DNA from: Acidobacteriota bacterium
GTDB taxonomy: Bacteria; Acidobacteriota; Vicinamibacteria; Vicinamibacterales; UBA2999
Reading direction: 5' to 3'
Length of the DNA stretch: 64,000 nt
Assembly: GCA_021730945.1 (NCBI GenBank)
Contig: JAKFYH010000042.1
Location: 1-64,000, forward strand
Shown here: positions 1 through 64,000 of the stretch, one piece after another
How the letters are laid out: every line of letters starts with the position of its first letter
Position numbering within the stretch: position 1 is the first letter of the stretch
Translations under genes and position numbers: made by a program
The notes under the pieces: model-generated
The model's database searches: none
Seen by the model: only the letters and a program-made list of their open reading frames with translations
Told to the model about the DNA's origin: nothing

Positions 1-96
1 ATCGAAGTGTTCTATAACCAGAAGCGTCGGCACTCCACACTCGGCCAGATCAGTCCGGCAGAGTTCGAGCGGCGGGCACTAGCTCAGGCAGCGTAG
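1..96 (+). CDS. IS3-family transposase (OrfB/InsF type), C-terminal fragment
   Basis: Only the last 31 codons are inside the window; they end in TAG at 94-96. The reading frame contains YNQKRRHSTLG followed by SPAEFE, the typical end of the rve integrase catalytic domain of IS3-family OrfB proteins. In this family the DDE enzyme cuts and joins the element ends. The terminal repeat follows directly at about 101-127, so this is the right-hand end of an insertion sequence whose body lies upstream of the window. Family assignment is firm despite the short length; the subgroup cannot be told. Confidence 0.85.
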   Translation: MEVFYNQKRRHSTLGQISPAEFERRALAQAA

Positions 97-100
97 TTAA

Positions 101-127
101 ACCGTCCACCAAATCGGATCAGGCTCA
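101..127 (+). repeat. Right terminal inverted repeat of the IS3-type element
   Basis: Read on the minus strand the segment begins TGAGCCTGATCCGATTTGGT and continues GGAC, which resembles the TGA...GGTTTGGTGGAC ends of many IS3-family elements. It starts five bases after the transposase stop codon. The outer base pair marks the junction with the interrupted gene at 125-535. The left end is outside the window, so the repeat cannot be paired or the target duplication checked. Confidence 0.6.
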
Positions 128-535
128 GTTGCCGAGGTCTTCCGCCGAATCGACCGAACTAGACTTCACCTCTATCAGTTGTAATTCGTTGCCAACTCGA
201 GAAAGGATATCGATGCGGGCGAGGAGAGTTCCTGCCGCTACGGTCGCCTCGTAGTAGGTTCCGTCGCCAGCCTCGATCGCATCGGAAGACTCCTTGATTG
301 CGGTCTCTAGCGGCGCCGATGCCCCCAGGTCTAGGCCATTGGGAAATAGCTGTCTCGCCATCGCTTCGACCATGAAGCCACCATCCGACAAGAACTCCAG
401 GTATGAATCGTCATCTAGGAGCGAGGGATAGCCCCGTTTTTTGTAATACAGCTTCGTGGGACAGGTTTGCGCAACAGTGAAATCGCTCTTCGTCAGATAC
501 ATTCCCAACTCCTGGGCGCACACCATCGCCTGCAA
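125..535 (-). pseudogene. DUF2779/RecB-like nuclease, 3'-truncated by the IS insertion
   Basis: 136 residues remain. The N-terminus (YLTKSDFTVAQTCPTKLYY, residues about 13-31) has the S-D-F/Y...C-P-K/T-L-Y/W start of DUF2779 proteins, and the end holds a PD-(D/E)XK-like core: D in ARIDILS and EVK in LIEVKSSS. Family members are usually several hundred residues long, so most of the protein is missing. The stop codon TGA at 127-125 consists of the first three bases of the IS terminal repeat, so translation ends exactly at the insertion. The start at 535 is not strongly supported; the internal Met of MYLTKSDF is a plausible alternative. Product probably inactive. Confidence 0.7.
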
Positions 536-588
536 GGGGGCATTCGAGCTGTGCCTCTCGACGGCTCCAGCATCAAATTCGCATTGAG

Positions 589-1671
589 TTAAGACGGTTC
601 AGTCTCGACTACCTTCTGACGTTCGACCTTCTCGGTCCAAGCCTCCCTCAATTCAGCCAAGGCGCGCTCAAGAGAATCCCGGATAGTGGGCCAAGACGCC
701 TGAGTTATGGGCATCTGGAATGCCATCCAAGACTTGGTCATCCTTGAACTCCCAGGCACAGACTTCAGCAGGGCTTCCACGGCAGAATCTACGATCTCCA
801 CAGCTCTTGGCGTGAGCACGAAGAGAACGCGGCCAGAAGCAGCGGGGTCCACATACAGAGACGCATAGGCACGAAGGCTCGGCTTCCCCTGGTCGGTCAT
901 CTCCGGAAGACTGAAGGTGAAAGCCGTCTTCCCCGGCCAACGATAGCCAGCCAGCTTCGACTCAATGAAGTCTGCCGTCTCGAGGAATAGACCCTTGACA
1001 CCTTTCGCGTCGGCTAGCTGCTCCAGAAGCTTGCGGTTCGCGTCCTTCGTTCCGCCAGCGGGAGAGGTTCGCCGCGTGGTTGGCTCAACGGTCTCGACGT
1101 GTCGAGCCAGCAGGGTGTCGTTGTCAGTAGCAAAGGCCTGAAACGTGAGCAACTGAATGTCGATTCCAGATGCTGCTAAGAAGTTCACCATGCGCCGGGC
1201 CCGATCGTCGACACCCAAGCCCACGAGGACCAAACGCAATCCCGCCGGCGGCAACTCATCCACATCTGGAAACTCGCCCTGATACCAATCAGCAAAGTCC
1301 TTGATGGCCTCGATGCCGTGACGGCCGGAACTCTCCTGGACGAGGAGCGCGATGTCTTCAGGTTCGCGTGCCTGCAGGTCGGACCCGTAATCGAGAATCT
1401 GAGCCACGGCGTCGCGTGTCAATGTCCCCCGCTTCAGCTCGAACAGCACGAGTCGGCCGTCTCGATCCACACCAAGGAGATCGAGCGGCCCGCCACTGGT
1501 TTGGACCTGGCGTCCTACGAGTGTGAGCTCCGGCATCAGGACGTCTGGCGACGCTACGAGGAGTTCTTCAAGGCGCTGCTCAGTCTCAGTTGTCCGCATT
1601 TCCTCAAGAGGCTTGGCCGATACCAATGGGCCCCCGCCGCTCACCTTCCAGATCCCGATCTTTTCTGCCAT
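589..1671 (-). CDS. NucS-like PD-(D/E)XK nuclease domain protein (DUF91-like)
   Basis: 360 residues. About residues 25-110 resemble the nuclease domain of NucS/DUF91 proteins: a leading E-x-x-LE-xLL region, GGPLDLLGVD supplying the metal-binding Asp, and LVLFELKRG supplying the E-x-K pair, then AVAQILDYGSDL. This fold cuts branched or mismatched DNA in its characterised members. The C-terminal two thirds (about 120-360) match no family I recognise. GGAG lies about 6 nt before the ATG. It lies beside an IS-broken nuclease gene and a helicase remnant, so a role in defence or mobile DNA is possible, but that is inference. Confidence 0.6.
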   Translation of the reverse strand: MAEKIGIWKVSGGGPLVSAKPLEEMRTTETEQRLEELLVASPDVLMPELTLVGRQVQTSGGPLDLLGVDRDGRLVLFELKRGTLTRDAVAQILDYGSDLQAREPEDIALLVQESSGRHGIEAIKDFADWYQGEFPDVDELPPAGLRLVLVGLGVDDRARRMVNFLAASGIDIQLLTFQAFATDNDTLLARHVETVEPTTRRTSPAGGTKDANRKLLEQLADAKGVKGLFLETADFIESKLAGYRWPGKTAFTFSLPEMTDQGKPSLRAYASLYVDPAASGRVLFVLTPRAVEIVDSAVEALLKSVPGSSRMTKSWMAFQMPITQASWPTIRDSLERALAELREAWTEKVERQKVVETEPS

Positions 1672-1705
1672 CTATTCTCCTGAGCCTGCTAAAGAAAGCT
1701 GCAAT

Positions 1706-2503
1706 CTAGCTGTGGCGTGAGCTCAGCGTCGTCGAAATGCCCTCGAGCAAAGCGGCTCCCAGCATTCGATCACTTCGTTTGGTCCATCGGGCGAACGCCC
1801 ATACACCACATATTTGCAGGTCGCCGATCTTGGCCTTCCGCCACTCCTTCTTGATTCTTGGATCCCCGCAAAGATGGGCGGCCGAATCGCTCAGGCGCCA
1901 TGGCCACTTCTTGGAGTTCAAGGGCTGCACGGGATCCAAGATTGGAACATCGTCTTCGTCCCATGCGCCGGGGGCCTCGGAATCGACCAATACGTAGTGG
2001 GATGCGAAGCTGTCGTCCCAAGTGCCGGTCTTGAGCATGAGAACGATATCGTCTCTATTCGCACGAGGCAGCGCTCTATAGGCGAGCAGCGGCACGCAGT
2101 CGCGAGCACGGTTACGCGGCCAGCCGCGTTCACCCGAGAGGTACTCCTCCTTCAAGAACATCTGCACTTCGCCGTGGGTGGCGTCGACCAAGAGATCTGC
2201 GTAGAGCGGGACCATCGACAGCCCCCGCGTCGTGTAGAACAACTCCTGTTGCGCAAACCCATTCAGTTTCCCGGGGTTTCGATGAGTCGACTTCTCGCCA
2301 AGAAGCTTCAGCACCATCGACAGGCAGGTCAGCATGCAGCCTTCGTGGCCAATGGTGTTGCCCTTCTTGTGCCGGCTGAGCGAAGCGCCAGCCCTGGGAT
2401 CGACATCCATCACCTGCTTGCGGTCCCACATAAGGTCGTCCCCCCAGCGCGGGTCGTCTTGCCTAAAGGGCCAGGTCTTCGGATTCACTTTCTGGCGTTT
2501 CAT
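1706..2503 (-). CDS. C39-like papain-fold cysteine peptidase
   Basis: 265 residues from the chosen start. Features of the Peptidase_C39_2 type are visible: an FRQDDPRWGDDLM segment near the N-terminus, GHEGCMLTCLSMVL with the candidate catalytic Cys, SHYVLVDS with the candidate His, and ILDP supplying a following Asp. No signal peptide or leader-peptide transporter is evident, so substrate and location are unknown. The ATG at 2503 is preferred over an in-frame GTG at 2569 because it overlaps the stop of a 50-codon ORF by the ATGA arrangement and GGAAAG lies upstream. Related domains occur in toxins and in bacteriocin processing; neither role is shown here. Confidence 0.6.
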   Translation of the reverse strand: MKRQKVNPKTWPFRQDDPRWGDDLMWDRKQVMDVDPRAGASLSRHKKGNTIGHEGCMLTCLSMVLKLLGEKSTHRNPGKLNGFAQQELFYTTRGLSMVPLYADLLVDATHGEVQMFLKEEYLSGERGWPRNRARDCVPLLAYRALPRANRDDIVLMLKTGTWDDSFASHYVLVDSEAPGAWDEDDVPILDPVQPLNSKKWPWRLSDSAAHLCGDPRIKKEWRKAKIGDLQICGVWAFARWTKRSDRMLGAALLEGISTTLSSRHS

Positions 2504-2652
2504 GTCAGACCAATACTTTCCAGAGTCGCCACCATGTGGCGGACATACGCTGCGTCCTGACTCGCCCACTCGTCCCTGACCGCTTTCGGCACCGCCGGCA
2601 AACGAGCCTTTGATGTCTTGTTCCTGCGTTCCATCGGCCGCAATTTTGACAT
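2500..2652 (-). CDS. Small basic protein (50 aa) coupled to the C39-like peptidase
   Basis: An ATG at 2652 opens 50 codons rich in Lys and Arg (begins MSKLRPMERRNK, ends ATLESIGLT). It ends in TGA sharing the ATGA overlap with the peptidase start at 2503. GAGG lies just ahead of the ATG. I know no family for it. The exact overlap and continuous frame support a real gene, though the spacing of the ribosome-binding site is tight. It could be a partner or regulator of the peptidase. Confidence is limited because short ORFs occur by chance. Confidence 0.4.
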   Translation of the reverse strand: MSKLRPMERRNKTSKARLPAVPKAVRDEWASQDAAYVRHMVATLESIGLT

Positions 2653-2691
2653 CTCCTCGTGACAGCCAAGGTCACAGGATGCTCCCCAAGA

Positions 2692-3393
2692 TCAGGCCAA
2701 CTCCACCGACAGTAGTGAATGGTCGGACAAGCCGGCCTCGCGCACGTCGTGGAGGTAATGGCAGCTGATGAGGCGATCGGCCACGCGCGCGGTCCCAAAG
2801 GCATGATCTAGCCGGTAGGGGTTCACCGTCCCAAGCCAGCTGTACTCGCGCGCGCCCTCGCGGTTGGCGGCGCGCCAGAGGTCACTGTAGCCACAGACTG
2901 GCAGTTGGATGAAGAAGTCCGAACACAAGAAATCCGGGGACGGCGAATCAATGCCGGACGCACCCGCATTCAAGTCGCCAATCACGAGCACGGCTTGATC
3001 CGCAGCGCTCTTGAGGTCCGCTAGCATTGCGCTCCAGAACGCCGCGTAAGGGTCCTTCTGAAGGGGCGCATACACCGCTCTCAACTCGACGTGATGCTCT
3101 GGGACCGCAACTGAAAGATACCGATGCTCAAACCCGAGCATTGATGGTGGCAGGGGTTGGGAAGAGACCGGCGTCTTCGAGAGCACGGCCGCACCGCCGT
3201 ATCGGTGCGGCGGTGTTGACAACACCTGGTGTGTCCAGCCCGCGTCGCCCAGCGAAGCGATCAGCGGCGCAGATGTGCCTGGCTGATACTCCGACAGGAC
3301 AATGACGTCGGCATCCAGGTTAACCAGCGTTTCGGAAATTTGTCCGCAACGCGCACCACCGCCCCACCGTATGTTCCACCCAATGACCTTCAT
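2692..3393 (-). CDS. Endonuclease/exonuclease/phosphatase-fold hydrolase
   Basis: 233 residues showing the EEP (DNase I-like) core: NIRWGG at the N-terminus (metal/active Asn), VIVLSEYQ with the metal-binding Glu, VLVIGDLNAG with the Asp-Leu-Asn pair near residue 140, and SDHSLL at the end with the catalytic His. Length is normal for a stand-alone domain. No signal peptide is seen, so it probably acts in the cytoplasm on nucleic acid or phosphodiester substrates; the substrate cannot be inferred. A TAAGCT box lies 9 nt before the ATG. Confidence 0.75.
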   Translation of the reverse strand: MKVIGWNIRWGGGARCGQISETLVNLDADVIVLSEYQPGTSAPLIASLGDAGWTHQVLSTPPHRYGGAAVLSKTPVSSQPLPPSMLGFEHRYLSVAVPEHHVELRAVYAPLQKDPYAAFWSAMLADLKSAADQAVLVIGDLNAGASGIDSPSPDFLCSDFFIQLPVCGYSDLWRAANREGAREYSWLGTVNPYRLDHAFGTARVADRLISCHYLHDVREAGLSDHSLLSVELA

Positions 3394-3490
3394 CAGGCGA
3401 TGAGCTTAGCGCTTCGTCACGTCGTGGACAAAGGCGGCCATTCCTAGCGCACTCGGGTCGAGAATACTGAGCGATGGCTGGGCCAATGCG

Positions 3491-3873
3491 TTGGCGCCGG
3501 CGGCGGAGATGAACGGGAACGCGCCGTTGATGTTCCTGGACGTCACGCCCTGGCCGCATCAGACCGAGATTCTCGAGAAGCTCGCCGCCGAACGCGAACG
3601 CCACCACCGCTTCAAGAACCTCGTGGTCGCCGCCACCGGCACCGGCAAGACCATCGTCGCCGCCCTCGACTTCAAGCGCCTGCGCGCGTGAGATGGGCGA
3701 CCCGCGCCTGCTGTTTGTGGCGCACCGGCAGGAGATCCTGAAGCAGAGCCTGAGCGCCTTCCGGCAGGTGCTGCGCGAGGGCAGCTTCGGCGAGCTCTAC
3801 GTGGATGGCCACCGGCCCGACGAGTGGCGGCACGTGTTTGCGTCCAGACAGTCGCTGGAGAAGATGAACTCAA
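3491..3873 (+). pseudogene. DEAD/DEAH-box helicase fragment, frameshifted and truncated
   Basis: The first frame (3491-3691) reads PHQTEILEKLAAERE, then AATGTGKT (Walker A), then ALDFKRLRA and a stop. Translation resumes in the next frame with GDPRLLFVAHRQEILKQS and RHVFASRQSLE, the continuation expected for a superfamily 2 helicase (helicase motif Ia region). Removing one T in GCGTGAGATG (about 3691) restores RAEMGDPRLL, so a one-base insertion is the likely lesion. Similarity ends near 3873, where a palindromic repeat and the tail of the opposing SAM synthetase gene begin. No motifs II-VI are present. Confidence 0.75.
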
Positions 3874-5017
3874 CGCCACCAGGCAACCCTGAAGGGTTGC
3901 CTCCACAACACGTGTCACTCAAGGGCGGGCAGCCATCCCGAGTGACTCCATTCCACGGCAGCGTGTCATCCAGGAAGTGCCGGCCCATGCCGAGTGAGGC
4001 CACGAACTCACCACCCTGGTACCGCTCGCGCACCGCACTGTGCGCGAACCACTCCGGCGCGCAGCGCTCCCCTCGCCGGGCCATGTCGTACACCACGTCA
4101 AGCGGCAGGTCGCGGTTGGGAGCGTAGGCCAGCGTGACGCGGCATTCGCCGGCGCCCGTGCGCACCGCCCGCAGGGCGGCCTGGCGCGCGGCATAGGCGC
4201 CGGCGCGGTCGATGTGGCTGAGGTCCTTGCCCGACAGGGCGCCGCCGCCAATAGGCACGCGCGGGCCGTAGTAGTCGACCACCAGCTTCCGCCCGGTCTG
4301 GCCGTTGTCGCCGTCACTGCCGCCATTGAGCAGCGGACCGTTGGGATTAATCAGCAGCTCGATATCGCCGAAACCCGCCACCCACCGCGGGTCGCGCCGG
4401 CGCATGGCCTCGTACGCCTCGCGCAAGTCATCGGCAATCCACCCCGTGAGATCAATGAACCGCGCGTCCGCCCGTTGCTGCAGCGTGGCCAGGATCTGCT
4501 CCACCTCCCAGCGACCCGTGCTCTCGCGCATGCGCACCAGCAGCTTGCCATCAGGACCCTGCCGGATCAGCCGGCCCGCCCGGCAGCTGGCCGCCAGGGC
4601 CTCGCCAAGACGGTGCGCGAGGTAGTGCTCCGGCGGCAGCCAGTTGACCCGCGCGTCATACCCCGCCCAGCCGATGGCAATGCTCTGATCGTTGACGCGG
4701 TCGGTCCACGTGCGCGGGTCCTCGCGGCGCTGGCACACGGTGTCGCGCACCTCGTAGCGGCCCGCGTCGATGGCATTGCCCGGCACGTAGCCAATGCCGC
4801 GGCCGACCGCGCGCACAATCTCCGCCAGCGCGCGCCGCAAGGGCCGGCGCGAGACGATGCCCCCGGTGAGAAAGACCTGGTCGCACCAGGTACTCATCTC
4901 GACCTGGCAATAGGCGCGCGGGTCGGCGGCGTAGCACTCGGCCACGACGGCATCCGCAACCTGATCGCAGAACTTGTCGGGATGCCCCGGCAGGACCACT
5001 TCACTCATGCGAATCAT
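3797..5017 (-). CDS. Divergent S-adenosylmethionine synthetase (MetK-like)
   Basis: 406 residues, last gene of a four-gene operon. MetK makes SAM from methionine and ATP. Landmarks: PGHPDKFCDQ near residue 11, PDGKLLV matching the family PDAKSQV segment, DNGQTGRK, GGGALSGKD and HIDRAGAYAAR, so ATP/phosphate-binding residues are largely kept. The usual GDQG loop is NDQS and overall similarity is low. The family end (…LPWE-like, here TLPWN) is reached near 3950; the last about 50 codons run through a palindromic repeat and antisense to the helicase remnant, so the original stop appears to have been lost. The ATG at 5017 overlaps the upstream stop (ATGA). Likely an accessory SAM synthetase rather than the housekeeping one. 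Confidence 0.75.
   Translation of the reverse strand: MIRMSEVVLPGHPDKFCDQVADAVVAECYAADPRAYCQVEMSTWCDQVFLTGGIVSRRPLRRALAEIVRAVGRGIGYVPGNAIDAGRYEVRDTVCQRREDPRTWTDRVNDQSIAIGWAGYDARVNWLPPEHYLAHRLGEALAASCRAGRLIRQGPDGKLLVRMRESTGRWEVEQILATLQQRADARFIDLTGWIADDLREAYEAMRRRDPRWVAGFGDIELLINPNGPLLNGGSDGDNGQTGRKLVVDYYGPRVPIGGGALSGKDLSHIDRAGAYAARQAALRAVRTGAGECRVTLAYAPNRDLPLDVVYDMARRGERCAPEWFAHSAVRERYQGGEFVASLGMGRHFLDDTLPWNGVTRDGCPPLSDTCCGGNPSGLPGGVEFIFSSDCLDANTCRHSSGRWPST
3881..3902. repeat. REP-like palindrome at the helicase/metK junction
   Basis: A perfect 10-bp inverted repeat, AGGCAACCCT / AGGGTTGCCT, separated by GA. Read on the minus strand it has GGAG at its 5' side and an apex CCCTTCAGGG, the same plan as the other palindromes in this window. 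It lies exactly where the helicase remnant ends and the extended metK tail begins. Confidence 0.6.
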
Positions 5018-6330
5018 GACGGCACCCTCGACAGTTGCGTATACGGCAGCGCCACCCGCTGCAGTTCGGCGGGATTGCCGTCGCGCGTGACAATGACGTG
5101 CAGGTGCGTGGCGGCCACGGCAGCCGCCACCATCTTTGGCGTGAGACGCTCGATGTAGCCGTCGGTGACGACCACCGCCGCACTGGGACGCGTGCGCGCC
5201 ACGTGCTCGAGCACGCAGGTCATGCTGGTGCCGCCGGTGGTGCTGCTGACAAGCCGGCCCCCTTCGATGCGCGCGGGCGCGACAAGATGACTGAACGCCC
5301 AGAAGGGGCGGCGAATGTACCGCGACAGCCGGCCGAGCAGCGCGACGATGAGCGGCATCTCCGCGTCCATCGAGCCGCTGACATCGAGATACACCTGCGC
5401 CGATCCCACACGCCTGACCACCGGCGTGTCCCAGCGGGCCTCGGGCAGGAAGGGACTCCAGCGCGCCCTGAGCGCCGCGCGGCGATCTCCGGCCGACAGC
5501 ACGGGCAGCGTAAACGCGCGGTCCGCGCAGTCGCGGTTGACCGACCGCGGATCCGGCGCGAGGTGGCGCTGAAGCACGGCGAAGACTTCGCGCCGCCACC
5601 TGGTGAGGCCGGGGTCCACGGCGGCCACGCGGCAGCCGTAGGCCGCCGCGCCAACCCCCGGTCGCGGGCCGCGGAAGATGCCCGAGCCGTTCATGGCCTT
5701 GAGCGCATCCTCGATGGCCTCGGCCAGGACGGCTGAACCGGCCAGCGCCGCAGGCGCAGAGGGTCCCGCCGCGTCATGGTTGCCCAGCAGCCGTTCGGGG
5801 CGCCGCTTGGTGCGCGCCATGTCATCGCGCGCAAGGTCGCGAATGTCATCGGCGACCAGGTGCCCGTCATACAGGGCCTCCCACGCCTCCTCGAGTTGGG
5901 ACTGCGAGAGCAACTGGGTTTCCGTTTCGCGCGGCGGACGCAGCAGCCGCCGGATCCCGCGCTCGCCCCCGTAATAGCGGCTCATCATCGAGCTGTAGTC
6001 CGGGCCCAGCGTGCGGTGGATGATCGCGTTGATCACGGCATCGAGCGCCAGGTGCTCCGGCGGCGTCAGCACCGTCAAGCGCTCGGTGTGCCGCAGCAGC
6101 ACGTGCAGGAACTCGTGGCAGATGACGGCCTTCACTTCGGCGTCGGTGCGGCAATGCTCACCCAGGAACGCCAGGTTCACGAGCAGGCGCGGCTGCGCTT
6201 CGCAGGTCACGGCCAGCGTCGGCACGGAGTCTGTGAACTCGATGGCCAGGATCTTCAGCACGGCCCGAATCGCCAACGGGTTGTCGTCGATCAGCTCCCG
6301 ATAGATGTTGCGAAACTCCTGGGCGGTCAT
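5014..6330 (-). CDS. Predicted metallopeptidase with C-terminal vWA domain (DUF2201-like)
   Basis: 438 residues. The N-terminal half carries CHEFLHVLLRH (HExxH zinc-peptidase motif, about residues 71-81), typical of the DUF2201/COG3864 predicted metallopeptidases. The C-terminal part is a vWA domain with the MIDAS residues visible: YLDVSGSMD (DxSxS, about 312-320), GGTS and VVVTDGY. In this family such proteins pair with MoxR ATPases, thought to act in protein assembly or metal insertion. It overlaps both neighbours by 4 bp, so synthesis is probably coupled. No signal peptide. Target unknown. Confidence 0.75.
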   Translation of the reverse strand: MTAQEFRNIYRELIDDNPLAIRAVLKILAIEFTDSVPTLAVTCEAQPRLLVNLAFLGEHCRTDAEVKAVICHEFLHVLLRHTERLTVLTPPEHLALDAVINAIIHRTLGPDYSSMMSRYYGGERGIRRLLRPPRETETQLLSQSQLEEAWEALYDGHLVADDIRDLARDDMARTKRRPERLLGNHDAAGPSAPAALAGSAVLAEAIEDALKAMNGSGIFRGPRPGVGAAAYGCRVAAVDPGLTRWRREVFAVLQRHLAPDPRSVNRDCADRAFTLPVLSAGDRRAALRARWSPFLPEARWDTPVVRRVGSAQVYLDVSGSMDAEMPLIVALLGRLSRYIRRPFWAFSHLVAPARIEGGRLVSSTTGGTSMTCVLEHVARTRPSAAVVVTDGYIERLTPKMVAAAVAATHLHVIVTRDGNPAELQRVALPYTQLSRVPS

Positions 6331-6770
6331 GCGTAGAACTCCTGTCCGCTAAAGAGCTCGAGGCGGCGCGCGAGGCTGGTGCGCGTCCACAGCACCGGCC
6401 GTCCCGGGTCGTAGCGCCAGGGCGTACACAGCCCCAGCACCAACGCCTGGTACAGCGCCTCGTCTGGCTCGAGGGCGGTGATGGATCTGGGCGGCACCAG
6501 CGCATCCGGCCGGCAGATGCACGGCGTCGCCGGCAAAGCCACCGCCGCCCTCGCCTCCGCCTCATCGTCGAACCCGCAGTTCCACAACAGGTCGCGGATG
6601 ATGGCCAGCGGGTCGCCGCCACCGAAGTCGAGCCCGACGCGCAGCACCCTCGGGCACCGGATCGGTCCCGCCTCGTCGCCGAGCACGGTGGCGGCCAGGC
6701 GTTCAGTGCGGCTGCGGCTGCGAGGTCCGCCGCTGTTGGCTTCGTGAATCCACGTATCGGCGCGGGTCAT
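6327..6770 (-). CDS. Unknown protein of the MoxR-vWA-MetK operon
   Basis: 147 residues, not recognised. It contains a CICRPD stretch and no obvious membrane segment or signal. Both ends overlap neighbouring genes by 4 bp (ATGA), and codon use matches them, so it is a genuine operon member. Its position between the MoxR ATPase and the vWA protein suggests an adaptor or substrate for them; this is inference only. Confidence 0.65.
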   Translation of the reverse strand: MTRADTWIHEANSGGPRSRSRTERLAATVLGDEAGPIRCPRVLRVGLDFGGGDPLAIIRDLLWNCGFDDEAEARAAVALPATPCICRPDALVPPRSITALEPDEALYQALVLGLCTPWRYDPGRPVLWTRTSLARRLELFSGQEFYA

Positions 6771-8188
6771 GCCGCACCTCCCCCGCCGAACACGCGCACG
6801 CAGCGGTCGAACTCCTCCTCGAACGCACGCGGGTCGGCAACCTTCAGGTCGTGGACGATGCAGAAGTAGAGGAGCTGGCGGGCGCGCGCCTGACGAGCGG
6901 GTTCGAGTGCCGCGAGCACCGTCCGGAACGCCACCAGTTCCGGATGGGTCGTGTTGCTCTCCTGGTTGCGTTCCTGCCAGTGCATGTCACCATCGACGGT
7001 GAGCAGTTGCTGGGCGAGGCGGCCGAGGTCGTTGACACCCTCGGCTCCCACGCGCAGTTGTCCCGCAACCGCGGCGGGATATGCCGCCAGCGCGAAGGCG
7101 GCGGCGCGTTCCTTCGGTTCCTGCGCCAGCAACTGCTCCACCGCCAGCGTGCCGGTGTCGGCATTCGGGCACGTGGTGACCAGCAGTTGCGCCTTGCGAT
7201 CGAGGCGGCGTTCCAGGTGGAAGTAGTGCAGCCACTGCTCCGGTCCCTTCGCCATCACCGCGTTCCAGGCCAGGCGATGGGCCGCGGCCACCTTGTCGGC
7301 CTCGGGCGCAGTGCCAGAGGCGCGGTGCGGCAGGCTGGCATCAAGAACCTTGCGGAACAGCGCATCGCCCGAGCGCCCGGCCACCTCGTCTGGATTCACG
7401 CCTTCGACGATGAGCGCGGCCAGCAAGGTGCGTGTGATCAGCCGCGTCCGTCGGGGCGAGATGCGGATGCCGCCTTCAAGCAACGCCGTCGTCACGGCGC
7501 AGACGTAGTCCACGACGCGGGCCGGGCAGCGGTCGAGATGATCCAGGAAGCCCTGGCGCCACGTGGCGAGTGCCGCCTTGAGCCGGCCGTGGTCATTGGC
7601 GATGGCGCCTTCGCCGGCGGGGGCCGCCACCAGCCGACGATCTTCGTCGCTGAGCGCATCCCAGTCGCCAACGTCCAGGATCACCGCAAAGCGATCAGCA
7701 AGCGCCGCGTCGAGCGGTTCGGCGCCCAGGTAGTCCTGGTCCGGCGACTGGTCCGCCGAGCACGGATTCATCGCCGCCCAGCGGTGGCGCAGCGCGTCGA
7801 GCGGCAAGCCCTGGACCTTGCGTTCGTGCACCAGTGAGAAGAGGCGGTTCTGATGCTCGGGCTTGCAGCGGTTGATCTCGTCGATCAGCACCGACTCGGC
7901 GCCCCACACCGTGGCCGGCGTCTTCAGGAACCGCACCGAGGTCTTCTCCTCGTCTGGATAGGGGAACCCGACGAGGTCGTCGAAGGCGATCAGGCTGGCG
8001 TTGTAGTGGCGGTGTTCCAGCCCCAGCGCTTCGGAGAGCGAATTGAGCAGGAAGGTTTTCCCGGTGCCCGACGGGCCGATCAAGAGCAGCGGGTCTTCGG
8101 TGACGAGCGCGCTCAGGACCAGTGTTTCAATCGAGTCGAATCCGTACACGCCCAATCCCGACAGGTGGGCGTTTCTGCGACGAGCCAT
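6767..8188 (-). CDS. MoxR-family AAA+ ATPase
   Basis: 473 residues. Walker A GPSGTGKT at about residues 38-45 and Walker B VLIDEINR at about 99-106, followed by a sensor-like AMNPCS segment and an arginine-containing ALADRF motif, all standard for MoxR/RavA-type AAA+ proteins. These ATPases remodel partner proteins together with vWA proteins; the partner is most likely the vWA metallopeptidase two genes downstream. First gene of the operon, with an AAGGAGG ribosome-binding site before its ATG. Confidence 0.85.
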   Translation of the reverse strand: MARRRNAHLSGLGVYGFDSIETLVLSALVTEDPLLLIGPSGTGKTFLLNSLSEALGLEHRHYNASLIAFDDLVGFPYPDEEKTSVRFLKTPATVWGAESVLIDEINRCKPEHQNRLFSLVHERKVQGLPLDALRHRWAAMNPCSADQSPDQDYLGAEPLDAALADRFAVILDVGDWDALSDEDRRLVAAPAGEGAIANDHGRLKAALATWRQGFLDHLDRCPARVVDYVCAVTTALLEGGIRISPRRTRLITRTLLAALIVEGVNPDEVAGRSGDALFRKVLDASLPHRASGTAPEADKVAAAHRLAWNAVMAKGPEQWLHYFHLERRLDRKAQLLVTTCPNADTGTLAVEQLLAQEPKERAAAFALAAYPAAVAGQLRVGAEGVNDLGRLAQQLLTVDGDMHWQERNQESNTTHPELVAFRTVLAALEPARQARARQLLYFCIVHDLKVADPRAFEEEFDRCVRVFGGGGAA

Positions 8189-8412
8189 TGCGGCCTCCTT
8201 TTAGCGGCTTCGCCACGATGGCCGGGGGCCGCAAGCTGGAATCAAATCCCCCCGTAAAACACAAAACCCGCTTCGGCATGCGCGCCAAAACGGGTCCATA
8301 CGTCGGTCCGCTTTAGCTGAACTTCTAACGCGCCCGCAAGCTGATGGTGCTCAAATCGGCGCGAGTCACGGTGAGCAGTTCACGGTGACTGGGGTTGATG
8401 GTATCACGGCTT

Positions 8413-8505
8413 GGTGCTGGGGTGCTGAGGTGCTGGGGTGCTGTGGTGCTGAGGTGCTGAAGTGCTGGGGTGCTGAAGTGCTGAAGTGCTGAGGTGCTTG
8501 AGTGC
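8413..8505. repeat. Minisatellite with 8-bp units (GCTGRRGT)
   Basis: About eleven degenerate head-to-tail copies of an octamer such as GCTGGGGT, GCTGAGGT and GCTGAAGT. Similar GGTGC-rich tracts recur at 10170-10247 and 19039-19143, always between genes. Confidence 0.75.
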
Positions 8506-8668
8506 AGGAGTCGCGACGTCGAGCGCCGATTCATGTTGCAAAAACTTCGACTAGTCGGATGACCTGAGCAGCTGAACACGCGAGGATTCGATGATTCCCA
8601 CGAGGCATGCCGTTCGCAACTCGATGAGCATGCCCGAGATCTCCTCGGCGGCGACCTGCCGGTCCCAC

Positions 8669-8790
8669 AGAGACGCTTGGTCCGAGGTTGGCGTTGAAGA
8701 CGGCGTCGTCCGCCGCATCAACTTCCTGCCGGTTCTTGAAGGCGCGCTGTTCGGGCCGCTGAAGGATCTGAGCGTCTTCAGCTCGGACGG
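8669..8790 (+). pseudogene. Possible DUF2442 remnant
   Basis: The plus-strand frame reads VEDGVVRRINFLPVLEG and then ALFGPLKDLSVF, resembling the core of small DUF2442 proteins (…L.G.vF.pLrd..lF…). The family continues with a WPNGAD segment that is missing; instead a palindrome follows. No matching start is visible. DUF2442 proteins often accompany DUF4160 toxin-like partners, none of which is present. Weak but suggestive. Confidence 0.35.
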
Positions 8791-8805
8791 GAGGGCTCAG
8801 CCCTC
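8791..8805. repeat. Short GGAG palindrome (GAGGGCTCAGCCCTC)
   Basis: A 15-bp perfect inverted repeat with GGAG at its left edge, of the same plan as the REP-like elements elsewhere in the window. It lies where the DUF2442-like similarity stops. Confidence 0.5.
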
Positions 8806-8820
8806 GACCAGGGTCAAGGG

Positions 8821-9141
8821 CTACGCCTTGGCCGCCTTCTTCCTCTTTCTTGCGGCCGGCTTGGCCTTTGCCGCGGGCTTGGCCTTCCCCTTGCCCGCCG
8901 CCTTCGCCCTGGCCGCATCAATCCGCGCCGCGCGACTGGCGGCATCGACGTGCTGTAACAGCTTCGCCGCGCCGTCACGCAGCCGCGCCACTTCCGTGCG
9001 CACCTTGTCGCTTTCGAGCCAACTGTCGGCCTTCGCCTGAACGGTGCCCAGGATCCACCCCAGGCCTTCGGCCAGCGCCATGACGGTGGCCTCGGCGTCG
9101 CGCTTCGATCGGGTCTTTCCGGTGCTCTTTGGTGCTGCCAT
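8821..9141 (-). CDS. Small protein with histone H1-like Lys/Ala-rich tail
   Basis: 106 residues. Residues about 18-70 form a predicted helical segment (ATVMALAEGLGWILGTVQ…), and the last 35 residues are almost only Ala, Lys, Arg and Gly, with repeated KAKPAAK-type motifs ending ARKRKKAAKA. Such tails bind nucleic acid non-specifically in bacterial H1-like and AlgP-like proteins. The globular part is not recognised. It is divergent from the gene at 9218, with about 76 bp between the two starts. Confidence 0.6.
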   Translation of the reverse strand: MAAPKSTGKTRSKRDAEATVMALAEGLGWILGTVQAKADSWLESDKVRTEVARLRDGAAKLLQHVDAASRAARIDAARAKAAGKGKAKPAAKAKPAARKRKKAAKA

Positions 9142-9205
9142 TAGCTCTCTCCGACGGGAAAACGGTGGGCCAAATCAATATCGATGCCAAGCCTCGCGAA
9201 AGGAC

Positions 9206-9211
9206 TACAAT
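9206..9211 (+). promoter_or_regulatory. -10 box TACAAT, 6 nt before the start
   Basis: TACAAT is followed by AGAGGG and then the ATG at 9218. With a normal -10 to +1 distance, transcription would begin at or within a base or two of the start codon. Confidence 0.5.
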
Positions 9212-9217
9212 AGAGGG

Positions 9218-10123
9218 ATGCTGCTGACCCCGAAAGACATTGGAACGCTCGTTGAACACACGGTTTGGCAGCGAGGCAAGGTGCTCGATGTTACCCCGCC
9301 CTACGCCATCATCCACTTTACGTCGCTGCTCGATACACCACAAGGCCCGGAACGCAAGCTGCGCGAAGACGCGGCGCAGATCTCCAAGTCGAAGGTCCAG
9401 AGCGACCCCGAACTGGATCTGATCGGCACCGGCAACGGCAAGCCGAAGAAGTCGAAAGCCAAGGCCAAGGCCAAAGGCCTGGTGCATCACCTGGACGAGG
9501 CAATTGCCTGGTTCGAAAAGACCTACCCCAAGAAGTTCGAAGACGAGAAGTTCGTGGACGCCGACCTGCGCAACAAGCGCGCGGCCCACGACGTGTTCGT
9601 CGCCAACTTCGGCGGCAGCCGCGGCCAGAAGCTGATCGACCAGGGCAAGCACGCCGAAATCGCCGACGTGCTCGACGCCCTGTTCAAGGCCACCAACATC
9701 CCGTCGACGTTCGAAGTGAAGGCCGTGCACAAGGGCCTGAAGAAGGGCGAAGACGCCGGCACGCACGTGCTCGAAACGGTGCTGGCGTTCATTGCCAAGC
9801 CCGACCAGGCCAAGTTCGCGGCGCTGTTCGAAGCCGTGGCGCAGTTGCCCAGTGACGGCGGCAAGGTGCTGACCTGGCCGAACATCACGCTGCTGCCGTT
9901 TCTGGCCGACCCCAAGAAGTTCATGGCGCTTAAGCCCACCAACACGGAGCTGATGGCCGCCCGCATGAACTTCGACCTGCGCTACACCGCCACGCCCAAC
10001 TGGCCGACCTTCGACGCCATGCAGCGCATGAGCCAGTTCCTGCTGCAGCGGCTGCAGACGATTGGCGCCAAGGACATGTTCGACGTCCAGGCGTTCATGT
10101 GGGTCACCCGCGACCTCACTTAG
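9218..10123 (+). CDS. Unknown protein with DUF3553-like N-terminus
   Basis: 301 residues. The first 45 residues (EHTVWQRGKVLDVTPPYAII) resemble the small beta-barrel DUF3553 module found at the end of some helicases, where a surface is built around G-K-V/I. A Lys/Ala linker (KKSKAKAKAKG) follows, then a helical region of about 200 residues that I do not recognise. The ATG at 9218 is chosen over upstream in-frame starts because the DUF3553-like segment begins there and a TACAAT box sits just before it. No signal peptide. Possibly nucleic-acid associated. Confidence 0.6.
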   Translation: MLLTPKDIGTLVEHTVWQRGKVLDVTPPYAIIHFTSLLDTPQGPERKLREDAAQISKSKVQSDPELDLIGTGNGKPKKSKAKAKAKGLVHHLDEAIAWFEKTYPKKFEDEKFVDADLRNKRAAHDVFVANFGGSRGQKLIDQGKHAEIADVLDALFKATNIPSTFEVKAVHKGLKKGEDAGTHVLETVLAFIAKPDQAKFAALFEAVAQLPSDGGKVLTWPNITLLPFLADPKKFMALKPTNTELMAARMNFDLRYTATPNWPTFDAMQRMSQFLLQRLQTIGAKDMFDVQAFMWVTRDLT

Positions 10124-10169
10124 GCCGGTTGGCACTCTCCTCACCCGCCGCACAAGGTGCTTAGGGTGC

Positions 10170-10247
10170 GTACGGGTGCCTAGGGGTGCCTAAGGGTTGG
10201 TGCCTAGGGTGCCAAGGGGAGGGTGCCGGTGCGACGGCACCCCCCCT
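10170..10247. repeat. GGTGCC-rich tract ending in a hairpin
   Basis: Repeated GGTGCC(T)AGG words, then an inverted repeat: AGGGGAGGGTGCC pairing with GGCACCCCCCCT (10215-10246), followed by TTT. The hairpin could terminate transcription of the upstream gene, but the T-run is short. Confidence 0.45.
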
Positions 10248-10322
10248 TTGGCACATTAGGCGCGGTACGCACATTAAGCACCTTGCAAACACGGCCAGGT
10301 GCATAATGCCGCGTGAGGCCCT

Positions 10323-11564
10323 ATGACTCTCGGCAGACGTGAATTTCTCGCGAGCGCGGCAGCGCTCGCCGCCACCCTTCCCACATCGTTGCGGGTCTCC
10401 GCGGCACAACCCAATCGGAGTGGCATTTTTCCCGCCTCGGTGCGCGCGGCGTTTCCTTCGGTGGCGCGCGAGACCTACCTGAACTCTGCGGCCATGCACC
10501 CGGTCGGCACGTTTGCCGCCGATGCGGTGAAGCAACTGCTGGACTTCCGCCTGCTCGGCCCCGGCGAAGGGCGCAGCGACTTCAGCGCCGCCCGGCAAGA
10601 GGAGCTGAAGAAGAAGTTCGGCGCGCTCATTAACGCCACTCCCAACGAGATTGCCTACACGGCCAACACCACCGACAGCGAGAACATCGTGGTGATGGGA
10701 CTCGACCTCCCTAAACGCAAAGGGAATGTGGTGATCGACGAGCTCCACTTCACCTCGTCGCTCTACATGTACAAGGAGCTCGAAAAACAAGGCGTCGAGC
10801 TGCGCATCGTCAAACACAAGAACTGGACGATCGATCCGGAAGACATGGCCAAGGCGATCGACAAGAACACGCGCCTGGTGTCGATGGCGCTGGTGTCGAA
10901 CGTCAACGGGTTCATGCACGATGCGAAAGCGGTGAGCGCGATTGCGCACGCGCGCGGGGCGCTGGTGTTTGCCGACATCATCCAGGCGGTGGGCGCGACG
11001 CCGGTCGACGTCAAGGCGCTCGGCATCGACTTCGCCTCGGCCGGCACCTACAAGTGGCTGATGGGCGAACGCGGGCTCGGCTTCCTCTACGTCCGCGCCG
11101 ATCTGCAGGGCACGGCGCTGCCGACCACCCGCTACGGACATCGGCAGGTGACCAACTTCAACCGCGCGCAGTTGTCGTGGGAGCCGCTGCCCGGCGCGGC
11201 GCGCTACGAAACCGGCGGCATCCCGGTGATGCTGGCCGCGATGGTCAACGCCGGCATCGACTACGTGAACTCGCTCGGCATGCCCAACATCCGCGCCCAC
11301 GCGAAGCAGTTGACCGATCGCCTGCAGAAAGAACTGCCGCCGCTCGGCTACAAACCGCTGACACCACTCGACACCAACACGCCGATTGTCGCGTTCGAGT
11401 TGAAAGACGCCGCCGCGACGACGAAGTTGCTGCAGGGCGGCAAGGTGGTGGGCACGGTGATCGCCAACGAGAACCGCCTGCGGCTGGCGGTATCGGTGTT
11501 CAACACGCACGAGGACATCGATCGGACGGTGGCGGTGCTCGGTGGGAAGGCGTCGTCGATGTAG
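10323..11564 (+). CDS. Exported class V aminotransferase-fold PLP enzyme
   Basis: 413 residues. The N-terminus GRREFLASAAALAATLP has a Tat signal (R-R-x-F-L), so the folded enzyme with cofactor is probably exported. The rest has the class V aminotransferase layout of cysteine-desulfurase and isopenicillin-N-epimerase-like proteins: VFADIIQAVGATPVDV with the PLP-binding Asp, and the lysine in SAGTYKWLMGERG that forms the Schiff base. Substrate is not predictable. Family calls such as cysteine desulfurase should be treated with caution because an exported enzyme would not feed Fe-S assembly. A CATAAT box lies at 10302. Confidence 0.75.
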   Translation: MTLGRREFLASAAALAATLPTSLRVSAAQPNRSGIFPASVRAAFPSVARETYLNSAAMHPVGTFAADAVKQLLDFRLLGPGEGRSDFSAARQEELKKKFGALINATPNEIAYTANTTDSENIVVMGLDLPKRKGNVVIDELHFTSSLYMYKELEKQGVELRIVKHKNWTIDPEDMAKAIDKNTRLVSMALVSNVNGFMHDAKAVSAIAHARGALVFADIIQAVGATPVDVKALGIDFASAGTYKWLMGERGLGFLYVRADLQGTALPTTRYGHRQVTNFNRAQLSWEPLPGAARYETGGIPVMLAAMVNAGIDYVNSLGMPNIRAHAKQLTDRLQKELPPLGYKPLTPLDTNTPIVAFELKDAAATTKLLQGGKVVGTVIANENRLRLAVSVFNTHEDIDRTVAVLGGKASSM

Positions 11565-11571
11565 GACGGGG

Positions 11572-11684
11572 CTCGCTTCGCTCGTGGGGCTCGCGCTTCG
11601 CGCCTCGTAGGGGTCGGCCGTCGGCCTCCTGAGGCCCCACGAAGCCCCACGAGAGCGAAGCGCGAGCCCCACGAGCAAAGCGAG
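11572..11684. repeat. Long inverted repeat, 30-bp arms with one mismatch
   Basis: The arm at 11572-11601 pairs with 11655-11684 with a single mismatch; the arms are made of alternating CTCGC and GCTTCGC words. The 53-bp spacer has further GC-rich inverted words (GGCCGTCGGCC, CCTGAGG). It begins 8 bp after the aminotransferase stop and ends 35 bp before the subtilase start, so it may insulate the two genes transcriptionally. No open frame supported. Confidence 0.75.
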
Positions 11685-11718
11685 ATTCACAACGCCACGC
11701 CGAGGTAAGCTCAGCCCC

Positions 11719-14700
11719 ATGCGCGGACGTGTCCTGCTCCTCGGCGCTCTCCTCTCGCTGGTCTGGCTCGGCGCGACCCCGAGTGGCCAGCAACCGGCCT
11801 CCTCCAGCCCGCAGCAGCAGGTCGAGGGCGAGCTGCTCGTCACGTTCCGGCCGCAGGCCGACAGTGCGCGGCGCGATGCGGCACTGGCCGCGGTCGGCGG
11901 GCGCCGCATCAAGCGTTTCGAGACCATCGGCATGGACCACGTGCGGCTGCCGCGCGGACGCCGGGCAGACGAGGCGATCAATGCGCTCCGCGCCAACGGC
12001 GACGTGATCGCGGCGCAGCCCAACTTCATTCGCCGCATCGACTCGGCGCCGCCGCCGAACGATCCCGCCTGGCTCAACGACGGCCCGGCCGGCTACAACT
12101 TCTGGGGCATGAAGAAGATCCAGGCCGACCTGGTCTGGTTCGCGCCTCACAACATCACCGGCGACAGCACGCTGGTGGTGGCCGACATTGACACCGGCGT
12201 GGACTACACGCATCCCGACCTCGCCGCCAACATGTGGGTGAACCCCGGCGAGATTGCCGGCAACGGCATCGACGACGATGCGAATGGCTACGCGGACGAT
12301 GTGCATGGCATCAACGTGCTGACGCACAGTGGTAACCCGATGGACGACCACGGGCACGGCACGCACACGTCCGGCACGTTCGGCGCGGTGGGCAACAACG
12401 GCATTGGCGTGGTGGGTGTGAACTGGAACGTCAAGATCCTGGCGTGCAAGTTCCTCGACGCCACCGGCAGTGGCAGCGACGCCGGCGCCATCGAGTGCTT
12501 CAACTACATCACCGCGATGAAGAACCGCGGTGTCAACATCCGCGTGAGCAACAACAGTTGGGGCAGCGAACGCGACACGTCGGCGCCGTTTCCGCAACTG
12601 TTGAAGGACGCGATCGATGCCGCGGGCAATGCCGGCATCCTGAACGTGTTCGCGGCCGGCAACGGCGGGCCCGACGGCATTGGCGACAACACCGACCTCT
12701 ATCCTCACGATCCCTCCAGCTTCACCTCGCCGAGCATCGTCTCGGTGGCGGCCTCGCGCAGCAACGACGGGCGCGCCGGCTTCAGCAACTACGGCGCCAC
12801 CTCGGTGGACCTGGCGGCGCCGGGCGTGACGATCATCAGCACGTGGATCGACGTGACCGGCTGCATCGACTGCTATGCCTGGTCGGACGGCACCAGCATG
12901 GCCGCGCCGCACGTGGCCGGAGCGGCGGCGCTGCTGCTGGCAAAGTCGCCGGCGCTGACGGTGTCGGGCCTTAAGTCTCTCCTGATCAGCAGCGTGACGA
13001 CGGTCGGGGCCTGGTCAGGACGGGTGGCCAGCGGCGGGCGGCTGAACGTCTACAACGCGGCCAACACGATCGCCGCCAACACGCCGCCGAGCGTCAGCAT
13101 CACCAGTCCCGCCTCGGGAGCGACGTTCACGGCGCCGGCGTCGGTCACGATCTCGGCGAACGCCTCGGATGCCGGCGGCTCGGTGACAAGCGTCGCGTTC
13201 TTCGCCGGCACAACACTGCTCGGCACCGACACCACCAGCCCGTTCAGCATCACCTCGGCGGGGATTCCGGCCGGCAGCTACGCGCTCACCGCGAAGGCCA
13301 CCGACAACCTGGGCGCCACCACGACCTCGGCGCCGGTCGCCATCACCGTGGGCACGCCGATCACGCCGTCGATCACTTTGTCGGCGGCGAGCCTGACGTT
13401 TGCGAAGCAACTGGCAGGCACCACGAGCGCGGCGTCTCAGACCGTGAGCGTCACCAACAACGGTCCCGGCCCGCTGGTGTTTGTCACCTTCAACGGCGCC
13501 GCTCCGGCCAGCAGCTTCACCGTTGCCGGTGACTTCCCGGTGCAGACCGACTGCCCGCTCACGCCGTCGGGGCTCGCTGCCGGTGCGTCGTGCACGTTCA
13601 CCGTCTGGTTCTCACCCACCGCTGCCGGTGTGCGTAGCGGCAGCCTGGTGATTGGCAGTAACGCTGCCGGCTCACCCCACTCGGTCGGGTTGAGCGGCAC
13701 GGCGTTCGTGGTCGACGAAGCGACGGTGGCGCAGTCGATCGGCATGGGCGGCACACGCTTGCAACAGTTGCAGCAGGCCAACGGCGGATGGTTCTTCGCG
13801 GTCAGCCAGACCAACTGCGGACTGGGCGAAGGCGTGTCGTGTCCGAACCTGATCGGCGTGACCGCGCTCGGACTGCTGAGCGCCTACGATCGCAACCCGG
13901 CGCAAACGTCCTTGCTCACCAGCGCTGTTGCGGCCGGACAGCGCCTGCTGGCGGTCAAGGCGACGGTGCCCACACCGTTGCCGTTCAGCCAGGACCTCGA
14001 GTTCCTGATCGCGTTGAGCGATGCGACAAGCGATCCGCAGTACGCGGCCGCAGCCGCTGACTGGTTTGGCGTGGTGAAGGCCGCGTTTCCCGACGCCGCC
14101 AGCCGCGTTGATCACGCCCTTGCGACGCGCGGCACCCTCGCCGGCTGGGACATGGCGTCGCTGATCCGATCGGCCAAGGCCGGCGGTGACGGCGACTACG
14201 CCGTGGCTGCGGCTGCGCGCATCTTCGAGCGGGAGGCCGATTGGGCCGCCACCAATCCCACGAACGAACTGCTTGGCAAGGGGTCGCTGCTGTGGGCGGT
14301 GCATGACCTGGGCGGCTTCACCACCAAGCTGGACGAATACCGATCGTTTCTGCTCGGCTCGCAGGACAGTGCGGGCACGTGGGGCGGCGGCAACCTGCAG
14401 GTGACCTCCTACGCAGTGATGGGCCTCGCGGCTATGGGCGGATCTGGAACGGATACCGCCATTCGCGCGGCCGTGGCCAGCTTCATCGCCAACCAACTGC
14501 CGACCAACGGCTGGCCGTTCACCGCGGGCGCCGCCAACGAATACAGCACGGTCGACGCCGAGATTCTGCGCGCCGTGGCCACGCTGTACAGCACGCCGAT
14601 GGGATCGAGCGTGGCGGTCAATCCCGCGCAGTTGTCGAAGGTCACCTTCAGCAAGGTGTCGAAGCCGGGCACGACCACGATGGTGGCGAGCGCTGCAGTG

Positions 14701-14982
14701 CGGGCGAAGGCGCCGGCCGGATACCGGCTCCTCAGCGGGCTGTCGTACGACGTCACCACGTCGGCCGAGGTGCGCGGACAGATCGCGGTGTGCGTGGCCA
14801 TTCCGTGGGCGGCCACCAGCGACCCGAACGCCGACATCCGGCTGCTGCACCTCGAGGGCAAGCGGCTGGTCGATCGAACCATTCGCCGCGGGCCACTGGC
14901 CGCCGGGTCAGATCAAGTGTGCGCGCGCGTGAAGTCGCTCGACGGCTTCGCGGTGGCGGTGCGGAAGAATGGTCGTCGCTGA
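11719..14982 (+). CDS. Secreted subtilisin-like S8 peptidase with Ig, ASH and toroid domains
   Basis: 1087 residues. Signal peptide (residues 1-24), fervidolysin-like propeptide (about 34-110), then an S8 domain with the catalytic triad visible: Asp158 in ADIDTGVD, His213 in HGHGTHTSG and Ser393 in DGTSMAAPHVAG. Next come an Ig-like domain (about 450-545; SITSPASGATFTAPASV), a HYDIN/ASH-type beta-sandwich (about 550-650; SLTFAKQLAGTTS, SGSLVIGSNAAG), and a C-terminal helical region (about 670-970) with WSG/QDSAGTWGGG and GWPFTAG repeats like the alpha/alpha toroid of terpene-cyclase or prenyltransferase folds. Probably a large exported protease; the toroid could bind protein or glycan rather than act on terpenes. 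Confidence 0.85.
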   Translation: MRGRVLLLGALLSLVWLGATPSGQQPASSSPQQQVEGELLVTFRPQADSARRDAALAAVGGRRIKRFETIGMDHVRLPRGRRADEAINALRANGDVIAAQPNFIRRIDSAPPPNDPAWLNDGPAGYNFWGMKKIQADLVWFAPHNITGDSTLVVADIDTGVDYTHPDLAANMWVNPGEIAGNGIDDDANGYADDVHGINVLTHSGNPMDDHGHGTHTSGTFGAVGNNGIGVVGVNWNVKILACKFLDATGSGSDAGAIECFNYITAMKNRGVNIRVSNNSWGSERDTSAPFPQLLKDAIDAAGNAGILNVFAAGNGGPDGIGDNTDLYPHDPSSFTSPSIVSVAASRSNDGRAGFSNYGATSVDLAAPGVTIISTWIDVTGCIDCYAWSDGTSMAAPHVAGAAALLLAKSPALTVSGLKSLLISSVTTVGAWSGRVASGGRLNVYNAANTIAANTPPSVSITSPASGATFTAPASVTISANASDAGGSVTSVAFFAGTTLLGTDTTSPFSITSAGIPAGSYALTAKATDNLGATTTSAPVAITVGTPITPSITLSAASLTFAKQLAGTTSAASQTVSVTNNGPGPLVFVTFNGAAPASSFTVAGDFPVQTDCPLTPSGLAAGASCTFTVWFSPTAAGVRSGSLVIGSNAAGSPHSVGLSGTAFVVDEATVAQSIGMGGTRLQQLQQANGGWFFAVSQTNCGLGEGVSCPNLIGVTALGLLSAYDRNPAQTSLLTSAVAAGQRLLAVKATVPTPLPFSQDLEFLIALSDATSDPQYAAAAADWFGVVKAAFPDAASRVDHALATRGTLAGWDMASLIRSAKAGGDGDYAVAAAARIFEREADWAATNPTNELLGKGSLLWAVHDLGGFTTKLDEYRSFLLGSQDSAGTWGGGNLQVTSYAVMGLAAMGGSGTDTAIRAAVASFIANQLPTNGWPFTAGAANEYSTVDAEILRAVATLYSTPMGSSVAVNPAQLSKVTFSKVSKPGTTTMVASAAVRAKAPAGYRLLSGLSYDVTTSAEVRGQIAVCVAIPWAATSDPNADIRLLHLEGKRLVDRTIRRGPLAAGSDQVCARVKSLDGFAVAVRKNGRR

Positions 14983-14998
14983 CGACTTGGCGGCGCTC

Positions 14999-15643
14999 TT
15001 ACGGCAGCTTGATCGACATCGGGATGGGCCACTTCACGCGGCCCTCGCGATCCGCAATCCTGACCACCAATTCGGCCTCGGTGTCGTTTGCCGCGAAGAG
15101 CGGTTTGCCATCAGGATGGCGGAGCGGGAACACGACCCAGAAGCGGTCGTAGTCGTAGTTGCGCCGCAGCACGCCTGCAAGCGCCTTCACGTCCCTCAGC
15201 CGCGGCCGATTCTCGCCGCGCACGGCGGGCGCCTCAACGCCCTTTGGCGTGGCCGGCTGCAGAAACGCTGACCAGCCGTCTGGGATTACGCCCGACCCTT
15301 CACGCGGATCGATTTCGACCATCACGACCGACCCCTCCACGGCCTCGGCCTCGGCGACGAGCGCCCTGGCCTCGTCGGCGGACAGCCGCTGCGCCAGCTG
15401 CAGTGTGCGCGCGGTGGCGCGGATGACATCGGCCGTCAGCCAGGTGGCGGCGAGCTTGTAGTTGTACGAGCGCTCGGTCTTGAGGAGCCGCGTGTCGAAG
15501 ATGCCGCCGACGCGGCCCTGCACGTAGGCGGCCTTGCCGACGGCCTGCGCGCGAGCGGCATCCCACCCGAGCCACGCCTCGCCTGCCGTCTGGGCGAGCC
15601 CGAGCACTCCCGCCAGCGTCGCGGCGGCCGCGAGAGACTTCAT
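14999..15643 (-). CDS. Exported protein of unknown function
   Basis: 214 residues with an N-terminal signal-like segment (KSLAAAATLAGVLGLAQT). The mature part has alpha-helical and mixed regions, including a repeated acidic stretch (ADEARALVAEAEAVEG) and a C-terminal FWVVFPLRHPDGKPLF segment. I do not recognise the family. The ATG at 15643 overlaps the upstream stop (ATGA), making it the second gene of a two-gene unit with the triple-repeat protein, which suggests a shared role outside the cytoplasm. Confidence 0.6.
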   Translation of the reverse strand: MKSLAAAATLAGVLGLAQTAGEAWLGWDAARAQAVGKAAYVQGRVGGIFDTRLLKTERSYNYKLAATWLTADVIRATARTLQLAQRLSADEARALVAEAEAVEGSVVMVEIDPREGSGVIPDGWSAFLQPATPKGVEAPAVRGENRPRLRDVKALAGVLRRNYDYDRFWVVFPLRHPDGKPLFAANDTEAELVVRIADREGRVKWPIPMSIKLP

Positions 15644-16212
15644 TTCGCCGGCCGTCGGGTGATCACCACGATCTCGCTGCCGCCGAGCGCGGTCTTGCCG
15701 ACTGTCAGGTCGATCGCCTCGAAGCCGGCCTCGGCCACTTCCTTCAGCTCTTTCTCCAGCGTCGATGTCTTGCTCGTTGCGATCAGCTTGTACTCCCACC
15801 GCTTGGTGTTAGCGTCGCCGGAACCCCGCTCGACGATGGCCACGGTTTCCTTGCCGCCGAACAGGCTTTCGAACACGGTCTGGCCGACGGCGTGATAGCC
15901 AGCATCGCCCGCCTCCTGCAACTCTTTCTGCAAGGTGGAGGTCTTGCTGGTGGCCAGCAGGCGATAGGCGAAGGTGCCCTGCTCTGCGGCGGACTTCCCG
16001 ACGAGGACCACTACTTCCTTGCCGCCGATGGCAGTCTCGCCACCCATGACGGCGATGAATCGGTAGCCGGCGTCGCCCGCCTCCTGCATTTCCTTTTGCA
16101 TGGTCGAAGTCTTACTGGTCGCGAGGATCTTGTAGGTGTACGACTGCGCGAACGCCGGGGCGGCGACGGCCAGACACAGGGTGGACGCAAGGACGCTGAT
16201 GGCTCGATTCAC
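15640..16212 (-). CDS. Secreted triple-repeat protein (DUF4177-like modules)
   Basis: 190 residues from a GTG at 16212, which has GGAGG 8 nt upstream. A signal peptide ends at AFAQ. The mature part is three copies of about 53 residues, each starting Y-K/R-I/L-L/I-ATSKTSTxQKE and passing through EAGDAGY…GG(K)E. The module resembles DUF4177 (small beta-alpha proteins beginning Y-K). Strong conservation of TSKTST in all three copies points to a repeated binding surface. Function unknown. It shares an 82-bp divergent control region with the toxin-antitoxin genes. Confidence 0.65.
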   Translation of the reverse strand: MNRAISVLASTLCLAVAAPAFAQSYTYKILATSKTSTMQKEMQEAGDAGYRFIAVMGGETAIGGKEVVVLVGKSAAEQGTFAYRLLATSKTSTLQKELQEAGDAGYHAVGQTVFESLFGGKETVAIVERGSGDANTKRWEYKLIATSKTSTLEKELKEVAEAGFEAIDLTVGKTALGGSEIVVITRRPAK

Positions 16213-16266
16213 GGGAGGACCTCCGGGGTGGAGATTACTACGGGACGGCCCGCGGCCGGTTGCGAC

Positions 16267-16294
16267 GGTTCCATAATGGCGCCATAATGGAACC
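16267..16294. promoter_or_regulatory. Inverted-repeat operator and promoter of the vapBC/fitAB-like pair
   Basis: GGTTCCAT and ATGGAACC (8-bp arms, 12-bp centre) abut the antitoxin ATG. The centre contains two CATAAT words, the second 6 nt before the start codon, so promoter and operator coincide. This is where a ribbon-helix-helix antitoxin would be expected to repress its own operon. Confidence 0.55.
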
Positions 16295-16537
16295 ATGGGA
16301 AAGACGGTGACGCTGTCGGTGAAGAACGTGCCCGTGGCGGTGGCCAACCGGCTGAAGGAGCGGGCGGCGCGCAACAACCGGTCGCTGCAGGGCGAGCTCC
16401 AGTCGATTCTGGAAGAGGCCGGGCATGTGACCACGCTGGGCGACTTGGCCCTGTTGGCGAAAAGGCTGGGCATCAAGGGTACGTCCGGTGAGTCAGTGCG
16501 GATGATTCGCGAAGATCGCGATGATCCAAGTCGTTGA
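16295..16537 (+). CDS. FitA/VapB-like ribbon-helix-helix antitoxin
   Basis: 80 residues. The N-terminal TVTLSVKNVPVAVANRLKER strand-helix and the RSLQGELQSILEEA helix are typical of Arc/MetJ-type antitoxins of the FitA (plasmid-stability) group. It should bind the operator at its own start and neutralise the PIN toxin, whose start lies 17 bp inside this gene. The C-terminal tail (about 45-80) probably wraps the toxin. Confidence 0.8.
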   Translation: MGKTVTLSVKNVPVAVANRLKERAARNNRSLQGELQSILEEAGHVTTLGDLALLAKRLGIKGTSGESVRMIREDRDDPSR

Positions 16538-16901
16538 TGCCTCTGCGGTCGCGGCCGTCCTGTTCGATGAGCCCGAGGGGGCGACGGTGGATGCGCACAC
16601 CGATGGTGAGACGCTAATCGCGCCGCATCTTATCGACTTTGAACTGGCCAACATCTGCTGGAAGCGCATGCGGCGTGAGCCGGATCAAGCCACTGCACTG
16701 CTCGGCATGCTCGCCGGCCTCAAATCGGTGAGAATTCAGCGCATTGCTGTGCCACCGACGGAGGTTGCCGAGCTTGCGCTGCAAACCGGTCTAACGGCCT
16801 ACGACGCCGCCTATTTGTGGCTGGCCATCACCAGGGACGCCGAACTTGTCACCCTGGATAACCGCCTGGCGCGGGTGAACCAGGCGCTGCGGGAGCGGTA
16901 G
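16521..16901 (+). CDS. PIN-domain toxin (VapC/FitB type)
   Basis: 126 residues. The PIN acidic residues are visible: Asp6 in VVDASAV, Glu in HLIDFELANICW, Asp in LTAYDAAYLWLA and Asp in LVTLDNRLA. VapC toxins are Mg-dependent RNases, usually against tRNA or rRNA. It overlaps the antitoxin gene by 17 bp in another frame, the usual antitoxin-first order. All catalytic positions look intact. Confidence 0.85.
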   Translation: MIQVVDASAVAAVLFDEPEGATVDAHTDGETLIAPHLIDFELANICWKRMRREPDQATALLGMLAGLKSVRIQRIAVPPTEVAELALQTGLTAYDAAYLWLAITRDAELVTLDNRLARVNQALRER

Positions 16902-17263
16902 GTCTAACCAGGGCGTCGGCCGACCTGCCCGCCGGGGCGCTGTTGATTCCCCTCGTCCCAAACAGAGATCGGTCGCCCCGGCTCCCGCCGACTTGCGCTC
17001 GGGCTCCCGCTGAATCGGGCACCGCGCCGGCCGAGCGCCATCTGCTTCCGCTCTCGCTTCAGACGGCTGTCAACTCGCTGCTCAGGCCTGACCACTCGCT
17101 GCTGCCTTCACAGCGAGGTTGTCTGCCAAAGTAACCTGCCCGCCGGGGCGCTGTTGATTCCCCTCGTCCAAACAGAGATCGGTCGCCCCGGCTCCCGCCG
17201 ACTTGCGCTCAAGCTCCAGCAGATGGCGCTCGGCCGGCGCGCTGGCTCAATGCGAGCAGTGCA
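16902..17263. other. Intergenic region with a duplicated 78-bp segment
   Basis: Two nearly identical 78-bp direct copies, 16923-17000 and 17133-17210 (start ACCTGCCCGCCGGGGCGC, end ACTTGCGCTC), differ only by a shifted C. The short stretch after each copy (CAAGCTCCAGCAGATGGCGC…) continues with inverted similarity (…CGAGCGCCATCTGCTTCC…). No gene supported. It could be a remnant of a small non-autonomous element. Confidence 0.6.
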
Positions 17264-19024
<1,761 letters not shown>

Positions 19025-19030
19025 GGGGGG

Positions 19031-19036
19031 ATATTA
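19031..19036 (-). promoter_or_regulatory. -10 box TAATAT, 6 nt before the symporter start
   Basis: On the minus strand TAATAT is followed by six C and the ATG at 19024. No purine-rich ribosome-binding site lies between. Confidence 0.5.
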
Positions 19037-19038
19037 CT

Positions 19039-19143
19039 AGGTGCTAGGGTGCTCGGGTGCCAGGGTGCCGGGTGGGTGCCAGGGTGCCGGGTGCCAGGGT
19101 GCCGGGTGCCAGGGTGCCGGGTGGGTGCCAGGGTGCTAGGGTG
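19039..19143. repeat. GGGTGCC minisatellite
   Basis: Head-to-tail copies of GGGTGCCA and GGGTGCCGGGTG-like words between the symporter promoter and the next gene. It resembles the other GGTGC-rich tracts in this window. Confidence 0.75.
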
Positions 19144-19189
19144 GCGGGCGGGACGCGGGGTCCCGCCTTCACTCAATGTGCGCCGGTCG

Positions 19190-19738
19190 CTAGCTGCCGG
19201 GGGTCATGATGTGCGCGGTGCTGGTGCCGGCGTTCATCAGGTAAGCGCCGCCCATCCTGTTGTTGTCGGGCAGGCCGGTCGAGGCGGTGGTGGCGCCGGG
19301 CACGGCAATGGTGATGTGGGTGCGCGCCGTCGCCTGATCCTTGCCGCTCATCGAGTACCACACGGAGCCGTACTCCGGCTTGACGCGGGTGCCGCCGGCC
19401 TCGGCGGCATCAATGGCCGCCTGCCGCTTGGCGCGGTCCATCTCGACCTCGAACTTCTTGTTCTGGGCGACGCGCTCGAGGTTGGCAATGCTGGTGCACT
19501 GCACGGCGAACGGCTGTTCATTGGGCTGGCCCGACTGGTCGTAACACACCAGGCGGCTGGTGCCCTGGCGCAGGGTGTCGTAGGTGTGGTCGGCCTTCCA
19601 CTTGATGACGGTCGCGGCGGCACGAGCCGAGGCAGGCGCCGCCAGCAGGGCCTTCTCGATGTCATCCGCCGGGGCCTGGGCGGAGAGGTGCGAGGAGAAG
19701 AACAGGGCGCCGATGGCAAACAGGACTGCGGGTTTCAT
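19190..19738 (-). CDS. Exported protein of unknown function
   Basis: 182 residues with a signal peptide (KPAVLFAIGALFFSSHLSAQ). The mature part has a helical first half (EKALLAAPASARAAATVIKWK), a single Cys in SRLVCYDQSG, and a conserved-looking VWYSMSGKDQATARTH segment. No family recognised. GGAG lies 7 nt before the ATG at 19738, which supports this start over longer frames. Confidence 0.6.
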   Translation of the reverse strand: MKPAVLFAIGALFFSSHLSAQAPADDIEKALLAAPASARAAATVIKWKADHTYDTLRQGTSRLVCYDQSGQPNEQPFAVQCTSIANLERVAQNKKFEVEMDRAKRQAAIDAAEAGGTRVKPEYGSVWYSMSGKDQATARTHITIAVPGATTASTGLPDNNRMGGAYLMNAGTSTAHIMTPGS

Positions 19739-19822
19739 AGAGACTCCTTGGCCGCCCATCATACGCCCCCGCCGGCCCGTAGGCCTGACCGTTTTCCTGG
19801 GGCGCCCCAGGTTCGCTCCGGC

Positions 19823-19828
19823 TAGGAT
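19823..19828 (+). promoter_or_regulatory. -10 box TAGGAT, 8 nt before the six-gene cluster
   Basis: TAGGAT at 19823-19828 lies 8 nt before the GTG start at 19837 and is the only candidate promoter for the following closely spaced genes. Confidence 0.4.
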
Positions 19829-19836
19829 GGATCGAA

Positions 19837-20409
19837 GTGACCACCGCACACATTCTTGCCTTCGCCGGCAGTTCGCGCCGGGAATCCTGGAACCGCAAAG
19901 TACTGGCCGTGGCCGTGGCCGGGGCGCAGGAGGCGGGCGCCGAGGTCACGGTCGTGAACCTCGCCGACTATCCCATGCCCATCTACAACGCCGACTGGCA
20001 CAAGGAACACGGTGTGCCGGCCGAAATGCTCGCGCTGCGCCGCTTGATGATGGCCGCCAACGGGCTGCTGATCGCCAGCCCGGAATACAACACGTCGATC
20101 ACACCGCTGCTGAAGAACACCATCGACTGGCTGTCGCAGGAGGTGAACGGCGAGAGCGACCGCGCCCCGTTCGAGAACAAGGTGGGCGGGCTGATGGGCG
20201 CCTCCAACGGCGCCTTCGGCACCATTCGGGCGCTGCCGCACGTGTCGTCGATCCTCGCCAACCTCGGCGTGCTCATGCTGCCGGTGGTGGCGGTGCCCGG
20301 AGTCGCCAAGGCGTTTGACGAGACCGGCGCCATGACCAACGACCGCGCCCGAACGGCGCTGCGCGCGCTCGGCGAGCGGGTCGCCCACACCATCGTCAAG
20401 CTGGGATAA
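19837..20409 (+). CDS. NADPH-dependent FMN reductase-like flavoprotein
   Basis: 190 residues starting GTG. The N-terminal AFAGSSRRESWNRKV phosphate-binding loop and SPEYNTSITPLLKNTIDW segment are the two flavin signatures of the FMN_red family. Such enzymes reduce flavins, quinones, chromate or azo compounds. First gene of a tight six-gene cluster; the next starts 3 bp after its stop. Confidence 0.8.
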   Translation: MTTAHILAFAGSSRRESWNRKVLAVAVAGAQEAGAEVTVVNLADYPMPIYNADWHKEHGVPAEMLALRRLMMAANGLLIASPEYNTSITPLLKNTIDWLSQEVNGESDRAPFENKVGGLMGASNGAFGTIRALPHVSSILANLGVLMLPVVAVPGVAKAFDETGAMTNDRARTALRALGERVAHTIVKLG

Positions 20410-20412
20410 CCG

Positions 20413-21195
20413 GTGGCTGCCGCCAGCGAGTACGACCACTTCGCCGACATCTACCAGGTGTGGACCGACACCGCCGCCTCGACGACGGCCAACCTGGCGT
20501 TCTACGTCGACACCTACCTCAAGACCGAAGGTCCGGTGGTGGAACTGGGCGTGGGCGATGGCCGCATTGCCGTGGCCGCGGCGGCCCGGAGACGTTCGAT
20601 GATCGGCGTCGACCTGTCACAGGCGATGCTCGACCGCTGCCGGGCGCGGGCGGCCGGGGCCGGCGTGCTCGATCGGTTGACACTGCTCCACGCTGACTTC
20701 CGCTCATTCCAACTCGATGAGCCGGCGGACCTCATCGCCTTGCCGTATCACAGCCTCGGCCACCTGGTGGCGCTCGACGACAAGCGCCGCGCCATCGCTC
20801 ACGTGTTTTCCCAGCTTGCGCCGGGCGGCCGCTTTGTCTTCGACGATTTCTTCATGACGCCGGGACTGATGGACCACATGCGAAAGGTCCAACTGCGGGC
20901 CGAGTATCGGTCGGCCACCGGTGCGGATACGCTGCTGTGGGTCACATCGCTCGTGGATGAGACAACGCAGTCGATCCGGGTGGTGACGTGGGAAGATGAG
21001 CTCGACGCGGCGGGGATGCAGGTCGCGCGGCGCTATCGCCGGCTCAGTCTCAGTTGGCTCGAGCCGGCGCAGGCGCGCACGCTGCTGACCGAGGCCGGGT
21101 TCGCGATCGAATCCTGCTTCGGCGACTTTGCCGGCACGCCATTCGCCGAGGGCACGGCGCACGAGCAAATTTGGATCGCCCGCCGGCCCGCGTGA
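20413..21195 (+). CDS. SAM-dependent class I methyltransferase
   Basis: 260 residues, GTG start. Motif I is VVELGVGDGRIAVAA with GVDLSQAMLDRC following and LHADFRSF as the third motif; ALPYHSLGHL is where a catalytic or substrate segment would be. The C-terminal RRLSLSWLEPAQARTLLTEAGF matches the usual end of this fold. Substrate unknown. Second gene of the cluster, 3 bp after the reductase and 14 bp before folB. Confidence 0.75.
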   Translation: MAAASEYDHFADIYQVWTDTAASTTANLAFYVDTYLKTEGPVVELGVGDGRIAVAAAARRRSMIGVDLSQAMLDRCRARAAGAGVLDRLTLLHADFRSFQLDEPADLIALPYHSLGHLVALDDKRRAIAHVFSQLAPGGRFVFDDFFMTPGLMDHMRKVQLRAEYRSATGADTLLWVTSLVDETTQSIRVVTWEDELDAAGMQVARRYRRLSLSWLEPAQARTLLTEAGFAIESCFGDFAGTPFAEGTAHEQIWIARRPA

Positions 21196-21209
21196 GGGAG
21201 CACACGTCA

Positions 21210-21569
21210 ATGATTGGAACGACCGGCCTCCACGGCCTCCGCATCGACTGCATCGTCGGCATTCACCCGCATGAGCGCGAGACCCGCCAGGCGGTGAACG
21301 TCGATATCGAGCTGGACTACGATTTCGCCACGGCGGCCAGCGCCGACGCAATTGCCGGCGCGGTGGACTACACCGGCGTCGCCAGCGAAGTCACCGCGCT
21401 TGCCGAACGCCGCGAATTTCAATTGATCGAAACCATGGCCGAAGAAAGCGCGGCGCTGCTGTTCGCCAGGTTTCCGCAGGCGCGACGAGTGCGGATCGAG
21501 ATTCGCAAGCCGGCCGCCGTGCCGGCCGCCACGAGCGCGTTCGTCCGGGTGGAGCGGACGCGGCCATGA
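21210..21569 (+). CDS. folB: Dihydroneopterin aldolase
   Basis: 119 residues, the normal FolB length. It begins LHGLRIDCIVGIHPHERETRQ, the family start with the conserved Gly-x-x-x-x-E region, and contains VDYTGVASEV, ETMAEESAALLF and the C-terminal VRIEIRKPAAVP. FolB converts 7,8-dihydroneopterin to 6-hydroxymethyl-dihydropterin and glycolaldehyde in folate synthesis. The ATG at 21210 is chosen by alignment with FolB; the frame extends upstream without need. It overlaps the next gene by ATGA. Confidence 0.9.
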   Translation: MIGTTGLHGLRIDCIVGIHPHERETRQAVNVDIELDYDFATAASADAIAGAVDYTGVASEVTALAERREFQLIETMAEESAALLFARFPQARRVRIEIRKPAAVPAATSAFVRVERTRP

Positions 21570-22291
21570 GCGGCAGCGCGCCGGTGGCGGTGGTGACCGG
21601 CGGCGCCCGTCGGCTCGGCGGCCACTTATGCACGATGCTGGCGGCGCGTGGCTACGACGTGGTGATCTTCTACCTGCGTTCGACCGCAGCGGCCCAGGCA
21701 CTCGCGCAACAAATTGAAGGAACCGGGCGCCGGGCGCGCGCGCGGGCGGTGGACGTGGGCGTCGAGGCGCAGGTCGCCGCGGCCTTCGCGGAGGTCGCCC
21801 GGACCGAGGGCCGGGTTGATGTGCTGGTGAACAACGTCGGCAACTACAACCCGCAAGACATCACCGCGCTGACCCCTGCGGTGTGGGACGCAACGCTGGC
21901 CACCAACCTGTCGGGCGCCTACTACTGCTGTTTTCACGCGCTGCCGCTGATGCCCGCCGAGGGCAACATCATCAACATCGGCATGGCCGGCCTCAACGGC
22001 ATTCGCGCCAACACTCGCGGCGCCGACTACTACGTGAGCAAGACGGGCCTGCTCTCGCTGACAAGATCGCTGGCGGCCGGGTATGCCGATCGGCACATCC
22101 GCGTCAACATGGTGTCGCCAGGACAGCTCGACAACTCCGTGGATCTACCGCCCCCGCATGAGATGGGCCTGACGGTGCCGCTCGGCCGGGCCGGCGAACT
22201 GCGCGACGTGGCGCAGGCGGTGGAGTACCTGCTCGACGCCCGCTACGTCACCGGCGTCAACATCGACATCGCCGGCGGCTACCGGCTGTAG
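21566..22291 (+). CDS. SDR-family reductase, probably pteridine/dihydromonapterin reductase-like
   Basis: 241 residues. Glycine-rich NADPH site TGGARRLGGHL (the TGGARR-x-G form typical of pteridine reductases), NNVGNYNP, and the catalytic Tyr-Lys in ADYYVSKTGLLSL. Its ATG overlaps folB by 4 bp, which favours a pterin substrate such as a dihydropterin or a folate reductase substitute. FolM and PTR1 are the closest functional guesses. A general 3-oxoacyl reductase-like role cannot be excluded. Confidence 0.7.
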   Translation: MSGSAPVAVVTGGARRLGGHLCTMLAARGYDVVIFYLRSTAAAQALAQQIEGTGRRARARAVDVGVEAQVAAAFAEVARTEGRVDVLVNNVGNYNPQDITALTPAVWDATLATNLSGAYYCCFHALPLMPAEGNIINIGMAGLNGIRANTRGADYYVSKTGLLSLTRSLAAGYADRHIRVNMVSPGQLDNSVDLPPPHEMGLTVPLGRAGELRDVAQAVEYLLDARYVTGVNIDIAGGYRL

Positions 22292-22296
22292 CGGCT

Positions 22297-23448
22297 ATGA
22301 CGAGCGCCTCCGCGCTGGTGCCGCTGTGGGATCGCGGCGCCGAATGGGATCGCCGCCTCGCCATGGTTCGAGAGGCGCGAGCGTTTCTGTACCTGTCCAC
22401 CTTCTACATCGAACACGACCCCTATGGACTGGGGATGCTGACTGAGCTCGTTGCCGCTCAGCGGCGCGGGGTGGCAGTAAACCTGCTGATCGACGGGTTC
22501 GGCCAGCGCCTTGGCGGCGTGTTGATGTCGGCGCCGCACCGGGCCGCACTCGCGGCGATGCTCGATGAGCTGCGCCGCTGTGGCGCAACCGTCACCACCT
22601 ATGACCCCGCCTACCGGGTGCAGCGCTGGCTTGGTGGCGGACAGCACGTCAAGATCCAGGTGTCGGAGGCGGGCGAGGCCATCTTCGGCAGCAGCAACCT
22701 GAGCCGATCGTCGTTCGAGGGCTGGAACGAGTATTCGGTGGCGCTGCGCGGGCCGGTCGTGCGGACGCTGCTCGAGAGCTATCGCGACATCGGCGGCACC
22801 GTTACCGAGTCTCATCTCGATCGGTTGAGCCAGGTGGTGGAGCCGGCCGGCGCCGACCTGGTGCTGGACTACTGGCTGTGCAACCCGAACCGCTCGCAGG
22901 GCGTGGCCGGGCCGCTCGGCTGGCGCGGGCCCAACGCGGTGACCACCAACCTGATCGATCGGATCGCCACGGCCCGGCGCAGCATCGCGATCACCAGCTT
23001 CTACTTCAAGCCGGTGGAGCCGCTGCTGGCGGCCCTGCTCGACGCAGCCGGTCGCGGCGTGCAGGTGGAAGTGTTCCACTCGCACCGCGAGGCGTTGCCG
23101 GCCACCGATCTCGCCTGGATCGCGGCCGCCGCCCACTACCATCGGCTGTTGCAGGCCGGCGTCCGCGTGTTCGAGAATCGTCACGGCGAGCATTCCAAGA
23201 TCGTGCTGATCGACGAGGAGTGGGCCGCGTTTGGGAGCTACAACTTCGAGCACGCCGCTCACGATCGGCTAGCCGAGGCGATGCTGACGAGCGACGATGC
23301 CAGGGCCACCCGGCCGGCCGCCGAGATTTTCGCCGAGCTGCGCCGGCATTCCGACAATATGCTGGTGACCGCGGCCACGCTGGCGCACTTGCCGGCGCGA
23401 CTCGCTGTCAGGCGACGGCTGTTTGGGCCATTCAAGCGGTGGATGTGA
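22297..23448 (+). CDS. Phospholipase D-family protein (cardiolipin-synthase-like)
   Basis: 383 residues. Two PLD active-site motifs: HVKIQVSEAGEAIFGSSNLS (about 120-140) and HSKIVLIDEEWAAFGSYNFE (about 300-325), each with H-x-K and downstream G-S-x-N. No N-terminal membrane segments are obvious, unlike ClsA, which fits the ClsB/C-like soluble group. It likely transfers or hydrolyses phosphatidyl groups. Followed by the CYTH gene with a few bases of overlap or spacing. Confidence 0.8.
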   Translation: MTSASALVPLWDRGAEWDRRLAMVREARAFLYLSTFYIEHDPYGLGMLTELVAAQRRGVAVNLLIDGFGQRLGGVLMSAPHRAALAAMLDELRRCGATVTTYDPAYRVQRWLGGGQHVKIQVSEAGEAIFGSSNLSRSSFEGWNEYSVALRGPVVRTLLESYRDIGGTVTESHLDRLSQVVEPAGADLVLDYWLCNPNRSQGVAGPLGWRGPNAVTTNLIDRIATARRSIAITSFYFKPVEPLLAALLDAAGRGVQVEVFHSHREALPATDLAWIAAAAHYHRLLQAGVRVFENRHGEHSKIVLIDEEWAAFGSYNFEHAAHDRLAEAMLTSDDARATRPAAEIFAELRRHSDNMLVTAATLAHLPARLAVRRRLFGPFKRWM

Positions 23449-23477
23449 AGGGCCGTCGGCAGCAGAAGGAATCCCCG

Positions 23478-24074
23478 GTGGCATCAGACGGACTGCGGTT
23501 CAAGGAAATCGAGCACAAGTTCGTCGTCGATGCGACGTTCGACCTGTCTGCCTTCCGGCGGGCGGTCGAGGCGCTGGGTCCGATCCGGACCACCAGCATC
23601 GACGTTGAGGATCGCTACTTCCTGACCGAGGGCGGCCGCCAGCGCCGCTTCCTGATGCGGCACCGCTACGACACCGAACTGCATCACCTGACGATCAAGG
23701 CGCTCGAAGCCGACACCGAGGTGCGCGGCGAGGTCAACCTCGACCTCGGGCACCATGCCGGCGACCAGGTGGCGCAAGTCGACGCGTTCATGGATCGGCT
23801 CGGGGTGCTGTGGCGCGGGTCGATCGCCAAGGCCCTGGAAGTGTGGTACTTCCCCGACTGCGAGGTCGTCTACTACCAGGCCTCGACGCCGACGCGCTCG
23901 GTTCGCTGTGTCGAGTTCGAAGCCCGCCGAAAAGACTCGCTGGCAGACGCGCTGGCGACGGTCGAGCGATTCGAGCGCGCGACAGGATTCTCGAGCGCGG
24001 CGCGGTCGCAACTGTCGCTGCCGCAGATCCTGTTTCCCGACCTGGCCGAGGCACTCGCGGCCCCTCTCGCCTGA
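23478..24074 (+). CDS. CYTH-domain protein (triphosphatase/class IV cyclase fold)
   Basis: 198 residues from GTG 23478, which has AGAAGGA 7 nt upstream; a GTG at 23445 in the same frame overlaps the PLD gene and is less likely. The EIEHKFVVD segment has the E-x-E-x-K motif that begins the CYTH tunnel. Other charged residues continue in FLMRHRYDTELHHLTIKAL and CVEFEARRKDS. CYTH enzymes hydrolyse inorganic triphosphate or thiamine triphosphate, or make cAMP; which one is not shown. Last gene of the cluster. Confidence 0.7.
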   Translation: MASDGLRFKEIEHKFVVDATFDLSAFRRAVEALGPIRTTSIDVEDRYFLTEGGRQRRFLMRHRYDTELHHLTIKALEADTEVRGEVNLDLGHHAGDQVAQVDAFMDRLGVLWRGSIAKALEVWYFPDCEVVYYQASTPTRSVRCVEFEARRKDSLADALATVERFERATGFSSAARSQLSLPQILFPDLAEALAAPLA

Positions 24075-24082
24075 ACGGGCAA

Positions 24083-25363
24083 CTACCGCACCAGCGACTG
24101 ATACACCAGCGGCTGGAAGGCCGAAGCCACCGGCGATCCCGGATAGCGCTGCACCATCATGATCGCGACCAGCCGCTCTTTCGGATCCACCCAGAACACC
24201 GTGCCGTAAATGCCGCTCCACCCGTAGAGACCGTTCGAGCCCAGCGTCTGGGTGGCAGCCACGTCGGTGACGATGCGGAAGCCGAGACCGAACTGCGCAC
24301 CGGGTCCCGTCAACCCCGATGGCCCAAGGTCGGCGGTGTGGCTCGCGGTCATCAACTCGATGGTCTTCGGGCTGAGCAGTTGCGCGCCATCGAGCGACCC
24401 GCCGTTCAGCAGCATCTGCGCAAAGCGCGCATAGTCGGCAGCGGTCGAGACGAGACCGGCGCCGCCAGAGAAGTAGGTCTTGCCTTCCCGGTACGACGCG
24501 ATCGGCGACATCACGGTGTTGCCGAACGATTCCGGATCGGCCATCGGCCTGATGCCGCCGGCCCCGTCCGGCGAATACACGGTGGTCAGTCGCGACCACT
24601 TCGCCTGCGGCACCACGAAGTCGGTGTCGGCCATCCTGAGCGGCTTGAAGATGCGCTCGCGCAGGAACACCTGGAACGGCTGGCCCGACGCGACTTCCAC
24701 CACCCGGCCAAGCACATCGGTCGAGAGGCTGTAGTTCCAGGCCGCACCCGGCTGGCTGACCAGCGGCTCGGCCGCCAGCTTGTCGATGGCCTCGGCCAGC
24801 GTCATGGTGGTCGAGGTCAGGCCGTCGGTGACGCCGTTCTTGCGATAACCGCCGCCGACCGCGCCGCCGTTGAGAAACCCGTAGGTGAGGCCGGCACGAT
24901 GCGACAGCAGGTCGCGCAGGTTGATGCCACGGCGCGCCGCCACCGGCTCCGCTGCTGCTCCCTCGAGCACGCGCGAGCTCTTGAACGCCGGAATGAACTT
25001 CGACACCGGATCGGTAAGCAGGAGCTTGCCTTCCTCGTACAGCATCATCAGCGCCACGCTGGTGATCGGCTTGGTCATGGAGGCGATGCGAAAGAGCGAA
25101 TCGGTCTTCATCGGCGTGGCGCTGGCCACGTCCTGGAATCCCGACGCGTGCACGTCGATGACCTTGCCGTCGCGGGCGATCAGCGTGACGATGCCGCCGG
25201 CTTGCTTGCGGTCGATGAAGCCCTGCATGCCGGCATGCAACCGCTCGAGGCGGCCGGTCGAGAGACCGGCGCTGGCCGGAGCCGGCGCTTGCTGCGCCGA
25301 TAGCGCGTAGCCGGCGAGGGCCACCAGCAGCACGACGCGGAGCGAGGAGCGGAGCATGGTCAT
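24083..25363 (-). CDS. Exported class C beta-lactamase-like serine hydrolase
   Basis: 426 residues. Signal peptide (LRVVLLVALAGYALSAQQ), then the serine-hydrolase core: IASMTKPITS with the SxxK nucleophile, GAAWNYSLSTDVLG with the Tyr-Ser motif (YxN position is YSL) and a C-terminal YGWSGIYGT replacing KTG. Such proteins are often esterases, peptidases or penicillin-binding relatives rather than resistance enzymes. The ATG at 25363 has AAGGAGG 5 nt before it and begins the signal peptide; the longer frame to 25411 is rejected. Confidence 0.8.
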   Translation of the reverse strand: MTMLRSSLRVVLLVALAGYALSAQQAPAPASAGLSTGRLERLHAGMQGFIDRKQAGGIVTLIARDGKVIDVHASGFQDVASATPMKTDSLFRIASMTKPITSVALMMLYEEGKLLLTDPVSKFIPAFKSSRVLEGAAAEPVAARRGINLRDLLSHRAGLTYGFLNGGAVGGGYRKNGVTDGLTSTTMTLAEAIDKLAAEPLVSQPGAAWNYSLSTDVLGRVVEVASGQPFQVFLRERIFKPLRMADTDFVVPQAKWSRLTTVYSPDGAGGIRPMADPESFGNTVMSPIASYREGKTYFSGGAGLVSTAADYARFAQMLLNGGSLDGAQLLSPKTIELMTASHTADLGPSGLTGPGAQFGLGFRIVTDVAATQTLGSNGLYGWSGIYGTVFWVDPKERLVAIMMVQRYPGSPVASAFQPLVYQSLVR

Positions 25364-25408
25364 TCGGGCCTCCTTCACGGGCGGGCCATCATAGCGCGAC
25401 TTCAGATC

Positions 25409-25414
25409 CATAAT
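25409..25414 (+). promoter_or_regulatory. -10 box CATAAT, 6 nt before cysteine synthase
   Basis: CATAAT at 25409-25414 is followed by CGGGCC and the ATG at 25421. Confidence 0.45.
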
Positions 25415-25420
25415 CGGGCC

Positions 25421-26356
25421 ATGTCCTCTCCTGCCCCGGTTGATTCAGTCCTGCATGCCATTGGCCGCACCCCGCTGGTGCGCCTGAAGCGCCTGGCCCC
25501 GGCCGGTTCCGCCGAGGTCGTCGTCAAGCTGGAGTATTTCAATCCCACCGGCTCGTACAAGGACCGCATGGCGCTGGCGATGATCGAGGGCGCCGAGCGG
25601 CGCGGCACCCTGCGTCCCGGCATGCGCGTGGTCGAGTACACCGGCGGCAGTACCGGATCGTCACTGGCCATGGTGTGCGCCATGAAGGGCTACGACTTCC
25701 ATCCCTTGTCGTCGGATGCCTTCTCGGCCGAGAAGCTCGACACCATGCGGGCGTTTGGCGCCGACCTCGAGTTGATCGCGAGCGATGGCGGCAAGGTGAC
25801 GCCGGCGCTGTTTGATCGCTTCAAGGCGCGCATCAAGGAACTGACCGCCGATCCGAACACCTTCTGGACCGATCAGTTCAACAACGCCGATGCGCTCGAC
25901 GGCTACGCCAACATCGGCCACGAGCTGGCCGAGCAGGTGGGGCGCGTGGACGGCTTCGTGGGCATGGTGGGCACGGCCGGCATGCTGGTGGGGGTGGCGA
26001 AGGCGCTCAACGCCACCAGCCGCTCGACTCGCATCGTCGCGCTCGAGCCGTCGACGTCGCCGTTTCTCACCACCGGCAAGGGTGGGGCGCATCGCGTGGA
26101 AGGGACGGCGGCGGGTTTCTGGCCGCCCCACCTCACCAAGGGCAGCTACGACGAAGTGCGGGTGATCAACGAGGACGCCGGACGCGCCATGGCCCGGCGC
26201 GCGGCCCGGGAAGAGGGAGTGTTTGCCGGCACCTCGACCGGCATGAACCTGGTGGCGGCGCTCGACCTGGCGCGCGAGCTCGGTCCCGGCAAGGTGGTGG
26301 CGACTGTCGCCTGCGACACGGGTCTGAAGTACCTGGCTGGCGATCTGTTTAAGTAG
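25421..26356 (+). CDS. Cysteine synthase-like PLP enzyme
   Basis: 311 residues of the beta-family fold II. IGRTPLVRLKRL opens the protein, FNPTGSYKDR holds the PLP lysine, and TGGSTGSSLAMV is the substrate-binding asparagine-loop region (here a Gly-Ser-Thr-Gly variant). It probably condenses O-acetylserine (or a related serine ester) with sulfide; cystathionine beta-synthase-like or other pyridoxal activities are possible. Followed by an inverted repeat and the convergent phosphatase gene. Confidence 0.8.
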   Translation: MSSPAPVDSVLHAIGRTPLVRLKRLAPAGSAEVVVKLEYFNPTGSYKDRMALAMIEGAERRGTLRPGMRVVEYTGGSTGSSLAMVCAMKGYDFHPLSSDAFSAEKLDTMRAFGADLELIASDGGKVTPALFDRFKARIKELTADPNTFWTDQFNNADALDGYANIGHELAEQVGRVDGFVGMVGTAGMLVGVAKALNATSRSTRIVALEPSTSPFLTTGKGGAHRVEGTAAGFWPPHLTKGSYDEVRVINEDAGRAMARRAAREEGVFAGTSTGMNLVAALDLARELGPGKVVATVACDTGLKYLAGDLFK

Positions 26357-26381
26357 GGCCTGGGGCTTGAAGGGCCCTACT
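26352..26381. terminator. Candidate bidirectional terminator
   Basis: AGTAGGGCC (26352-26360) pairs perfectly with GGCCCTACT (26373-26381) around a 12-nt loop between two convergent genes. It lacks a clear T-run on either side. Confidence 0.4.
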
Positions 26382-27102
26382 GCCAGCTTCCGTACATCGG
26401 GTTGGGCACCAGGAAGTAGCGCACGCCAAACTCCGTGAACCCGGGAGCGCCCTGCTCCCTGGTCTTCTGCGAGAGTCCGGCGAAGTCGAGGATGTTGTCG
26501 CCGACCATGGCGACGATTTCGAGCGGCGAACTGCCCGCCGGCGAGCGCCCTTCGGCTACGGCGGTGAAGCGCGGATTCTTGTCGGACGGGGTGCCGTCCG
26601 GGCGGCACAGCATGGCGTCGTATGCCAGCTTGAACTGGTCGAACACCGCGCGGGTATCGGCGCACTCCGATTCGAGGCGATTGGTCACAATCGCAATGCG
26701 GCCGCCAAGCGCGCGCACGCGGGAGAGGAAACCCGAGGCCGCAGGCAGCGGCGTGGCTTCGCGCCGCTTGACCCAGGCGTTCCAACTGTCGGCCGAGAAG
26801 CCCAGTCCCAATTTGCTGCGTTCGAGTTGATAGAGCGAGTTGTCGAGGATCGTCTCGTCGGCATCGAGGATGACGGCCCAACTGCCGGCCGGCATCTTTG
26901 CGACCGCCTGCTCGACCCGCGTGGTGGCCAGTCGATATACCTGGTAGAGGGCGGCGTGATACTCGGCGGCGTTGCGGACCCAGCGGATGGCTTCGGGCGG
27001 CTGGGCCTGTGCCGGCGCAGCCGGCGAAGTGGCGATCGGCACCGGCTTCGGCGCGCACGACACCGCGATCAGCAACAGGAGGACGCTCAGGCTTCGAGTC
27101 AT
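26377..27102 (-). CDS. Lipoprotein e(P4)-like acid phosphatase (HAD fold)
   Basis: 241 residues. Lipobox LIAVSCAP (Cys16), so the mature protein is membrane-anchored. HAD motif I is WAVILDADETILDNS (DxDxT, the nucleophile and acid/base Asp), with AIVTNRL as motif II and VGDNILDF as motif IV. Members dephosphorylate 5'-nucleotides such as NMN outside the cytoplasm. The TATCAT box 5 nt before the ATG suggests its own promoter, back to back with that of the kinase at 27132. Confidence 0.85.
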   Translation of the reverse strand: MTRSLSVLLLLIAVSCAPKPVPIATSPAAPAQAQPPEAIRWVRNAAEYHAALYQVYRLATTRVEQAVAKMPAGSWAVILDADETILDNSLYQLERSKLGLGFSADSWNAWVKRREATPLPAASGFLSRVRALGGRIAIVTNRLESECADTRAVFDQFKLAYDAMLCRPDGTPSDKNPRFTAVAEGRSPAGSSPLEIVAMVGDNILDFAGLSQKTREQGAPGFTEFGVRYFLVPNPMYGSWQ

Positions 27103-27107
27103 GGCAA

Positions 27108-27121
27108 ATGATAGCTATAAT
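27108..27121. promoter_or_regulatory. Divergent -10 boxes for the phosphatase and kinase 1
   Basis: TATCAT on the minus strand (27113-27108) is 5 nt before the phosphatase ATG. TATAAT on the plus strand (27116-27121) is 10 nt before the TTG start of kinase 1. The two boxes are separated by only 2 bp. Confidence 0.5.
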
Positions 27122-27131
27122 CGCCTACCGC

Positions 27132-29807
27132 TTGGCGCTTCCTCCTGGCACCCGTCTCGGCATCTACGAAGTCACCGACTCCCTTGGTGCCGGCGGAATG
27201 GGCGAGGTGTATCGCGCCAGGGACACCTCGCTTGGCCGCGAGGTCGCCATCAAGGTGCTGCCCGAGGCGTTTGCCGGCGATCCCGATCGGCTGGCGCGAT
27301 TCGAGCGTGAAGCGAAAGCGCTCGCAGCGCTGAACCATCCCAACATCGCCCAGATCTACGGCTTCGAGCAGAATCCGGCGGCGCTGGTAATGGAGCTGCT
27401 CGAGGGTCGCACGCTGCGCGACCTGTTGAACGACGGTCCCCTGCCGGCGCGCAAGGCCATCGACAGCGGCGCGCAGATCGCACGCGGCCTCGCCGCCGCC
27501 CACGATCGGGGCATCGTCCATCGCGATCTCAAGCCCGAGAATGTGTTCGTGCTGACCGACGGACGCATCAAGATTCTCGACTTCGGCCTCGCGCGGCAGA
27601 TCGATCCGCCCACCTCAGGCGCGACCCAGACGGTGACGGCGATGGCCGGCGGGACGGATCCGGGAACGGTGATGGGCACTGTCGGCTACATGGCCCCGGA
27701 GCAGGTGCGTGGCGAGGCGGTCGATCACCGCTCCGACCTGTTTGCGCTTGGGGCCCTCATCTACGAGATGATCTCGGGCCAACGCGCCTTCCAGCGCGCG
27801 ACCGCCGCGGAAACGATGACGGCGATCCTCCGCGAGGATCCGCCGGACCTTGCCAGCTCGCGCGCGCATCTCAGTCCTGCCATCGACCACATCGTCCGGC
27901 ACTGCCTCGAGAAGAATCCGATCGAGCGCTTTCAGACTGCGCGCGATGTGGCGTTTGCCCTCGACTCACTTTCAGGTTCAGGCTCGGGCGCCGCCGTCGC
28001 CGCCATGCCGGCCGCCCGATCGAATCGCGAGCGCTGGACCTGGGGCGCCGCCGTCGTCGCGCTGCTGGCGGCCGTGGCCTGGCTGGCACCGCTGCGCCGG
28101 CCGGCCGCCGATACGGTGTCAGCCGTGCCCCTCCGCCTGACCCTTCCGTTGCCCGACGCGATTCAGTTGAGCGACGCCGTCCCGCCTCCCGGCCGGCTGG
28201 CCCTGTCGCCCGACGGCACCCGGCTGGCCTTCGTCGGAGTCGATGCGACGAACCAACGTTCGCTCTGGCTGCACGCGCTCGCTGAACCCGCGGCGCGCAA
28301 GGTCGAGGGCACCTTGCTTGCGGCGGGGCCGAAGTGGGCCCCGGACGGAAGCGCGCTCCTGTTCGGCGTGTTTGAACCGTCGGGAACGCCGCTGAGGATC
28401 GTGTCGATGGATGGCGGCACGCCGGTCACAATCGGCGACGGCGCCGGTCCGGCGGCGTGGGCGCCCGACGGCACGATCCTGTTCGAGCCCATTCGCGGTG
28501 AACGCTCGCTGCGACGAGTCGCCGGCTCCGGCGGGCCGATCACGCTGATTTCGCCGAAAGTCGTGAACGGCGGAGCAGGCGGCCACCTGTCATTCCTGCC
28601 AGACGGGCGCCACTTCCTGCACTGGTTCCTGACGCGGGAACCGGCTGTATCCGTCGCGACCTACGTCGGCTCGCTCGATTCTCCCGAGCGCACGGCCGTG
28701 CTGCCTGGAACCGACGTCAGCCAGGCGGAGATGGCCAATGGCATGCTGCTGTTCGCTCGCGGCGGCTCGCTGATGGCCCAGGCCTTCGACACCGGGACGT
28801 TCAAGACGGTGGGCGACCCTTCGGTGATTGCCGAAGGTGTCGAACAGACCTCCGCAGGTGCGGCGTTCACCGTGTCGCAGACGGGGACGCTCGCCTACCA
28901 GCCGAGAGTGGCGTCGCAGGGCTCTCGGCTCACGTGGTTCGACCGCACGGGGGCCGCGGTCGGCACGCAGTCGGATGCGGCGGACTATTCGAACCTGGAG
29001 CTGTCGCCGGACGGCCGTCGCCTGCTGGTCAGCGTGCGTGAGCCGGGTTCCGGCAGCCGCGACATCTACATCGTCGATACCGCGCGCGGCCTGCGCCAGC
29101 GCCTGACCTTCGATCGCAGCGACGAGCGGGCCGCGGTCTGGTCGGCCGATGGCACCCGCGTGATCTACAACTCGAAAGGGCTCAATCTCTACCAGCGGTC
29201 GGCCGGCTTCACCGGCGACGAGACCGCCGTTCAGACCGACGGCAGCAGCAAGGACCCCGCCGACGTTTCTCCCGATGGCCGGACGCTGCTGTACCGGGCC
29301 AGCGGACCGTCGGGCAACGACCTCTGGCGCATGCCGCTCGACGGCAGCGGCGCGCCGCAGCGCCTGCTCGGTTCGCCGTTCAGCGAGACCGGCGCCAATT
29401 ATTCGCCCGATGGGCGGTCGATTGTGTTCGTCGCCGACGAGACCGGCCGTTCCGAAGTCTACGTGCTGTCGCTCGAACCGGGTGGCGGCAAAACGCAGAT
29501 ATCCGCCGACGGCGGATTGTCGCCGCGCTGGCGGCGCGACGGCAGGGAGATTGTCTACCTGAATGCCGAGCAACAATTGATGAGCGTGCCGGTCAAGGAC
29601 GCGGGCGACCGATTCGAGGCGGGCGCGCCGGTGGTCCTGTTCAAGGTGGATCACATGCCGAGCGCCGGTCCGATTTTCGACATGACGGCCGATGGCCAGC
29701 GCTTCATCGTCAACGCGGCCGTACCCTCAATTGTGGCGCCCCACGTGGTCGTGATCGTCAACTGGCCGGCACTGCTGAAGCCGGCTGGCCGAACGCCCAC
29801 GCGCTAG
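27132..29807 (+). CDS. Ser/Thr protein kinase 1 with beta-propeller C-terminus
   Basis: 891 residues from a TTG at 27132. This start aligns LALPPGTRLGIYEV with the starts of kinases 2 and 3, and an ATG at 27108 would put the TATAAT box inside the gene. Kinase domain (about 12-280): GAGGMGEVY, VAIKVLP, HRDLKPEN, DFG and YMAPEQ, so all catalytic residues are present. One transmembrane segment (about 300, TWGAAVVALLAAVAWLA), then PD40/TolB-like repeats (SPDGTRLAF, WAPDG, SPDGRSIVFVAD), probably a periplasmic sensor propeller. Its activation segment lacks the palindrome insert of the other two. Confidence 0.9.
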   Translation: MALPPGTRLGIYEVTDSLGAGGMGEVYRARDTSLGREVAIKVLPEAFAGDPDRLARFEREAKALAALNHPNIAQIYGFEQNPAALVMELLEGRTLRDLLNDGPLPARKAIDSGAQIARGLAAAHDRGIVHRDLKPENVFVLTDGRIKILDFGLARQIDPPTSGATQTVTAMAGGTDPGTVMGTVGYMAPEQVRGEAVDHRSDLFALGALIYEMISGQRAFQRATAAETMTAILREDPPDLASSRAHLSPAIDHIVRHCLEKNPIERFQTARDVAFALDSLSGSGSGAAVAAMPAARSNRERWTWGAAVVALLAAVAWLAPLRRPAADTVSAVPLRLTLPLPDAIQLSDAVPPPGRLALSPDGTRLAFVGVDATNQRSLWLHALAEPAARKVEGTLLAAGPKWAPDGSALLFGVFEPSGTPLRIVSMDGGTPVTIGDGAGPAAWAPDGTILFEPIRGERSLRRVAGSGGPITLISPKVVNGGAGGHLSFLPDGRHFLHWFLTREPAVSVATYVGSLDSPERTAVLPGTDVSQAEMANGMLLFARGGSLMAQAFDTGTFKTVGDPSVIAEGVEQTSAGAAFTVSQTGTLAYQPRVASQGSRLTWFDRTGAAVGTQSDAADYSNLELSPDGRRLLVSVREPGSGSRDIYIVDTARGLRQRLTFDRSDERAAVWSADGTRVIYNSKGLNLYQRSAGFTGDETAVQTDGSSKDPADVSPDGRTLLYRASGPSGNDLWRMPLDGSGAPQRLLGSPFSETGANYSPDGRSIVFVADETGRSEVYVLSLEPGGGKTQISADGGLSPRWRRDGREIVYLNAEQQLMSVPVKDAGDRFEAGAPVVLFKVDHMPSAGPIFDMTADGQRFIVNAAVPSIVAPHVVVIVNWPALLKPAGRTPTR

Positions 29808-29838
29808 GCGCCGGGCCGCGAGTTATGCGCTAACCTTC

Positions 29839-30687
29839 GTGACCATGGGCCGTGCGGTTCGCCTGATCGTGCTTGCGCTGCTGCTCGTGGCCACAGTCGG
29901 CGTCACCTACGTACAGTTCGCGGGTGAAGGGGTCGACCAGGCGGTCCATCGGCTGCCGCCGGCGGTGGGCCGAATGCTGGGTATCGCGGCACCGGCCCAT
30001 CTCAATACCTGCCCGGTGTGCCTGCAGACACTGCAATTCATCCCCTCGGGTACGCCACCGCGGCCGCTGGCGCTCTGCCCGTACTGCGGCTCGCTGGAGC
30101 GGCACCGGCTGCTCTACCTCTACCTGCGGCAGAAGACCAACTTGTTCCGGGATCAGTTGTCGGTGCTCCACTTCTCGCCGGAACGTGGACTGGGCGCGGC
30201 GCTCAAGGCCCAGCGCAATCTCACCTACGCCACGTCGTGGTACGAGCCCGACCGTGAGGCCGACTACCATCTCGACCTGACCAACCTCGCGCTGCCCGAC
30301 AACAGTTGGGACGTGATGCTCGTGTACCACATCTTCGAGCACATTCCCGACGACCGCAAAGCCATGCGCGAGTTGTTTCGCGTGTTGAAGCCGGGCGGAT
30401 GGGCGGCGGTGCAGGTGCCGATTCGCGACGAGCCGGACACCTATGAAGATGCGAGCGTGGTGAGCGAGCAGGACCGGACCGAGAAGTTCGGACAGTTCGA
30501 CCACCTGCGCTTCTACGGCTGGAAGGACTTCGCCGATCGGCTCACCCAGGCGGGATTCGCCGTGACGATCGAGCGCTTCGGACACGAGCTCAGCGAGAGC
30601 GCGGTGCGCGAGTTCGCGCTCGACCGTAACGAGCGAATCTACCTGGTGCGCAAGCCGCTGGCGGCTACTTCGCCCCCGCCACCTTGA
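29839..30687 (+). CDS. Membrane-anchored methyltransferase with Zn-ribbon-like motif
   Basis: 282 residues. An N-terminal hydrophobic stretch (LIVLALLLVATVGVTYVQ) may anchor it. CPVC and CPYC, about 22 residues apart, form a possible zinc site (about 55-85). The following domain resembles class I methyltransferases (YHIFEHIPDDRKAMRELFRVLKPGG), although the glycine-rich motif I is weak (VLHFSPERGLG). GTG start. Its 3' end overlaps the convergent DUF2911 gene by 23 bp. Substrate not known. Confidence 0.65.
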   Translation: MTMGRAVRLIVLALLLVATVGVTYVQFAGEGVDQAVHRLPPAVGRMLGIAAPAHLNTCPVCLQTLQFIPSGTPPRPLALCPYCGSLERHRLLYLYLRQKTNLFRDQLSVLHFSPERGLGAALKAQRNLTYATSWYEPDREADYHLDLTNLALPDNSWDVMLVYHIFEHIPDDRKAMRELFRVLKPGGWAAVQVPIRDEPDTYEDASVVSEQDRTEKFGQFDHLRFYGWKDFADRLTQAGFAVTIERFGHELSESAVREFALDRNERIYLVRKPLAATSPPPP

Positions 30688-31312
30688 GCGGGATGGACGC
30701 GGTGGTCCGATCCCACGCCATCGACAGGTTGGCGCCCGCGTCGGTGACGTCGGTGAACCAGATCATGAACTGCTCGACCGTGGCCGCACTGGTGCCGAGG
30801 GTCATCGGCGCCCGCAGCAGGTCGAACTTCGGGTCGTAGTTGGTCGCCCCCGACAGGCGCACCTTGTCAGCCGGGTCGAACTTCTCCTGCACCGGCTGGT
30901 TGCTGAGCACCAGCGTCCAGTTGCCCGGCTTGAGATCGACGAACACGTTGTAGACGCCGGGCGCGAGGGTCTTGCCGCCAATCGTGAGCGCCACCTGCGT
31001 CGTCAACCGCGTCGTGTCGTTGGCGCCCGCGCGCCAGACCGGGGCGCCGGCCTTGACGAAGGTGCCGTAGTCGGCGCCGGCGCCAAAGATGTTGGCCCGG
31101 CCACGCAGCAGCGGACGGCCGTAGTCGACCACCAGCCACTTGCCGTCACGGTACGACTGTCCGCCCTCCGCCGTCTTCTCCCACCTCCCGCCCACCTGGA
31201 TGGACGCCTGCCCCTGCGGTGACGGCACCAACTTCACTTCCGGAATGGCCTGGGCCAGCACCGCCGCGCCCATGGCGCCACACAACAATGCAACTGAAAG
31301 AACCGAACGCAT
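30665..31312 (-). CDS. DUF2911 exported protein
   Basis: 215 residues with signal peptide (SVLSVALLCGAMGAAVLAQA). The mature part shows DUF2911 features: VDYGRPLLRGR…GAPVWRAGANDTTRL, LAPGVYNVFVDL, and WTLVLSNQP. Members are exported and of unknown function. AAGGAGA lies 7 nt before the ATG. Confidence 0.8.
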   Translation of the reverse strand: MRSVLSVALLCGAMGAAVLAQAIPEVKLVPSPQGQASIQVGGRWEKTAEGGQSYRDGKWLVVDYGRPLLRGRANIFGAGADYGTFVKAGAPVWRAGANDTTRLTTQVALTIGGKTLAPGVYNVFVDLKPGNWTLVLSNQPVQEKFDPADKVRLSGATNYDPKFDLLRAPMTLGTSAATVEQFMIWFTDVTDAGANLSMAWDRTTASIPLKVAGAK

Positions 31313-31340
31313 GCAAACTCTCCTTGAACGTGAAGCCGGA

Positions 31341-31739
31341 CTACGACTTCGGGGGTGAGGCGATTGTCAGCAGGAACCCGCTCGGCTCGATCGCCTCGAA
31401 GGCGCGCGAGCCCCACTCGGTATCGTGTGGATCGCGGCTGAGCGTGACACCGGCGGCCTTGGCGCGCGCGGCCACTGCGTCGAGGTCGCCGTCAGCTTCG
31501 ATGTAGAGGCGCACGCCGACGCCCTTGACACGGTCCAGGCCCTTCTTGCCATCGTCCTGGCTGAGGCCGAGGCGGGCCTCGCCGGCCTTGAGCATCAGCC
31601 CCAGCAGCTTGCCGTCCTGCTCCCAACGGTCTTCGATCTCGAAGCCCAGCGCGGTGAAGAAGGCTTCGCTGGCCTTCAGGTCGTTGACGGTCAGGCCTGG
31701 CATCACGCTTCGGCCCTGCAGGGTGTTGTTGTCGCTCAT
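31341..31739 (-). CDS. VOC/glyoxalase-fold protein
   Basis: 132 residues, one VOC domain of two beta-alpha-beta-beta-beta units (LTVNDLKASEAFFTALGFEI and KGVGVRLYIEADGDLDAVAARA). FEAIEPSGFLLTI closes the fold. No substrate can be deduced. GAGGAG precedes the ATG. Confidence 0.75.
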   Translation of the reverse strand: MSDNNTLQGRSVMPGLTVNDLKASEAFFTALGFEIEDRWEQDGKLLGLMLKAGEARLGLSQDDGKKGLDRVKGVGVRLYIEADGDLDAVAARAKAAGVTLSRDPHDTEWGSRAFEAIEPSGFLLTIASPPKS

Positions 31740-31749
31740 GAATAACTCC

Positions 31750-33813
31750 TCACCACACTTTACACGCTGGCTGCCGGATCATCGGCTGGCCGGCCTGGCA
31801 GGCGAACGCCTCGGCAAACTCGGGCATGTTGCTGACCACACCGTTGGCCCGGTACTTCTCGGGAGAGTGCGCGTTGGTAACGGCGCGCATGCGGGCCGCC
31901 TCGGGCCGGGTGTTGGCGCACCAGCTCTGCGCGTAGCCGACAAAGAAGCGCTGCAGCGGCGACAGGCCGTCCTTCGCGGGCGGGTTCTTGCCGGTGGTCT
32001 CGGCAACCCAGGCGCGATACGCGAGGATCACGCCACCCAGGTCGGCGACGTTCTCGCCCAGCGTCAGCTTGCCGTTGACCTTGACATCATCCACCGCGAC
32101 ATACGACGAATACTGATCGACCAGGCAACTGGTGCGGCGTTCGAACTCGGCGCCGTCGGCGGGTGTCCACCAGTCGCGCCGATTGCCTTTGGCGTCGAAC
32201 AACCGCCCTGAATCGTCGAAGCCGTGCGTCAGCTCGTGACCGATGGTCGCGCCGGTATTGCCGTAGTTCGGCGCGTCGTCCATGTTCGGATCGAAGGCCG
32301 GCGGCTGCAGCTGCCCGGCCGGGAAGTTGATCTCGTTCATCTGCGCATCGTAGTTGGCGTTGACGGTCGGCGGGCTCAGGTACCACTCACCCCTCACCAG
32401 CGGCTTGCCGATCTTGACGAGCTGGCGCGACACCTCGAAGGCCATGGCGTTGTGGGCGTCGCCGATGAAATCGCCGGCGGTGATCGCGACCGATGAGTAG
32501 TCGCGCCACCGCTCGGGGTGGCCAATCTTGTTGGTCACGCCGCGCAGCTTGGTGATGGCCTCGGCCTTGGTTTCTGCCGACATCCACGCCAGCTGCTTGA
32601 TGTCGTCTTCCATCGCGGCCTCGACCTGCTGCACCATGCGCAGGGTTCGGGCGCGGGTGTCGGCGGTGAAGTACTTCTCGACGTAGACCTGGCCGAGCGC
32701 TTCGCCCAGATGACGGTCGACGCGGCCGACACAGCGCTTCCAGCGCGGCTGCAACTGCTGGGCGCCGGCCAGGGTCCGGCTGAAGAATGCGAAGTCGGCA
32801 TCGACGAAGGCGTCGCTCAGATAGGGCGCGGCCAGCCGAGCGGTGTGCCATCGCAGATAGGCCTTCCAGTCGTTCAGCGGCACGCTGGTGAGCTGACGCT
32901 CGAGCGCGGTGAAGTAGCCGGGCGCGGCAATGTTCAGGTCGGCAATCTGCGGAATGCCCATCTGCTTGAAGTAGGCATCCCACGGCCACGACGGCGCGAT
33001 TTCTTTCAGCTTGGCGCGCGGCAGCCGATGGTAGGTGCTGTCGGGATTTCGGCGCTCGACGCGGGACATCTGGCCGGTGGCCAGGCCGGTCTCGAGGCGC
33101 AGCACCGTTTGGGCATTTACCGAGGCGACCGCCGGGGCATCGCCGAGCAACTGGAACACGCGTGCCACATGCTCCGCATATTTCGTCCGCAACGCCACCG
33201 AGCGTTCATCGTCTTTCAGGTAGTAGTCGCGATCGGGCAGGCCGAGCCCGCTCTGATCGATGCCGGCAATGGTTTCGGTGGAATCCTTCGAGTCCTGCTC
33301 GGCGCGCAGGCTGAACAGCATGGGGCCGAGCACCACCATGGTGCGATGGCTGTCGGCGACGACCGCGGCGAGGTCGGTGATGGACGCAATCTTCGCAATG
33401 CCGGCCATCTGCGGCGCCAGCGCCTGCGCGCCGCGACGTTCGATCTCGGGTTCGGCCATGCAGGCGCCGTAGTAGTCGCCGATCTTCTGCTGGTTCGGCG
33501 AGCGTCCCGGGGTGCCCGGCGCGTACTGCTCGAGCAGCGCCCGCAGCAGCGCGCGGTTTTCGTCCTGCATCTTTCCGTAGGCCGACCAGCTCGTTTGGTC
33601 CGGCGGGATCGGGTTGTTCTTCATCCAGCCGCCGCAGGCGAACTGGTAGAAGTCCACGCACGGGTCGGCCGTGCGATCCATCGCCATGGGATCGAGCGAC
33701 GGCGTGTAGGGCACCGGCGGGGTGGCCGTTGCCGCGGGTCGCGCGGAACCCTGGGCGGTGAGCGTGGCGCCCAGCAGCAGCAAGCCGCAGGCGATCCGAA
33801 TGGTCAGGCGCAT
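31750..33813 (-). CDS. M13 family (neprilysin-like) metallopeptidase
   Basis: 687 residues with a signal peptide (IRIACGLLLLGATLTAQG). The N-terminal M13 domain begins DPCVDFYQFACGGWMKNNPIP. The active site reads GHELTHGFDDSG (HExxH) with ENVADLGGV supplying the third zinc ligand Glu, and the protein ends in NMPEFAEAFACQAGQPM and a C-x-x-W-like CKVW, as in the family. Oligopeptide degradation outside the cytoplasm is expected. Confidence 0.9.
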   Translation of the reverse strand: MRLTIRIACGLLLLGATLTAQGSARPAATATPPVPYTPSLDPMAMDRTADPCVDFYQFACGGWMKNNPIPPDQTSWSAYGKMQDENRALLRALLEQYAPGTPGRSPNQQKIGDYYGACMAEPEIERRGAQALAPQMAGIAKIASITDLAAVVADSHRTMVVLGPMLFSLRAEQDSKDSTETIAGIDQSGLGLPDRDYYLKDDERSVALRTKYAEHVARVFQLLGDAPAVASVNAQTVLRLETGLATGQMSRVERRNPDSTYHRLPRAKLKEIAPSWPWDAYFKQMGIPQIADLNIAAPGYFTALERQLTSVPLNDWKAYLRWHTARLAAPYLSDAFVDADFAFFSRTLAGAQQLQPRWKRCVGRVDRHLGEALGQVYVEKYFTADTRARTLRMVQQVEAAMEDDIKQLAWMSAETKAEAITKLRGVTNKIGHPERWRDYSSVAITAGDFIGDAHNAMAFEVSRQLVKIGKPLVRGEWYLSPPTVNANYDAQMNEINFPAGQLQPPAFDPNMDDAPNYGNTGATIGHELTHGFDDSGRLFDAKGNRRDWWTPADGAEFERRTSCLVDQYSSYVAVDDVKVNGKLTLGENVADLGGVILAYRAWVAETTGKNPPAKDGLSPLQRFFVGYAQSWCANTRPEAARMRAVTNAHSPEKYRANGVVSNMPEFAEAFACQAGQPMIRQPACKVW

Positions 33814-33879
33814 GGTGATCGTGTCCTCAAGCTACAGAATACCCGTTTGGCGGACGCCGCCGAGTGGTGCGCGCAGTCG

Positions 33880-33885
33880 TATACT
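33880..33885 (+). promoter_or_regulatory. -10 box TATACT, 6 nt before the small gene
   Basis: TATACT at 33880-33885 precedes the GTG start at 33892 by 6 nt; no ribosome-binding site is visible. Confidence 0.5.
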
Positions 33886-33891
33886 GGGCGC

Positions 33892-34104
33892 GTGAGCGCA
33901 CTCGCCGACTACCTTCGCGAGCAGACGGCGGACGACGTCCGCCGCATGGAGCCGGAGGCACGGCTGCTCTTGGCGCTCAGGCTGGGAGACGACGACCTGG
34001 CCCTGTACTGCGCCGCGGCCGGGATCGACCCGGAGGAAGGCCGCGACCGGGTCATGCGCCAGCGGCAAGCAGGCCGTCGCCCAAGCGGGTCGGCACAGCG
34101 ATGA
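33892..34104 (+). CDS. Small protein coupled to the nucleotidyltransferase
   Basis: 70 residues, GTG start. Acidic N-terminal half (SALADYLREQTADDVRRMEPEA) and basic tail (RVMRQRQAGRRPSGS). Not recognised. The stop overlaps the next ATG (ATGA). By analogy with MNT/HEPN and AbiE-type pairs it could be a toxin or antitoxin partner, but no motif proves it. Confidence 0.55.
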   Translation: MSALADYLREQTADDVRRMEPEARLLLALRLGDDDLALYCAAAGIDPEEGRDRVMRQRQAGRRPSGSAQR

Positions 34105-34616
34105 CGCTGGCCGCCCGCGTGACGGCGCTGCTCGACGCGGCGCAGGTGGCCCACGCGGTGATCGGGGCGGCCGCCCTGGCCGCCGCTGGTGTCGTCCGTT
34201 CCAGTCTCGACCTCGATCTGCTCACGCTGGATGATCGGGTGCTCGCGAACAGCTTTTGGTCGGACCTGTCGCAAGCGGGCATCGTCGTCGACGTGCGCCG
34301 TGGCGACATGGACGACCCACTCGCCGGCGTGGTGAGACTCGCGGCCGGCGGCGAACGCCCGGTGGATCTCATTGTCGGCCGTTACGCCTGGCAACAGCGC
34401 GCGGTCACGCGCGCCCGAACGCTGCCCAGCGGGCAGCGTGTGGTGCAGGCGCGGGACCTGGTCCTGCTCAAGTTGTACGCCGGGGGCACTCAGGACCTGT
34501 GGGACATCCGCCAGTTGCTGGCGTTGCCAGGCGGCGCGGCTCTCGCCGCCGAAGTGGAAGAAGACTTGCCGGCGCTGCCGCTATCGGCGACGGCGCTGTG
34601 GCGTTCGGTTCACTGA
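34101..34616 (+). CDS. Nucleotidyltransferase-fold protein (AbiEii/MNT-like)
   Basis: 171 residues. HAVIGAAALAAAGVVRSSLDLDLL has the pattern G-(A/S)-x4-G-x2-R-x-S-x-D-x-D of minimal nucleotidyltransferases, with two Asp as metal ligands and a third possible acidic residue in VDLIVG. VQARDLVLLKLYAGG…DLWDIRQLL resembles the C-terminal part of proteins annotated as DUF6036/AbiEii-like antitoxins or toxins. It overlaps the 70-residue gene by 4 bp; together they look like a toxin-antitoxin-type pair. Confidence 0.6.
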   Translation: MTLAARVTALLDAAQVAHAVIGAAALAAAGVVRSSLDLDLLTLDDRVLANSFWSDLSQAGIVVDVRRGDMDDPLAGVVRLAAGGERPVDLIVGRYAWQQRAVTRARTLPSGQRVVQARDLVLLKLYAGGTQDLWDIRQLLALPGGAALAAEVEEDLPALPLSATALWRSVH

Positions 34617-34657
34617 AGCTTCCGGTAACGCCCGGTGGGCACGTGAGCCAGCACGAC

Positions 34658-34663
34658 TATAAT
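34658..34663 (+). promoter_or_regulatory. -10 box TATAAT of kinase 2
   Basis: A consensus TATAAT lies 16 nt before the ATG at 34680; a run of C follows, so the transcript would have a leader of about 10 nt. Confidence 0.5.
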
Positions 34664-34679
34664 CACCCCGCCCCCCAAG

Positions 34680-37358
34680 ATGTCGCTGTCCACCGGCACC
34701 CGTATCGGCGCCTATCAGGTCATCGCCAAACTTGGCGAAGGCGGAATGGGCGAGGTGTATCGCGCGAAGGATTCGAAGCTGAAGCGCGAGGTCGCGCTCA
34801 AGGTCCTCCCCGCCGACGTCGCCAACGACCGCGAGCGCATGGCGCGGTTTCAGCGCGAGGCTGAAGTGCTCGCCTCGCTCAACCATCCCCATATCGCGCA
34901 GATCTACGGGATCGAAGATAACGCGCTCGTCATGGAGCTGGTCGAAGGCGAGGATCTCGCCGAACGACTGAAGCGCGGCGCCATCCCGCTCGACGAGGCG
35001 CTGCCGATCGCGAAGCAGATCGCCGAAGCGCTCGAAGCCGCGCACGAGCAGGGGATCATCCATCGCGATCTGAAGCCCGCCAACATCAAGGTGCGGCCGG
35101 ACGGCACGGTGAAGGTGCTCGATTTCGGGTTAGCGAAAGCGCTCGATCGTTCGGAGGGCGATGACTTGGGCCGTCGCCCGGCGGACGCTGAAGCGTCCGC
35201 CCTCCAAACGATCACGAGTCCCGCCATGACGATGCGCGGGATGATTCTCGGCACGGCCGCCTACATGGCGCCGGAGCAGGCCAAGGGCAAGGTGGTCGAC
35301 AAGCGCGCGGATATCTGGGCGTTTGGCGTGGTGCTGTTCGAGATGCTCAGCGGCACGCGCGCCTTCAAGGGAGACGATGTCACCGACATCATCACGGCTG
35401 TGATGCGCGATACGCCGGACTGGAGCGCGCTGCCGCCGGCGACGCCGCCGGCGATTCGCACGCTGCTCGAACTTTGCCTGCTGAAGGATCCCCGTCAGCG
35501 GCTGCGCGATATCGGCGATACACGGCTGTTCTTTAACGATCACGCCCCGGCTCAAACGGCCGGCGCCGCCGCCGATTCCCGGTCGAAGTGGGTGCCCGCG
35601 CTCGTCGGCGGACTGGCCCTGGCGCTGATTGGGCTTGCCGCCTCACTCTATGGTGGGCGCAGCTCTGCTGAGGCAGCGCCCTTGCACCTGTCGATGACCT
35701 TCGAGCCGGGGTCACTGCCGCAAAAAGGGCAGCCGATGCCGTCGCTGGCGCTGTCGCCAGACGGCCGCACGCTGGTCTACACGGCTGGCGGCGGGCCGGA
35801 AGGCACGCAACTCTGGCTGCGACACCTGAACAACGTCTCGGCGATTCCGATTCCCGGCACAGGCGGGGCCCAGCTGACCAACACTGATATCGCACGCCAG
35901 GTCTTCTTCTCGCCTGACGGCAAGTGGATTGGTTTCGTCGTCGGCGGCAACGTGATCAAGAAGATGCCGATCACGCTCGGTCCGGCAACCACCATCTGCG
36001 AAGTCTTCGACGGCGTGCGCGGGGCAACGTGGACGGATCGCAATGAGATTGTGTATGCAACTTCGTCCGGCAGCCTTGGGCTGTGGCGCGTGGCCGACTC
36101 CGGCGGCACTCCGGCACGCGTCGCCGGCGGCATCTTCTACGCCCCCGATGCGCTGCCTGGCGGCACCGCTGTGGTCGTGACGACCGGCAACGATTCTGTG
36201 AAGCGCAGCACCGGCGATTTGACGGTAGCGGCGGTGACGCTGGCGACCGGCGCGGTCACGAAGCTGTTCGATGGCGGCACCTTCGCGCGCTACGTGCCAA
36301 CCGGTCACGTGGTGTTCGCGCGCGACGGCGCGCTGATGGCGGCCCCATTCGATGCCGCATCACTGGTGGTCGGTGACGCGCGCACGAAGGTAGTGGACGA
36401 CCTGTGGATGGATCCCGGCGTGGCGAGTTCCAACTACGCCCTGTCCTCCTCCGGCACCTTGATCTACGCCGCGGGCTCGCCCGCCGAGTTCCAGCGGACG
36501 ATCGTCGCGCTCGATGGAGGACGCTCGACGCCGCTCGTCAAGGAGCGTCGGTACTACGCCGAGACCCTGATCTCGCCGGCCGGTGACCGGATTGCCGCGG
36601 TCGAGCGGGCCCTGGACGATCGCATCTGGATCATTGATGTCGCGCGTGAAACGTTCACGCCGCTAACCTCGGGAAAGGTCGGACTCGAGTCCGACCCGGT
36701 GTGGGCGCCGAGCGGCCGCGAGGTCGTCTTCGACGCCACCGTCCTGGGCGGAACGTCCGGGTTGTACGTGGCGCCGGTTGACGGCAGTCAGACCGAGACG
36801 CTGGTACACGCCAGCAACAACGGGCCCGTGCCGACGGCGTGGACGCGCGACGGCCGCCAGGTGGTGTTCACCGAACGAAACGCGGCCACCGGACTTGACC
36901 TGATGGTGCTGTCGCGCGACCAGGGCAACACGGTTCGCCCGCTGCTGCAGACGCCGTTCGATGAAGCCCAGGGCGTGTTCTCCCGGGACGGTGCGCTGAT
37001 CGCCTTCCAGTCCGGGCGATCGGGCCGGTCGGAAATTTACGTCGCCCCCTTTCCGTCGATGCAAGGGACCGCGCAAGTGTCGATCGACGGCGGCATGTAC
37101 CCGGTGTGGGCGAAGGATCGACAACGGTTGTATTTCCGGAACCGTGGCCAGGTGATGGCTGTGGACCTCGCAGCCGGCGTGACCGACGCGCCACGGCCGG
37201 TCCCGGTCGCGCGGTTTGTCCCCACCTACCCAACCGCATTCATTGACCCGATGCCGGACGGCCGCTTCCTCGCTCTCGAGGGTCCCAACGCCGCTGCGCT
37301 CACGGAACTGCGAGTGATTGTCAACTGGTTTGTGGAGCTCCGGGAGAAGGCGCGCTGA
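34680..37358 (+). CDS. Ser/Thr protein kinase 2 with beta-propeller C-terminus
   Basis: 892 residues. Kinase domain (about 13-275) with GEGGMGEVY, VALKVLP, HRDLKPAN, DFGLAKALD and YMAPEQ; a transmembrane helix near 307-327 (VPALVGGLALALIGLAASLYG); then PD40-like propeller repeats (SPDGRTLVY, SPDGKWIGF, SRDGALIAF). A 60-bp palindromic pair (35151-35210) adds about 20 residues between DFG and APE, so the activation segment is longer than in kinase 1. Its stop overlaps the start of kinase 3 (TGATG). The kinase domain is almost identical to that of kinase 3, the propeller is not. Confidence 0.9.
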   Translation: MSLSTGTRIGAYQVIAKLGEGGMGEVYRAKDSKLKREVALKVLPADVANDRERMARFQREAEVLASLNHPHIAQIYGIEDNALVMELVEGEDLAERLKRGAIPLDEALPIAKQIAEALEAAHEQGIIHRDLKPANIKVRPDGTVKVLDFGLAKALDRSEGDDLGRRPADAEASALQTITSPAMTMRGMILGTAAYMAPEQAKGKVVDKRADIWAFGVVLFEMLSGTRAFKGDDVTDIITAVMRDTPDWSALPPATPPAIRTLLELCLLKDPRQRLRDIGDTRLFFNDHAPAQTAGAAADSRSKWVPALVGGLALALIGLAASLYGGRSSAEAAPLHLSMTFEPGSLPQKGQPMPSLALSPDGRTLVYTAGGGPEGTQLWLRHLNNVSAIPIPGTGGAQLTNTDIARQVFFSPDGKWIGFVVGGNVIKKMPITLGPATTICEVFDGVRGATWTDRNEIVYATSSGSLGLWRVADSGGTPARVAGGIFYAPDALPGGTAVVVTTGNDSVKRSTGDLTVAAVTLATGAVTKLFDGGTFARYVPTGHVVFARDGALMAAPFDAASLVVGDARTKVVDDLWMDPGVASSNYALSSSGTLIYAAGSPAEFQRTIVALDGGRSTPLVKERRYYAETLISPAGDRIAAVERALDDRIWIIDVARETFTPLTSGKVGLESDPVWAPSGREVVFDATVLGGTSGLYVAPVDGSQTETLVHASNNGPVPTAWTRDGRQVVFTERNAATGLDLMVLSRDQGNTVRPLLQTPFDEAQGVFSRDGALIAFQSGRSGRSEIYVAPFPSMQGTAQVSIDGGMYPVWAKDRQRLYFRNRGQVMAVDLAAGVTDAPRPVPVARFVPTYPTAFIDPMPDGRFLALEGPNAAALTELRVIVNWFVELREKAR
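35151..35210. repeat. Head-to-head REP pair (BIME-like) inside kinase 2
   Basis: 60 bp (20 codons). GGAG at the left is followed by a GGGCGA…TCGCCC hairpin; a second hairpin GCGGACGCTGAAGCGTCCGC follows and ends in CTCC, the complement of GGAG. The two units therefore face each other, as in bacterial interspersed mosaic elements. It encodes the region around SEGDDLGRRPADAEASALQT in the activation segment and keeps the frame. Confidence 0.75.
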
Positions 37359-40015
37359 TGGCTCTGCTGCCTGGCACGCGGATCGGCGTTTACGAGATCA
37401 CCGCCTCCCTCGGTGCAGGTGGCATGGGCGAGGTGTATCGCGCGAAGGACTCGAAGCTGAAGCGCGAGGTCGCGCTCAAGGTCCTCCCCGCTGACGTCGC
37501 GAACGATCGCGAGCGCATGGCGCGGTTTCAGCGCGAGGCTGAAGTGCTCGCCTCGCTCAACCACCCCAACATCGCTCACATTCACGGCCTCGAGGATGCA
37601 AACGGTACCACTGCGCTCGTCATGGAACTGGTCGAGGGCGAGGATCTCGCCGAACGGCTGAAGCGCGGCGCGATTCCCATCGATGAAGCACTGCCAATCG
37701 CGAAACAGATCGCCGAGGCGCTCGAAGCCGCGCACGAGCAGGGGATCATCCATCGCGATCTGAAACCCGCCAACATCAAGGTGCGACCGGACGGCACGGT
37801 GAAGGTGCTTGATTTCGGGTTAGCGAAAGCGCTCGATCGTTCGGAGGGCGATGACTTGGGCCGTCGCCCGGCGGACGCTGAAGCGTCCGCCCTCCAAACG
37901 ATCACGAGTCCCGCCATGACGATGGACGGGATGATTCTCGGCACGGCGGCGTACATGTCGCCGGAGCAGGCGAAGGGCAAGGCGGTCGACCGGCGGACGG
38001 ACCTCTGGGCATTTGGAGCCGTGCTCTACGAAATGCTCACCGGCCGGCGCCCCTTCGATGGCGAAGACGTCACCGAGATCATCGTCCAGGTTGTTTCCAG
38101 GGAGCCGGACTGGTCGGCCATTCCCGCAGCCACGCCCGTCGGCGTGCAGCGATTGCTGCGTCGTTGTCTGGAGAAGGACCGGAAGCGCCGGCTTGATTCA
38201 GCTGCGGCGGCCCGATTCGAACTCGACGACGTGGCGCCTGCCGCAGAGACCCGGGCCGTCGTTCGCGGCACCCACTTGCCTTGGATGGTCGCCGCCGTGG
38301 CCACCATCGGCGCAGGGCTCGTTGGTCTCATTGCGTTCGGCGGCTCACGCGAGCCCTTGACGCCGGTCTGGACCTCGATTCCGGCGCCGGTGAGCACCTT
38401 TAGCCGTGGCCTCGGCCCGGCGGTGTCGCCTGACGGCCGGCACATTGCGTTTGTCGCACCCGACGACACTGGCAGCGAGAGCCTGTGGACACGCGCGCTC
38501 ACTGCGCAGTCGGCGCAGATGATCGAGGGAACGACCGGGGCGAACTTTCCATTCTGGTCACCCGATAGCCGAGCGATCGCATTTTTCAAGGATCGAAAAC
38601 TGGTGACCGTGCCCGCGGTGGGCGGCGCCACGATGGTGGTCGCCGACGCGCCCAACCCGCGAGGGGGCACATGGAATCGGGACGGCGTGATTGTGTTCGT
38701 CCCCGGCTCGGGCCTGGGCCTCCACCGCGTGTCTGCGTCAGGAGGGACGTCCGCGGTGCCTCTTGAAGAACCCGCCGACCATCCAACGACCGCGATTAGT
38801 TGGCCGAGCTTCCTCCCCGATGGGCAGCATTTCTTGTTCACCGGCATCCGTGGCGGCCAGATGTGGATCCATGTCGGCTCGCTGACGAGCCCCGACCACA
38901 CGCTGCTGCTGCAGGCGGCTTCGAAGGCGCAGTACGCCGACGGCTATCTTCTCTTTGGCAGCAAGGGCGGGCTCTATGCCCAGCCGTTCGACGCCGCAAC
39001 CCTGGCACTCTCTGGTGAGCGTGTGCGGATCGTTGACGCAATCGGGGCCAGCGCCGGATCGACGAATAACCACTCGTTCTCGGCCTCCGCGACCAATTCG
39101 GTGATTGCCGTCGGTCACCGGCCGTTCGCCCGTGAAGCGCAGCTGACCTGGTTCGATCGCAACGGCGTCCGACTGGGCGTGCTGGGCGAGGCGGGCCGCA
39201 TCTTTGGCCTGGCCGCGTCACCTGACCGCACGCGAGTCGCGATCGAAAGGAATGACCCCCGGCAGAACTCCACCGACCCTTGGATCGTGCAAGTCGACTC
39301 CGGCTTCGCCACTCCGGTGAGGGCAATGGCCGAGGGCGCCCTGGCCAGCAGCCCAGTCTGGTCGCATGACGGCCGCAAGGTGTTCTATAGCAGCGGCTAC
39401 GGCGCCATGCAGATGGCGTCGCTTTCGGGTGAGACGGAAGAGCGGTGGCCCGTGGGCATCCACTGGCCGACGAGCAGCTCCCCGGACGGACGGCTGGTCA
39501 TGATCCTGCAGGAGCTGGTGGCCTCACAGAGCGACCTGATGATCGTGTCGCTCACGGGCGATCACACCCCCACGCCCTATCTCCAGACGCCGTTCAACGA
39601 ACACTCCGGCCGCTTCTCGCCCGATGGCAAGTCGGTGGTCTATGTGTCGAACGAGTCGGGGCGGGATGAGGTGTACGTGCAATCGTTCCCCCGAACCGCC
39701 GCGAAGATCCGGATTTCCGCCGCCGGCGGGACGCACCCCGAGTGGAACGACGATGGCCGGGAGGTGTACTTCCTGCAAGCGCAGTCGAGCGGCCAGCGGT
39801 CGATGATGGTGGCGTCGATACTGGCCGGTCGGTCATCGCCGCCACGACGGCTGTTCGACCTGCCACCCGGTGTCTGGGAAGACTCGGGCCGGACTACGTA
39901 CGCAGTGTTCGACCACGGACGCCGCTTCCTCGTGAACGTCCTGGTGCCGATCGCGGCGCCGCAAGTCATCACCGTTGGGCAGCGCTGGACGGCCGCTCTC
40001 AACGCGGCTCAGTGA
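37358..40015 (+). CDS. Ser/Thr protein kinase 3 with beta-propeller C-terminus
   Basis: 885 residues. Kinase domain with GAGGMGEVY, VALKVLP, HRDLKPAN, DFGLAKALD and YMSPEQ, followed by a transmembrane segment (LPWMVAAVATIGAGLVGLIAF) and PD40-like repeats (SPDGRHIAF, SPDSRAIAFF, SPDGKSVVYV). Starts in the TGATG overlap with kinase 2, so the two are probably one transcript with coupled translation. The N-terminal 230 residues match kinase 2 nearly residue for residue, including the palindrome insert, whereas the sensor part differs. Confidence 0.9.
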   Translation: MALLPGTRIGVYEITASLGAGGMGEVYRAKDSKLKREVALKVLPADVANDRERMARFQREAEVLASLNHPNIAHIHGLEDANGTTALVMELVEGEDLAERLKRGAIPIDEALPIAKQIAEALEAAHEQGIIHRDLKPANIKVRPDGTVKVLDFGLAKALDRSEGDDLGRRPADAEASALQTITSPAMTMDGMILGTAAYMSPEQAKGKAVDRRTDLWAFGAVLYEMLTGRRPFDGEDVTEIIVQVVSREPDWSAIPAATPVGVQRLLRRCLEKDRKRRLDSAAAARFELDDVAPAAETRAVVRGTHLPWMVAAVATIGAGLVGLIAFGGSREPLTPVWTSIPAPVSTFSRGLGPAVSPDGRHIAFVAPDDTGSESLWTRALTAQSAQMIEGTTGANFPFWSPDSRAIAFFKDRKLVTVPAVGGATMVVADAPNPRGGTWNRDGVIVFVPGSGLGLHRVSASGGTSAVPLEEPADHPTTAISWPSFLPDGQHFLFTGIRGGQMWIHVGSLTSPDHTLLLQAASKAQYADGYLLFGSKGGLYAQPFDAATLALSGERVRIVDAIGASAGSTNNHSFSASATNSVIAVGHRPFAREAQLTWFDRNGVRLGVLGEAGRIFGLAASPDRTRVAIERNDPRQNSTDPWIVQVDSGFATPVRAMAEGALASSPVWSHDGRKVFYSSGYGAMQMASLSGETEERWPVGIHWPTSSSPDGRLVMILQELVASQSDLMIVSLTGDHTPTPYLQTPFNEHSGRFSPDGKSVVYVSNESGRDEVYVQSFPRTAAKIRISAAGGTHPEWNDDGREVYFLQAQSSGQRSMMVASILAGRSSPPRRLFDLPPGVWEDSGRTTYAVFDHGRRFLVNVLVPIAAPQVITVGQRWTAALNAAQ
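37841..37900. repeat. Head-to-head REP pair (BIME-like) inside kinase 3
   Basis: Identical in all 60 positions to the element in kinase 2 and at the same codon phase, between DFG and APE. This indicates that the insertion predates the duplication or was copied by gene conversion. Confidence 0.75.
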
Positions 40016-40064
40016 CCGCAGCAGCTCGCCGCCACCCTGCGCGACGTGAGAGACCGACAACCCG

Positions 40065-40994
40065 CTAGGGTCTTGAATTCCTCCGAAACGTCATCGCGTG
40101 GCCGCTCGGGAACGCGATGAGTCCGGCCTGAGCCGGCGCAAGGGCCGCCAGCCCCTCCGTCAGTTCGATGTAGGTGCCCCACGGATCCGTGAGGAAGGCG
40201 ACCGCGATGCCAAGCGCGGGGACCTTGGTGTACGGCCGGTCAAAGACGATGCCGCTCTTCTCGAGTTCACGGCAGAGCGCCTCGAGATTCTTCACCTCGA
40301 AGCCGACATGGTCGAGCGCCCGCCCGCGCGTCGGCACCACGGCCGCAGGCGCCGGGCCAAACGTCAGGTTCACGCCAGGCAGGTCGGCAGCGTGCTGCCC
40401 AATGCGGGTGCCGGCGCGAGCCCCGAGCGTCTTCACGTACCACGCCTGCATGGCCGCTGGGTCCGGCGCGGAGTAATGGATGTGGTGGAGCACGATGGCC
40501 TGCCGCACGTCCGGGTTGTGAATCAGCTCCACCTTCGTCTCGTCAGGTCCCATGACGAACGCGATGACGTTGCCGCCCGGGCGCTGCGCGAGGTCGTCCT
40601 TCACACTGTAGTCCGCGGGCACTTCCCCCGCCGTGACGATGGGGAAACCAGCAGCCTTGAGCCTGTCAACGGCCGCGCGCAAGTCGGGCGTCTCGAAGCC
40701 GACGTGATTGACGACCGTGCCTTTCGTGCCGCCGGTCGACGCCCGGGCCGTGAGGAACACGAACACGTTCGGGAACTGGACGATCTCCCGCGCGGGGTTG
40801 CCCACTGAAATCAGGGTGCCGCCGAGGCCGTCGACCCAGAACTTCTTGTGGGCGTCGACGCTGCTGGCGTTGACGTGATGGTGGCCGTAGACGACCGGCC
40901 CGTTGGCCGCCGAGCTGAGCTGCGCCCAGGCGGGCGCCTGGGCAGCGAGGATGAGCATGGCCGCCAGCACGGCGCAATGGATTGACTTCAGCAT
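40065..40994 (-). CDS. Exported double-VOC-domain protein
   Basis: 309 residues. Signal peptide (LAAMLILAAQAPAWAQ), then two VOC units: HHHVNASSVDAHKKFWVDGLGG…NHVGFETPDLRAAVDRLKAAGF and HHIHYSAPDPAAMQAWYVKTLGA…DHVGFEVKNLEALCRELEKSG. His and Glu residues at positions used for metal binding are present (HHHVN, VELIHN, IELTEG). Export of a glyoxalase-fold protein is unusual but recurrent; substrate not known. Confidence 0.75.
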   Translation of the reverse strand: MLKSIHCAVLAAMLILAAQAPAWAQLSSAANGPVVYGHHHVNASSVDAHKKFWVDGLGGTLISVGNPAREIVQFPNVFVFLTARASTGGTKGTVVNHVGFETPDLRAAVDRLKAAGFPIVTAGEVPADYSVKDDLAQRPGGNVIAFVMGPDETKVELIHNPDVRQAIVLHHIHYSAPDPAAMQAWYVKTLGARAGTRIGQHAADLPGVNLTFGPAPAAVVPTRGRALDHVGFEVKNLEALCRELEKSGIVFDRPYTKVPALGIAVAFLTDPWGTYIELTEGLAALAPAQAGLIAFPSGHAMTFRRNSRP

Positions 40995-41051
40995 GCGAGC
41001 ATCATGGCACTAATGCCAGCGAGTCGCGAAGGTGTCAGGCCGGTGAGCCCT

Positions 41052-41396
41052 TCAGTCGAACAGGCTCTCGGCGTCGATGTCCAGGGCCGCGGCGAGTGCG
41101 CGGTCGAGTTCGCGGATCCTGGCGGCCGGCAGCATCCCGACAAACGACGTGAGGCGGGTCTTGGCCAGGCTCACCAGCGCGTCGCAATGCACCGCGCTAT
41201 CGTGTTTCAAGCCTTCATCAATGCCCACCTCGACCTGACTGGCCAGGCCGTGCCTCGCGGTGTACACCGGCGCGCACACCACTGTTGCCAGCCGCGACTC
41301 GATCACGGCCTGGCGACTGACAATTGCGAATACACGGGAGGCCTTTGGGTCGTCGGCGCCCGGCCTGGGCACCCGGTAGAGTTCGCCGCGTCTCAC
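41052..41396 (-). CDS. MazF/PemK-like toxin
   Basis: 114 residues. RRGELYRVPRPGADDPKASRVFAIVSRQ matches the first strands of the MazF/CcdB fold, followed by VCAPVYTARHGLASQVEVG and a DALVSLAKTRLTSFVGML segment (the usual L-x-x-D-x-x-x-x-x-x-R-x-x-x…G-x-L pattern). MazF toxins cut mRNA at short sequences. The ATG overlaps the antitoxin stop by 4 bp. Confidence 0.75.
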   Translation of the reverse strand: MRRGELYRVPRPGADDPKASRVFAIVSRQAVIESRLATVVCAPVYTARHGLASQVEVGIDEGLKHDSAVHCDALVSLAKTRLTSFVGMLPAARIRELDRALAAALDIDAESLFD

Positions 41397-41623
41397 ACGT
41401 CCTCCTGATACGCCAGGACATCGAGCGCTTCGACGTTCAAGTGGTCGGCGTGCCGGTTCAGCAACACAACTTCACGCTCGCGTGCACGACGGGTTGACTC
41501 GTCATTCAGACGCTCGCGGAGCAGGCGCTCGATCGTCTCGGACCGGCTCTCGCCTCGCCTGGTCGCCCGCTTCACGCCGGCCAGGATGTCTTCCGACAGT
41601 GTGATTGATGTCTTACTCTTCAT
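41393..41623 (-). CDS. RHH antitoxin of the MazF-like toxin
   Basis: 76 residues. The N-terminus KTSITLSEDILAGVKRATRRG followed by SRSETIERLLRERL is a ribbon-helix-helix DNA-binding domain, and the tail (EVVLLNRHADHLNVEALDVL) probably binds the toxin. It lies upstream of the toxin with an ATGA overlap. The ATG at 41623 begins the domain; a TATTCT box lies 8 nt before it. A longer start at 41641 is less likely. Confidence 0.75.
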   Translation of the reverse strand: MKSKTSITLSEDILAGVKRATRRGESRSETIERLLRERLNDESTRRAREREVVLLNRHADHLNVEALDVLAYQEDV

Positions 41624-41631
41624 CCTACCAA

Positions 41632-41637
41632 AGAATA
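41632..41637 (-). promoter_or_regulatory. -10 box TATTCT of the MazEF-like pair
   Basis: Minus-strand TATTCT lies 8 nt before the antitoxin ATG at 41623. Confidence 0.4.
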
Positions 41638-41752
41638 CCATACATCCCGAGACCCCGTCTCCGCGCGTTTGGGATTGAACATGGTGGTGAAGCCGCCATT
41701 TGCTGCTGCTGCCCTCGTCACCCAGGAACCAGCCGGAAATGCAGCGCGGTAG

Positions 41753-41758
41753 TAGGAT
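41753..41758 (+). promoter_or_regulatory. -10 box TAGGAT, 6 nt before the VPS10 protein
   Basis: TAGGAT at 41753-41758 precedes the ATG at 41765 by 6 nt; no Shine-Dalgarno sequence is apparent. Confidence 0.45.
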
Positions 41759-41764
41759 CGGCGC

Positions 41765-44700
41765 ATGACTGGACGCCGAATTCTGTCTCTGGTTGTCATT
41801 GTCCTGGCCGCGTTTGTCACGCAGGGGCAATTGGCGACCGCCAAAGCCATCGCCCTCCGAACGCATGCAGCGCAGGCGGCGCCGGCGCTGCAAAGCAGCG
41901 ACCTCGCTGGGTTGCGCCTCCGCGGCATCGGCCCGGCCACCATGTCGGGGCGCTTCGTCGACATGGACGTCGTCGAGTCCAACCCCTTCATCATGTATGT
42001 CGCCTCGGCGACCGGCGGGATGTACCGCACCACCGACAACGGCATCACCTGGGCGCCGGTGTTCGAGCGTGAAGCCGTGCACTCGATCGGCGACGTCGCC
42101 ATCTATCAGCCCGACCCCAACATCATCTGGGTCGGCACCGGCGAGCGCGCCAACCGGCAAAGCGTCGGCTGGGGCGACGGCATCTACAAGTCGACCGACG
42201 GCGCCAAGACCTGGACCAACGTCGGCCTCAAGACCTCCATGCACATCGGCCGCATCGTCACTCACCCATCGAACCCGGCAATCGTCTATGTCGCGGCACA
42301 GGGGTCGGTGTGGGGAGCGGGCGGCGAACGCGGGCTCTACCGCACGATGGACGGCGGCAAGACCTGGCAGCGGACACTGCACGTGGACGACGACACCGGC
42401 GTGACCGACGTCGTGATGGACACGCTCGATCCCAACGTGCTCTATGCCGCGTCGTACCAGCGGCGCCGCACCGCGTTTGGCTTCAACGGCGGCGGTCCCG
42501 GCAGCGCAATGTGGAAGAGCACCGATGCCGGCGCGACGTGGACGAAGCTGACCGGCAACGGCCTGCCCGAGGGCGAGTACGGCCGCATCGGCATTGCGGT
42601 CTACCGCAAAGACCCGCGCGTGGTGATTGCCAGCATCGAGCAGGGTTTCCGCTACAACGCGTCGACCGCCTACACCGAGCGGCGCGGCGGGCTGTATCGC
42701 AGCAACGACGCCGGCAAGACCTGGCGCTTCATGTCGAACTGGAACCCGCGGCCGATGTATGCCAGCCAGCCGACCATCGATCCGCAGGACGATCGCCGCG
42801 TCTACATGCTCAATCAGTACTCGTTCTCGGACAACGGCGGCGAGACGTTCACCTCGCCGAACACGACCACCCACGGCGACGACCGCTTCGTGTGGATCAA
42901 CCCGAAGGATTCGCGACACGTGATCAAGCTGGATGACGGCGGGATTGGCATCTCGTTCGATCGCGGGCTGAAGTTCCTGTACGTGCAGAACCTGCCGGTG
43001 TCGCAGTACTACCGCGTGGCGGTCGACAACGAGCGGCCCTACAACATCTACGGCGGGCTGCAGGACAACGGCTGCTGGAAGGGTCCGAGCGCCAGTTGGA
43101 CGACCAGCGGCATTCTCAACGAACACTGGTCGCGGCTGTGCGGTGGCGACGGCTTCTTCTCGGTGCCCGATCCGGCCAATTCGCGCATCGTGTTCTCGGC
43201 CAGCCAGTTCCTGGGCCTGGCGCGCAACGACACGCGGACGTGGCAGAGCCAGGACATCCGGCCCGGCGATCCGCAGGGTGCGATCGGCGATCGCCGCAAC
43301 TGGAATACGTGGGGCAAGGACGTGCCGGCCCAAGTGCTGGGCAACGAGTGGCATTACGCCAACTGGGACGCGCCCGTCGCGCTCTCGCCGTTCGACGCGG
43401 CAACCGTTTATGCCGGCGGCAAGCACCTGTTCCGCTCGCGCGATCGCGGCAACACCTGGGAGGACCTCGGCGACATGACGACCGGTGTCGACCGCAGCAA
43501 GCTGGCGGTCATGGGCCGCCTGCCGGACGAGAACACGCTGTCGGTCGACGACGGCGTGCCGTTCTACCCGGGCCTGGTGGCGATTTCACCTTCGCCGCTG
43601 ACAAAGGGACTGCTCTACGTAGGAACTGACGATGGGCGGCTGCGCATGTCGCACGACGATGGCAAGACCTGGACCGATTTGCAGGACCGGCTGCCCGGCC
43701 TGCCCCGGTCGTCGTGGTTTGGCGGCATCGAGGCCTCGCGCCACAACCCGAACACGGTATACGTCGCGATCGACAACCATCGCAGCAACGACCTGAACAA
43801 CTACATCTACAAGTCGGCGGACGGCGGCAAGACGTTCACGGCCATCACCGGCGACATGCCGGCGGGGCGCGTGGTGCGGACGATTCGCGAGGACGTCAAG
43901 AACCCGAACCTGTTGTTCGCAGGCACCGAGATCGGCTTGTTCTTCTCGCCCAACAGCGGCACCAACTGGATCGAGCTGAAGAACAACATGCCGACCCTGC
44001 CGCACAACGACCTGGTGATCCACCCGCGCGACAACGACCTGGTGCTGGCCACGCACGGGCGCGGCATCTGGATCCTGGACAAGATCAACGCGCTGCAGGA
44101 ACTGACGCCGCAGGTGATGGCCTCGCCGGCGCACCTGTTCACGGTGGCGCCCGCGTACCAGATCCGCCAGACCAACCTGAAGGCGCACACCGGCGACATG
44201 TGGTTCCGCGGTGAGAATCCGGCCAACGGGGCGCTGGTGGACTACTGGCTGGCGGCCGCGGGCACCGCGCCGACCATCACCGTGCACTCTGCGGGCGGCC
44301 AGTTGATCAACACGCTGCGGCCGACCTCCACCAAGGGCGTGAACCGCGTGGTGTGGAACCTGCGCGAGAGCGACCTGCCGCTGCGCGGTGGGTTCGGCGG
44401 TGATGACGATGCGCCGCAGGCCGGGGGCGGCATGCCGGGCCCGCTGGTCGCGCCGGGCGTCTACCTGATCCGCATGGCCGCCGGGGGCCGCACGCTGGAG
44501 CAGAAGGTCGAGGTGCGTGAAGACCCGCGCATCGACATCACGCCGGCCGAGCGCAAGCTGTGGACCGACGCGCTGGCGCAGGCCGCGGCGCTGGCGCGGA
44601 TGTACGGGCCGGTGAACGATCGCATCCAGAAGCTGCCGAACACGGCGGCCGATGGGGTGGAGCTCAAGCGCCAGTCGCGCGAACTGCTGTCGAGGATCTC

Positions 44701-44806
44701 GGGGCTGTATGGAGCGATCGGCCGCTGGACCGGCGCGCCGACGAAAGACCAGATGTCGCGGCTGGCGTATTACCAGACGATGGCGAAGCAGTTGGCTGCG
44801 CGGTGA
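41765..44806 (+). CDS. Exported VPS10/BNR-type beta-propeller protein
   Basis: 1013 residues. A signal peptide (ILSLVVIVLAAFVTQGQLAT) is followed directly by ATAKAIALRTHAAQ, which comes from a degenerate copy of the palindromic repeat. The mature part is built of many BNR/sortilin-like Asp-box repeats (S-T-D-x-G-x-T-W: KSTDGAKTW, RTMDGGKTW, KSTDAGATW, RSRDRGNTW), forming one or two propellers up to about residue 780. The last 200 residues are helical. Proteins of this type are often annotated as glycosyl hydrolases, but no catalytic residue set is evident; ligand or glycan binding seems more likely. Confidence 0.85.
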   Translation: MTGRRILSLVVIVLAAFVTQGQLATAKAIALRTHAAQAAPALQSSDLAGLRLRGIGPATMSGRFVDMDVVESNPFIMYVASATGGMYRTTDNGITWAPVFEREAVHSIGDVAIYQPDPNIIWVGTGERANRQSVGWGDGIYKSTDGAKTWTNVGLKTSMHIGRIVTHPSNPAIVYVAAQGSVWGAGGERGLYRTMDGGKTWQRTLHVDDDTGVTDVVMDTLDPNVLYAASYQRRRTAFGFNGGGPGSAMWKSTDAGATWTKLTGNGLPEGEYGRIGIAVYRKDPRVVIASIEQGFRYNASTAYTERRGGLYRSNDAGKTWRFMSNWNPRPMYASQPTIDPQDDRRVYMLNQYSFSDNGGETFTSPNTTTHGDDRFVWINPKDSRHVIKLDDGGIGISFDRGLKFLYVQNLPVSQYYRVAVDNERPYNIYGGLQDNGCWKGPSASWTTSGILNEHWSRLCGGDGFFSVPDPANSRIVFSASQFLGLARNDTRTWQSQDIRPGDPQGAIGDRRNWNTWGKDVPAQVLGNEWHYANWDAPVALSPFDAATVYAGGKHLFRSRDRGNTWEDLGDMTTGVDRSKLAVMGRLPDENTLSVDDGVPFYPGLVAISPSPLTKGLLYVGTDDGRLRMSHDDGKTWTDLQDRLPGLPRSSWFGGIEASRHNPNTVYVAIDNHRSNDLNNYIYKSADGGKTFTAITGDMPAGRVVRTIREDVKNPNLLFAGTEIGLFFSPNSGTNWIELKNNMPTLPHNDLVIHPRDNDLVLATHGRGIWILDKINALQELTPQVMASPAHLFTVAPAYQIRQTNLKAHTGDMWFRGENPANGALVDYWLAAAGTAPTITVHSAGGQLINTLRPTSTKGVNRVVWNLRESDLPLRGGFGGDDDAPQAGGGMPGPLVAPGVYLIRMAAGGRTLEQKVEVREDPRIDITPAERKLWTDALAQAAALARMYGPVNDRIQKLPNTAADGVELKRQSRELLSRISGLYGAIGRWTGAPTKDQMSRLAYYQTMAKQLAAR
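41834..41862. repeat. Degenerate REP unit in the VPS10 N-terminus
   Basis: 29 bp from GCGACCGCCAAAGCC to CCTCCGAAC. It matches the 29-bp core of the repeats at 45972 and the reverse complement of the array at 44808-45392 with three mismatches. It encodes ATAKAIALRT, the same residues as the M24 copies. Confidence 0.7.
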
Positions 44807-44807
44807 C

Positions 44808-45392
44808 GTTCGGAGAGCGACGGCTTCAGCCGTCGCTGCGTGGCGTTCGGAGAGCGACGGATCCAGCCGTCGCTGCGTGACGTTCGGAGAGCGACGGCTT
44901 TAGCCGTCGCTACGGGACGTTCGGAGAGCGACGGCTTTAGCCGTCGCTGCGGGACGTTCGGAGAGCGACGGCTTTAGCCGTCGCTACGGGACGTTCGGAG
45001 AGCGACGGTTTCAGCCGTCGCTGCGGGACGTTCGGAGAGCGACGGCTTTAGCCGTCGCTGCGGGACGTTCGGAGAGCGACGGCTTTAGCCGTCGCTGCGT
45101 GACGTTCGGAGAGCGACGGTTTCAGCCGTCGCTGCGTGACGTTCGGAGAGCGACGGCTTTAGCCGTCGCTACGGGACGTTCGGAGAGCGACGGCTTTAGC
45201 CGTCGCTGCGGGACGTTCGGAGAGCGACGGCTTTAGCCGTCGCTGCGGGACGTTCGGAGAGCGACGGCTTTAGCCGTCGCTACGGGACGTTCGGAGAGCG
45301 ACGGCTTTAGCGGTCGCTACGGGACGTTCGGAGAGCGACGGCTTTAGCCGTCGCTACGGGACGTTCGGAGAGCGACGGCTTTAGCCGTCGCT
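44808..45392. repeat. Tandem array of 16 REP-like palindromes, 37-bp period
   Basis: Fifteen complete 37-bp units and a final 30-bp core, with no insertion or deletion between them. Each core is GTTCGGAGA, then the 20-bp palindrome GCGACGGCTTTAGCCGTCGC, then CT/TR and the GGGAC-type spacer. Apex variants are TTTA and TTCA; one copy is GATCCA and one has a stem change (GCGGTC). The array begins one base after the VPS10 stop codon and runs into the RAYT gene. GGAG stands 5' of each hairpin. Confidence 0.95.
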
Positions 45393-45881
45393 GACGGGTC
45401 GGCGCGGCTCGTGGACGGCCAGTTCCATCACGCTGAACCGCGAGGATCCCGTGAAAGGATATTCCTCAGGTGATGCCACGAGTCCGGCCCTGACAGGGTT
45501 CAGAACGATGTAGGCGGCGACGGCGGAGAGGGACTCATCGTCGCGAAGCGTGTGATCCCAGTAGCCCTCTTGCCAGAGATACTGCCCCGTCCTCTTACGC
45601 TCCCAGAATCCAGACAGCTGGCGCCAGAGATGGACCCATTTCAGGAAGTCGGCATCCGCCCGTTCCGCCTCAATCAATACGTGAACGTGGTCCGGCATCA
45701 GACAGTACGCAAAAACCGCGAAGCCGCGCTTCGTGGCCGATTGAAATAGTTGCTCGGTCACCGTCGCGCAGAGCGCGGCGTCGGTAAAGGCGGGCCGGCG
45801 GTCGTACGTCGCTGCCGTCAGGAAATGGCTGTAGCGCCCTCGATAGTGGGAGAGGGCTAATCGATGAGGCTGCCTTGCCAT
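45381..45881 (-). CDS. REP-associated tyrosine transposase (RAYT, Y1_Tnp)
   Basis: 166 residues from ATG 45881 (GTG codons at 45884 and 45887 are alternatives). The HUH motif is in YCLMPDHVHVLIEAE (H-x-H) and the nucleophilic tyrosine is in AAYIVLNPVRAGL. RGRYSHFLTAATYDRRPAF at the N-terminus and QEGYWDHTLRDDES in the middle are also typical of RAYTs. These enzymes nick REP hairpins preceded by a GTAG/GGAG-type tetranucleotide. The TAA stop is inside the last REP unit of the array, so gene and array are physically joined. Confidence 0.9.
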   Translation of the reverse strand: MARQPHRLALSHYRGRYSHFLTAATYDRRPAFTDAALCATVTEQLFQSATKRGFAVFAYCLMPDHVHVLIEAERADADFLKWVHLWRQLSGFWERKRTGQYLWQEGYWDHTLRDDESLSAVAAYIVLNPVRAGLVASPEEYPFTGSSRFSVMELAVHEPRRPVSDG

Positions 45882-45915
45882 CACCACTGGCGCTGCAAAC
45901 CACGGGCCGAACCGG

Positions 45916-45921
45916 TAGAAT
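45916..45921 (+). promoter_or_regulatory. -10 box TAGAAT, 8 nt before the M24 peptidase
   Basis: TAGAAT at 45916-45921 precedes the ATG at 45930 by 8 nt. Confidence 0.4.
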
Positions 45922-45929
45922 CAACCGTT

Positions 45930-47513
45930 ATGCAAATTCGAATCGCCGTTTTGCTGATCGTTGTCATGGCGGCGACGGCTAAAGCCGTCGCCCTCCGAAC
46001 GCCGGAGTCCGCTGGCGCAGCGACGGCTAAAGCCGTCGCTCTCCGAACGCCGGAGTCCGCTGGCGCAGCGACGGCTGAAGCCGTCGCTCTCCGAACGCCG
46101 GAGCCCGCTCGCGCAGCGACGGCTGAAGCCGTCGCTCTCCGAACGTCGGAGCCCGCTCGCGCGGCGACGGCTAAAGCCGTCGCTCTCCGAACGCCGGAGC
46201 CCGCTCGCGCAGCGACGGCTGAAGCCGTCGCTCTCCGAACGTCGGAGACGCAGTCGGTCCAATATCCCGATCCCACCGAGCGGGTGCTGACGCACCGCGA
46301 GCAGAACGCGCTGGTCACGCCGTGGATCAAGAAGCGATTCGATACGCTGCTCGCCGGGCTGATGACCCGCGAGGGGATCGACATGTGGATCATTCCCACC
46401 CGCGAGTACAACGAAGACCCGGTGTTCGCGTCGATGTCGCCGCTCACCTACTATGCGTCGCGGCGGCGCACCATCCTGGTGTTCTTCAATCCCGGCGGCG
46501 GCAAGCCCGCCGAGCGCTATTCGATCGGCCGCTTCGACTACGACGGCATCTTCCCGATGGTGCCGTCGACCAACGACGGCCAGCACGAGGCGCTGCGCAA
46601 GCTGGTGGACGAGAAGAACCCCAAGGTGATCGGCATCAACGAATCCGATGCCTGGCAGCACGCCGACGGCATCACCGCCAACGAGAAGCGCCGCCTGGTC
46701 GAGGCGCTCGGTCCGGCCCACGCGGCCAAGATCAAGTCGGCGGAAATGCTGGCAGTGGGCTGGCTCGAAGTGAAGCTACCCGAAGAACTCGACGCCTATC
46801 GCCACGCCATGAAGGTGGCCCACATGGTGATTCGCGAGGCGTTCTCGAACAAGGTGATCACGCCCGGCAAGACCACCAACGAAGACGTGGTGTGGTGGAT
46901 GCGCCAGCGGGTGGTGGAACTGGGCCTCGGCAAGTGGTTCCAGCCGTCGGTGACGATCTTCCGGCAGGGCGAGAAGACCAGCCCGCGCGGAGTCATTCTC
47001 CCCGGCGACATGCTCCACACCGACTTTGGCATCGTCTACATGGGTTTCTCGACCGACACGCAGCACAACGCCTACGTGCTGAAGCCCGGTGAGACCGATG
47101 CCCCGGCCGGCCTCAAGGCCGGCCTCAAGGCCGCCAACCGGTTGCAGGACCTGACCATGCAATACGCGCGGCTCGAACGCACGGGTAACCAGGCGCTGGC
47201 CGATGCGCTGGCGCAGGCCAAGACCGAGGGCCTGGTGCCGTCGATCTACTGCCACCCGGTCGGCTATCACGGCCACGCCGCCGGACCACCCATTGGCATG
47301 ACCGACTACCAGCAAGGTGTGCCGGTGCGCGGCGACTACGTGTTCCGCCCCAACACCTGGCACTCGATTGAGCTGAACGTCACCTTCAACGTGCCCGAAT
47401 GGGGCAACCAGCCGGTACGGTTCGCGCTCGAAGAAGACGCGGCGATCATGCCCGGCGGCAAGTGGGACTGGATTGATGGGAGGCAGGAGGCGTTCTACTT
47501 GATCAAGCCGTAA
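45930..47513 (+). CDS. M24-family Xaa-Pro peptidase with six REP-encoded repeats
   Basis: 527 residues from the ATG at 45930. Signal-like start (IRIAVLLIVVMA), then six copies of a 16-residue unit ATAKAVALRTPESAGA (variants TAEAV, SEPARA) at about residues 15-105, made by palindromic repeats in frame. The peptidase part begins with SVQYPDPTERVLTHREQN. A creatinase-type N-domain (residues about 120-280) precedes the pita-bread catalytic domain, in which HTDFGIVYMG, CHPVGYHGHAAGP, SIELN and ALEEDAAI supply the metal ligands. Likely an exported prolidase or aminopeptidase P. The repeat block replaces the sequence right after the signal peptide. Confidence 0.85.
   Translation: MQIRIAVLLIVVMAATAKAVALRTPESAGAATAKAVALRTPESAGAATAEAVALRTPEPARAATAEAVALRTSEPARAATAKAVALRTPEPARAATAEAVALRTSETQSVQYPDPTERVLTHREQNALVTPWIKKRFDTLLAGLMTREGIDMWIIPTREYNEDPVFASMSPLTYYASRRRTILVFFNPGGGKPAERYSIGRFDYDGIFPMVPSTNDGQHEALRKLVDEKNPKVIGINESDAWQHADGITANEKRRLVEALGPAHAAKIKSAEMLAVGWLEVKLPEELDAYRHAMKVAHMVIREAFSNKVITPGKTTNEDVVWWMRQRVVELGLGKWFQPSVTIFRQGEKTSPRGVILPGDMLHTDFGIVYMGFSTDTQHNAYVLKPGETDAPAGLKAGLKAANRLQDLTMQYARLERTGNQALADALAQAKTEGLVPSIYCHPVGYHGHAAGPPIGMTDYQQGVPVRGDYVFRPNTWHSIELNVTFNVPEWGNQPVRFALEEDAAIMPGGKWDWIDGRQEAFYLIKP
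45972..46247. repeat. Six in-frame REP units, 48-bp period
   Basis: Units start at 45972, 46020, 46068, 46116, 46164 and 46212. Each contains GCGACGGCTAAAGCCGTCGC (or CTGAAG apex) followed by TCTCCGAAC and a 19-bp linker. The core is the reverse complement of the array units at 44808-45392. The period is a multiple of three and encodes no stop codon. Confidence 0.95.
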
Positions 47514-47576
47514 CATTTTGTGAGTTGGTGATCTTGTGATGTGGTGATCGAGCAGGTGATCTATTGAGCTGGTGAG

Positions 47577-48344
47577 ATGGTGAAGTATTTGGTGATTGGC
47601 TTCCTGTCCGCGTCCGCCTGTGTGTCGCCCACCGTCGCGCAGCGGCAGCCGGCGCCGGTGCAGGGTTTCAAGGTGATCGCGACCTTTCCGCACGACCCGG
47701 CGGCCTTTACCCAAGGGCTGCTGGTGGCCGACGGTGAGTTCTACGAGAGCACGGGGCTCAACGGCGAATCGTCGCTGCGGCGAGTCGAGATCTCGACGGG
47801 CAAGGTGCTGCAGCAGGTCAAGGTCGACGATGAGTACTTTGCCGAGGGACTGGCACTGGTGGGCGACGAGTTGCTGCAGTTGACCTGGCAGCATCAGCGC
47901 GGACTGGTCTACGACCGCAAGACCTTCGCGCTCAAGCGGACGTTTGCCTACCGGGGCGAAGGCTGGGGCATCGCCTACGATGCCGCCGGCGGACTGGTGA
48001 TGAGCGACGGCAGCGACACGCTGACGTTTCTCGATCCCAAGACGCTGGCGGCGGTCCGGACGCTGCGGGTGCAGGACGCGGGACGTCCGGTGCCGCAACT
48101 GAACGAACTGGAATGGATCGAGGGTGAGATCTGGGCCAACGTCTGGACCACCGACCGGGTGGCCCGGATCTCGCCGGTCACCGGCGACGTCAAGGCGTGG
48201 GTCGACCTGTCGACGCTGTGGCCGCGGGCCGAGCGGCAGCCGCCGGCCGACGTGCTGAACGGGATCGCCTACGACCGGGCCTCGCGCCGGATCTTCGTGA
48301 CCGGCAAGAAGTGGCCGCGCGTGTATCAAATTGCCGTACAGTAG
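47577..48344 (+). CDS. Glutaminyl-peptide cyclotransferase (propeller type)
   Basis: 255 residues. A short hydrophobic signal (YLVIGFLSASACVSPTVAQ) with a possible lipobox-like ASAC is followed by the plant/bacterial glutamine cyclotransferase fold: FPHDPAAFTQGLLV, DDEYFAEGLAL, TWQHQRGLVYD, GEGWGIAYD and NELEWIEGEIWANVW, ending in VLNGIAYD…FVTGKKWPRVYQI. It forms N-terminal pyroglutamate on proteins. The GTGATC-rich 60 bp upstream carries no clear ribosome-binding site. Confidence 0.85.
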   Translation: MVKYLVIGFLSASACVSPTVAQRQPAPVQGFKVIATFPHDPAAFTQGLLVADGEFYESTGLNGESSLRRVEISTGKVLQQVKVDDEYFAEGLALVGDELLQLTWQHQRGLVYDRKTFALKRTFAYRGEGWGIAYDAAGGLVMSDGSDTLTFLDPKTLAAVRTLRVQDAGRPVPQLNELEWIEGEIWANVWTTDRVARISPVTGDVKAWVDLSTLWPRAERQPPADVLNGIAYDRASRRIFVTGKKWPRVYQIAVQ

Positions 48345-48353
48345 GCCACAATC

Positions 48354-49391
48354 ATGCCCTTAATCGTCCGTACGTTCGCCTTCTTCCTCGTGTTGCCCTT
48401 CGTGGCTTCATTGGCGGCGGCCCAGGCCCGCGCGGTGCTGCCCCCGGTGCCGACCCCCACCGACGTCAAACCCGGCGGCATCAACTGCGAAGACTGCCCG
48501 TATCCCTACCCCAGCAACTACTTCGGCATCCGCGTCTACAGCCAGGACGTGCGCATCTCGTACATGGATGTGGCGCCGCGAGGCGCGCCCAACGGCCGCT
48601 CGGTGCTGTTGCTGCACGGCAACAACTTCGGCGGCTTCTATTTCAAGGCGATCATCGACGGCCTGACTGCCGAAGGCTTCCGCGTGGTGGTCCCCGACCA
48701 GATTGGTTACGGCCGCTCGTCGAAGCCGGTGGCGCCGTACAACTTCAACACGCAGGCGCGCAACACGTGGCTGCTGTTACAGCACCTCAAGATCGAACGG
48801 GCGATGGTGGTGGGTCATTCGATGGGCGGCATGCTGGCAGCCCGCTTGGCGACGCAGTATCCGAAGGCGATCGAGCGGGTGGTGATCTACAACCCAATCG
48901 GCCTCACCGACGGCCGTTACGACCGGCCGATGGCCGAGATCGACGGCTCCTACGAGCAGTCGCTCAAGGCCGACTACCAGAGCATTCGCGCCAGCCTCAG
49001 CCGCTATGTCGCGCACGACCCGAAGGCGTGGAACCAGGAGTTCGAAACCTACACGCGCATCCGCTACTCGTGGACCCTGGGTGCCGAGTGGCCGCGGCTG
49101 GCGATGGTGCAGTCGCTGATTTCCCAGATGCTGTACCAGGACCCGGTCGTCTACGACTGGGCGCACATCCAGGTGCCGACGCTCGCGTTTGGCGGCGCCG
49201 ACGACATGCTGCTCGGCACCGCCGCCGCGTTCCAGCAACGCATGGACGTGCTGGCCAAGACCGTCCCGAACGGCAATGGCCGCGTGTTGTTGCTGCCCGG
49301 CCTGGGCCACGTGCCGCACCTCGAGGCGCCGGAGACGGTGCTGCCACCGCTCGTGGCGTTCCTCAAGGAGGGGTTAGCCGCAAGGCCGTGA
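48354..49391 (+). CDS. Exported alpha/beta hydrolase
   Basis: 345 residues. Signal peptide (FAFFLVLPFVASLAAAQA), then the hydrolase fold: VLLLHGNNFGGFYF with the oxyanion region, VVGHSMGGMLAARLA with nucleophile Ser, FGGADDMLLG with the acid and LGHVPHLEAP with the His. Substrate unknown (esters, amides or halides possible). It follows the cyclotransferase by 9 bp and overlaps the convergent M14 gene by 29 bp. Confidence 0.8.
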   Translation: MPLIVRTFAFFLVLPFVASLAAAQARAVLPPVPTPTDVKPGGINCEDCPYPYPSNYFGIRVYSQDVRISYMDVAPRGAPNGRSVLLLHGNNFGGFYFKAIIDGLTAEGFRVVVPDQIGYGRSSKPVAPYNFNTQARNTWLLLQHLKIERAMVVGHSMGGMLAARLATQYPKAIERVVIYNPIGLTDGRYDRPMAEIDGSYEQSLKADYQSIRASLSRYVAHDPKAWNQEFETYTRIRYSWTLGAEWPRLAMVQSLISQMLYQDPVVYDWAHIQVPTLAFGGADDMLLGTAAAFQQRMDVLAKTVPNGNGRVLLLPGLGHVPHLEAPETVLPPLVAFLKEGLAARP

Positions 49392-51030
49392 CGTTGGTCA
49401 CGCGATAGATCGGATAGGTCTCGCCGGCGGCGAGGCCTTCCTCGATCACATTCCACGTCACCAGCCCATCATCGCTCTCTGGTTCGAGCAGGTAGAACGC
49501 CAGCCGGGCCAGCGGCTGATCGGCCGGGACGAACAGCGCACCGGCCGACACCGAGAGCTGTGCTTTCTCGAACGCGCCGATCAGCCGCGCTTCGCGGTGC
49601 CCCTGGAAGACACGCTCGGCCCGGGTGTAGTTGGCGATCGTGAAGCGTTCCACCGACACCTGGGCGGGTGCGGTGATTTCCTGGATCGTCAGGCCGTGCC
49701 AGCGAAGGCGATCGACCGCGGCCGACAGCCGAGCCCCCTGGGCCGAGGCCCGCGGGATGAGCCATCCTTTTGGCATCGCCAGCGAGCGGGTGGCGGCGAA
49801 CACGCCGTAGTCCTTCATCGCCACCGGCACGGCCATGTCAGTCATGGCCAGCATCTCCCGGCCCGAGCGCGGGTTCACGACTTTCCGGACATCACCGACA
49901 AACACGCCCACGGTCTCTGGCAAGGCACGAATCTCGAAGTCCACCCCGAGTTCCACCGGCCTGGCGGTTGGCGGCGCGGTGAACTGGCGATCGGCCTGCG
50001 CGGTGAGCTGCATGATCTGTTTGGCGTTGGCCGCAACCGACTTCCATATCTCATCGACAAAGTCCTCGGTGACATCGACCCGGCCCTTGAAGTCGAGATA
50101 GCTGTACGCCTCCGACAGGATGGCGATGCGGTTGCGCAGGCCGGCGTAGTTGTTGCCGAAGCGCGGACGATGGTCAAAGGTGCGCCAGGTGACGTTGCCG
50201 GGATTGGCCGGATCGACGCGCGCACTCTCGCGGCCGCCGCCGCCCTCGGGCGAGAAGTTGCCGTAGTAGTAGGTGCGCCAGTCGTGGTTCTTCAGCATCG
50301 CGGCGCGAATGGGCGCCAGCATGCGTTCGCGCGTGAACTCGATCAGCCGGGCATCGGCATTGGGGTTGAGGATCGGTGAATAGGTCAGGTGGTTGGCGTG
50401 GTACGACCCGTTGGTGGTGTGCAGATCGACCAGCACGTGCGGGTCCCACTTGTTCATGAGCCCGACCAGCGCGCGCGCCTCCAGCGAATCCAGCTTCATG
50501 TAGTCGCGATTGAGATCGAGCCCCTTGCTGTTCTCGCGGGTGCCGACGCCGGCCACCGGGCCGTACTGTGCCGATCGATTCTGGAGGCTGACCTTCTCGT
50601 TGCCGTCGGCGTTGTAGATCGGGGCAATCAGGATCACCAATTGCCGGGTCAACGGCCGGAGGTCGCCCGACACCAGCCGGCGCGCCAACACGAGCACGGC
50701 TTCCTTGCCCTCGACTTCGCCGGCATGAATGTTCGCCTGCACGAAGACCAGAGGGCGTCCCAGCTTCCTGGCGGCGGCAGGGGTGGTGACCTTCGGCTCC
50801 GAGATCACCAGCAGCGGCAGCGTGCGCCCTTCCTCGCTCGTGCCAAACGACTCGACATGCACCAGCGGACTCGAGGCCGCCAGTCCGTCGACCACGCGCT
50901 GCACATCGGCGTAGGAACTGGTTTCTTCGTAGTTGGTGATCTCGGCGCGCGACCGCAGATCGGGCTGCCGGGCCGCAGTCACGGTCACCAGGATGAAGAC
51001 GAGGCTGAGCACACTGGACGACACACGCAT
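49363..51030 (-). CDS. Exported M14-family zinc carboxypeptidase
   Basis: 555 residues. Signal peptide (SSVLSLVFILVTVTAA). The catalytic domain holds NIHAGEVEGKE (H-x-x-E zinc pair, near residue 96) and LVDLHTTNGSYHANHLTY with the third ligand His. A C-terminal region of about 200 residues is probably a beta-sandwich typical of these proteins. A CATAAT box lies 10 nt before the ATG. Confidence 0.85.
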   Translation of the reverse strand: MRVSSSVLSLVFILVTVTAARQPDLRSRAEITNYEETSSYADVQRVVDGLAASSPLVHVESFGTSEEGRTLPLLVISEPKVTTPAAARKLGRPLVFVQANIHAGEVEGKEAVLVLARRLVSGDLRPLTRQLVILIAPIYNADGNEKVSLQNRSAQYGPVAGVGTRENSKGLDLNRDYMKLDSLEARALVGLMNKWDPHVLVDLHTTNGSYHANHLTYSPILNPNADARLIEFTRERMLAPIRAAMLKNHDWRTYYYGNFSPEGGGGRESARVDPANPGNVTWRTFDHRPRFGNNYAGLRNRIAILSEAYSYLDFKGRVDVTEDFVDEIWKSVAANAKQIMQLTAQADRQFTAPPTARPVELGVDFEIRALPETVGVFVGDVRKVVNPRSGREMLAMTDMAVPVAMKDYGVFAATRSLAMPKGWLIPRASAQGARLSAAVDRLRWHGLTIQEITAPAQVSVERFTIANYTRAERVFQGHREARLIGAFEKAQLSVSAGALFVPADQPLARLAFYLLEPESDDGLVTWNVIEEGLAAGETYPIYRVTNVTALRLTPP

Positions 51031-51323
51031 GATGAGGCGAATTATGCCCCATGCGTGAACCGTGGCGACACAAACCCGACAGAAGCGTCACTGTTGTCCT
51101 ATTAAGTTACATATAGTCGCTTTGGCAACAGCGCGGTCCTGCGCAATCGAGATCGCAGATACCGTGATATTTGGGCAAATATAGCGATATTTTGTAAATA
51201 CTGGGCTCACAGAAGCGCAACTGGCATGCGCAGTGCAGGACAAAACAACGTGACCGTTATGTCGCTTTGTGTCGTATTAAGTCTTCCAATCTGGGAGCTT
51301 TCGATCAACCCTGGGCTTCGCTC
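51031..51323. promoter_or_regulatory. AT-rich control region between the M14 and HD-GYP/GGDEF genes
   Basis: A clear drop in GC from about 51100 to 51230 in an otherwise GC-rich window. It has repeated words: CTATTAAGTT and GTATTAAGTC, GTCGCTTTGG and GTCGCTTTGT, and ATAGCGATATTTTG next to GATATTTGGG. I do not see the conserved elements of a GEMM c-di-GMP riboswitch. It may be a promoter with several protein-binding sites. Confidence 0.4.
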
Positions 51324-53678
51324 ATGAGCAGCACCCCACCGGGTCGGCGAAAGTCGGATCGATCGACATTCTTGACGATGCCGGTGTCGGCGCGGTTGTT
51401 CGTGGTGATGGTCATCGTCACCGGCGCCGTCTGCCTGGCCGATGCGGCGCGACAGCTGCCGCCGCGCGACCTGGGGCTGTCCCTGGTATTGCTGGCGCTG
51501 GCGGTGGTCACCTCAACGGCCAAGATCGAGTTGCCGCTTGGGCGCAGCAATTCCAACCTGTCGCTGTCGCATGCGGTGAATTTCTGGGCCCTCTTCGTGG
51601 TCGGCCCGGCGCCCACGGTTATCATCACCGCCATCAGCGCGTGGGCCCAGTGCACGTTGCGCGCCGCCAATCGCAACCCCCTGCACCAGGTCGTGTTCAG
51701 CGTGGCGTCGTTGACGACCACGGTGTGGGTGGCCGGCCTGCCCCTGAGCATGGTCATGGGCGAGGGGCCGTCAAGCTTTGCGGCGCTGGCGCAGGCCGCC
51801 GCCGTGGTGGCGCCGATCTACTTCTTCATCAACACGGCGCTCGTCGCCACCGCCATCGCGCTGTCGACCGGCCAGCCGGTGGTGCGGATCTGGCATCGCA
51901 ACTTCCTCTGGAGCGCGCCCAGCTACCTGGCCGGCGCGGCGCTGGCGGCGGCGGCCGCGGCGGCGTGGCAGCGCGGTCTGTTTGTCTGGCTGGCGCTGCT
52001 GGCGGTTCCTCTCTACCTGGTGTTTCGCAGCTACCACACGGTGGTGGCCCGGCTGCGAGAGGAGCAGGACGAAACCCGCCGGGCCATGGAGGTCCAGCTC
52101 GCCACGATTGAGGCGCTGGCGCTGGCGATTGAGGCCAAGGCCGGCTGCACGCCCGAGCACATCCGCTCGATCCAGCACTACGCGGCGACCCTGGCCGAAG
52201 CGATGAACCTCTCCGACCAGGACGTGCAAGCCGTGCGCACGGCGGCGCTCCTGCACGATGTCGGCAACATGGCGGTGCCCGAACACATTCTCGCCAAGCC
52301 AGACGCGCTGACGCCGGAGGAGTTCGATCGCGTCAAGGTCCACCCGCGCGCCGGCGCCGAGATCCTGCGCAAGGTGCCGTTTGGCGGGCCGGTGGCGGAG
52401 CTGGTGCTCTGCCATCACGAGCGGTGGGACGGCCTGGGCTACCCGAGCGGCCTGCGCGGCGAGGCGATTCCCATCGGCGCGCGCATCCTGGCCATCGCCG
52501 ATTGCTACAGCACGCTGCAGACCGAACGGCCCTACCGGCCATCGCGTACGGCGGTGGCCGCGGTGGCGGTGCTGCGCGAGAACGCGGGCACGGCATTTGA
52601 CCCCAAGCTGGTGGAGCTGCTGATCGAGCGGCTTCACTTGACCTCGGCGGTGCCGGTCGAACCGTCCGTTGAGCCGGGCGTGCTGCAGGACATTACCGGC
52701 ACCCACCGAGAGGAACAGACGCTGTACGAGATCGCCCAGGCCCTGGGCTCGAGCCTGGCGATCGAGGATGCGATGGTGCTGATTCACGGCAAGGTCAGCC
52801 GGCTGGTGCCGTTTGAAACCTGCGCCCTGTTCCTGGGCAACGAAGCCGACGGCTACACCTGCCGCTACGCCCATGGTCCCGGGACCGAGTCGCTGTTTGC
52901 CTGGCCCGCCCGATCATGGGACGCCCTGGCGCGGCAAATCCCGGCCTGCGCCGACGGCCGCGCCGGCCAGGGCCAGGATCTCGCGGCGCTGCTGGCCTGC
53001 CCGCTGGTGAACGACGGCCAGCGCCTCGGCGCCCTGGTCGTGTACCACACGGTGCCCGATTGCTTCACCGACGAGCACCGGCGCGTGCTCGGCCGGGTCA
53101 GCGAGCAGGCGGCCGCCGTGATCCACAACTCGACCCGCTACGAGCGGACGCAGCACGAGTCGCAAACCGACGCGCTGACGGCCCTGCCCAACCGCCGCGC
53201 CTTCGATCACCAGTTCGCGCTCGGCCTGGCCCGCGCCGCCGCCACCGGCACCAGCGCCAGTGTGATCGTGCTCGACCTGGATCGGCTGAAGGAGATCAAC
53301 GACACCTACGGTCACGACGCCGGCGACCGGGCGCTGCGGACCATCGGCACGGTCTTGCGCTCGACGGTTCGCGAGAGCGACCTGTGCGCGCGTTTCGCCG
53401 GCGACGAGTTCATGGTGGTGCTGTGGGACTGCGATCCCGCGCGCGAGCAGCAGCGGGTGGCGGACATCCAGCGGGCGGTCAGCGCCGCGCCGTTCGAGCC
53501 GCGGCCGGGCGTCCGGCTCGCGCTGTCGATCAGCGCCGGCTGCGCGCGCTTCCCCGCCGACGGCCTGGCCTTCCCCGACCTGTTGCTGGTCGCCGACGAA
53601 CGGATGTATCGCGACAAGGCCGGCCGCCGCTCACGCAACTCCGGGCACGCGGCACGAGCCGATCGAACGGCCTCCTAA
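51324..53678 (+). CDS. Membrane HD-GYP - GAF - GGDEF cyclic-di-GMP protein
   Basis: 784 residues from the ATG at 51324. Six or seven hydrophobic segments (about 20-240; VVMVIVTGAVCLA, AVNFWALFVVGPAP…) form a MASE-like sensor. The HD-GYP domain (about 255-430) has LLHDVGNMAVPE (HD, with the usual HDxGK lysine replaced by Asn) and HHERWDGLGYPSGLRG. A GAF domain (about 470-620) follows. The GGDEF domain (about 640-775) reads KEINDTYGHDAGDRAL and CARFAGDEFMVVLW, an AGDEF variant. Either domain may be active or only bind ligand. Rare order: hydrolase before cyclase. Confidence 0.85.
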   Translation: MSSTPPGRRKSDRSTFLTMPVSARLFVVMVIVTGAVCLADAARQLPPRDLGLSLVLLALAVVTSTAKIELPLGRSNSNLSLSHAVNFWALFVVGPAPTVIITAISAWAQCTLRAANRNPLHQVVFSVASLTTTVWVAGLPLSMVMGEGPSSFAALAQAAAVVAPIYFFINTALVATAIALSTGQPVVRIWHRNFLWSAPSYLAGAALAAAAAAAWQRGLFVWLALLAVPLYLVFRSYHTVVARLREEQDETRRAMEVQLATIEALALAIEAKAGCTPEHIRSIQHYAATLAEAMNLSDQDVQAVRTAALLHDVGNMAVPEHILAKPDALTPEEFDRVKVHPRAGAEILRKVPFGGPVAELVLCHHERWDGLGYPSGLRGEAIPIGARILAIADCYSTLQTERPYRPSRTAVAAVAVLRENAGTAFDPKLVELLIERLHLTSAVPVEPSVEPGVLQDITGTHREEQTLYEIAQALGSSLAIEDAMVLIHGKVSRLVPFETCALFLGNEADGYTCRYAHGPGTESLFAWPARSWDALARQIPACADGRAGQGQDLAALLACPLVNDGQRLGALVVYHTVPDCFTDEHRRVLGRVSEQAAAVIHNSTRYERTQHESQTDALTALPNRRAFDHQFALGLARAAATGTSASVIVLDLDRLKEINDTYGHDAGDRALRTIGTVLRSTVRESDLCARFAGDEFMVVLWDCDPAREQQRVADIQRAVSAAPFEPRPGVRLALSISAGCARFPADGLAFPDLLLVADERMYRDKAGRRSRNSGHAARADRTAS

Positions 53679-55756
53679 CCGCCGGCCTTGCCCGACGCGG
53701 TCGTCGCTGCCGCCGGCTGCAGGTACTTGTTGAACCAGTTCACGTAGCGCTGCAGGCGGTCGCGCTCGTAGCTGGGAATCGTCAGGCCGTGGAACTGCCC
53801 AGGGTAGACCACCAGCTGCGTGTCCACGCCGAGGCTCTTCAGCGCCTGGTACATCTGCTCGCCGCCGGCAATCGGCACGTTGAAGTCCTTCTCGCCACCC
53901 ATGAACAGCGTCGGGGTCTTGATCTTGTCGGCGTTGAAGAAGCCGTGCGACATCTTGATCCACGCCTCCTTGTTCTTCCACGGCTGGCCAAGTTCCTGAT
54001 CGTACTGAACGATGTACTGGTCAACCCCGTAGAGGGACATGTACAGCGCCACGCCGGCGCCGCTCACCGCCGCCTTGAAGCGCGTGTCGGTGGCGATCGT
54101 CGCGTCGGTCGAAATGCCGCCGTAGCTCCAGCCGCCGATGCCCAGCCGATTGGGATCGGCAATCCCCTGCCGCACCGCTTCGTCCACGGCGCCGAGCAGG
54201 TCGGCGACTTCAAGATTGCCCCAATCGCCGAGGATCGCCTTCTGGAAGGCGGTGCCGCGGCCGGCGCTGCCGCGATAGTTGATGGCCAGCACCACGTAGC
54301 CGTTGGCGGCGAGGAATTCGCGATCGAAATTGAAGGCGTGCTGATCCTGCCCGTTCGGGCCGCCGTGCACGATCAACAGCGTTGGATACTTCGTGCCGGC
54401 GGTGAACCCGGCCGGCTTGACGATCAGGCCGTGGACATCCGCGCCGTCCTTGCTCTTCGACTGGAAGTCCTCGGTGGTCGCCAGTTGCAACTCGGCGAGC
54501 AGCGGGTCGTTGTGCCGGGTCAGCTGGCGGAGGTTCGCGCCTTCGAGCGCGTAGACCTCGTTGAGGCGCGTCGCCTCGGCTGCCAGCACCGCGAAGTTGC
54601 CGTCCTTGCCGGGACTGGGCGAGCTGATCACGCGCCGGCCGGTGCTGCGCCGCTGCGCCGTGGCGTTCGGATTCTCGGCGGGCACGGTGGCCAGGTGATT
54701 GGTCCGGTCGTCCTGCAACAGGAACGAAAGGTGCTGGCCGTCGGCGGACCACGCGATGCTGGAGACCGCGCGGTCGAGCGACGGCATGTAGATTGGCGGC
54801 TTGGCCGCCGGCCCGGCCGCAGCGGGCGGATTGGACGGCACGACGATTAACTTGCCCATCGAGTACTGCGCAAACCGATCGGTGTCGCCAATCACGACTG
54901 CCAGGCGGGAGCCATCCGGACTCCAGGCCGGTCGTCCCGCTTCGCCCTCCGCGGTCTTGGTGATCTGCCTGGGCTCCGCGCCGGTCCGCGCTTCGACGAC
55001 CCACAGGTCTTCATTCGACGTGCGATCCGGATCGGCGTGACCGCGCTTGCTCAAGAAGGCGATCTGCTTGCCATCGGGTGACCACGACGGGCTGAGGTCA
55101 TCGGTGTTGCCCTTGGTGATCATCGTCGCCGTCTTCGACGCGAGGTCGAACATGCCGATGTGACTGTAAAGGTCCTGGAGGTAGCCGGTGCGGTCTTCCT
55201 TGAAATGGTAGCGATCGATCACAATCGGCGGCGTGGTCTTGCGCTTCCAGCCGTCCAGCTTCTCCGGCTCGTCGGCGGGATCCTCATCGCCGGCGACAAA
55301 TGCGATCCGCGTGCTGTCGGGCGACCACTGAATGTCGCCGACGCCGCCCTTGACGTCGCTCACCCGCTGTGCCTCGCCGCCGGCGCGGTTCAGCAGCCAG
55401 ATCTGGCCGCCTTTCTTCTTTTCCTCGTCACTCCCGCGCGAGGCGACAAACGCGAGGTACTGGTTGTCGGGACTCCAGCGCGGCGACGACTCATTGTCGG
55501 GCGACGAGGTCAACTGCAGTTGCTGGCTGCCGTCCCACTTGACCATCCAGAGATCGGTGTTGCGGCGGTCCTTGTCGGCATCAATCGTGGTCACGGTGTA
55601 GGCCACCCAGGCGCCGTCGGGCGACCGCTGCGGATCGCCCACGCTCAGGATCCTGGAATGGTCGTCCAGCACCAGCGCCCGCCGGGTCTGCGCGCCGGGC
55701 GAAAGAGCTGCCGATAGGGCCAGGACCAAGCTGAGACCGATGACGGGTTTGATCAT
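53675..55756 (-). CDS. Exported S9 prolyl oligopeptidase-family peptidase
   Basis: 693 residues. Signal peptide (VIGLSLVLALSAALSPGAQ), a seven-bladed PD40/TolB-like propeller (SPDGAWVAYTV, SPDNQYLAFVAS, SPDSTRIAFVAG, SPDGKQIAFLS) and a C-terminal alpha/beta hydrolase with the catalytic triad GGWSYGGI (Ser), GGEKDFNVP (Asp) and GQFHGL (His). It removes dipeptides or cleaves short peptides. The ATG at 55756 is preceded by TATAGT 6 nt away. The stop overlaps the convergent GGDEF gene by 4 bp. Confidence 0.9.
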   Translation of the reverse strand: MIKPVIGLSLVLALSAALSPGAQTRRALVLDDHSRILSVGDPQRSPDGAWVAYTVTTIDADKDRRNTDLWMVKWDGSQQLQLTSSPDNESSPRWSPDNQYLAFVASRGSDEEKKKGGQIWLLNRAGGEAQRVSDVKGGVGDIQWSPDSTRIAFVAGDEDPADEPEKLDGWKRKTTPPIVIDRYHFKEDRTGYLQDLYSHIGMFDLASKTATMITKGNTDDLSPSWSPDGKQIAFLSKRGHADPDRTSNEDLWVVEARTGAEPRQITKTAEGEAGRPAWSPDGSRLAVVIGDTDRFAQYSMGKLIVVPSNPPAAAGPAAKPPIYMPSLDRAVSSIAWSADGQHLSFLLQDDRTNHLATVPAENPNATAQRRSTGRRVISSPSPGKDGNFAVLAAEATRLNEVYALEGANLRQLTRHNDPLLAELQLATTEDFQSKSKDGADVHGLIVKPAGFTAGTKYPTLLIVHGGPNGQDQHAFNFDREFLAANGYVVLAINYRGSAGRGTAFQKAILGDWGNLEVADLLGAVDEAVRQGIADPNRLGIGGWSYGGISTDATIATDTRFKAAVSGAGVALYMSLYGVDQYIVQYDQELGQPWKNKEAWIKMSHGFFNADKIKTPTLFMGGEKDFNVPIAGGEQMYQALKSLGVDTQLVVYPGQFHGLTIPSYERDRLQRYVNWFNKYLQPAAATTASGKAGG

Positions 55757-55762
55757 GCGGTG

Positions 55763-55786
55763 ACTATAGACGGTGTCAGACACCGT
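55763..55786 (-). promoter_or_regulatory. -10 box TATAGT with adjoining palindrome, S9 promoter
   Basis: Minus-strand TATAGT (55768-55763) is 6 nt before the ATG at 55756. A perfect palindrome ACGGTGTCAGACACCGT (55770-55786) lies directly upstream in the -10/-35 spacer. It may be an operator for a dimeric regulator. Confidence 0.5.
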
Positions 55787-55942
55787 TCCAAATTCTGCGT
55801 ACCCTGGGGAGCCGCTACCGCAGATGGGGTATCCTCTCGTCCAGCCAGCTGAGCCGACGGGTGGTCTGCAGACGCCCGCCGTGCGGAAGTCAGCTGGAAG
55901 GAGCAGCATCCCGCTGCCCCTCAGCGTCCTGGGAGGTTTGAT

Positions 55943-56365
55943 ATGCGCGTTTCTCGTTTTCTTGCCGCGGCAGGCATGGCCTTGGCCCTTGCTGTCACGA
56001 TGTCGGTCAGCTCGCTGGCGCAGGCCAAGACGGATGAAGACTACGACAAGCTGATGAAGGCGGTTGGCGCGGCCAACGGCGCCATGCGGGGCGCGGCCAA
56101 GGAGCAGAACGCCGCGGGCGTATCGGCCGAAGCCGCAAAGATGGTGGCCCTGTTCAAGGATGCGCAGGCGTTCTGGACGGCCCGTAACAACGCCGAGGCC
56201 GCCGAATGGGCCGGGGCGGCCATGAAGCACGCCGACGCGATCGGCAAGGGCAGCGACATGGGCGCCATGATGGGTGCGATGAAGGAACTGGGCGGCACCT
56301 GCCAGACCTGCCACACCAAGTACCGTGACAAAGACGCGAACGGCTTCATCATCAAGAAGGGCTAG
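55943..56365 (+). CDS. Exported cytochrome c' type (class II) protein
   Basis: 140 residues. Signal peptide (LAAAGMALALAVTMSVSSLAQ), a four-helix-like mature part, and a C-terminal CQTCH heme site followed by TKYRDKD, the class II (cytochrome c'/c556) arrangement. It probably binds one heme in the periplasm and takes part in electron transfer or gas binding. GGGAGG lies 8 nt before the ATG. The stop overlaps the convergent PCuAC-like gene by 4 bp. Confidence 0.85.
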   Translation: MRVSRFLAAAGMALALAVTMSVSSLAQAKTDEDYDKLMKAVGAANGAMRGAAKEQNAAGVSAEAAKMVALFKDAQAFWTARNNAEAAEWAGAAMKHADAIGKGSDMGAMMGAMKELGGTCQTCHTKYRDKDANGFIIKKG

Positions 56366-56739
56366 AACTTGACGACGGCGGTGGCCACGATCTGGACACC
56401 GCCGTCGGTCATCATCGTCACCGTAATCGCGTCGCCTGCCTTCGGTTCGCGCTTCAAGTCGGACAGCCGCAGAAACGTTCCCCCTGCCTTCAACTCCAGC
56501 GACCCGTACGACGACACGGTCGCGTCGCTCACCGGTTTGTCGCCGGCGTAGATTTCCACTTTCCCCGCCGCATCACTCGTCGCCGACGTCACGTAGATGT
56601 CGTACATCGTCGGGTTGTTGATCACGGCGTAGACGGCAACCGTGGCACCGGAGACGACCGCGGTCGCGTCGGCGGCCGACGGCGTGGGCTGAACGGCCGA
56701 CACCAACAGGGCGAGTACGGCAAAGGCGTGGCTGATCAT
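56362..56739 (-). CDS. PCuAC (DUF461)-like exported protein lacking copper ligands
   Basis: 125 residues with a signal peptide (ISHAFAVLALLVSAVQ). The fold features of the copper chaperone PCuAC are visible: AVYAVINNPTMYDIYVTSATS, AGKVEIYAG, GGTFLRLSDLKREPKAGD. In the family the position after K-V-E-(L/I) is H-x-M, and other Met/His residues complete the site; here it is Y-A-G and most Met are absent. It may carry another role or bind a partner. It overlaps the M28 gene start by 4 bp, so the two are coupled. Confidence 0.65.
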   Translation of the reverse strand: MISHAFAVLALLVSAVQPTPSAADATAVVSGATVAVYAVINNPTMYDIYVTSATSDAAGKVEIYAGDKPVSDATVSSYGSLELKAGGTFLRLSDLKREPKAGDAITVTMMTDGGVQIVATAVVKF

Positions 56740-58112
56740 TTGGGCAGTGCCTGCGGCATGTCGGCCACCACGTAGACCATGGCGGCAATCGCGGCTGCGG
56801 CCTTGGACACTTCGGCCGGGGCGATGCGATCGACCGTGTCGGCCGGCGTGTGGTGAATGGTGAAGTACTTCGTGTCGTCACCCGAATACGCCATCATCGG
56901 CACCTTGCCGAGCGTGGCGATGGGCCCAATGTCGGCGCCACCGCCGCCCGGGCCGATATCCTGCAGGCCAAGCGGCGCGAGCAGGGTGGCGATGTCGGCG
57001 ACCATTGCCCGTGCCGCCGCCGAGCCTGAGAAGGCCAGCCGCGAAGGCGCGAACACACCCGAGTCCGACTCCAGAGCCAGGATGTGATTGGCCGCTTCGG
57101 CGGCGTGCTGGTCGCGATAACCGTTGCCGCCGCGCAGACCATTCTCCTCGTTGGTGAACAACACGACGCGCAGCGTGCGCTTCGGCCGGATGTTGAGTTT
57201 CTTCATGAGTCGCGCGGCCTCCCACGTCACGATGCAGCCCACGCCATCGTCGGAGGCGCCGGTGCCCGGATCCCAGGAGTCGAAGTGGCAGCCGACCAGC
57301 ACAATCTCGTCGGGCTTCTCGCTGCCGCGAATCTCGCCGACCACGTTGAATGACTCGACGTCGGGTTCGAAGTGCGCTTCCATCTTGAGGCGCAGCCGCA
57401 CCTTGATGCCGCGGCCGGTCAGCCGCTGAATCCGCAAGGCGTCTTCGACCGCAATCGCGGCGGTGGGAATTTTCGCCACGGTATCGTCGCCGTAGTTCAT
57501 GCCGCCGGTGTGCGGCGTGCGCAGGCCCACTGGTCCCACCGATCGCACCAGCGCGGCCACGGCGCCGTGTTGCGCGGCCATGCGGGCGCCGCCGGAACGG
57601 TAGGCGACCGTTTCGCCGTAGTTGGTGTAGGGCACATTGAACAGGACGATCTTGCCCTTCGCCTCGGCCGACCGCCGGGTCAGCTCCTCGCTGTTGGCAA
57701 CCACCAGCACCTCGGCCTCGATGCCGGCCGGGGGCGTGGCAATGCTGCCGCCCAGTCCGAGCAGCGGGACGATGTGGTGGGGCGGGTTGGTGATCTCGAG
57801 GCTCTCGGCGCCGCGCACCCACTTGGGCACCATGACCCGCTCGGTGCGCACATTTTCAAGGCCATCGGCCTTCATGGTGTCGACCGCCCAGGCGATGGCG
57901 CGACCCAGGTTGTCGGAGCCGCTGATGCGCTGGCCGTAGGTATCGGTGAGTTCGGCCACGCGGTCCCACGCGAACTGGTCGGCGGTCGCCGTACTGATGA
58001 TTTTGGCGGCGTTGGCGCGGAACGGGTCCAGCCAGGCCGGCCGGCCCTGGGCTGAGGGCAACGCGGCGCAGGCGAGACTGAGGAGCACGAACAGGCTGGA
58101 AACTCGTCGCAT
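56736..58112 (-). CDS. Exported M28-family zinc aminopeptidase
   Basis: 458 residues. Signal peptide (SSLFVLLSLACAALPSAQG), a PA-type insertion (about 115-240; AKGKIVLFNVPY) and the M28 catalytic core with VLVGCHFDSWDPGTGASDDGVG (His and bridging Asp), FTNEENGLRGG (Glu pair) and SDSGVF. Likely an aminopeptidase or carboxypeptidase acting outside the cytoplasm. A perfect TATAAT box is 6 nt before the ATG, and the 3' end is coupled to the PCuAC-like gene. Confidence 0.85.
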   Translation of the reverse strand: MRRVSSLFVLLSLACAALPSAQGRPAWLDPFRANAAKIISTATADQFAWDRVAELTDTYGQRISGSDNLGRAIAWAVDTMKADGLENVRTERVMVPKWVRGAESLEITNPPHHIVPLLGLGGSIATPPAGIEAEVLVVANSEELTRRSAEAKGKIVLFNVPYTNYGETVAYRSGGARMAAQHGAVAALVRSVGPVGLRTPHTGGMNYGDDTVAKIPTAAIAVEDALRIQRLTGRGIKVRLRLKMEAHFEPDVESFNVVGEIRGSEKPDEIVLVGCHFDSWDPGTGASDDGVGCIVTWEAARLMKKLNIRPKRTLRVVLFTNEENGLRGGNGYRDQHAAEAANHILALESDSGVFAPSRLAFSGSAAARAMVADIATLLAPLGLQDIGPGGGGADIGPIATLGKVPMMAYSGDDTKYFTIHHTPADTVDRIAPAEVSKAAAAIAAMVYVVADMPQALPK

Positions 58113-58118
58113 CCGCTG

Positions 58119-58124
58119 ATTATA
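58119..58124 (-). promoter_or_regulatory. -10 box TATAAT, 6 nt before the M28 gene
   Basis: Minus-strand TATAAT is followed by CAGCGG and the ATG at 58112; the leader would be absent or a single base. Confidence 0.6.
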
Positions 58125-58184
58125 GGGGCGGCGGCGGCCCTGTCATTAATTGCAACGGAACGGATACAGGAACAGCTTCGATGC

Positions 58185-58257
58185 TATAAGGGTGCCTTAT
58201 CGTTCCGTCCCTCGTAGGCGTCGCGTTGGCACCTGGGGAAACGAGGCATTAAGGAGC
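58185..58257 (+). promoter_or_regulatory. Promoter and leader of the Oar-like receptor
   Basis: TATAAG at 58185-58190 and an AAGGAG ribosome-binding site (58251-58256) 6 nt before the ATG at 58263 define a leader of about 65 nt. This leadered arrangement contrasts with the leaderless-type genes nearby. Confidence 0.45.
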
Positions 58258-58262
58258 TCAGT

Positions 58263-61130
58263 ATGAATTGGAAGTCTTGGAGTGTAGTGGGACTGGCGAG
58301 CCTGGCACTGGTGGCCGTGCTGGCCGGTTCGGCGGCGGCGCAGCAGCAGACTGGCGCCATCACCGGCCGGGCCACCGATAGCAGTGGCGGCGCACTGCCG
58401 GGCGTGACTGTTTCCATCAGCAGCCCGAACATGATCGGCGGCGTTCGTACCGGTGTGACTGATGAACAGGGCGTGTATCGATTCACGCTGCTCAGCGGCG
58501 GCCAGTACAAGATTACGTTCGAGCTGCCGGGGTTCGCGACGTTGAACGTCGAGGGCGTCAGCCTGAACGCGGGTGCGACCGCCACCATCAACGGCAAGCT
58601 GGACGTGGCGGCGCTGCAGGAGAGCGTGACGGTCACCAGCCAGTCGCCGACCATCGACCTCGAGTCGGCCAACGTCGCGGTGAACTGGGATCAGCAGAAG
58701 CTCGACGACCTGCCATCGAGCCGCAGCCTGACCGGCCTGGTGTCGATGATTCCCGGCCTGTATGCCACGTCGTTTGACGTGGGTGGTTCCAACTTCGGAA
58801 CCGGCTCGGGTCCCGCGGCCCGCACCTTCGGCCGCGCCGGCGGCGGCGTGGTCAGCTACGACGGCATGATCTGGGACCAGACCTACGGCGACTTCGGCAC
58901 CTACGAAGAAGCGCAGATCACGACGGCGGCCAAGGGCGCCGACGCGATGAACCCGGGCGTGACCATGAACCTGGTGGTCAAGTCGGGCAGCAACACCTTC
59001 AAGGGCCTCGGTTCGGCCAACTACCAGTCGGGTGACTTCCAGGGCACCAACGTCACGCCCGAGTTGCTGGCCAAGGGCTACGCGCCCGGCGTCAACAAGT
59101 TCACCAGCTACAAGGACTACTACGGCGAAATCGGCGGGCCGATCCTGAAGGATCGCCTGTGGTTCTATGCCAGCCACCGCGACGCCTCGTCTGGTAACCT
59201 GATCCCCGGCTTCATCAGCCTGGCCGACCGCCAGCAGGTGGAGTTCTACACCAAGCTCCAGGATCCGACCGGCAAGGTCACCTACCAGGTGACCAAGAAC
59301 AACAAGTTGGAGGGAATGTTCCAGGTCGGCCGCAAGTGGCAGCCGTACCGCACGGCGAGCCGTTTCGTGCCGCTTGAATCGACGCAGAACCAGGACTCGT
59401 GGTCGTTGATCGGGCCGTCATTCAAGTGGCTGTCGATTCTCTCGTCGCGCGCCACCCTTGACGCCAGCCTGCAGCGTGGCGGCTACTGGTGGCCCGACGT
59501 GCCATGGACCAGCGACGTGCGCAAGAGCGACCTGTCGACGACCGCGGTCCGGGGCGCGTTCCTGGAGACCGATCGCGCGCCGCGGCGATGGCAGTACGGC
59601 GCGACGTTTGCGTACTTCGCCAACCTGTTCGGCAAGAACCACGAGCTGAAGACCGGCTACCTGGGCTGGCGCAATATCGCCGATACCGAGAACATCGGCT
59701 ATCCCAACCAGCAGCAGTACCGCTACCGCAGCCTCACCGGCGATGCCAGCTGCAACGAGGCCGCCAACTACGACGGTTGCTTCACGCGGCCCGACTCGGT
59801 GCTGGTCTACGACTACCCAAACACCACGGGCTCGGGCGAGTGGTACAACTCGGCCTACTTCAACGACAAGATCACGCTCAGCCGCAAGCTGACGCTGAAC
59901 ATCGGCGTGCGTTACGACCGTTACTCGAGCTTCCTGCCCGAGCAGGGCAACGAAGGCACCGGCCCGTTCGCCACCAAGAACATCTTCGCGGCGCAGGGCG
60001 AAAGCAACTACCCGGTCTACCAGACGCTGGTGCCGCGCGTGTCGGCGGTGTATGACCTGACCGGTGAAGGCCGCGTGGCGCTGCGCGCCAGCTACGGCCG
60101 CTACACCGGCGGCAGTTCCGGCGCCTCGGCCAACCCCGGTCCGGGCGCCGCCGACGTCAACCCCAATGCCATCATCACCCGGACCTACTCGAACTGGGAT
60201 GGCAGCATTCCCTACGTCCCGGTCGCGACCAACCTGACCGCCACCTCGGGCGGCGGCGCCAACCGGTCGATCGACAAGAACCTCAAGGGACCGTACGTGG
60301 ACGAGTACACCGCCGGCCTGGACCTCGGTCTGAGCCGCGTGATGACGCTGCAGTTCAACTACGTGCGCAAGTTGGACGGCAACGGTAACGTGACCATCAA
60401 CCAGGCCTACCCCTACGAGGCCTATACGGCGACCCGCACCGGCATCGACCCGGGCCGCGACAACGTCACCGGCACCGCCGACGACAAGACGCTGATCGTT
60501 TACTCGGTGCCCAACACCTATCCGACTTTCGGCCAGCTGATCGAGCGGACGATTCAGGCCGACGGCGACAACCGCTATCACGCCTTCGGCACCACGCTGA
60601 ACAAGCAGATGTCGAACAACTACTCGTTCCTGGTCGGCTTCGACGCCGACTACCGCGACCTGCGCGACCTCTCGCCGCGCAACCCGAACGAGGCGCTCCA
60701 CGGTCCGCAGGCCGGCGGCACGGGCACGACGAACTACCAGTTCTCACAGTCGTCGTGGAACTACGCGGTGCGCGTCAGCGGCAGCTACCAGTTGCCCTGG
60801 GGCATCATGCTGGCCACCTCGTTCCTCAGCCAGAGCGGCGAGCCGTTCTTCCGTGAGGTGCAGATTCGCGATGCCAGCAACACCAACATCGCGATTCGCG
60901 TCGAATCGCAAGCCGGCCGCTACGAGTGGACGAAGATCTGGGACAACCGGCTGTCGAAGCGCTTCAAGACCTTCGGCAACCAGTCGATTGAAGGGACCAT
61001 CGACCTCTTCAATTCGCTCAACACCAACACCATCACGGCCCAGACCAACCGCAATGGCTCGACCTACCTGCAGCCGACCGCGATCATCGCGCCGCGGGTC
61101 TTCCGCCTGGGTGTGAAGTACCGCTTCTAG
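58263..61130 (+). CDS. Oar-like TonB-dependent receptor
   Basis: 955 residues. Signal peptide (VGLASLALVAVLAGSAAAQ), an N-terminal carboxypeptidase-regulatory-like domain (about 30-110; ITGRATDSSGGALPGVTVSI, GVYRFTLLSGGQYKI), a plug (LPSSRSLTGLVSMIPGL, VVKSGSNTFKGLG) and a beta-barrel ending in GVKYRF with terminal Phe. Such receptors import large substrates across the outer membrane with TonB energy; the substrate is not deducible. A rho-independent terminator follows. Confidence 0.9.
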   Translation: MNWKSWSVVGLASLALVAVLAGSAAAQQQTGAITGRATDSSGGALPGVTVSISSPNMIGGVRTGVTDEQGVYRFTLLSGGQYKITFELPGFATLNVEGVSLNAGATATINGKLDVAALQESVTVTSQSPTIDLESANVAVNWDQQKLDDLPSSRSLTGLVSMIPGLYATSFDVGGSNFGTGSGPAARTFGRAGGGVVSYDGMIWDQTYGDFGTYEEAQITTAAKGADAMNPGVTMNLVVKSGSNTFKGLGSANYQSGDFQGTNVTPELLAKGYAPGVNKFTSYKDYYGEIGGPILKDRLWFYASHRDASSGNLIPGFISLADRQQVEFYTKLQDPTGKVTYQVTKNNKLEGMFQVGRKWQPYRTASRFVPLESTQNQDSWSLIGPSFKWLSILSSRATLDASLQRGGYWWPDVPWTSDVRKSDLSTTAVRGAFLETDRAPRRWQYGATFAYFANLFGKNHELKTGYLGWRNIADTENIGYPNQQQYRYRSLTGDASCNEAANYDGCFTRPDSVLVYDYPNTTGSGEWYNSAYFNDKITLSRKLTLNIGVRYDRYSSFLPEQGNEGTGPFATKNIFAAQGESNYPVYQTLVPRVSAVYDLTGEGRVALRASYGRYTGGSSGASANPGPGAADVNPNAIITRTYSNWDGSIPYVPVATNLTATSGGGANRSIDKNLKGPYVDEYTAGLDLGLSRVMTLQFNYVRKLDGNGNVTINQAYPYEAYTATRTGIDPGRDNVTGTADDKTLIVYSVPNTYPTFGQLIERTIQADGDNRYHAFGTTLNKQMSNNYSFLVGFDADYRDLRDLSPRNPNEALHGPQAGGTGTTNYQFSQSSWNYAVRVSGSYQLPWGIMLATSFLSQSGEPFFREVQIRDASNTNIAIRVESQAGRYEWTKIWDNRLSKRFKTFGNQSIEGTIDLFNSLNTNTITAQTNRNGSTYLQPTAIIAPRVFRLGVKYRF

Positions 61131-61190
61131 GGAGGCGCTCAGCAGTTCGCGCGTTCAGGAGACTGGACGAACGAGCAACCGTCGCGAGAA

Positions 61191-61219
61191 GGGGTGGCCG
61201 GCAGTCGGCCACCCCTTTT
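61191..61219 (+). terminator. Rho-independent terminator
   Basis: Perfect 10-bp stem GGGGTGGCCG / CGGCCACCCC with a 5-nt loop, followed by TTTT, 60 bp after the receptor stop. Confidence 0.85.
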
Positions 61220-61252
61220 CATGTACGACCGAAACCAGGGGAGTACCACGAG

Positions 61253-61333
61253 GTGGAGTACATCACTTACGATGAACGCCTGGCGGCCGTCGCGCGCGAG
61301 CACCGACTGCGCGTCGTCCAGCCGGGACGCTAG
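61253..61333 (+). pseudogene. C-terminal remnant of a PIN-domain (VapC-like) toxin
   Basis: 26 codons reading YITYDERLAAVAREHRLRVV and PGR before TAG. This is the usual final strand-helix-strand of VapC (…TYDxRLAxAAxxxGLxVxxPG), including the last catalytic Asp. No start or upstream catalytic residues remain. Found between the terminator and the convergent receptor gene. Confidence 0.55.
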
Positions 61334-61377
61334 TCAGCGCACCCACCAATCTGCGGCCCTGCCTGCGGTCGGCGGCG

Positions 61378-63564
61378 CTAGAAGCCCAGCACGTAGATCA
61401 GCTTGAAGCTGCGGCCGGCGTCAGGCAACAGATCCTTCAAGTAGTTCAGGTGATTGCGATAGAGCCTGTCGGTGGCGTTGTCGAGCCTGGCGGTCACGGT
61501 GTTCAGCACACCGCCGCGCACGAACGAGTACGACGCGAACGCCTTGCCGGTCACATAGCCTTCGGTGGGCGTCTCGGTGCCAAACACGCGGGTCTGCTCC
61601 GAGACGGCCTGCAGGCTGACACCGGTCTGGAACGCGTTCTTCTGATAGGTCAGCCCGCTCAGCACCCGGTAGGGCGGAATGCGCGGCAGGGCGGCACCCG
61701 ACGCCTTGAGTTCGCCCTTCACCCAGTCGTAGGTCATCTCCAGCGTCAGGCCGCCACCGAGCTTCACATCGCCGTGGGCCTCAATGCCAAGCAGCACGCT
61801 ATCGGCGGCGATGTTACGAACCACGGGAAACTCGTCTTCGAACTCGCCGGTCGGTTGCCGGAAGATGTAATTGCGGACGTCGTTGCGGAAGAACGTCAAC
61901 TCGCCTTCCAGCCTGGTGCTGCGGCCACGCAGCGACAGGTCAAAGCCCAACGCGTGCTCAGCCTCCAGGGCATCGTTGCCGACCTCGAAGGCCAGGTTAC
62001 CGGGGTGAGGGCCCAGGTAGTAGAGCTCCTCGAGCGCCGGATAGCGTGATGCCCGCGCCAGGTTGAGCGCAACGACAAAGTTGTCGTTGGCCGCCTGCGG
62101 CTTGAGCAGCAGGCCGGCCGATCCCGAGAACTCGGTGAAGTCGCGGGCCCGCAGGCCGCCGCCCGGCTCGTATCGTGTGTGATCGAGCCGCCCGCCAAAC
62201 TGGAACGTGGCGTGAGGCGACTCCACTTCTTCATAGAAGAAACCGGCAAACGCGCGCTGGTCGACCGGCGGCGACAGCGCCTCGTCGCCAATGGCGTCGA
62301 AGGCGCGGGTCATGAACCAGCCGCCGAAGCTGCCCACCAGGAAGCCCGTGCGCTTGTGCGACAGCAGCACCTCGCCCTCGACCGTGTTGTTGTGGAACGT
62401 GGTTCCCACCTCGGCGCCCTGGAGTTCGGAGTGCTGATAGCGGCGCACGCCGAGCGTGGCCCGATACGACTGCAGCCAGCCCGGCAGGTTCTGGGCGCCG
62501 GCGCGCACGCTGAAGGCGTGACGCTGCGGCGTGAGGCTGACCGTGCCCTCCTCCACCACGGGAATGCCGTACTTCGAATCGTCGTAACCGTAGCTGGCGC
62601 CGAGATACGACCGCTCACCCGTCCATGCCGCGCCGATCTGGCCCATGGCCATGCGCGACTCGGAGTTGGTGACCTCGCCTTCTGGCGTCGTGTAATTGCC
62701 GGCGCGATTGGTGGCGCCGCCGAAATGGAAAGCAAACTTGCCGTTGCCCACGTGCACATCGCCGGCGCCGCCGGCGGCGCCGGCATTACTGCCGTAGTTC
62801 ATCGTGATGTTGCCCGACGCGCCCTGGGTCTTCTCACTGGGGATGGAGTCGGTGATCACGTTGACGAGGCCGCCGATCGCATTGGCGCCGTACAGCAAGG
62901 TGGCCGGCCCGCGGACCACCTCGATGCGGCGGGCGGCCGCCGGATTGGTGGGCACGGAGTGATCGCCCGACTGGCTCGACAGATCGCCCATGCGCTGGCC
63001 GTCTTCGAGTACCGCCACGCGGTCGCCGTCGAGGCCGCGGATGATCGGCCGGGCCGACCCGGGCCCGAACTCCCTGATCGCCACGCCCGGCGCCTCGGAT
63101 AATGTCGCCGCCACCGTCGATTCGAGGTTCTTGGTCAGTTCCTGGCCGTCGAGCACGGTGGTCGGCTGGTACGACTCGAACTGCGGTCGCGCGTTGGGGC
63201 TGACCGACAACACCTCGGCAAAATGCAGGTCAAACTCGATCGCGAAATTCAAGGTCGTGGGCGTGGCGCCGACAGTCACTTCCGTGCGTTTGGTGCTGTA
63301 ACCCTCGGCGCGCACGCCGACGTGATACTGCCCTGGCGGAACACCGTCGAACACGTAATTCCCCGAGTCGTCCGCACGCACTTCGCGCCTGAGCTCGTCG
63401 ATCACCACGAGCGCTCCAGACATCGGCGCGTTGCTGTCGCCCTGGGTCACCTGGCCGCGCAGGGTGGTGCCGGTCTGCGCGGTGGCGGTGGCCACCGCCA
63501 ACACCGAGAACATGAGCATGCTGACACTGGCCAGCCGGATGAGGCGATGAGGGAACATGACCAT
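61378..63564 (-). CDS. TonB-dependent receptor with carboxypeptidase-regulatory domain
   Basis: 728 residues. Signal peptide (SVSMLMFSVLAVATATAQ), CarboxypepD_reg-like domain (about 30-110; LRGQVTQGDSNAPMSGALVVI, GNYVFDGVPPGQYHVGV), plug domain (VLDGQELTKNLESTVAATLSEAPGV, GLDGDRVAVLEDGQRMGDLSS, RRIEVVRGPATLLYGANAIGGLVNVI) and a barrel ending KLIYVLGF. The plug is of the common siderophore/vitamin/metal type (iron-, zinc- or B12-like). Substrate cannot be decided. Confidence 0.9.
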   Translation of the reverse strand: MVMFPHRLIRLASVSMLMFSVLAVATATAQTGTTLRGQVTQGDSNAPMSGALVVIDELRREVRADDSGNYVFDGVPPGQYHVGVRAEGYSTKRTEVTVGATPTTLNFAIEFDLHFAEVLSVSPNARPQFESYQPTTVLDGQELTKNLESTVAATLSEAPGVAIREFGPGSARPIIRGLDGDRVAVLEDGQRMGDLSSQSGDHSVPTNPAAARRIEVVRGPATLLYGANAIGGLVNVITDSIPSEKTQGASGNITMNYGSNAGAAGGAGDVHVGNGKFAFHFGGATNRAGNYTTPEGEVTNSESRMAMGQIGAAWTGERSYLGASYGYDDSKYGIPVVEEGTVSLTPQRHAFSVRAGAQNLPGWLQSYRATLGVRRYQHSELQGAEVGTTFHNNTVEGEVLLSHKRTGFLVGSFGGWFMTRAFDAIGDEALSPPVDQRAFAGFFYEEVESPHATFQFGGRLDHTRYEPGGGLRARDFTEFSGSAGLLLKPQAANDNFVVALNLARASRYPALEELYYLGPHPGNLAFEVGNDALEAEHALGFDLSLRGRSTRLEGELTFFRNDVRNYIFRQPTGEFEDEFPVVRNIAADSVLLGIEAHGDVKLGGGLTLEMTYDWVKGELKASGAALPRIPPYRVLSGLTYQKNAFQTGVSLQAVSEQTRVFGTETPTEGYVTGKAFASYSFVRGGVLNTVTARLDNATDRLYRNHLNYLKDLLPDAGRSFKLIYVLGF

Positions 63565-63725
63565 TCAAGGCTAACCGGATGGCCATCCCACCGCTACGCT
63601 ATGCCGCCTGGCGACGGCTATGGACCGATGAATGGTCGTTTCCAGTCGATGAACGGTTGCCCCACCCGGCCGGCACCGCCCCCGACTCTGGCGATTCCAG
63701 GGGCAAATGCTGCATAGTCTTCGGC

Positions 63726-64000
63726 GTGACGTCGTTGCTGCTTGCGGCCGTGCTCGCCATCGGCGAGATCGCCACGGGGCAGGCGCGTGCCACTGAAACC
63801 GGCCCCACCACCATTCCCGAAATGTGGGGCGCCTGGTGCGCCCGCTGCCACGCCGAGGATGGCACGGGACAGGTCAGCGAACCGACCATCACCGGCGTCC
63901 CGATGGACTTCACTGATTGCGCAGTGACGACGAGGGAGCCTGACGCCGATTGGGAACGCGCGATCGCAAAAGGCGGTTCCGGCGTCGGCCTGTCGCCGGA
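63726..64000 (+). CDS. Exported cytochrome c, N-terminal part (runs off the window)
   Basis: 91 codons from a GTG at 63726. Signal peptide (SLLLAAVLAIGEIATG), then MWGAWCARCHAEDGTG with a CxxCH heme site. The end is outside the window, so size and class are unknown; the spacing suits a small class I cytochrome c. A TAGTCT box is 5 nt before the start. Confidence 0.75.
   Translation, partial: MTSLLLAAVLAIGEIATGQARATETGPTTIPEMWGAWCARCHAEDGTGQVSEPTITGVPMDFTDCAVTTREPDADWERAIAKGGSGVGLSP

Follow-up and report, generated by a model that had tools for sequence, protein, structure and literature searches.

In-frame REP hairpins in the signal peptide of an M24-type gene beside a RAYT gene in a genus of probable Acidobacteria

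REPs are named for lying outside genes, and they are mostly extragenic. In the window, i.e., the whole stretch of 64,000 nucleotides analysed here, a gene for a REP-associated tyrosine transposase (RAYT) has a long array of such hairpins on one side and, on the other, six further copies within the reading frame of a gene for an M24-type protein. How did these hairpins come to be in a coding sequence, and is their presence there a matter of the DNA, the message or the protein? The interpretation offered by the initial annotation, a RAYT with a REP array and in-frame REPs, is supported, all three being real. The features concerned are:

41765 to 44806, plus strand: gene for a Sortilin/VPS10-like, apparently exported protein (PF15902, E value 2.9e-28)
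41833 to 41863, minus strand: single in-frame REP (ATAKAIALRT) in the VPS10-like signal-peptide region (REP search, N-terminus comparison)
44807 to 45392, GGAG strand on plus: 16-copy REP array, 37-bp period (Tandem Repeats Finder, weight matrix, alignment)
45381 to 45887, minus strand: RAYT, 168 aa (NF047646, PF01797, PDB 4er8, alignment)
45916 to 45921, plus strand: TAGAAT box, 8 nt upstream of the M24 start codon (by eye, upstream sequences)
45930 to 47513, plus strand: M24-type protein, apparently exported, start ATG at 45930 (open reading frame, orthologue comparison)
45930 to 46001, plus strand: predicted signal peptide MQIRIAVLLIVVMA, then the first REP (ATAKAVALRT) (orthologue comparison, alignment)
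45971 to 46241, minus strand, translated on plus: six REPs of 31 bp each, 48-bp period (Tandem Repeats Finder, weight matrix)

A RAYT gene between opposed hairpins

The product of the RAYT gene matches NCBIfam NF047646 (117.9 bits; cut-off 80), PF01797 (40.2 bits; cut-off 23) and TnpArep (PDB: 4er8; E value 7.5e-10). Alignment with five relatives reveals the HUH motif DHVHV and, in AAYIVLNPVRAGL, a tyrosine which we take to be the catalytic residue. An HUH motif and a catalytic tyrosine are named as RAYT features in the excerpts of PMC3733652 used here.

The adjoining 16-copy array described in the initial annotation was recovered by Tandem Repeats Finder (44800–45398; period 37, 16.1 copies, 94% matches) and by a weight matrix, which placed 16 copies on the plus strand with starts from 44807 to 45362. 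Its first REP adjoins the stop codon of the VPS10-like gene, and its last copy alone overlaps coding sequence, that of the RAYT. As had been claimed, the RAYT stop codon lies within that last hairpin: the TAA is in its loop and the C-terminal SDG is REP-encoded. By alignment, the RAYT stop is inside a REP in the genomes G000, G005 and G007, and in these as well as in G001 the REPs on either side of the RAYT have opposite orientations. RAYT fragments are present beside the M24 gene in G006. No RAYT match at an E value of 1e-10 was found in G002, G003 and G004, though these contain dispersed REPs (10, 3 and 3 matches, respectively), so that the pairing of RAYT and REP rests on linkage.

Dispersal of the hairpin and its place in other genes

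The hairpin consists of GGAG followed by a 9-bp stem. Allowing up to 3 mismatches, the palindrome has 52 matches on both strands of the window, where 100 shuffles gave 1.45 on average. It is not confined to this locus, a point on which the initial annotation had made its interpretation depend, copies being scattered through this genome and found in each of the nine genomes searched, which belong to one genus of probable Acidobacteria. GGAG heads 144 of 150 aligned copies; GTAG, required in the GTAG REP superfamily according to excerpts of PMC3733652, heads one. On its sequence, the family falls outside that superfamily and is classed simply as a GGAG-headed, RAYT-associated REP.

The stem covaries. 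Among 90 distinct rows, 99 cells showed changes on both sides, compared with 27.3 in shuffles, and among the 37 distinct rows of in-gene copies 49 against 13.1; neither value was reached in any of 500 shuffles, which do not keep the relatedness of copies. For one other measure on the in-gene copies, that of further pair types, 121 of 500 shuffles attained the observed value. On the GGAG strand, T-G wobbles occur in 28 of 150 rows and C-A in one. Covariation and wobble asymmetry agree with a strand-specific, single-stranded DNA hairpin as the putative RAYT substrate.

Counts for this genome (55 copies) cover the window and the fetched stretches at a weight-matrix score of at least 30, leaving out lower-scoring copies (e.g., L142, L143, L145, L146 and L149) and an overlapping copy at C19:12847. 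Of 33 dispersed copies in the stretches read, one of them counted twice, 12 are internal to coding open reading frames by a codon-score rule, and the other 21 include N-terminal in-frame copies that the rule misses; internal fractions for the congeners refer to subsets, i.e., part of the listed places. A set of 45 copies was picked by hand, at least five of which (L082 3997, L155 3026, L179, L191 2978 and L196 3016) are not internal by the automatic rule, and REPs upstream of likely starts (e.g., L153, L165, L170, L171 and L176) were excluded from coding by eye.

In-frame REPs are found in PheS, PheT, IleRS, PurD, an IlvB-like enzyme and kinase activation loops, and N-terminally in about six proteins that appear to be exported. 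The initial annotation held translated REP arrays in an exported protein to be unusual for RAYT/REP systems; that view has to be tempered, since in-frame REPs occur in many genes of this genus and are in print, as excerpts of PMC3733652 attest. Two of the kinase cases are in the window:

35148 to 35210, plus strand: two REPs, in frame and inverted to each other, within the activation-loop region of a Ser/Thr kinase predicted by motif (DFGLAKALD-RSEGDDLGRRPADAEASALQT-...GTAAYM)
37838 to 37900, plus strand: the same REP pair, likewise inverted, in the adjacent paralogue (kinase by motif)

In PheT, four of eight aligned orthologues contain the REP and the other four a shorter, unrelated loop; this alignment represents 8 of 13 loci, G004 (with two weak REP-like hits), G007 and three others being left out. 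A comparison of relatives at the VPS10-like gene had been proposed, and REP presence there does vary: none was found in the N-termini of G004 and G005, three of the seven loci having given no N-terminus. In a TPR/c-type protein, G001 and G005 have an inverted REP pair where G003 and G008 have a signal-peptide core, which the pair thus seems to replace (three of eight loci were without an N-terminus).

The coding array of the M24 gene

The domain of the window protein matched no Pfam family, and neither alone nor as a profile did it match in a PDB search; seven of eight aligned members match PF00557 (best E value 2.4e-10), and the putative M24 label of the window protein rests on these relatives. 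The six REPs start at 45971, 46019, 46067, 46115, 46163 and 46211, all on the minus strand by weight matrix, and Tandem Repeats Finder gave 45972–46247 (period 48, 5.8 copies, 95% matches). The translated unit is ATA[KE]AVALRT[PS]E[SP]A[GR]A, with AAA and GAA codon variants interspersed, and its ATAKAVALRT portion includes A-x-A signal-peptidase motifs. That the inverted copies are read through was borne out, since the open reading frame spans all six. The absence of stop codons from the units is true of this frame, but as an argument for translation it was dropped, four of six frames being open across the array.

Comparison across the genus is more telling. Of 80 M24 loci fetched by homology, 22 were examined; these nearest records are all metagenome assemblies. 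Signal peptides were called by eye and hydropathy alone. Four of the nine genomes (G002, G003, G004 and G008) have an ordinary, REP-free signal peptide ending in ...DAQ, and at exactly that point the remaining five have REPs: six in G000, five in G005, three in G007 and one each in G001 and G006. Relatives thus differ in copy number or have no copy, rather than all having the same repeats, a condition under which the initial annotation would have given up its interpretation. In G013 and G017, which are of other genera and REP-free, the signal peptide directly precedes a YPDP..RVLTHREQ-type domain start.

By eye, the TAGAAT box recurs 7–9 nt upstream of the ATG in G008 and in the four other M24 genes that contain REPs, which suggests a leaderless M24 mRNA. 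The box and the start codon are retained between RAYT and REP, which makes translation through the array very likely. A TAGAAT or TAGACT box and an ATG precede the gene in G008, G002 and G004 also, and an origin of the M24 start codon from the RAYT leader was rejected on this ground. In G008 a REP is present upstream of the M24 promoter instead of in the signal peptide, which counts against the reading preferred below.

Our preferred reading, to which as a whole we assign a probability of roughly three in four, is that a REPtron, i.e., a RAYT gene between inverted REPs, adjoins the M24 gene, and that one RAYT-flanking REP lies, in frame, in the part of the M24 signal peptide on which signal peptidase would act. 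There GCGACGGCTAAAGCCGTCGCTCTCCGAACG, read as ATAKAVALRT, would supply A-x-A motifs, so that export would be tolerated. The single REP, with some flank, would then have been duplicated in tandem by slippage or unequal exchange, to 3, 5 or 6 copies depending on the genome; selection for frame would have kept multiples of three on the coding side, and the other side of the RAYT would have grown with other periods. The same hairpin, presumably mobilised by this RAYT, would have entered proteins of the genus at tolerant places: signal peptides, loops, linkers and N-terminal extensions.

The periods themselves argue weakly for selection of frame. Coding arrays have periods of 48, 36 and 36, all multiples of three, against one of five on the other side (37, 40, 34, 34 and 39), a one-sided Fisher value of 0.07 computed by hand, where three of the five were measured from just two copies and G005 and G007 share a layout. 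The claim that the period is a multiple of three only where coding therefore holds in this genome and fails genus-wide, and the use of periods as proof was softened after the 39 of G006.

Several other readings compete for the coding array. That the six REPs form an untranslated leader, with the true M24 start after them, would suit the usual extragenic position of REPs, the openness of most frames, which proves nothing, and the warning in excerpts of PMC3733652 that REPs at N-termini may in many cases reflect misannotated starts. It is nonetheless very unlikely: the hydrophobic MQIRIAVLLIVVMA is upstream of the array and reaches the enzyme only through it, REP-free orthologues within and outside the genus have their signal peptide directly before the domain, the TAGAAT-ATG arrangement is conserved, and the arrays of G005 and G007 keep the same reading frame at another period. 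Least credible is a copy number produced by assembly. Short tandem repeats are often misassembled, and the nearest named records are metagenome assemblies, yet arrays of other periods occupy the same place in G005 and G007, and the unit variants are interspersed.

If the array is translated, it might be selected for its peptide, an Ala-rich stalk or linker of the exported enzyme, for which the frame kept through three, five or six copies in three genomes would speak. We regard this as improbable, because two genomes have one copy and four of nine none, the residues that separate the REP-encoded parts are of PESAGA type in G000 but of ETP type in G005, and the same REP is amplified on the other side of the RAYT too. 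Hardly better are the prospects of hairpins acting at the start of the M24 mRNA, in stability, pausing or attenuation, with translation incidental. They are stable as DNA (-11.8 kcal/mol for the GGAG strand and -11.4 kcal/mol for the other), and the stems covary even within genes; the wobble asymmetry, however, points to folding on the GGAG strand rather than on the strand that the M24 message represents, as for a transposase substrate, an argument not applicable to copies read on the GGAG strand.

Beyond the preferred reading, REP hairpins of this genus might be a recurrent donor of export signals, remodelling host secretion signals, a proposal that we advance tentatively and hold to be possible rather than probable. 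The frame ATAKAVALRT would give signal-peptidase sites and VRRATALAVA a charged start and hydrophobic core, and an inverted pair could thus stand in for a whole signal peptide. If so, a settled transposase system keeps remodelling the secretion signals of its host. RAYT-linked REPs are in frame in many genes, their stem still covarying inside housekeeping enzymes, and in the signal peptides mobile DNA hairpin and protein signal appear to use common bases. Whether RAYT elements reshape proteins thereby becomes a testable question, and the natural series of 0, 1, 3, 5 and 6 copies allows the effect of extra signal-peptidase motifs to be asked.

Relation to known systems

The published systems are compared here from excerpts of the papers cited. 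Those on RAYT/REP and REPIN systems (PMC2817692, PMC3116915) describe, as here, an IS200/IS605-related tyrosine transposase, inverted flanking REPs made up of a tetranucleotide and a palindrome, and dispersed singles, inverted pairs and tandem arrays. The present family differs in having GGAG instead of GTAG or GTGG, many in-frame copies within genes, and one flanking REP in a neighbouring signal peptide. Intragenic GTAG/CGTC REPs are likewise inside open reading frames of conserved proteins, including DNA repair and tRNA enzymes, and their clusters encode 43 to 82 residues in Thauera and R. conorii, as excerpts of PMC3733652 relate; the main text of that paper does not contain the term signal peptide, and the excerpts do not set array periods within genes against those outside them.

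Rickettsia palindromic elements (PMC2229807) are also palindromic repeats in frame in conserved proteins. By the excerpts they measure 105–146 bp, whereas the hairpins described here measure about 31 bp, one pair of them enclosing a RAYT gene. The RU-2/YPAL element in YPO1552 (PMC2759123, PMC2229807) is given there as 168 bp and belongs to other genera; here the REP recurs in several apparently exported genes that are unrelated to each other, and in one of them it has grown in tandem. PARCEL (PMC2996958) resembles the M24 array in its tandem, dyad-symmetric repeats, which encode portions of membrane-targeted proteins and in some taxa are linked to mobile elements, and differs in encoding a 25-residue amphipathic domain, its abstract naming neither RAYT nor REP. 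Precedents are thus already published for REPs in frame, for palindromes that code and for a mobile repeat within a single signal peptide; what is new is the recurrence at signal peptides, the link to a RAYT and the in-frame amplification.

The repeat unit, its arrays and the transposase

We consider it well supported that an intragenic variant of the REP, a GGAG-headed hairpin repeat, is tied to its REP-associated tyrosine transposase (RAYT) and has been amplified in frame within a signal peptide, and that the M24 locus is one instance of a pattern present in several genomes of the genus. The features of the locus are as follows.

41765-44806, plus strand: gene for a VPS10-like protein
44800-45398: array of 37-bp period, 16.1 copies
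45381-45887, minus strand: RAYT gene between the two arrays (NF047646, 117.9 bits, cut-off 80; PF01797; PDB 4er8)
45930-47513, plus strand: gene for an M24-type, apparently exported protein (M24)
45972-46247: array of 48-bp period, 5.8 copies

Both arrays lie where the initial annotation had placed them, according to Tandem Repeats Finder and to a weight matrix trained on 22 copies, which recovers 16 REPs on the plus strand (44807 to 45362) and 6 on the minus strand (45971 to 46211). With up to 3 mismatches, the palindrome matches the window 52 times over both strands, compared with a shuffle mean of 1.45. Written on its GGAG strand, the unit is CGTTCGGAG, with a 9-bp stem and a loop that is mostly TTTA or TTCA; the GGAG head is present in 144 of 150 aligned copies. 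The RAYT gene does end inside the last hairpin, as had been claimed: its stop codon, TAA, lies within the loop of that hairpin, so the C-terminal SDG is REP-encoded. In an alignment of genomes other than G001 (G000 to G008 being the nine genomes searched in the genus, G000 that of the window), the same holds for G005 and G007, while the RAYT stop codon of G008 straddles the REP end.

The whole-genome search proposed by the initial annotation found the REP dispersed in its own genome and the genus, not confined to the locus. At E 0.001, a covariance model matched the window's genome 74 times, where one copy may count on both strands, and all nine genomes had matches (74, 23, 10, 3, 3, 59, 21, 50, and 47); so did 18 of the 51 other genomes, with at most 14 per genome (best E value 4.6e-7). 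The weight matrix recognizes 55 good copies in the window plus the other stretches fetched from the same genome. The two arrays account for 22 of them; the 33 others are dispersed and include one copy entered twice where two contig ends overlap. The stem covaries: paired cells make up 98.0% of it, and both-side changes number 99 versus 27.3 in shuffles (0/500). The alignment behind these counts was fitted to the model and is thereby biased in its favour, and relatedness is not preserved in the shuffles. On the GGAG strand, imperfect pairing is T-G in 28 and C-A in 1 of 150 rows, an asymmetry expected of a transposase substrate that is single-stranded and strand-specific. According to PMC8266576, TnpAREP binds only one REP strand. 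We infer mobilisation by this RAYT.

REPs within other genes

By a codon-score rule, 12 of the 33 dispersed REPs are internal to coding ORFs, as are 8/29 in G005, 8/28 in G008, 1/8 in G001, and 1/3 in G002 (fetched subsets). These 30 copies are read as RSEGDGFSRR (16), ATAKAVALRT (11) or VRRATALAVA (3), and none uses RRLKPSPSER, the fourth open frame of the consensus. Pfam supports the tested hosts: PheS, PheT, PurD, one protein kinase (locus L081), a TPP enzyme that is probably IlvB-like, and a class I tRNA synthetase, presumably IleRS, which has an FPG/IleRS zinc finger. Further kinases are predicted from HRDLKPAN and DFG motifs (two in the window, two in L064, one in L078), and in the predicted kinases the REP comes after DFGLAKA, within the activation loop. 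Two neighbouring kinase paralogues have the same inverted REP pair in this region (35148-35210 and 37838-37900), and REPs sit at the corresponding position in four more predicted kinase genes of the genome (two in L064, one each in L078 and L081). PheT has REPs at one place in 4 of 8 aligned orthologues (G000, G001, G005, and G008), where the loop of the G002, G003, G006, and G009 orthologues is shorter and unrelated. The stem also covaries among 45 hand-picked intragenic REPs (37 distinct): 99.1% of its cells are paired and both-side changes number 49 versus 13.1 (0/500); the count of further pair types is unexceptional, being reached by 121 of 500 shuffles.

The M24 N-terminus across the genus

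The mature domains of the M24 orthologues are 92-100% identical across the nine genomes; their N-termini differ sharply. Comparison of relatives, also proposed earlier, reveals a varying copy number: G002, G003, G004, and G008 have an ordinary, REP-free signal peptide ending in ...DAQ before a conserved YPDPT, and at the ...DAQ position there are one REP each in G006 and G001, three in G007, five in G005, and six in the window. All share one reading frame, which gives ATA[KE]A[VI]AL almost without exception; in one G005 unit the last A is G. Of the 80 loci fetched by homology, 22 (L262-L283) were examined, and REPs turned up only in L263, L264, L265, and L268, whose N-termini are those of G007, G006, G008, and G001, respectively; among the 22, the gene was unrecognised in two loci and the stretch lay outside the N-terminus in two more.

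Upstream sequences of the five REP-bearing M24 genes and of G008 contain a TAGAAT box 7-9 nt 5' of the ATG. Because in the former this box sits between the REP and the RAYT start or its remnant, the hydrophobic segment would join the enzyme only via the REPs, and translation of the array is thus very likely on sequence grounds. The absence of stop codons, cited initially, lends no support, since 4 of 6 frames are open across the coding array. Immediately upstream of the M24 promoter, G008 has a REP and the remains of a RAYT N-terminus (L173 6014-6243; L236). About 3 kb away is a full-length RAYT that has REPs of its own. In G006 (L237), only fragments of the M24-side RAYT are left (best match 51 residues, 86% identical), and the flanking REPs persist.

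The suggestion that the period is a multiple of three only where the repeat is coding holds in the window's genome. Across the genus, the period is such a multiple in all in-frame M24 arrays (48 bp in the window, 36 bp in both G007 and G005; 3/3) and in one of the five arrays on the opposite flank of the RAYT (37, 40, 34, 34, and 39). Given a one-sided Fisher value of 0.07, calculated by hand, and the probable common ancestry of G005 and G007, the contrast favours frame selection only modestly. The 48-bp unit comprises the REP and sequence resembling the flank (CGGAGTC) of the single REP of G006, which suggests growth by local tandem duplication; this, rather than repeated insertion, would build the array. 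Tandem Repeats Finder also located other short G-rich repeats at 8413-8511, 10156-10227, and 19040-19161, with units GGTGCTGA, GGTGCCTAGG-like, and GGTGCCAG.

Export signals and earlier descriptions of REPs

In-frame N-terminal REPs occur in seven gene families. Six look exported, judging by charge, a run of hydrophobic residues, and an A-x-A motif; hydropathy was also checked for 17 N-termini, with a low score (1.27) for the Tat-like one. The seventh family is an RNase_H_2 protein. Since REPs are common near gene ends, this proportion is descriptive and not a test.

Apparently exported families with in-frame N-terminal REPs
M24: REPs
VPS10-like protein, upstream in the window: REP
TPR protein with CxxCH motif: REPs
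Ankyrin protein: REP
SMP-30-like protein: Tat-like start in G008
Protein with sub-threshold CarboxypepD_reg match: start codon uncertain

For the VPS10-like protein, where a comparison had likewise been advised, the orthologues of G004 and G005 are REP-free and that of G002 has one REP behind the signal peptide. In the TPR gene, MTPTVRRATALAVAVTVVAMAEAIALQASASAQ from an inverted REP pair in G005 stands at the position of MRIAVLVLSLLMLHLSRPPDAAAQ in G003, both versions beginning at GTG after the common residues NQ; G001 also has the inverted pair, and G007, in which the gene is probably at a contig end, has a REP remnant at the frame start. By tblastn, 6 of 8 close matches contain one internal stop codon, which in G005 is not N-terminal, because the frame is open for 592 codons from the REP. 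The ends of contigs C35 and C64 (L076 start, L083 end) share a REP-holding stretch; read across this overlap, the ankyrin protein has a REP-encoded signal-peptide start. Export of a REP-bearing protein would presumably be functional.

REPs within ORFs, some encoding 43-82 residues, are already listed in PMC3733652, which also warns that N-terminal REPs may reflect misannotated starts. The titles and abstract openings of the open-licence matches listed do not describe REPs recurring in signal peptides. What is new relative to these reports is the combination of an intragenic REP variant, its tie to a RAYT, and in-frame amplification within a signal peptide.
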